Source: a virus. From it: a DNA stretch of 21,893 nucleotides. The notes under the pieces are model-generated. The model was given only the letters and a program-made list of their open reading frames with translations. It ran no database searches and had not been told where the DNA came from. Positions within the stretch are counted from its first letter, which is position 1. Each line of letters begins with the position of its first letter. The stretch covers positions 1 through 21,893 of IMG/VR virus record IMGVR_UViG_3300025276_000245. The stretch is one strand, 5' to 3'. Of this stretch, positions 1 to 21,893 are shown one piece after another. A program made the position numbers and the translations under genes.

Positions 1-127
1 ACCAAACGCTGAAACTGAATTTCCTATGTTTTGATATGCTGAACCTAAACCAAAGGCAGAAACATTTGTTCCTGTGTTTAGTCTTGCTGAATCATAACCA
101 AACGCTGAAACATTATCCCCTGTGTTT
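1..127 (-). repeat. Exact 127-bp duplicate of 3793-3919 within the fibre array
   Basis: Bases 1-127 are identical to 3793-3919, an offset of 3792 bp or exactly 79 repeat units. The identity may continue left of the window. Most neighbouring units differ at many bases, so this is a recent segmental copy within the array rather than general repeat similarity. It covers the adjacent units read as FGYDSARLNTGTNVSA and FGLGSAYQNIGNSVSA. Confidence 0.9.
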
Positions 128-3100
128 GATGTTGCTGATAAATAGCCAAAGGCTGAAACAAATTGCCCTATGTTTGAATCTGCTGATTCATAACCAAACG
201 CTGAAACTGAATCTCCTGTGTTTGATTTAGCTGATTCAAATCCAAAAGCTGAAACCTTATCTCCACTGTTTGAACTTGCTGAATCCCTACCAAACGCTGA
301 AACTGAATCTCCTGTGTTTACTTGTGCTGAACGATAACCAAAGGCTGAAAGATTATCTCCTGTGTTTTGATAAGCAGATGCGTAACCAAAAGCTGAAGCA
401 TTTGTTCCACTGTTTGATTGTGCTGAAAACATACCGAACGATGAAACTGATTCTCCTGTGTTTTGTTCGGCTGAACTTAAACCAAAAGCTGAAACGTTTG
501 CTCCTGTGTTTTGTTCGGCTGATTCGTAACCGAACGCTGAAACTGAATCTCCTGTGTTTAGTCTTGCTGAATCATAACCAAACGCTGAAAGGTTATTTCC
601 TGTGTTTTCCTTTGCTGATTCATATCCAAAAGCTGAAACATTCGCTCCTATGTTCGATTGTGCTGATTCAGAACCAAAGGCGGAAACATTATCCCCTGTG
701 TTTGATGTTGCTGAATTGAAACCAAAAGCTGAAACCTTATCTCCTGTGTTTGAGTAAGCTGAACTATACCCAAACGCTGAAATTGAATTTCCTATGTTTT
801 GATATGCTGATGCGTAACCAAATGCTGAAACGTTTACTCCTGTGTTTTGGTAAGCGGAATTATTACCAAATGATGAAAGGTTATTTCCTGTGTTTTTCTG
901 TGCTGAATACGAGCCATAGGCTGAAACAAAATCTCCCTCGTTTTCTCTTGATGAATTAATCCCAAAAGTTGAAACACCTACTCCTGTATTTTCTTGTGCT
1001 GATTCAAAACCAAAGGCTGAAACATTTACTCCTGTGTTAAACTGTGCCGATGCAGAACCAAAAGCAGAAACGTTATCTCCTGTGTTTTGACTTGCAGAAG
1101 ATTGACCAAAAGCTGAAACATACTCTCCACTGTTAAATTCTGATGAATTAACACCAAACGCTGAAAGAAAAATTCCTGTGTTTTCTTTAGCTGAATCAAA
1201 ACCAAAAGCTGAAACAAAATCCCCTGTGTTTGAACTTGCTGAATTATTACCAAAAGCTGAAAGATTATTTCCTGTGTTTGCCTTTGCTGATATGTAACCA
1301 AACGCTGAAACCTTATCTGCTGTGTTTGTTAATGCTGATTGATAACCAAATGATGAAACCGAATCTCCTGTGTTTGATTGTGCTGATTGATAACCAAATG
1401 CTGAAACATTTGAACCACTGTTTTCCTTTGCTGAATTAACTCCAAAAGCTGAAACTAAATCTCCTGTGTTTTCCTTTGCCGATGAATAACCAAACGCTGA
1501 AACTGAATTTCCTGTGTTTTGCTCTGAAGATAAATAACCGAACGCTGATAAATTTGCTCCTGTGTTTATTTGTGCTGAACTTCTGCCAAAAGCTGAAACG
1601 TTGTTTCCACTGTTTGATAAAGCTGAATTGAAACCAAAAGCTGAAACGCTTTCTCCTGTGTTTTCTCTTGCCGAATTATAACCAAACGCTGAAACAAAAT
1701 CCCCACTATTTTGTTGTGCTGATACGTAACCAAAAGCTGAAACCGATGTTCCTATGTTTTCTTTAGCTGAATCAAAACCAAACGATGAAACAAAATCTCC
1801 TGTGTTTGAATTTGCTGAATACGAACCATAGGCTGAAACTGAATTTCCTATATTTAACTGTGCTGATGCGTAACCAAACGCTGAAACATTATCTCCTGTA
1901 TTTTCTTTTGCTGAATCATAACCAAACGAGGAAACGTTGTTTCCTGTGTTTGTCTGTGCTGAACGAAAACCAAAAGCTGAAACTAAATCTCCTGTGTTTG
2001 TTTTTGCTGAACCCCTACCAAAAGCTGAAACTGAATCTCCTGTATTTTCTCTTGCTGAACTATAACCGAACGATGAAACTTCTAAACCTGTGTTTGATTT
2101 AGCTGATTCAAATCCAAAAGCTGAAACACTCGCTCCTGTGTTTGCTTGTGCTGATTGGTAACCAAAAGATGAAAGATTTGCTCCTGTATTTTGCTCTGCT
2201 GAATCAAAACCAAAGGCAGAAACAAAATCTCCTGTGTTCGATTGTGCTGAATCCCTACCAAACGCTGAAACTGATTCTCCTGTGTTTAACCTTGCTGAAT
2301 TACCTCCAAACGCTGAAACTTGATTTCCTGTGTTTAAACTTGCTGATTCAGAACCAAAGGCGGAAACATTCGCTCCTATGTTTGATTTAGCTGATTGATA
2401 ACCAAATGCTGAAACATTGTTTCCTGTGTTTGATTCTGCTGAATTAACCCCGAAAGCTGAAACTGATTCTCCTATGTTTAACCTTGCTGAATCATAACCA
2501 AATGAAGAAACATCATTTCCTGTGTTTGTCTGTGCTGAAAATGTACCAAACGCTGAAACATTATTTCCTTCGTTTGACTCCGCTGAATAAGAACCAAATG
2601 ATGAAACGTTTGCCCCACTATTTTGTTTTGATGAACTATAACCAAAAGATGAAACCGATGCTCCTGTGTTTTCCTTTGCCGATTCTCTACCAAACGCAGA
2701 AACGTTGTTTTGTGTATTTAATTGTGCTGAATTGAAACCAAAAGCAGAAACATTTTCTCCTGTGTTTAATTCGGCTGATTGATAACCGAACGCTGAAACA
2801 AAATCCCCACTGTTTTCTTGTGCTGATGCAAAACCAAACGCTGAAACGTTTGAACCTGTGTTTAATTGTGCTGATAGATAACCGAACGCTGAAACAAAAC
2901 CTCCTGTGTTTTGTTGTGCTGATGATTGTCCGAATGCTGAAACAAAATCTCCTGTGTTTTGATTTGCTGATGCTAACCCAAATGCTGAAACTGATACTCC
3001 TGTGTTAAATTTTGCTGAACCTTGACCAAAGGCTGAAAGTGAAACCCCTATGTTTTCTTTTGCTGATTCATAACCAAACGCTGAAACTGAATCTCCTGTG

Positions 3101-4686
3101 TTTGATTTAGCTGATTCATAACCAAAGGCTGAAACCTTATCTCCACTGTTTGAACTTGCTGAACCTAAACCAAAGGCAGAAACATTTGCTCCTGTGTTTT
3201 GTTTTGCTGATTCATAACCAAAAGATGAAACGTAATCTCCTATGTTTAATTGTGCTGACGAGTAGCCATAAGATGAAACAAAATTTCCTTCATTATTTTG
3301 TGCTGAAAATGAACCGAAAGCTGAAACTCTCGAACCTATATTTGTTTTTACTGATTGATAACCAAAAGCTGAAACAAATTCTCCTGTGTTTTGCTCTGCT
3401 GAATTGAAACCAAAGGCTGAAATGTTTTCTCCTATGTTTTCTTTTGCTGAATCAATACCAAATGCTGAAACGTTGTTTCCTGTGTTTAATTGTGCCGATG
3501 CGTAACCAAAGGCTGATAATGATTCCCCTGTGTTTTTTTCTGCTGATGCGTACCCAAAAGCTGAAACGTTTACTCCTATGTTTGAATTTGCTGAATACCA
3601 TCCAAAGGCTGAAACGTTGTCTCCTGTGTTTTTCTCTGAAGATAAATAACCAAATGCAGAAACGTTTTCTCCTGTGTTTTGATAAGCCGATGTGTTACCA
3701 AAAGCTGAAAGATTATTTCCCTCGTTTTCCTTTGCTGAATTAACTCCAAAAGCTGAAACTGAATCTCCTGTGTTTTCTCTTGCTGAACTTCTACCAAACG
3801 CTGAAACTGAATTTCCTATGTTTTGATATGCTGAACCTAAACCAAAGGCAGAAACATTTGTTCCTGTGTTTAGTCTTGCTGAATCATAACCAAACGCTGA
3901 AACATTATCCCCTGTGTTTTCTCGTGCTGAATTATAACCAAACGATGAAACCGCAACCCCTGTATTTTGATAAGCTGAATATGCACCAAAAGCTGAAACT
4001 GAATCTCTTGTATTTTCTCTTGCTGAATAATAACCAAAGGCTGAAACCGAATTACCTATGTTTTCTCTTGCCGAATAATAACCAAAGGCTGAAAGGCTAT
4101 ACCCTGTGTTTGATAGTGCTGATTCAAAACCAAAGGCTGAAACGTTGTTTCCTGTGTTTTCTTGTGCCGATGCGTAACCAAATGCTGAAAGTTTTGAACC
4201 CTCGTTTTCTTGTGCTGATTCAACCCCTACCGCAGTAACGGAATCACTACCAACAATACTATCAATTGCACCCTCTCCTAAACCTAATGAATTACCATCT
4301 TCTAAAAATGGTATATCAGAACCGCTTGTTTTTACCCAGTTAGTTCCGTTATAAGATATTAAGTCTCCTTCTTTAAAATCAATAATACCGTTACCTAAGT
4401 CAATAGAACCGTTTTCAGAAACTTTATAAGTATCTAAAGGAAAACCCGTTCCGTCGGCTATAACAGGTGTATTTGTTGTTGGATTCCAAGAGCCTTTAAA
4501 ACCTCTTAATAAAGCTATTTTTACCTTCTTTGCGTTTTCTACTCCTTTTTGAATAACACTTACTTCTTGCTCGTCGTTTAGTATAGTAGCCTCTTCTAGT
4601 TCTGACGTTAGTTTACTATTTGTTATTACTGAGTTAATCCAAATAGAATGTTCTAAAACTATTTTCTCTATCTCCGCTCGTGTCAT
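1..4686 (-). CDS. Giant repetitive tail fibre / receptor-binding protein (3' end beyond window)
   Basis: The minus-strand frame starting at ATG 4684-4686 stays open for all 1562 codons to the window edge; I read every triplet and found no stop. Residues 1-152 are non-repetitive. They include a module around residues 60-120 with the motif GSWNPTTNTPVIADGTG followed by a YNGTNWVK motif, a pattern I associate with tail or fibre proteins of Bacteroidota phages and with small carbohydrate-binding-like modules. From residue 153 the protein is 88 tandem 16-residue units, e.g. FGYDSARLNTGTNVSA, plus the first two residues of an 89th. The alternating VSAFG and xxSAxxN segments resemble YadA/Hep_Hag head repeats, which form beta-rolls in trimeric adhesins. 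The gene starts 3 nt after the preceding tail-tip gene stops and is last in the visible tail module, the usual place for a fibre. Its role in host binding is inferred from position and fold. The C-terminus is not visible. Confidence 0.95.
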   Translation of the reverse strand, partial: MTRAEIEKIVLEHSIWINSVITNSKLTSELEEATILNDEQEVSVIQKGVENAKKVKIALLRGFKGSWNPTTNTPVIADGTGFPLDTYKVSENGSIDLGNGIIDFKEGDLISYNGTNWVKTSGSDIPFLEDGNSLGLGEGAIDSIVGSDSVTAVGVESAQENEGSKLSAFGYASAQENTGNNVSAFGFESALSNTGYSLSAFGYYSARENIGNSVSAFGYYSARENTRDSVSAFGAYSAYQNTGVAVSSFGYNSARENTGDNVSAFGYDSARLNTGTNVSAFGLGSAYQNIGNSVSAFGRSSARENTGDSVSAFGVNSAKENEGNNLSAFGNTSAYQNTGENVSAFGYLSSEKNTGDNVSAFGWYSANSNIGVNVSAFGYASAEKNTGESLSAFGYASAQLNTGNNVSAFGIDSAKENIGENISAFGFNSAEQNTGEFVSAFGYQSVKTNIGSRVSAFGSFSAQNNEGNFVSSYGYSSAQLNIGDYVSSFGYESAKQNTGANVSAFGLGSASSNSGDKVSAFGYESAKSNTGDSVSAFGYESAKENIGVSLSAFGQGSAKFNTGVSVSAFGLASANQNTGDFVSAFGQSSAQQNTGGFVSAFGYLSAQLNTGSNVSAFGFASAQENSGDFVSAFGYQSAELNTGENVSAFGFNSAQLNTQNNVSAFGRESAKENTGASVSSFGYSSSKQNSGANVSSFGSYSAESNEGNNVSAFGTFSAQTNTGNDVSSFGYDSARLNIGESVSAFGVNSAESNTGNNVSAFGYQSAKSNIGANVSAFGSESASLNTGNQVSAFGGNSARLNTGESVSAFGRDSAQSNTGDFVSAFGFDSAEQNTGANLSSFGYQSAQANTGASVSAFGFESAKSNTGLEVSSFGYSSARENTGDSVSAFGRGSAKTNTGDLVSAFGFRSAQTNTGNNVSSFGYDSAKENTGDNVSAFGYASAQLNIGNSVSAYGSYSANSNTGDFVSSFGFDSAKENIGTSVSAFGYVSAQQNSGDFVSAFGYNSARENTGESVSAFGFNSALSNSGNNVSAFGRSSAQINTGANLSAFGYLSSEQNTGNSVSAFGYSSAKENTGDLVSAFGVNSAKENSGSNVSAFGYQSAQSNTGDSVSSFGYQSALTNTADKVSAFGYISAKANTGNNLSAFGNNSASSNTGDFVSAFGFDSAKENTGIFLSAFGVNSSEFNSGEYVSAFGQSSASQNTGDNVSAFGSASAQFNTGVNVSAFGFESAQENTGVGVSTFGINSSRENEGDFVSAYGSYSAQKNTGNNLSSFGNNSAYQNTGVNVSAFGYASAYQNIGNSISAFGYSSAYSNTGDKVSAFGFNSATSNTGDNVSAFGSESAQSNIGANVSAFGYESAKENTGNNLSAFGYDSARLNTGDSVSAFGYESAEQNTGANVSAFGLSSAEQNTGESVSSFGMFSAQSNSGTNASAFGYASAYQNTGDNLSAFGYRSAQVNTGDSVSAFGRDSASSNSGDKVSAFGFESAKSNTGDSVSAFGYESADSNIGQFVSAFGYLSATSNTGDNVSAFGYDSARLNTGTNVSAFGLGSAYQNIGNSVSAFG
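7..4230 (-). repeat. 88 in-register copies of a 48-bp coding repeat
   Basis: From 4230 down to 7 the coding strand consists of exactly 88 units of 48 bp (4224 bp) with no insertion or deletion. The protein consensus is F-G-Y/F-x-S-A-x-x-N-T-G-x-x-V-S-A. By my reading, position 2 is Gly, 5 Ser, 9 Asn and 15 Ser in all 88 units. Position 1 is Phe in 84, Tyr in three and Val in the first. Position 11 is Gly in 85. Position 10 is Thr in 59 units, Ile in 15, Ser in 9 and Glu in 5. Variation is concentrated at positions 3-4, 7-8 and 12-13. The first unit, next to the N-terminal domain, is the most divergent. Confidence 0.97.
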
Positions 4687-4689
4687 ATT

Positions 4690-6717
4690 TTACTGTTTTA
4701 TTTTTAAGTAGCCTCCCGAAGCTATTTCAAGCAAACTAGGAATTTCTAAACTATCTACGTTAAACAAACTACCTGTTCCTTTGGACGTATAAACTGCGTT
4801 AGATTTAGTCATTTGAGCGTTAACCCTATATTGATTAGTTCCTACCAAGTGTACTACGTCTGGAGAATCTTCCTTAACGTATTGTACTTCGTTCAAAAAT
4901 ACAAATTTATGTGATAACGCTTGTATAACTTTACGCATTATTTGCTTTGGCATTAATTTAAACGCAATTAAATCATTTTCATAAGACTGAGCGTTAATTA
5001 AATAAGTCTCTCTATCGGTTTTTTCTGAGTCTGTTACGTCGCTAAAATTACCGCTAAAAAATTCTATTGGTAGCCTAATTTTATTTTTAATACCCGTTCC
5101 GTAAAACATATCGGTATTTTCATCATTGTAATACTCAATAAGAACTGCGTCTTCGTGAGTTTCTTTTACGTCTATTATTTCACTAATATAAACCTGCTCT
5201 TCAAATGAATTGTCTGAATCATTTTGAGTTATATTAACTTGTATTTTTCTATTTTTAAATATCTCCATATTTATAGAAAACTCCCATATATCGTATTTCT
5301 CTATACTATAAGAACTTTTAACAACTACCGAAGATTCTAAACCACTGTAATTGTAATCTATTACTATTACGTAAGCTGATTTAGTTTCGTCGTAAACTAT
5401 ATTTACTATTTCGTACCAACCCGAAAAAACAAAAACAAAGTTACCGATAACTCCCCATTGAGGTAAATTACCGTTTAATACATAGCTATCGGAAGTAGGT
5501 AAACCAGTATCGTAATCACATATATTTCCGTTCATAAAATATATACCCGTTTGAACTCCTAAATCAGCTAAATCATAAGCTAACGCAGTTCTACAATCTT
5601 TTAAGTCTGCGTTGTTTGATTTCTTTATTACTGGTATATCATCATAAATAGCTTCTCCGTCTTCTAAAGAAATAACGGTAGCTACAATATCCCTGTAATT
5701 AGTTTTTACTTGAGTTGTTATTACGTCGCAATTTTGAAATAATTGATTATACTCTAAAGCGTTTTCAGTATAAGGTAACTGGCAACTTAAAGTATTTTCG
5801 TCGTTTTTATAATTTGAGCAATTTCCCCAATCTACGTATTTAGCAAATCTTATTGAATTTGATTTACTTGGTAAATCTGAATAAGGTATTCTCTGCCCTA
5901 TACCGCCTTCTGAAAATTCTGGTATTGTAAAATTAAACAAAGTAATACAACCAAACTGGTCTCTTACCAAAGAAGGGTAATTGCCAGGTAGTATTCCCGA
6001 ATAAGAATTGTTAGATTGCCAATTAACATTATCTAAAGAGTATTCTAATTCAAGTAGGTTTGTATCTGTTACCAATATATTTACGGTAGCACCCGACGGA
6101 GAGTTTACGTAAGATACGCTAATATTAGCAGATACTAAATTACTAGGAATATCTAAAGTTCTTTGACTTGTAGTACCGTTAAATCCTTCAATAGTTATAT
6201 TAGCTAAAGAAGACCGAAGTAAGTCTAAGGTAAAAGGGTTGTTTATATTTGGGTATTCTATTCTATTTATTTTATACTTAACGGCTAAAACGTTTGTAGT
6301 TATTGTAACCTTTATATTTCCGCAAGTATCTACGTCGCTAGTTGAAAAAGAAACATCTTGAAAATCTATAACTACTGGGTTTGCTGTATTTTCTACGCTA
6401 AAATTTAATAAACCACCAGTTTGGTCGTTTACGTACTCTGTTTTAAAAAAATCTTCGTCTGGGTGTTCTATTGAAATTGAATTATTACCTACGTTGTATA
6501 ATATTACAAATAAATTAGAAATATTATAATCCGCTACAATAGCACTATATAAAGCAAAAGTGGTAATACTTATATCATTACCTAAACTAGATTGAAAAGG
6601 AGATATTCTTAAATCTTTAAATGTTTCTCTTATATTATTTAAGAAACCAACACGTAATTCTATAAAGGAATTTTCTTGAGGTACTCCGCTTAATGATATT
6701 GTTAATTTACTAGCCAT
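4690..6717 (-). CDS. Tail-tip / baseplate structural protein with SprB-like segment
   Basis: 675-aa protein lying between a larger tail-tip protein and the giant fibre, 5 nt after the former and 3 nt before the latter. No signal peptide or membrane segment is evident. Residues about 199-265 look like an Ig/PKD-type repeat: EYSLDNVNWQSNNSYSG, then LPGNYPSLVRDQFGC. This closely follows the Bacteroidota SprB-repeat pattern (YSIDG..., F.GL..G.Y.V.V.D..GC), known from gliding adhesins and other cell-surface proteins. Six cysteines are spread over residues 132-413 or so, and the C-terminal half is mixed beta-rich sequence without a motif I recognise. By position it is probably part of the tail tip, either supporting the fibre or contacting the host itself. 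Exact function is unknown. Confidence 0.9.
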   Translation of the reverse strand: MASKLTISLSGVPQENSFIELRVGFLNNIRETFKDLRISPFQSSLGNDISITTFALYSAIVADYNISNLFVILYNVGNNSISIEHPDEDFFKTEYVNDQTGGLLNFSVENTANPVVIDFQDVSFSTSDVDTCGNIKVTITTNVLAVKYKINRIEYPNINNPFTLDLLRSSLANITIEGFNGTTSQRTLDIPSNLVSANISVSYVNSPSGATVNILVTDTNLLELEYSLDNVNWQSNNSYSGILPGNYPSLVRDQFGCITLFNFTIPEFSEGGIGQRIPYSDLPSKSNSIRFAKYVDWGNCSNYKNDENTLSCQLPYTENALEYNQLFQNCDVITTQVKTNYRDIVATVISLEDGEAIYDDIPVIKKSNNADLKDCRTALAYDLADLGVQTGIYFMNGNICDYDTGLPTSDSYVLNGNLPQWGVIGNFVFVFSGWYEIVNIVYDETKSAYVIVIDYNYSGLESSVVVKSSYSIEKYDIWEFSINMEIFKNRKIQVNITQNDSDNSFEEQVYISEIIDVKETHEDAVLIEYYNDENTDMFYGTGIKNKIRLPIEFFSGNFSDVTDSEKTDRETYLINAQSYENDLIAFKLMPKQIMRKVIQALSHKFVFLNEVQYVKEDSPDVVHLVGTNQYRVNAQMTKSNAVYTSKGTGSLFNVDSLEIPSLLEIASGGYLKIKQ

Positions 6718-6722
6718 ATCTT

Positions 6723-9029
6723 TTACTTGTTAAATTTTTTTAATTTCCATTTACCTACACCGTTAGGGGATAGATTCTCTAAGTAACCCTCTTCAATCTG
6801 CCCGTCTTCATTCATAAAGGAAACTAGACCATAAAAATTTTGAACTTCTTTTCCCAAAATTACGGATTTTCCCCGAACTTTTTGCAGTAAATCATAATCT
6901 ACTTGATAATCAAACTCTATAATTTCTCCGTCTGTTCTTGCTTTTTCTAAATCACTAGCTTTTATATTACCGTTTTCAGCCCTAGAGACACCACCGTATT
7001 CGGGGTACTTATCGGCTTTTAACTCAGTTATAAGACCGCTGTTTGCTACTGAACTTCCGTATCTTACAAAACTTAAAGGGTACTTTACTAAACCTGCTCC
7101 TATTCTCCAACCGTGTCTAAGCAATATATTTAAAGGAGATAATCTCAAGTTCTGTGCCGTAGTAGGACTAAAAACACCTTTAGGCTCACTTTCAAAATCA
7201 TCTTGCCAAAGTCTTTGTTGGAATATTTTAAAAAAATCAATAAATGAGTTTCCCGTAAATGCTTGTCTTCTTAAATCCAACAACCATATAGAGTTATCGT
7301 ATTTAGTATCTTCGGTTGCGTAGTTTACAAAATCAAAACGTCTACAGAACTCCATACCGTATGAATCTGCTCTATACTTGGAAACTGCTTCGTATTTTTT
7401 TTCTAGCTTATCTATAATAGTAGTATAACTTGTTCTAGCGTTATATTCATCAAGACCTACCGCCTCTTCATAATTACCACCTTTGTCGTAACCTATATCA
7501 ATACTAGAACTAAAAACATCGGTATCGACACTTCTACGAACATTGTTTACTTGTACGTACTCAAACTTTCCTTCTATTATTTTTCCTAATCTTATTGTTA
7601 TATTTTTATTATAAAAGTAACTTAGTTTTTCTATTCTAAAAACCTCTTTAAATCCTACGTATTCTACACCACCTCCTAGATTCCAAATATCAAAGTAAGA
7701 TTTATAAAAATCCTTAAATGAAGTTGTCATAGATTTATACCTATTTTCTCCTTCTGAATTTAATTCTGGTTCATCGTCCTTACTAAATCCACGAACCCAA
7801 AAACCGTGAGTTAAACCAATTAAAGATGCTTCTCCGTCTTCATCGTAACCGTTTTCTGTTTTTCCTAAAACATTACTAACAAGCAAATCGTCCTTACCTG
7901 TGAATATTTTTAAAAGTCTATTACAAACTTCAAAAGGAAAATGAAACCTACTAACACTTGAAAAAAACTGACTATCTTCTTCTATATTTATACTAGCATC
8001 TATGTTTTCAAATCTAACTATTAACTCCCCTTCGTTTATACCTATTGTACTACCAAACCTACCGTAAGCGTACCATTGTAAAGATAAACTTTCCCCAGCC
8101 AATAGGTTTATATCTCTTTCTATATCAATAGATGAAAAAGGAACTGTTACAGCGTTATTGTTTATTAAGTTTGGGGTTAACTCTTCTCTTTCAATTATAT
8201 TGTAATCAGTACCGCCACCAAATTTAGCTAAAACTAAATGTAGAGTAGCATCCTCTAAATCATCTATATCTACTTCTAAAGTATTAAAATCAACTTTTAT
8301 TTTTATATTTAAAGTTTTATCTATATTGTTATCAGTATAAAACATACCTTCAACTCTACCTTCGTCGGGTGTTGTAGTAAAAGACAAATCCTTCGGTACT
8401 GCGTGGCTTCTTATATCAGAAGAGTATGTTTTTGAAACGGGAACTCCTAAACTACCCGTCCTTTGATTTCCGTCTCTAAATACCATTCTAAACGCACCGC
8501 TAGTACTTTCTTCGGGGTCTGTTTCTAGTAATGATTTTAGAAATATATTCCTACCTTTTAAAGAGACGTTACTTGGCTCTAAATAAGGTATTTCTTCGCC
8601 TTTTAAAGTATCTAGCCTATCTATCTCTATTTTCTCATTTTGCCTAGCCTTAATAACTCTTAAAAGACCGCTACTGATAAACTTAATAGAAACCCCTGTG
8701 TTTTGTTTCTCGTAAGTTGTTAAATCTAAAAACCCACTATAAGAGGTTTCCCATACGTCGGTTAAAGGATTTCTCTCTTCTTTGATTAAAATTAAATCTG
8801 CGTTAATACCGTATAAATTATAAATAGAGGATATAAAATTAGCACCGTCGTTGTAGAATGTAAGTTTGTTTGTCATTTGCGGAAATATACCGTGAAATGA
8901 TTTATCTCTTACAAACTCGTTATCGTCTTCTCTCCAACCAGACGGCTCTTGCGTTGTCTGTGTTCCCGTTGGGTTGTGGCTTAATTTATATTGAACTCTA
9001 TCTGAGTAAATCGGTTGTATTGTAGACAT
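6723..9029 (-). CDS. Large tail-tip / distal tail (hub-like) protein
   Basis: 768-aa protein directly following the tape measure; the tape-measure stop and this ATG overlap as TAATG. The N-terminus (to about residue 130) includes FPQMTNKLTFYNDG, a segment ending YSGFLDLTTYE, and then ISSGLLRVIKARQNEKIEI. This layout, with a short beta-rich head followed by a large variable body, is familiar from the first tail-tip protein of Bacteroidota siphoviruses, and distal-tail or hub proteins normally sit right after the tape measure. No peptidase or lysozyme motif is visible. Assignment rests on gene order and general resemblance, so the precise role (Dit-like ring versus Tal-like hub) is uncertain. 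It starts the large tail-tip cluster whose last member is the giant fibre. Confidence 0.9.
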   Translation of the reverse strand: MSTIQPIYSDRVQYKLSHNPTGTQTTQEPSGWREDDNEFVRDKSFHGIFPQMTNKLTFYNDGANFISSIYNLYGINADLILIKEERNPLTDVWETSYSGFLDLTTYEKQNTGVSIKFISSGLLRVIKARQNEKIEIDRLDTLKGEEIPYLEPSNVSLKGRNIFLKSLLETDPEESTSGAFRMVFRDGNQRTGSLGVPVSKTYSSDIRSHAVPKDLSFTTTPDEGRVEGMFYTDNNIDKTLNIKIKVDFNTLEVDIDDLEDATLHLVLAKFGGGTDYNIIEREELTPNLINNNAVTVPFSSIDIERDINLLAGESLSLQWYAYGRFGSTIGINEGELIVRFENIDASINIEEDSQFFSSVSRFHFPFEVCNRLLKIFTGKDDLLVSNVLGKTENGYDEDGEASLIGLTHGFWVRGFSKDDEPELNSEGENRYKSMTTSFKDFYKSYFDIWNLGGGVEYVGFKEVFRIEKLSYFYNKNITIRLGKIIEGKFEYVQVNNVRRSVDTDVFSSSIDIGYDKGGNYEEAVGLDEYNARTSYTTIIDKLEKKYEAVSKYRADSYGMEFCRRFDFVNYATEDTKYDNSIWLLDLRRQAFTGNSFIDFFKIFQQRLWQDDFESEPKGVFSPTTAQNLRLSPLNILLRHGWRIGAGLVKYPLSFVRYGSSVANSGLITELKADKYPEYGGVSRAENGNIKASDLEKARTDGEIIEFDYQVDYDLLQKVRGKSVILGKEVQNFYGLVSFMNEDGQIEEGYLENLSPNGVGKWKLKKFNK

Positions 9030-12000
9030 TAATTTATTAGTTTAGATTTCCAAATACTATGAGGTATATCTACCTTCTCTGTTTTTACAAAGGTATTAGA
9101 TTTTGAGTTCTTAACCGCCTTTGTATTCCTAATCATTTCATCAAGTAGTCTTTCGTCTAATTCCCTCTGCGTAGTCAACAAGCCTTCAATGTTTTTCTGA
9201 TTTAAACTAATACTAGCTAAAAGAGTTGCGGAATGTAACATACCCGTCAAATCACTAGGATTGTTATTGTTGAACTTTTCAATAGAAGAGAAAATCTCAG
9301 TTCCTTTTGGAAGATTAACAAGTGTATCGGTATCGGGTGTTATACTTATCTCTCCGTCGGGAGTTCTAATAACCTCTCTTTTACCACCGTCTCCTACTAC
9401 CGCTAAACCGTCGTGGTCCATTACCCCACCCTCAGCAAATTGAGGTAAAGGTTGAGCAAGAACAGCTGCGGCTTGTAACGCACCTAAAGAATATACAACA
9501 GGTAGTAGAGGTAAACCAAATACTAAACCAGTTGTAGCAAGAGTTTTACTTGCACTTATAGCTGTGTTTATTGCTATTTCAATTAAAGCGTTTGCTTTGT
9601 TAAATATAGCCTGTTCCCTTTGTACTTTTCTTTTCTTTTTCTCAAGCTTCTGTTTATCCTCTTCCTCTTGTATAGCGAGTAACCTTTTTTGCTCTGCGTC
9701 TCCTTCGGCTAAAGCAAATAGTAAGTTGTACTTTTCTTCCTCAGCCTCAATCTCTGCGTCTATCTTAGCTATTTTACGCTCAAATACAGCGTTACCTATA
9801 TTAGCTAATTCAGAAGCGAATTTACCAGCCCATTCTAAATCCGTCTCGTATTGCTCTCTTTTTTTATCTGGGTCGTCTTCGCTTCCAGGTTTGCTTGCTC
9901 CCGTACTAAGACCCGATTGTAGTCTAGCTATTTCATTTCTAATCCTTTCTACTTCCTCTGTTGATATACCTAGCGTTAGTAATAAAGCTTGATTGTAAGC
10001 TACAAGTATCTTTATTCTTTCGTCGTTGGCATCGCTCGCATTTTTCGTAATATCTTTATCTAGATTCTTTTTTAAAATTGCGTAATCTTTATCAAGCATA
10101 AAGGCTTTTTTCTGAGCCTCGTCCATATCCTTAAACTCTTTTCTAAAAGAGTCTTCAAGTGCCTTTTCTTTTTTATCAAAACCAGCCTGTGTTTTATCTA
10201 ACTTTCTTTTTAAGTCTTTATCTAATTCTTTGTCTAAAAACTTCTCGTGGTCAATTTCAATTTTTCTAACTCTTTTATTATGGTCTAGTAGTAGTAATTC
10301 GTTTTTTTGCTGATTCTCTTTATCTATATCTTGTCTCTGTTTATCGCTTGTAGTTTTTTCTTTTTCTAGTTTAGCTTTTTTATTATTCCAATCAACCTCA
10401 TCTACAAAACGCAAATTTGACACCTTTTTCAAATTCTCTGCGTTATCCTCAGCTAAATCAACTCTCTCTGCGTAGGTTTTCGTATTTGATTCAATCATTT
10501 TTTTATTAAACTCAACCTCTGCCAACAATCTTTCAGCTTTTATCTTTATTTCTAAGTCTCTTATATTTCTTAAAGAACTACCACCGTCGTCTCCACCACC
10601 ACCTATCGGGTCTGCGGATTCCTCAGCCAATAATCTTGTTGCGTTTAGCTTTCCTTGTGCTTTGTTTAATTTCTCTATTAATCCTTCAATTTTAATTTCA
10701 ATATCCCCTGTTGGCTTGAAGCTTGTTAACTTCTTCGACCAAGACATTTTATCGTTGTTTGCTTGAATAGTTTCTAATTCTTTTTTTGCCTCTTTTACCG
10801 CTTCTTCTGCTAGTCTTTTATTTTCTAAAGCCTTTCCAAATGATTTTTGAGCATCTTTTGTTGCAAACTCGTTTACTTCGTCTCTAAATTTTAATTGCTT
10901 TAAATTAGCTTTTCTTGTAGCTTCATCTGCAGTAGCTATCTCTTCTTTTGTTGTAGCTTTCTCTCTAAGTCGCTTTGCTGCATCAAATTCTTTATTTATA
11001 TCCTCTATCTTATTACCTGTTTTTCTAACTGAATCAATCCTAAACTTAGCGTAATCTTCTATCTCGTTTTTTGTTTGAGTAAAAGAGTTTCTAGTTTGTA
11101 ATTGTTCCATTGCTTCGTCTTTATTAAAAAGCATATTACTAGCCTCTACTGCTTCCGTAATATAATCCAAAACACCTTTAAAAAACTTAGATATAACGCT
11201 ATCACTACCTGTTAAGTTTTTAACGTAGTTCTGCCAAGCCGTAGATAATCTATTTTCAGAAGCTACCAAAGTTTCAATCTTATCTACCGTATCTAAACCA
11301 AAAGCAACCTCTACCGCATCGGCAAAACCAGGCAATACCTCAGAAGATATCAACTTTCCTTTTTTAAGTAATTCATCAAGCTGTGGTAAAGTAACACCTA
11401 AACTCGCTGCCATTATACCAAACGCACCTGGTAATCTCTCCCCTAATTGTCTTCTTAATTCTTCCGTAGTTACTTTACCTTTGGAAAGCATTTGTTCTAA
11501 AGCTAAAAATACTCCGCTTAATTCATCAGTCCTAAGACCAAGAACAGCTCCAGCTTTTGCCATTGTTAGAAATATCTTTTGAGTATCTTTCATAACAAGA
11601 CCAGAGTTTCTTGCTGCGGCAGAGAACTTTATAAATCTAGTTGTTGTAGAAACTAAATCTAAACCCAACTCTTTAGAAGTTTCTAACATAAACCTCATAT
11701 TCATTTGAGCCGTCTCTAAAGTCCTAGACGTTTTTTCCATTGCAAACCTAAGAGAATCAAAAGTCTTTGCTAGTGAGAATATCTTTTTTCCAAAGGCTAA
11801 AATACCCGCACCACCTAAAGCTAAACCAAAACTACGCATAGCCGTAGACAATGCTCTTATTACAACTAATGATTTTTTATTAGCAGAGGTACTACTTTTC
11901 GTAGCTTTAGTACTATTTCTCATAGCGGAAATCCTCTTTCCGTTTGCTGAGGTAAGTTTGTTGTTTGCCGTTATAAGTTTATTTATAGATTGAATTTCTT

Positions 12001-12160
12001 TAATAATAGCTTGATTATTATCAACACCGCCAACCTTAGCGTTTGCCCCAGCTTTATTTATTTGAAGTATTTTGTTATGTAATTTATTTAGTTCTTGCGT
12101 AGCTTTTTCAATCTCAGCTATCGCTTTTTTGGAAACTATTACGTCAACTTGTCCAGCCAT
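9029..12160 (-). CDS. Tail tape measure protein
   Basis: 1043-aa protein that sets tail length during assembly. Residues 1-95 are helical and rich in Lys/Asn/Ala. Residues about 112-127 are hydrophobic and Gly/Ala-rich. Residues about 130-290 match the conserved tape-measure N-terminal domain, including TTEELRRQLGERLPGA at 231-246 and the following MAASLGVTLPQLDELLKKG. A long charged coiled-coil region fills about 340-830. A second hydrophobic stretch, roughly 840-905, ends in QFAEGG, followed by a short glycine-rich segment, a layout typical of tape-measure C-termini. By the usual rule of about 0.15 nm per residue the tail would be near 155 nm, so a siphovirus is likely. The gene starts 2 nt after the upstream gene and its stop overlaps the next start. 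Confidence 0.97.
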   Translation of the reverse strand: MAGQVDVIVSKKAIAEIEKATQELNKLHNKILQINKAGANAKVGGVDNNQAIIKEIQSINKLITANNKLTSANGKRISAMRNSTKATKSSTSANKKSLVVIRALSTAMRSFGLALGGAGILAFGKKIFSLAKTFDSLRFAMEKTSRTLETAQMNMRFMLETSKELGLDLVSTTTRFIKFSAAARNSGLVMKDTQKIFLTMAKAGAVLGLRTDELSGVFLALEQMLSKGKVTTEELRRQLGERLPGAFGIMAASLGVTLPQLDELLKKGKLISSEVLPGFADAVEVAFGLDTVDKIETLVASENRLSTAWQNYVKNLTGSDSVISKFFKGVLDYITEAVEASNMLFNKDEAMEQLQTRNSFTQTKNEIEDYAKFRIDSVRKTGNKIEDINKEFDAAKRLREKATTKEEIATADEATRKANLKQLKFRDEVNEFATKDAQKSFGKALENKRLAEEAVKEAKKELETIQANNDKMSWSKKLTSFKPTGDIEIKIEGLIEKLNKAQGKLNATRLLAEESADPIGGGGDDGGSSLRNIRDLEIKIKAERLLAEVEFNKKMIESNTKTYAERVDLAEDNAENLKKVSNLRFVDEVDWNNKKAKLEKEKTTSDKQRQDIDKENQQKNELLLLDHNKRVRKIEIDHEKFLDKELDKDLKRKLDKTQAGFDKKEKALEDSFRKEFKDMDEAQKKAFMLDKDYAILKKNLDKDITKNASDANDERIKILVAYNQALLLTLGISTEEVERIRNEIARLQSGLSTGASKPGSEDDPDKKREQYETDLEWAGKFASELANIGNAVFERKIAKIDAEIEAEEEKYNLLFALAEGDAEQKRLLAIQEEEDKQKLEKKKRKVQREQAIFNKANALIEIAINTAISASKTLATTGLVFGLPLLPVVYSLGALQAAAVLAQPLPQFAEGGVMDHDGLAVVGDGGKREVIRTPDGEISITPDTDTLVNLPKGTEIFSSIEKFNNNNPSDLTGMLHSATLLASISLNQKNIEGLLTTQRELDERLLDEMIRNTKAVKNSKSNTFVKTEKVDIPHSIWKSKLIN

Positions 12161-12162
12161 AA

Positions 12163-12843
12163 TTATCTTTTATTTTTTAATTTCTCAATTTGCTTTTTAG
12201 CATCTTTGGATTTTTCCTCAGCCCTCATAAGCATTGCACACCATTCGATTAAAGGACAAGTATAAACGTCTATTGATATACCGCCTAAACTCTCCTGTAA
12301 AACTAACTTTTCTTTTATTACGTCAAACTTAGCCGTGCTTGTTGTTATTTCTTTAGGCTTTAATACATCTGAGTAATTAGATTTCTTTACGTTTGTCTTG
12401 GTCTTAAATCCTTTAATCTTGGACTTTAACCATTTCAAGTAATCTTCCCTATCTTTTACCGTCTTAATTTCTTTTGTAAACTTGTAACCTTCATCTTCAT
12501 TAAAATATATTACGTACTCTTCAAATAGAACGCTTTTTAGAGGTAATTCTACTATAACGTTAAAACTAGAAGTAAGCCTAAATAGTTTTGTCTCTAAGTC
12601 GCTTATTTCGTTTAATTTTCTATAATACTCAGCAGTTTTAATATCGTTAGTGTACTTTACTCTATCTTCGTAAATCTCTTTATATCTTAATCCTAAACTA
12701 GCTTCTTCATCTTTGCTTATTTTTAAACTTTTATCTCTTCTAAATGAACTATAAAACCACCTCATATCGGTAGTCTCAACTATTTTGTAGAAGTTAAAAA
12801 CAGGCAAGTCTTCAAAACTTAAATAGACTATTGGTTGTTCCAT
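12163..12843 (-). CDS. Putative tail assembly chaperone
   Basis: 226-aa soluble, charged protein immediately upstream of the tape measure (2-nt gap), starting in a TAATG overlap with the previous gene. In long-tailed phages this place is nearly always taken by the tail assembly chaperone, which coats the tape measure before tube polymerisation. The C-terminus, CPLIEWCAMLMRAEEKSKD followed by a Lys-rich tail, is helical. No family motif is recognised, so the call rests mainly on position. Many chaperones make a second product by programmed frameshift. Here an A-AAA-AAT heptamer lies in frame near the end, but a -1 shift there would reach TAA at once, so no extended product is predicted. Confidence 0.88.
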   Translation of the reverse strand: MEQPIVYLSFEDLPVFNFYKIVETTDMRWFYSSFRRDKSLKISKDEEASLGLRYKEIYEDRVKYTNDIKTAEYYRKLNEISDLETKLFRLTSSFNVIVELPLKSVLFEEYVIYFNEDEGYKFTKEIKTVKDREDYLKWLKSKIKGFKTKTNVKKSNYSDVLKPKEITTSTAKFDVIKEKLVLQESLGGISIDVYTCPLIEWCAMLMRAEEKSKDAKKQIEKLKNKR

Positions 12844-13301
12844 TACTTGTTTAAGTGATTTTTAAAAGAGTCTTGTAAATTGGGTTGTATAATATCGTTG
12901 TTTATTACTTTAGCACCCTTTTTACTAACACCTAATAGGTTGTTATTTGTTATAAATCTTGTCTTGCTAGTTAGACCCATTCCTTTACTAAAAAATTTAA
13001 TCTTATTATTTTCGTAAGTTATGAAAATTCCTTTAATAAATTTACCCGTCCAGTTGAAATTATAATTAGCACCCGCAATTTTTAAAGTATTTGCCTCTTT
13101 ACCTTTTCTAAAAGCCCAAGCTTGAGTGTAGGTAGAATAACTACCAACCAACAGGTCTTCACTATTCAAGCCTTTGTCTAAATTATCTTTGTTTAGTTTT
13201 ATAATCTCCTTCTTGTTTTTGCGAACAATAGAGTTTACGGTCTTTTCTACATTGAAAGCCCTTAATCTTTGCTTGTATCTTGCTACGTTCCAATCAGACA
13301 T
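12843..13301 (-). CDS. Putative tail/neck accessory protein
   Basis: 152-aa basic protein, first gene after the terminator that follows the major tail protein, and joined to the next gene by TAATG. The N-terminal third is helical and Lys/Asn-rich. The rest includes NWTGKFIKGIFITYENN and NNNLLGVSKKGAKVIN, then a C-terminal helix ending DSFKNHLNK. It has the size and basic character of small tail-completion or HK97 gp10-like proteins, but I see no diagnostic motif and its position after the tail tube is not the usual one for a neck protein. A second chaperone-like or tail-assembly role is equally possible. It is clearly a real gene given its tight coupling; its function is open. Confidence 0.85.
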   Translation of the reverse strand: MSDWNVARYKQRLRAFNVEKTVNSIVRKNKKEIIKLNKDNLDKGLNSEDLLVGSYSTYTQAWAFRKGKEANTLKIAGANYNFNWTGKFIKGIFITYENNKIKFFSKGMGLTSKTRFITNNNLLGVSKKGAKVINNDIIQPNLQDSFKNHLNK

Positions 13302-13313
13302 TTTATTAGGTTT

Positions 13314-13346
13314 AAAAAAACCCTCTACGGATAGCAGAGGGTTTTT
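13314..13346 (-). terminator. Rho-independent terminator after the major tail protein gene
   Basis: The stem CCCTCT (13321-13326) pairs with AGAGGG (13336-13341) around a 9-nt loop, extended by A/T pairs. On the minus strand it is followed by seven T, and on the plus strand by five T, so it could work in both directions. It lies 20 nt past the major tail stop and 13 nt before the next ATG. Confidence 0.88.
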
Positions 13347-13365
13347 ATATTAATTAAATTAAACC

Positions 13366-14298
13366 CTACGCTACGGTAGCACCTAATTCTGCACTTCTAA
13401 ATAATACTCCTTCCGAGATTACAACCCCAGACTTTTCAGCCGAGTCGTAAGTCTTAACTCCGATAACTCCCGATAAAGACGAAGTAGTTAAAGTATAATA
13501 ACCGCTTCCTTCGTCGGTAGCCGTTACCGATGCTGTAACACCTCCAATTACGGTAGCAAAATCACTAGCACCTAAGCCTTCAACAGGCGTATGTCTATCT
13601 GCTGATAAAAGAACTCTAATTTTCAATTCAGTATCTCCCGCAGAAGGTACTACTGGTCCATTAGCATCTTCAAAAGATAGAGTAACACCGTTTACTCCCG
13701 ATACGTCAGAGATAGGAAATAAATTTGAAGCCAATACAACCGCATAGCTTAAATCAATTTGTCTTCTATCAGTAAGTTGGAAACTTACAGATTTCTTTTC
13801 AGTTTCAGTAGCCGTAGCTGGAACCGTAATAGCTGCCAAAGTCTGACCCGCTGTGAATCCCGTAAAGTCTCCGTTAGAAGTTACTGCGAATTTCCAATTT
13901 CCGTTAACGTCTCCTAGAATCCAACTAAGGTTTCCGAATCCTGTTAACTTAGCCATTTCCTTGTAGTAGTATTGACCTTTTTTCATAGTCAACATATACT
14001 TTGGAAGACCTTTTAAAGTCAAAGACTCTACACCTAAAGGAGAAGTCTCTAAAGTATCTTCTGCGATTGTTGGCTCAGAAGAGAAAGCATCCATTAAAGG
14101 AATTAAGTCTCCGCCTTGAACCATCTTGTCGATATACTCTTGAGTAATATCTGCGTCAGAAGGAATTACAACACCTCTTTTAATACCTAAAGCGTGGATA
14201 ACTAATCCAAACTCGATATCGCAACCTAAGTCGCCCGTGTTAATTGTTTTACCTCCACAACCCGCAGATTTAGAGGCGATAGTGTTTATTACTGCCAT
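13366..14298 (-). CDS. Major tail (tube) protein with C-terminal Ig-like domain
   Basis: 310-aa protein in the head-to-tail order between neck genes and the tape-measure group. Residues 1-195 form the presumed tube domain, with GLPKYMLTMKKGQYYYKEM near 97-115 and GNLSWILGDVNGNWKF near 122-137, a beta-hairpin pattern seen in Bacteroidota phage major tail proteins. Residues about 196-298 form a separate beta-rich domain rich in Ser/Thr/Gly/Val (GVNGVTLSFEDANG to GVIGVKTYDSAEKSGVV), which resembles Ig-like domains appended to tail tube subunits and likely displayed on the tail surface. The gene starts inside the end of the preceding 50-aa gene. A strong terminator right after it fits a highly expressed structural subunit. 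Confidence 0.9.
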   Translation of the reverse strand: MAVINTIASKSAGCGGKTINTGDLGCDIEFGLVIHALGIKRGVVIPSDADITQEYIDKMVQGGDLIPLMDAFSSEPTIAEDTLETSPLGVESLTLKGLPKYMLTMKKGQYYYKEMAKLTGFGNLSWILGDVNGNWKFAVTSNGDFTGFTAGQTLAAITVPATATETEKKSVSFQLTDRRQIDLSYAVVLASNLFPISDVSGVNGVTLSFEDANGPVVPSAGDTELKIRVLLSADRHTPVEGLGASDFATVIGGVTASVTATDEGSGYYTLTTSSLSGVIGVKTYDSAEKSGVVISEGVLFRSAELGATVA

Positions 14299-14441
14299 TT
14301 TAAATAGTTTTTATTGGTTAATAAGTCCGACTGCGCTTTTGTACCCTTGAAAGTATCGCCTACTTTATATAGGTTTCCTTTCATTGTGAATTGAAAAATA
14401 ACTACAAAGGACTTCTTTTTTCTTGTTTTCTTAGTTGCCAT
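14289..14441 (-). CDS. Small 50-aa protein between neck and tail tube genes
   Basis: 50-aa basic protein starting MATKKTRKKK and continuing SFVVIFQFTMKGNLYKVGDT. It overlaps the end of the upstream neck gene by 11 bp and the start of the tail gene by 10 bp, so it fills what would otherwise be a 132-nt gap in a tightly packed operon. The Lys/Arg-rich start followed by a beta-rich segment with a Y.VGD turn is typical of small conserved virion genes, but I do not recognise the family. Its position suggests a minor neck or tail component, or a translational coupler for the tail tube gene. Confidence 0.75.
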   Translation of the reverse strand: MATKKTRKKKSFVVIFQFTMKGNLYKVGDTFKGTKAQSDLLTNKNYLKWQ

Positions 14442-14946
14442 AATTAATATTTTTTAAGCATTTTATACTTGACTTGAATCTAACGTTTATAGTAAGCTGA
14501 ATAGCATCCCATAGGTCGATAGTACCGTTTTTTTCGCTATCGTTAGAGTAATTAGGAAACTTCATAATTTCCCAAGTGTCCTCTGTTCTATCCGTTATCG
14601 AAGATACCGTTATACCGTGTATTAAATTTTCCGTCAAAGGTTGTAATACAACGTCAAAAGAGTTAATATACCTTTGGTCGTTAAACAATTCCTTTCTAGT
14701 TTCTCTAGTCGCAATTATAAAAGTACATTCCTTTATAATTTCTTGACCCAAGCTACCTTCGTATCTATCGGGAGATGGCAATAGCCAAATCAAAGGATAA
14801 GATTCATCTTTTTTTAATTGAATGTATCTATTTAATTCCTTTTCGTCTCCCCAGTGAAATTTAGGTTTAGAACTTAAATTGTCATTTAGTCTGATTTCGG
14901 GTATTGTATTAATAACCGCCCTTAACATATGTTCTACAACTATCAT
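14431..14946 (-). CDS. Putative tail terminator / head-tail completion protein
   Basis: 171-aa protein between the head-tail connector and the major tail gene, overlapping the former by 4 bp (ATGA). A central segment, YPLIWLLPSPDRYEG, is followed by beta strands (TFIIATRETRKELFN) and a long C-terminal beta hairpin region ending INVRFKSSIKCL. An N-terminal helix followed by an alternating beta/alpha body is the layout of tail-terminator and neck-completion proteins (gpU or gp17-like). The position, last before the tail tube, supports the same role. There is no sequence motif that proves it. Confidence 0.85.
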   Translation of the reverse strand: MIVVEHMLRAVINTIPEIRLNDNLSSKPKFHWGDEKELNRYIQLKKDESYPLIWLLPSPDRYEGSLGQEIIKECTFIIATRETRKELFNDQRYINSFDVVLQPLTENLIHGITVSSITDRTEDTWEIMKFPNYSNDSEKNGTIDLWDAIQLTINVRFKSSIKCLKNINYGN

Positions 14947-15599
14947 ATACCTAAAGAGTTTCCAACGTGATAAAACTTAAACCTTAAATTAGGAAAAGCA
15001 GTCTCGTCTTCGTTATTTTTATCTACTAAATACTCATAAAGCGATACGGTTGATTTTTCAGATTCAAACCAATCAATACCAGTAGTTCCTAATCCGTTAA
15101 TATACGTTCTAGGTTGTACTTCGTTTTGTGATTGATATAACTCTATAAATTTTAAACGTGCGGCAATATACTTTGTCGTTCCGTTGTCATTTGTAGCGTT
15201 TTTTGAATCGTTCTTTACAACTCCTGCGGTAGAGAATGTTTCGTTATAATTCCTTAAATATTCTACGTAAATATAAAATGCAATAACCGATTGATTGTTA
15301 AAACCTTTTAGACCGTCCCAGCGTTTTGCAACACCTTGAGAGTTTGTATAAGTTTTACCGTTTACTAAATCCTGCCATTTCTGTTCAGAATTATCGATAT
15401 CAGTTAAAGCGATTTGCAATTCATCGTACAAAACAATTCCAAAAGCATTAAGCAATAACTCACGCTCATATTGAGTAATAAAGAAATCTAAATCACTTTG
15501 ATTCGTTGGAGAACCTTCGGGAGATACATTTACGTCTTTATTATTAGGTATATATAATATACCCTTTTCAAAATTTGTTACGCTTGTTATATTTGCCAT
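14943..15599 (-). CDS. Putative head-tail connector (adaptor) protein
   Basis: 218-aa protein two genes after the major capsid protein. The helical core includes DFFITQYERELLLNAFG and WDGLKGFNNQSVIAFYIYVEY, with a C-terminal strand pair ending FPNLRFKFYHVGNSLGI. A helix-rich protein of about 200 aa directly after the capsid gene is normally the adaptor that docks on the portal, and I have seen this type of sequence annotated as such in Bacteroidota phages. It starts in a TAATG overlap with the 48-aa gene upstream and ends in an ATGA overlap with the next neck gene, so the three are translated together. Confidence 0.85.
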   Translation of the reverse strand: MANITSVTNFEKGILYIPNNKDVNVSPEGSPTNQSDLDFFITQYERELLLNAFGIVLYDELQIALTDIDNSEQKWQDLVNGKTYTNSQGVAKRWDGLKGFNNQSVIAFYIYVEYLRNYNETFSTAGVVKNDSKNATNDNGTTKYIAARLKFIELYQSQNEVQPRTYINGLGTTGIDWFESEKSTVSLYEYLVDKNNEDETAFPNLRFKFYHVGNSLGI

Positions 15600-15745
15600 T
15601 ACTTTTTAGTTTTTGCTTTTGCCGTCTTTTTTGTTTTTACGTCTAGCTTACCAGAGTCTCTAAGGGATTTTGCAACCCCTTTAGATACTCGTTTGGTTTT
15701 TCCGTTAAATGTTATTTCAACGGTATTGTCTTGGTAGAACCCCAT
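15599..15745 (-). CDS. Small 48-aa basic protein following the capsid gene
   Basis: 48-aa protein: a beta-rich front (MGFYQDNTVEITFNGKTKRV), a short helix and a Lys-rich tail (KTKKTAKAKTKK). Its ATG overlaps the capsid stop as TAATG, and its own stop overlaps the next start in the same way, so it is part of a continuous translation chain. Small basic genes after the major capsid gene can encode head accessory or connector proteins, but no known family is recognised. The Lys-rich tail could bind DNA or the inner capsid surface; this is inference only. Confidence 0.8.
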   Translation of the reverse strand: MGFYQDNTVEITFNGKTKRVSKGVAKSLRDSGKLDVKTKKTAKAKTKK

Positions 15746-17019
15746 TATAGTGGAGTTACTTCCTTAGCAATAGATGCCTTATCAGTTGCAAAGTCTCCTT
15801 TTACAAAAGCAGGATAATGGTTAGACTTAACTCTCTGAACTAATCTAGCCTCAGCCAAGATAGTAACAAAGTTTTTAGTGAAATCGTCATTTTCATAACC
15901 GATATCAAAAACTAAAGTCTCTTTGAATCTTACTCCAGCTTTGCTGAAATCTCCAACTAAATACTCTCCTTCGGTAACACCTACGTTTGAAACGATTGGA
16001 ATACCTTTTACAACCGTGTTTGCGTTTGTAGAAAAAGGTGGTAAACGGTAATGTCCGTCATTTCCTTTGTCTAAATCCATTGCTGCAGCATCCGTAGGAT
16101 TCATAACAATATAGTTAGGTTGGAACTGAGCAATCATAACTTGATTAATCGCTACCCTTAACACGTCTGCGTTGTTTGGGTCTACAACCTCGTTAGCTTC
16201 TCCTGTTGCAAAAGAACCAGGTGTAAAAGCAACTGCGTTTAAATTAATACCAGCCAAGTTTTGACCAGTGTTGTCTCCCGTTAATAACTGAGAATCAATT
16301 TTTAAGTTGATTACCTCTGTTAATTCTTGATTGATTTCTGATTCCATTAAAGGAACATCGTCTAGCATCTCTTTAGATACCTTGATAAAAGCGGTAACTT
16401 TACGAACTTGAGCAGAAGCAAGTACTAAATCGAAGTCGATTTGACTTTTCTTTAATCCTTCCCCAGTCATTCCTGCGTCTCCCTCAGCGTTTGCTTGTTG
16501 AACCCATTCCCAAAGATTAGAAGTAATTGAACCTACGTTCACTAAGTCTAAAATAAATGGTTGTCTACGTACAATTCTAGTGATACCAGATTCACGTTCA
16601 GCCTGTGGTATTTGACCAGTTACGTTTGAACCAAGAGTCATATTACCTACTGCCTTTACAGCAAATCTAATATTAAGCTTGTTATCGCCATTCTTCATAG
16701 CTGTTAACTTGTCTTTACTATCAGAAAGTAATTTACTTACTTGTTGCTTCATACTAAGTTTGTTTCCAGCGTTTGCTTCACTTAACTTAGCTACCAAACC
16801 TTCAATCATACCAGCTTGTGCTTTTTGAGCATCTTTTAACTCGGTATTAGAGGTTACTAATTTGTCAATGTTTCCTTTCAACTCAGTTGAGTTGTCAGTA
16901 ATAGCTTTCAAAGTACTAGGATTTACCGTTTTAAAGGCATCAACTAACTTTGAATCCATTTTTTCTCCGATAGAAGATTCTATCTTAGAGATAAGCGCAT
17001 TAAATTCTTGTTCGTTCAT
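15745..17019 (-). CDS. Major capsid protein, HK97 fold
   Basis: 424-aa protein of the Phage_capsid (HK97 gp5-like) family. Residues 1 to about 115 are helical, charged and rich in Lys/Ser/Ala, matching a scaffolding delta domain. Residues about 118-415 carry the capsid body: GITRIVRRQPFILDLVNVG (the start of the N-arm/E-loop region), KVTAFIKVSKEMLDDVPLME, INLKIDSQLLTGDNTG, YIVMNPTDAAAMDLDKG and KGIPIVSNVGVTEGEYLVGD. The delta domain is expected to be cut off by the protease encoded just upstream. Gene order portal, protease, capsid is classic HK97 style, and no separate scaffold gene is present. The stop overlaps the ATG of a 48-aa gene. Confidence 0.97.
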   Translation of the reverse strand: MNEQEFNALISKIESSIGEKMDSKLVDAFKTVNPSTLKAITDNSTELKGNIDKLVTSNTELKDAQKAQAGMIEGLVAKLSEANAGNKLSMKQQVSKLLSDSKDKLTAMKNGDNKLNIRFAVKAVGNMTLGSNVTGQIPQAERESGITRIVRRQPFILDLVNVGSITSNLWEWVQQANAEGDAGMTGEGLKKSQIDFDLVLASAQVRKVTAFIKVSKEMLDDVPLMESEINQELTEVINLKIDSQLLTGDNTGQNLAGINLNAVAFTPGSFATGEANEVVDPNNADVLRVAINQVMIAQFQPNYIVMNPTDAAAMDLDKGNDGHYRLPPFSTNANTVVKGIPIVSNVGVTEGEYLVGDFSKAGVRFKETLVFDIGYENDDFTKNFVTILAEARLVQRVKSNHYPAFVKGDFATDKASIAKEVTPL

Positions 17020-17030
17020 CTTAAAAATGT

Positions 17031-17861
17031 TTAAAATTGTTTGTTATTAATAGCATCTATTATACTGAAAGTGCCTTCTGCGGCTTTCGCTTGAGTGCCC
17101 ATCTTATCTATCATAGATAAAATTGACGGCTCTTTGATGTTTATTGTTGGAGTAATTGGGTTGCTTCCCATTGGTACGGCTGAACCTTCAATTACTTTTG
17201 CTTCGGTAACTACCCAGAAATAACCTAAATCCTCTGCGTCTTTTCGGTTTATTACTTGGTCTATATATTTATCGTAAAAGTTTTTTTCTTTTTCGTATTC
17301 TTCATCGTTTACGGCAAGTTCCATTTTTACGTATCTCATTCCAACCGAATGGTTGTTTACGAAACCTTGCTTGTATTGGTCGAACATATACTTGTTTCTT
17401 GACTCCTTTACGTTTGAATCAAAAACTAAGGCTTGAGTATTTCCTAAAGCATTATACCCTAGTTCCTTCCAAGATATACTTTCTACCGATGCCTTTAAGT
17501 CTTCCCCACTAGCTATGATTTTATCAAAAGAACTTGATTGATGCTCCTGTATATGCATTATTCTTTTATTCTCCTTCAAAGACTTATTCCAAAGACCTGG
17601 TATATGAACGTCTCCGTGTGAGTCTAAAATATTGGTAGTATTAATAACCGCCTTTACTCTAAATGCTTCTACTTGAGCAATTTCACTAGATTCGCTTTTA
17701 TTAGCTTTTCTTAAATCTTTTTGAGTAGATAAAGTAGTATGACCTATACCGTCTGCTAACTTAATAACACTTTTCTTTTGAGTAGTAAGTGTATCTTTGT
17801 TGGCTACTAAAAAAGCAAATAACTCTTTTTTGGTTTCGTAATTTGGTATTTCTAATTTCAT
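17031..17861 (-). CDS. Prohead (capsid maturation) protease
   Basis: 276-aa member of the HK97-type prohead serine protease family (peptidase S78/U35 type), which processes the capsid delta domain inside the prohead. Residues about 60-235 form the protease domain: a first strand region around FRVKAVINTTNILDSHGDV, His107 in HIQEHQSS, Ser172 in NNHSVGMRYVKM, and the terminal EGSAVPMGSNP motif at 225-235. His107 and Ser172 are the likely catalytic pair. The first 55 residues are a charged helical extension. The gene lies 11 nt upstream of the capsid gene and downstream of the portal, as expected. Confidence 0.95.
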   Translation of the reverse strand: MKLEIPNYETKKELFAFLVANKDTLTTQKKSVIKLADGIGHTTLSTQKDLRKANKSESSEIAQVEAFRVKAVINTTNILDSHGDVHIPGLWNKSLKENKRIMHIQEHQSSSFDKIIASGEDLKASVESISWKELGYNALGNTQALVFDSNVKESRNKYMFDQYKQGFVNNHSVGMRYVKMELAVNDEEYEKEKNFYDKYIDQVINRKDAEDLGYFWVVTEAKVIEGSAVPMGSNPITPTINIKEPSILSMIDKMGTQAKAAEGTFSIIDAINNKQF

Positions 17862-17864
17862 AAT

Positions 17865-17957
17865 CTACTTCTTTATAATTTTTTTGTCCTTAAACTCTTT
17901 TTCACGTTTTTTGACAATACTTTTTATTTGCTCCTTAGTTGGTTTAGTCTTCTTCAT
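17865..17957 (-). CDS. Possible 30-aa lysine-rich peptide between portal and protease
   Basis: A short frame beginning at ATG 17955-17957 overlaps the last 14 bp of the portal gene in another frame and ends 3 nt before the protease start. The product starts MKKTKPTKEQIKSIVKKREK and is almost entirely Lys/Glu with a helical pattern. It fills the only gap of more than 50 nt between portal and capsid genes, and the overlapping start is like that of the other small genes in this operon. With only 30 codons in AT-rich DNA it could be chance. Confidence 0.42.
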   Translation of the reverse strand: MKKTKPTKEQIKSIVKKREKEFKDKKIIKK

Positions 17958-19248
17958 TTTCTTGTCTTTCTTGACCGTTACCACCCTCAATATTTGAGTT
18001 AGGACTAGCCGTTATTACTTGAATTTCCTCTAACTCCAAATCAGAGTCAAAACCACAAAGTTCTAAAGCCTTTTCTTTTGGAATACCCGTGATTAATAAA
18101 TCATTTAATGCCTTTGCTTTTTTACTTATACCCTCGTAGCGTTCAATTAAAATGAACTGCATTATCGGTAAATGCTCATAACTACCTACAATCTCAATAC
18201 TAGAATCATCTAGCAAACCGCCCAATACGTCAGCAAAAGCGTTAATACTAGATTGCATCTCATTTTGAATATAAGAAACCATTGATTCCTTAAAGTTATT
18301 GTAAGTAGTTTTTTTAGCTTCTAGAGAAATAATATCTTTCGGAATATGTAAAGCCGTGTAAATTAAGTTTCCGTCAACTTTTACGGATTCATCTAATCCC
18401 AAATCCCTTAATGCTATATGTAGTGATTGATAAGTAACACCAGCTTTTGTTACGATACCTCTTTTTCTAAACCAACCAAGACCGTAGTTGTTTTGTAGCA
18501 AGTTCTCTGCGTTTTCTTTATCCCCACCTACTAGAGGTAAGTGTGTATTTCCGCTACCACTAATTATTTCTTTACCGTTTGTTTTTAGTATGATATTCTT
18601 AGCAATAAGAGAGTCGTTTGTATTTATCAACGTCTGCTTCAATCCGTCCAACCTTGAGCGAACCTCAAAGAAGTTTTTATTGAACATATTAGGAAGGTCG
18701 TAGAAAAATATTAAATCCCGCATTGAGATATTTAAGTTTTCTCCGTCTTGGTCGTAGATTATATTTATATCCTCTAAAGCACTAGATGCTTGTTTAGATA
18801 ACATTTTAGATTTGTAATTATCGGGGTATTTAATCAAGTCAGAATCTAATATATAGATAGAATCTAAATCTTCATTTCTAGTAAATCCTGGTAGTCTCTT
18901 CAAGTACCCAACTGCCTTTCCTTGAGCAATCATAATAAACTGTAAACTCTCTAAAAAGTCGTTCTGAGTCTGATATAAGTTTGGTTTTCTTAATAAGTTA
19001 ATTAACCAATGGTCTTTAACCTCTTTTCGTGTAGATTTGTCTCTTACTTTAAATTCAGCTTGACTGAAAAGTTTTGCTATAAAAAGTAATGCGGGTGTTA
19101 ATATAGGGTGGTTTTGAGCAAAGTCTAAATTACTAGAGTTAGCGGTAAGTCCAAATCCATTTTCGCTATTTTTTACGTACCAATTACTGCCATCCTTTGT
19201 CCTAGTCCAAGTTAGTTTTCGTAGTTTTTCGACAATATTTAATTGCAT
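17944..19248 (-). CDS. Portal protein, HK97 family
   Basis: 434-aa protein of the Phage_portal (HK97-type) family, forming the ring at the packaging vertex. Typical segments are visible: NHPILTPALLFIAKLFSQAEF (43-64), HWLINLLRKPNLYQTQNDFL (80-99), then FIMIAQGKAVGYLKRLPG, and in the C-terminal half a GLGWFRKRGIVTKAG segment, ALHIPKDIISLE and YNNFKESMVSYIQNEM. The C-terminal tail is acidic and Gln/Asn-rich. The start is supported by a predicted promoter 18-46 nt upstream, which leaves a short leader. It opens the visible virion module. The terminase genes that normally precede it are absent here. Confidence 0.95.
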   Translation of the reverse strand: MQLNIVEKLRKLTWTRTKDGSNWYVKNSENGFGLTANSSNLDFAQNHPILTPALLFIAKLFSQAEFKVRDKSTRKEVKDHWLINLLRKPNLYQTQNDFLESLQFIMIAQGKAVGYLKRLPGFTRNEDLDSIYILDSDLIKYPDNYKSKMLSKQASSALEDINIIYDQDGENLNISMRDLIFFYDLPNMFNKNFFEVRSRLDGLKQTLINTNDSLIAKNIILKTNGKEIISGSGNTHLPLVGGDKENAENLLQNNYGLGWFRKRGIVTKAGVTYQSLHIALRDLGLDESVKVDGNLIYTALHIPKDIISLEAKKTTYNNFKESMVSYIQNEMQSSINAFADVLGGLLDDSSIEIVGSYEHLPIMQFILIERYEGISKKAKALNDLLITGIPKEKALELCGFDSDLELEEIQVITASPNSNIEGGNGQERQENEED

Positions 19249-19265
19249 ACCTTTACAGATTTGCT

Positions 19266-19294
19266 CAAAAGTAATAAAAAAAAACTAATTACAA
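19266..19294 (-). promoter_or_regulatory. Predicted Bacteroidota-type promoter for the virion operon
   Basis: On the minus strand TTG (19292-19294) is followed after 18 nt by TACTTTTG (19266-19273), a full match to the TTG-N17-23-TAnnTTTG pattern of Bacteroidota vegetative promoters. It lies in the short gap between the 78-aa gene stop and the portal ATG. Transcription would begin about 10 nt before the portal start codon. Confidence 0.6.
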
Positions 19295-19295
19295 G

Positions 19296-19532
19296 CTACG
19301 TAGACTCTTTAATAATTTTTTTTGCTATAAATATATAAGTTTTTGCAATAGCTTCCGCAATCGGCTTATAATCGGTTTTAGCGTCCGTAAATGATTTTTT
19401 ATATCTAGTTGGTTGCTTTGACTCTTCTTTTACCTCGATATAGAATTTACCGTCTATAAAAACTGGGTAAACCTTTACCTCGTGCAACAAACATATACTC
19501 ATTGCTTCATTTATTCCTAGTTCTTCGCTCAT
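19296..19532 (-). CDS. Hypothetical 78-aa protein
   Basis: Small protein beginning MSEELGINEAMSICLLHEVK, with a central beta-rich part (VYPVFIDGKFYIEVKE) and a C-terminal helix of about 25 residues rich in Ala/Ile/Lys. No cysteine cluster, signal peptide or recognised domain. The C-terminal helix is moderately hydrophobic (IAKTYIFIAKKII) but carries several lysines, so an amphipathic helix is likelier than a membrane span. It is the last gene of the small-gene region, and the promoter for the portal follows its stop directly. The ATG follows an AATAAACA-type leader like that of the gene at 20148-20309. Confidence 0.75.
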   Translation of the reverse strand: MSEELGINEAMSICLLHEVKVYPVFIDGKFYIEVKEESKQPTRYKKSFTDAKTDYKPIAEAIAKTYIFIAKKIIKEST

Positions 19533-19573
19533 TTGTTTATTTTTTAGTTCCTTTTATCCGTAGTTGTAAACAA

Positions 19574-19831
19574 TTATTTTGCTTTGTTTGTATCACACGA
19601 TAAACATCTTACGTTATTTTCGTTTATATGTCTATGGTTTGTCCACGCTTGACAAGAGTAGCAAAATAACTGCTCGCTATCGCTTTTACAACTATGTGTA
19701 TAATTAATAGCTTTTAAGTACTTACTTAATAAGTCTGTAATTTTTATTTTTGCACCATAAGAAAGTTCAATTTCTTGCTGAGGGTTACCTCCTAATTCTG
19801 CTATAAATAGTTCTTCTTTTGTTTGTATCAT
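19574..19831 (-). CDS. Small zinc-ribbon-like protein
   Basis: 85-aa protein. The N-terminal half is helical (TKEELFIAELGG; ITDLLSKYLKAIN). The C-terminal half carries paired cysteines, FCYSC at 56-60 and CLSC at 76-79, separated by 15 residues with two histidines (HRHI, 67 and 69... in the WTNHRHINENN segment). Two CxxC knuckles at this spacing form a typical zinc ribbon, so the protein probably binds zinc and may contact nucleic acid or another protein. It lies in a row of small accessory genes before the virion operon. The partner and pathway are unknown. Confidence 0.8.
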   Translation of the reverse strand: MIQTKEELFIAELGGNPQQEIELSYGAKIKITDLLSKYLKAINYTHSCKSDSEQLFCYSCQAWTNHRHINENNVRCLSCDTNKAK

Positions 19832-19842
19832 TTCTATTACAT

Positions 19843-20046
19843 TTATCCATTAATCACGCCTGTTAATACATCTATTTTTGCTTGAATAGTTCTTAATTTT
19901 TTACCGTAATATTCAACTTTATCAGTCGTTCTGTTTTTTCTATAATTCAGCTTATCAAAAATAGTCTGCTTCTTTTCTATCAGTTTGGTAATATCTAATT
20001 CTACTTGGTTTTTTGTTTTCATAATTTTATAAAGTTCGTTGTTCAT
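19843..20046 (-). CDS. Hypothetical 67-aa coiled-coil protein
   Basis: 67-aa, strongly charged protein predicted to be almost wholly helical: MNNELYKIMKTKNQVELD, then KLIEKKQTIFDKLNYRKNR and YYGKKLRTIQAKIDVLTG. The leucine/isoleucine spacing suggests two helices forming a hairpin or coiled coil. A second possible start is Met9. It lies 11 nt before the zinc-ribbon-like gene, so the two are probably co-transcribed. No family recognised. Confidence 0.72.
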   Translation of the reverse strand: MNNELYKIMKTKNQVELDITKLIEKKQTIFDKLNYRKNRTTDKVEYYGKKLRTIQAKIDVLTGVING

Positions 20047-20147
20047 AATTTCACATAATTTAACTATTCATATTCTAATTCGTTGTCGTTAATATTTCAA
20101 TGATTATGATAATCAAATCAGTTTGTCATTAATTTATACGCACTAAA

Positions 20148-20309
20148 TCATAAATTTTTATTCTTTAACGGTTGTACAACACCAGATAAAATTAATTGCT
20201 TTTCTAACCATTCTACATAATCATCGGTATAAGAACCTGTAGTTCCATAATAACTATTGCAATCAGTTTCGTTGTTTGTTTCTTCTTTATATAATTCTTG
20301 TAAGTTCAT
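20148..20309 (-). CDS. Hypothetical 53-aa protein of a common Bacteroidota phage type
   Basis: 53-aa acidic protein beginning MNLQELYKEETNNETD and continuing with a Tyr/Gly-rich link to YTDDYVEWLEKQLI. Short proteins with this layout (an LQELYKEE start and a YxxWLExxL end) occur in many Bacteroidota phages, so the gene is likely real although its function is not known. It is preceded, 28 nt upstream of its ATG, by a 22-bp sequence that is repeated exactly upstream of the 76-aa gene at 20605-20835, which suggests shared regulation. Confidence 0.72.
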   Translation of the reverse strand: MNLQELYKEETNNETDCNSYYGTTGSYTDDYVEWLEKQLILSGVVQPLKNKNL

Positions 20310-20337
20310 TGTTTATTTATTTATTACTAATTCACGC

Positions 20338-20359
20338 AACTAACCTTAACCATATCCGT
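20338..20359 (-). promoter_or_regulatory. 22-bp repeated upstream element, copy 1
   Basis: Identical over 22 bp to 20867-20888. On the minus strand it begins ACGGATATGG and contains GGTTAAGGTTAG. It ends 28 nt before the ATG at 20309. The same strand, similar distance to a start codon and perfect identity argue for a promoter-associated, operator or leader element. It has no TAnnTTTG match. Confidence 0.6.
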
Positions 20360-20386
20360 TATGATGCAATTAAAAAAGCACATAAC
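20358..20386. other. Hairpin with a single bulged base next to repeat copy 1
   Basis: GTTATG-A-TGC (20358-20367) pairs with GCA-CATAAC (20378-20386): nine base pairs with one unpaired A and a 10-nt A/T-rich loop. It touches the 22-bp repeat. It lacks a T-run, so it is not an ordinary terminator. Confidence 0.5.
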
Positions 20387-20404
20387 AACGTATATAAAAA
20401 ATAA

Positions 20405-20551
20405 CTACTTATCACATTTAATATAACTTTCGTGTGTTACTATAGTTCTATTTCTTATTAGAGAATATTCGCCTTTTTTCAATAACCCTAATTCTGCTAA
20501 TTGTCCTAAGTGATAAACACATTTTTGCGCTCTTTTTTCTGATTTATCCAT
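20405..20551 (-). CDS. Hypothetical 48-aa protein, possible HTH-like
   Basis: 48-aa basic protein beginning MDKSEKRAQKCVYHLGQLAE, followed by LGLLKKGEYSLIRNRTIVTH and a short Lys-rich end. Two helices followed by a short beta-like segment resemble the last part of a small winged-helix domain, but this is weak. The start is the only ATG in a frame that fills the gap between neighbouring small genes. No close family is recognised. Confidence 0.65.
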   Translation of the reverse strand: MDKSEKRAQKCVYHLGQLAELGLLKKGEYSLIRNRTIVTHESYIKCDK

Positions 20552-20604
20552 ATTCTAAATTTTAGTTTATTATTCCGTTACTTTTCATATACAACTCGTT
20601 GGTA

Positions 20605-20835
20605 TCAACCAATTTTTAAGTAATCTTTATATTTTAAAGGCTTCATTCCTTTTCTATCACATTCAATACAAAAAGTGGCATAGGCTTCAAATTGGCAATT
20701 ACCAACATCGGTTAAAGTTAATTTTTCTATTTCTCTTATTAAATTTTTCTTATCGTGCCAAGTGCTTAAATTATCTTGGTCATTGTCAAACTTCCAATAA
20801 TCGTTTATTAATTGTATTACTTCTTTTTTTTTCAT
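20605..20835 (-). CDS. Hypothetical 76-aa protein
   Basis: 76-aa protein beginning MKKKEVIQLINDYWKFDN, with a helix KKNLIREIEKLTLTDVGNC and a C-terminal part FCIECDRKGMKPLKYKDYLKIG. A single CxxC pair (FCIEC) could bind metal together with Cys47 or a partner subunit, but a full zinc site is not evident. Conserved-looking Trp residues near positions 14 and 26 suggest a folded domain. It follows the second copy of the 22-bp upstream element by 31 nt. Function unknown. Confidence 0.75.
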   Translation of the reverse strand: MKKKEVIQLINDYWKFDNDQDNLSTWHDKKNLIREIEKLTLTDVGNCQFEAYATFCIECDRKGMKPLKYKDYLKIG

Positions 20836-20866
20836 TATTTATAAAAATTGTGTTTTAACTATTTAA

Positions 20867-20888
20867 AACTAACCTTAACCATATCCGT
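20867..20888 (-). promoter_or_regulatory. 22-bp repeated upstream element, copy 2
   Basis: Exact copy of 20338-20359, here 31 nt upstream of the ATG at 20835. The sequence just beyond it (to 20892) also shares an 11-bp match, TATCCGTAGTT on the plus strand, with 19555-19565, which lies 22 nt upstream of the ATG at 19532. The three sites may be related regulatory elements. Confidence 0.6.
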
Positions 20889-20894
20889 AGTTAA

Positions 20895-20966
20895 TAGGGC
20901 AATATTCAAGTCTTTACAAGTAAATTAACTCTCACGCTATAACTCTGACTATCAGCTATTGCCCTA
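20895..20966. repeat. 10-bp perfect inverted repeat spanning the gap after the VRR-NUC gene
   Basis: TAGGGCAATA (20895-20904) and TATTGCCCTA (20957-20966) are perfect inverted copies separated by 52 nt. The right arm covers the stop codon of the nuclease gene. A T-run is missing, so this may be a protein-binding site, a transcript-end structure or a looped RNA rather than a standard terminator. Confidence 0.6.
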
Positions 20967-21314
20967 TGTTCTTAAATACTTCTCCGAAGCTATATTTACA
21001 AATATTTCTTTAAACTCTTCAAGAGAACGGACAATATAATATCGGAATCCTTGAGACTCAATCATAGATTTCCATTGTTTTTGTTCCTTAGACTGGTTTC
21101 CTTTTTCGTTCTTGAGTTCAATCATATACGCATTGCCCTCAAGATACAAAGTTAAATCAGAGCGACCTTTTATAACACCTAGAAATTTATTCATCTTTCC
21201 TCGATAACCGCCTACTGAGTTGTTGTTGTTGTAACAGAGAGTACCTCTTAATTCGGGATAAGTATTGTTATACCAAAGAATAATCTCCTGTTGTATTAGA
21301 GTTTCACTTTTCAT
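20964..21314 (-). CDS. VRR-NUC domain nuclease
   Basis: 116-aa protein that is essentially one VRR-NUC domain of the PD-(D/E)XK nuclease superfamily. The N-terminal helix has SETLIQQEIILWYN; then GVIKGRSDLTLYLEG places Asp53 in the GRSD motif, and YMIELKNEKGNQSKEQKQW supplies Glu66-x-Lys68 and the G-x-Q-S-x-x-Q signature at 72-78. All expected catalytic residues are present. VRR-NUC enzymes are structure-selective nucleases; short phage versions probably act in recombination, branched-DNA resolution or packaging. The start overlaps the preceding gene by 4 bp (ATGA), so both are co-translated. Its exact substrate is not visible from the sequence. Confidence 0.93.
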   Translation of the reverse strand: MKSETLIQQEIILWYNNTYPELRGTLCYNNNNSVGGYRGKMNKFLGVIKGRSDLTLYLEGNAYMIELKNEKGNQSKEQKQWKSMIESQGFRYYIVRSLEEFKEIFVNIASEKYLRT

Positions 21315-21523
21315 AATCTCCTTTCTATAAAAGATGCGAAAGATTCTATACTCTTAAACTCAGTAAAATTATAGTCTTTCAATACTTGCCTACCCTTTTG
21401 TAAGGACTTACTAGAACCAACGTACCTATGTCGCCATTTCCTCTCTCCCGTAATACTATTCTTTATAAGAGAAACCGAAACGTCGGGTACTATTCTCTTG
21501 TGTTTCAAGTTTAGAGTAGCCAT
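21311..21523 (-). CDS. Hypothetical 70-aa basic protein
   Basis: 70-aa protein rich in Lys/Arg, beginning MATLNLKHKRIVPDVSVSLI, then TGERKWRHRYVGSSKSLQKG and a C-terminal helical FKSIESFASFIERR. The basic middle part could bind nucleic acid. It begins 1 nt after the stop of the ribbon-helix-helix gene and ends overlapping the VRR-NUC start, so the three form one translation unit. No family recognised. Confidence 0.78.
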   Translation of the reverse strand: MATLNLKHKRIVPDVSVSLIKNSITGERKWRHRYVGSSKSLQKGRQVLKDYNFTEFKSIESFASFIERRL

Positions 21524-21524
21524 A

Positions 21525-21692
21525 TTAATTATCTCTAATTACTTGTTTAAGACCCTTTAAAACTAAATCCGTTAAGTTTGTTTTGTTCTTTATAGCAAAT
21601 ATTTGTGCCTCTTCCTTCAATTCAATAGGAAGTCTAAAGGCTGATAAAATAGTTGTTGGGCTTTTCTTACGATGTGTTAAATTACTTTTCAT
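21525..21692 (-). CDS. Ribbon-helix-helix (Arc/CopG-like) DNA-binding protein
   Basis: 55-aa protein. After a basic start (MKSNLTHRKKSP) come TTILSAFRLPIELKEEAQ and then NLTDLVLKGLKQVIRD. The order beta strand (about 14-22), helix 1 (22-36), a turn at NKTN and helix 2 (39-53), with the LP-x-EL-KE and TDLVLKGL patterns, is that of an RHH domain, which binds DNA as a dimer through the paired strands. It is the first protein gene after the predicted promoter and the tRNA-like gene, and is followed after 1 nt by the next gene. It is probably a phage transcription regulator and may act on the operon or on the repeated upstream elements; that target is inference. Confidence 0.8.
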   Translation of the reverse strand: MKSNLTHRKKSPTTILSAFRLPIELKEEAQIFAIKNKTNLTDLVLKGLKQVIRDN

Positions 21693-21714
21693 TTCTATTA
21701 TTGTTTTAGTTTAG

Positions 21715-21813
21715 TGAGGTAGGTAGGACTCGAACCTACAAGATTAATTTCCCCCTACAGAATTAATCTAGCCCCTTTCCGAAGCCTATGTTTACCAATT
21801 TCATCACTACCTC
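21715..21813 (-). tRNA. Class II (Leu-like) tRNA or tRNA-like element with abnormal anticodon arm
   Basis: On the minus strand a 99-nt cloverleaf can be drawn. The acceptor stem GAGGTAG/CTACCTC is perfect over 7 bp and the discriminator is A. The D arm is ATG...CAT with an AAATTGGTAAA loop, as in bacterial tRNA-Leu. The T arm is GTAGG-TTCGAGT-CCTAC. The variable arm is a perfect 8-bp AGATTAAT/ATTAATCT stem with a 13-nt loop. The anticodon arm would be GGCTT-CGGAAAG-GGGCT, closed by three G-U pairs, with GAA at 34-36 but G instead of U at position 33. No CCA is encoded. Identity and charging are uncertain. Confidence 0.6.
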
Positions 21814-21827
21814 TTTATATATATAAA

Positions 21828-21857
21828 CAAATATACAAAACAATTTCATATAAACAA
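21828..21857 (-). promoter_or_regulatory. Predicted promoter upstream of the tRNA-like gene
   Basis: On the minus strand TTG (21855-21857), a 19-nt spacer and TATATTTG (21828-21835) fully match the Bacteroidota TTG/TAnnTTTG pattern. The expected start is about 8 nt before the tRNA-like 5' end. The transcript could continue into the ribbon-helix-helix, 70-aa and nuclease genes. Confidence 0.6.
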
Positions 21858-21893
21858 TAAAAATTCTTTAATTCTTTACGGGATGCGTACGGG

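Follow-up and report, generated by a model that had tools for sequence, protein, structure and literature searches.

What does a phage gene do when its product consists mainly of one short unit, repeated at least 88 times without any change in length, and can such an array itself touch the host? We have analysed this question on a window of 21,893 bp, which is the entire virus record IMGVR_UViG_3300025276_000245, from a marine phage whose host group is probably Flavobacteriia. The explanation that we favour, and regard as likely overall, is that the gene encodes a mobile, diversifying and probably trimeric solenoid shaft of a tail fibre, which would contact the host surface.

The fibre gene and its repeat array

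The tail-fibre gene, recognised from its open frame and from a gene position as in related phages, occupies positions 1–4686 on the minus strand and lacks its 3′ end. Starting from an ATG at 4686, the frame runs through 1562 codons with zero stops. Since the window is the entire virus record, the gene runs off the contig itself and not merely off the edge of a window. Its product is laid out as a 126-residue anchor, a 26-residue leader, and then 88 complete 16-residue units (residues 153–1560). The array of these units, delimited by the unit count and modelled with AlphaFold2 and Foldseek, has the consensus FGYxSAxxNTGxxVSA and covers 7–4230 (minus strand), while bases 1–6 are the start of unit 89.

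All of the 88 units are exactly 48 bp long, without an indel, and G2, S5, N9 and S15 are each present in 88 out of 88. Several other positions are nearly invariant, i.e., F1 (84/88), A6 (82/88), G11 (85/88), V14 (73/88) and A16 (74/88), and column 3 is Tyr or Phe in 59% of units. This regularity over 88 units far exceeds chance, and our recount agrees with the original prediction on the 88 in-register 16-residue units, the 1562 open codons and the invariant Gly2, Ser5, Asn9 and Ser15. There are 87 distinct units at the DNA level and 86 at the protein level. Actually, the similarity between units is independent of their distance (lags 1–20) and there is no trace of a higher-order periodicity, so recent block duplication is not indicated in the array. 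Antisense ORFs on the plus strand through the array were rejected as genes, being a product of the repeated codons.

Gene neighbourhood and N-terminal anchor

Directly upstream of the fibre gene, and also on the minus strand, lies a gene for a 675-aa virion structural protein (4690–6717, PHROG 26672) that is kept in relatives. A second virion structural protein, of 768 aa (6723–9029, minus strand), is recognised by its match to PHROG 15220 and has homologues in Tenacibaculum, Polaribacter, Leeuwenhoekiella and Cellulophaga phages. On the same strand are the genes for the tape measure protein (9029–12160; PF20155, E 1e-25; PHROG 18891), the major capsid protein (15745–17019, PF05065) and the portal protein (17944–19248, PF04860). 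A tRNA gene at 21715–21813 (minus strand) was found with Rfam RF00005 at 38.5 bits and was missed by ARAGORN. We recruited relative contigs via the major capsid protein, which has full-length relatives at 64–76% identity; in single-protein scans of viral contigs, the fibre and its 768-aa neighbour gave no close relatives.

The order tape measure, 768-aa protein, 675-aa protein, fibre is common to P12002L, JQ, Arctus_1 and IMG/VR relatives, and a fibre-type gene stands at the same position in all three examined genomes that carry a homologue of the 768-aa protein. One of these relatives, Tenacibaculum phage JQ, has been identified as a siphovirus by microscopy (PMC11267871). The N-terminal anchor (residues 1–126; 4309–4686, minus strand) is defined by its homology to the fibres of related phages, with 42–54% identity over residues 1–125, and 46% to P12002L over residues 20–130. 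The same N-terminus is found in 7 of 19 larger relative contigs, and a profile scan finds it in 8 contigs. The anchor model has a helix at residues 3–23 and a small beta domain at 63–120, with pLDDT of about 80–85 only for residues 61–120, and Foldseek returned no useful match for this N-terminal model. Overall, gene synteny and N-terminal homology support the view that the gene at 1–4686 is the tail fibre of a flavobacterial siphophage, which is in line with the phage fibre originally proposed.

In all relatives the anchor homology ends at about residue 125, and the shafts beyond it vary from phage to phage. P12002L and the IMG/VR relatives, e.g., IMGVR_UViG_3300022841_000021 (G008), share with the window the gene position and a homologous anchor, whereas their shafts and C-termini differ and contain no long array. 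The shaft of G008, the closest large relative, has a short block of about 6 related ALGYxxLxNNTTG repeats, and two relatives (L234, L104) carry a Peptidase_S74 chaperone at the C-terminal end. Two further observations concern these relatives. The fibre of G002 (L101:1061-2224) has another tandem repeat shaft, STGxGIxSxN, and also runs off its contig end; G004 (L102:49-3120) has a large separate gene of 1023 aa after the fibre, whose product may be another receptor-binding protein.

Leader and array shared with a second phage

The strict unit pattern was matched by one other viral contig, IMGVR_UViG_3300009428_001714 (L108), and had zero matches in the genome contigs of 84,980 species. The L108 array runs off its contig after at least 43 such units. 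In the window, the array is preceded by the leader of the putative mobile shaft module (residues 127–152, FLEDGNSLGLGEGAIDSIVGSDSVTA; 4231–4308, minus strand), which is near-identical in L108: 80 of 84 nt are the same over residues 127–154, and the four differences are all synonymous. Upstream of the leader the identity to L108 is only 29%, and the N-terminus is unrelated. Beyond the window and L108, the DNA pattern of the leader is absent from the viral collection. The other genes of L108 show no similarity to the window genes, and its portal shares 31% identity with the one in Nonlabens phage P12024S.

The position-specific codon frequencies of the two arrays correlate at 0.98 (0.88 for the minor codons). 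The order of units is not collinear between them, as 31 of 200 permutations reach the observed score and the identity of units at the same position equals random. Unit identity is 0.700 between the window and L108, and 0.695 and 0.704 within each of them. Because units are as similar between the phages as within them, the two arrays apparently draw on one pool of units. The L108 fibre resembles the one in the window in its leader, its unit type and its codon frequencies by position, whereas its N-terminus, phage background and unit order differ. Sharing of the leader would thus have been followed by rearrangement or replacement of the arrays. The best reading of these similarities is that leader and array have been exchanged as a cassette between unrelated phages.

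Codon divergence and the role of the array

For the analysis of divergence, codons 3, 4, 7, 8, 12 and 13 were taken as exposed, which was inferred from their variability and polar make-up. At the first and second bases of these codons, the proportion differing between units is 0.58, while at four-fold silent sites it is 0.30 (0.25 without codon 16). The ratio of exposed to silent divergence is thus 1.9–2.3 here. For seven other arrays of this class it is 1.07–1.30, with more diverged silent sites (0.42–0.64). In both the window and L108, the codons taken as exposed are far more diverse than the silent sites of the framework.

Codon choice in the array is also unusually fixed by position. V14 is GTT in 106 of 106 cases, against 45% in the other genes of the phage, and T10 is ACA in 93 of 94, against a background of 30%; N4 is always AAT (20/20) and D12 is GAT in 41 of 42. 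At Ala16, in contrast, the four third bases are used almost evenly (GCG 37, GCT 33, GCC 25, GCA 18; background GCT 51%, GCA 33%). This flat wobble recurs in L108, while the other framework codons are locked there. Linkage within the unit is almost solely between adjacent codons, and none of note is seen between neighbouring units. Taken together, these patterns point to diversifying selection on the exposed faces combined with frequent recombination among units. The locked silent codons could reflect a constraint at the DNA level rather than youth, in which case the apparent excess of replacements would shrink.

It is quite possible, although we hold it to be less probable than a shaft that itself contacts the host, that the array is a pure spacer, i.e., only a long, stiff shaft holding in place a tip that is encoded beyond the contig, with exposed residues that vary through lack of constraint. 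Tip-type ends such as the S74 chaperone do follow other shafts in relatives, the repeat class is common and variable in unit number, and the combination of invariant framework residues with free exposed residues is what a spacer would show. Under neutral drift, however, divergence at silent sites should equal or exceed that at exposed replacement sites. The reverse is observed here, with silent four-fold sites at 0.25–0.30 and exposed first and second bases well above them, and other arrays show no such gap. The diversification pattern therefore weakens the spacer explanation.

In the mechanism that we propose for a host-contacting shaft, the conserved anchor (residues 1–126) joins the shaft module, i.e., the leader and at least 88 units, at a sharp boundary, which can be seen directly in the sequence. 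Each unit is predicted to be one coil of a YadA-like (LbR) beta-solenoid, in which the invariant Gly, Ser, Asn and Ala together with Phe and Val would form the framework, and the pairs 3–4, 7–8 and 12–13 would be exposed. The S74 chaperone domains act on trimeric fibres in known proteins. Since other fibres with the same anchor end in such a domain, the fibre is probably a homotrimer. The resulting long rigid rod may reach the cell and touch a surface polymer via repeated ladders of variable side chains, and a receptor-binding or chaperone tip may follow beyond the contig. The leader and array would be passed as a cassette between unrelated phages, and the array would turn over by units being gained, lost and shuffled. 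Its exposed positions would diversify more quickly than the framework, which is what diversifying selection on a host-recognition surface should produce. The presence of the fibre in the virion, its trimer state and its receptor binding are inferences in this scheme. Phages that infect marine Flavobacteriia have to keep up with hosts whose surface glycans change. A single shaft module that unrelated phages share, that turns over fast and that presents about 90 repeated columns of variable contacts is a system for studying how arrays evolve binding surfaces, and it offers a test case for whether long solenoid shafts themselves bind receptors.

The codon pattern also brings up a stronger version of this proposal, namely that leader and array form a mobile cassette for receptor contact which has a diversification process to itself. 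Framework codons would be kept nearly fixed at the DNA level, exposed codons and one wobble position would be randomised, and the reshuffling of units would outpace mutation of the leader. We regard this as rather unlikely. If true, phage tails would have, in the form of repeats, a counterpart to antibody-like or DGR-like variation. Similarly unlikely, in our estimate, is that the array is varied by a dedicated system, through targeted mutagenesis or through programmed recombination of short patches, as opposed to ordinary mutation and selection. Such a system would account for codons locked by position next to exposed codons near saturation and a flat third base in Ala16, for linkage confined almost solely to adjacent codons and not extending between neighbouring units, and for a unit order that is fully scrambled relative to L108 despite the near-identical leader. 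Strong positive selection together with gene conversion could, however, give much of this pattern. Moreover, the ORF list and family scans of part of the window ORFs, in what is an incomplete genome, revealed neither the reverse transcriptase and template repeat of a diversity-generating retroelement (DGR) nor a recombinase.

Contig end and array length

The length of the array has to be read together with its end. Bases 1–127 are an exact copy of 3793–3919, also within the array; the match is exactly 127 nt long, and the two copies are separated by 3792 bp, corresponding to 79 units. The second-longest internal exact repeat of the array is 58 nt. The terminal duplicate is probably a break made by a k=127 assembler at a repeat node. 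A break at such a node means that the count of 88 units is dependent on the assembly, and the last ~2.6 units of the array are the shared 127-nt k-mer. The C-terminus of the fibre and the rest of the array lie beyond the contig, and 88 units is a minimum. If assembly is not the whole cause of the duplicate, the two copies may trace back to a large duplication or an unequal crossover in the array.

One may ask whether assembly has inflated or scrambled the array, by tracing a single long path through a graph in which repeats from several strains are joined. The contig end does duplicate an exact 127-mer located 79 units away, and the second contig, L108, likewise ends within its array. Apart from the one node, however, the array repeats extend to at most 58 nt, so that a k=127 graph would be unambiguous elsewhere, and the same unit design recurs at least 43 times in L108, an independent contig. 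We therefore consider inflation quite improbable. In general, repeat genes of this kind break short-read assemblies, and their length and frequency are underestimated. The span of ~40 nm first estimated for the array is reasonable as arithmetic, and because the array is cut by the contig end it stands as a lower bound only.

Predicted fold

AlphaFold2 predicts for 10 units a regular solenoid with one strand block per 16 residues (pLDDT 94.3, pTM 0.85), using an alignment made of 39 windows of the array itself. When the alignment was shallow, the fold of the leader and of units 1 and 2 was not confident, so the solenoid prediction leans on the repeat-derived alignment. When the 10-unit model was compared with structures, Foldseek found no significant match in the PDB (nothing at E < 0.5), where the best weak matches were left-handed beta-helix enzymes, with CsgA and a plant ice-binding protein lower down. 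Against BFVD, matches reached a probability of 1.00 with TM 0.56–0.71 and E 0.007–0.12, and the best of them include LbR_YadA-like proteins and comparable repeat proteins from phages and giant viruses. The idea of a regular solenoid is thus supported by the 10-unit model and by the YadA-head-like character of its best viral fold matches.

At the sequence level, Pfam YadA_head (PF05658) did not match the full protein at E ≤ 1 or the 10-unit piece at E ≤ 10, and PDB sequence searches with the array, the array profile and a Halorubrum fibre gave nothing significant. By hhalign, the array aligns with the broad phage repeat class at 99.9% (E 1e-31), and the top PDB match of the broad-class profile is the trimeric autotransporter EibD, in register, at E = 0.19. 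The claimed YadA resemblance therefore holds in the viral fold neighbours, which are YadA-like, but not in the Pfam YadA_head and PDB sequence matches, which are not significant. Considering the model, the shape of the array is probably a YadA-type roll; its membership in Hep_Hag/YadA by sequence is weakly supported.

A disordered, FG-nucleoporin-like repeat protein is hardly credible, since the match to PF13634 Nucleoporin_FG, though above the gathering cut-off (E 3e-9, 38 vs 32.2 bits), rests on a G/F/S/N-rich composition, while the model is folded with pLDDT 94, every unit keeps its length of 48 bp, and the gene stands in a phage tail operon. This match, a Pfam match to MvaI_BcnI and an NCBIfam match to Avs1b were all rejected as composition artefacts.

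Comparison with known repeat fibres

The fibre belongs to an array class with a 16-residue period, Gly2, Asn9 and mostly Gly11. Three NTG motifs spaced 48 nt apart occur in at least 120 viral contigs, and the jumbo Tenacibaculum phages pT24 and PTm1 carry arrays of this NTG class. That is, this kind of fibre is already known, and length-locked repeats of this type are not unusual in phage proteins, contrary to what had been supposed from the window. NTG-class arrays also exist in some bacterial MAGs (Ignavibacteria, Bacteroidales, Balneolia). Among these, Bacteroidales and Ignavibacteria MAG contigs (L237, L239) have long NVNAFGxxSAxxNTG arrays, which could belong to host surface proteins or to prophage. 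The array in the window is set apart by how long it is, by the exchange of its module with L108 and by its pattern of diversification. Uninterrupted arrays in the other loci examined have mostly 5–23 units, and the present one, with at least 88, is the longest among these loci, though longer ones may exist, as the loci are truncated and the motif count is a lower bound. A literature search did not find a paper on the present array.

The nearest known fibres are those with 16-residue GxxAxxNTGxxVxA(F/I/L) repeats, e.g., BPT24_138 of pT24 (annotated 'chlorovirus glyco repeat'), ORF-006 of PTm1, ORF_00037 of a Halorubrum tailed virus, and the IMG/VR loci L105–L219. They share with our fibre the period, the Gly2/Asn9/Gly11 skeleton, long fibre-like genes and an origin in phage or archaeal-virus genomes. 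On the other hand, theirs show mixed codons and saturation of silent sites, whereas here the codons are locked and Ser5 and Ser15 are invariant. BPT24_138 (3229 aa; L105:1585-11274) contains several NTG-class arrays, most of which are closed by a similar ending, xNSTALGANSxxTKSNQxxLG...

The head domain of YadA and EibD is the other point of reference. It resembles the array in having short coil repeats of Gly, Ala and Asn, with the array being a predicted solenoid. The YadA head repeat has a period of the 14-residue type, whereas the array has 16-residue units with an NTG motif, and the outer-membrane anchor of YadA/Hep_Hag proteins is not expected in a phage. A marine metavirome study (PMC3909814) reports that the tail fibre of a pelagiphage contains a YadA domain in its C-terminal part, which is variable.
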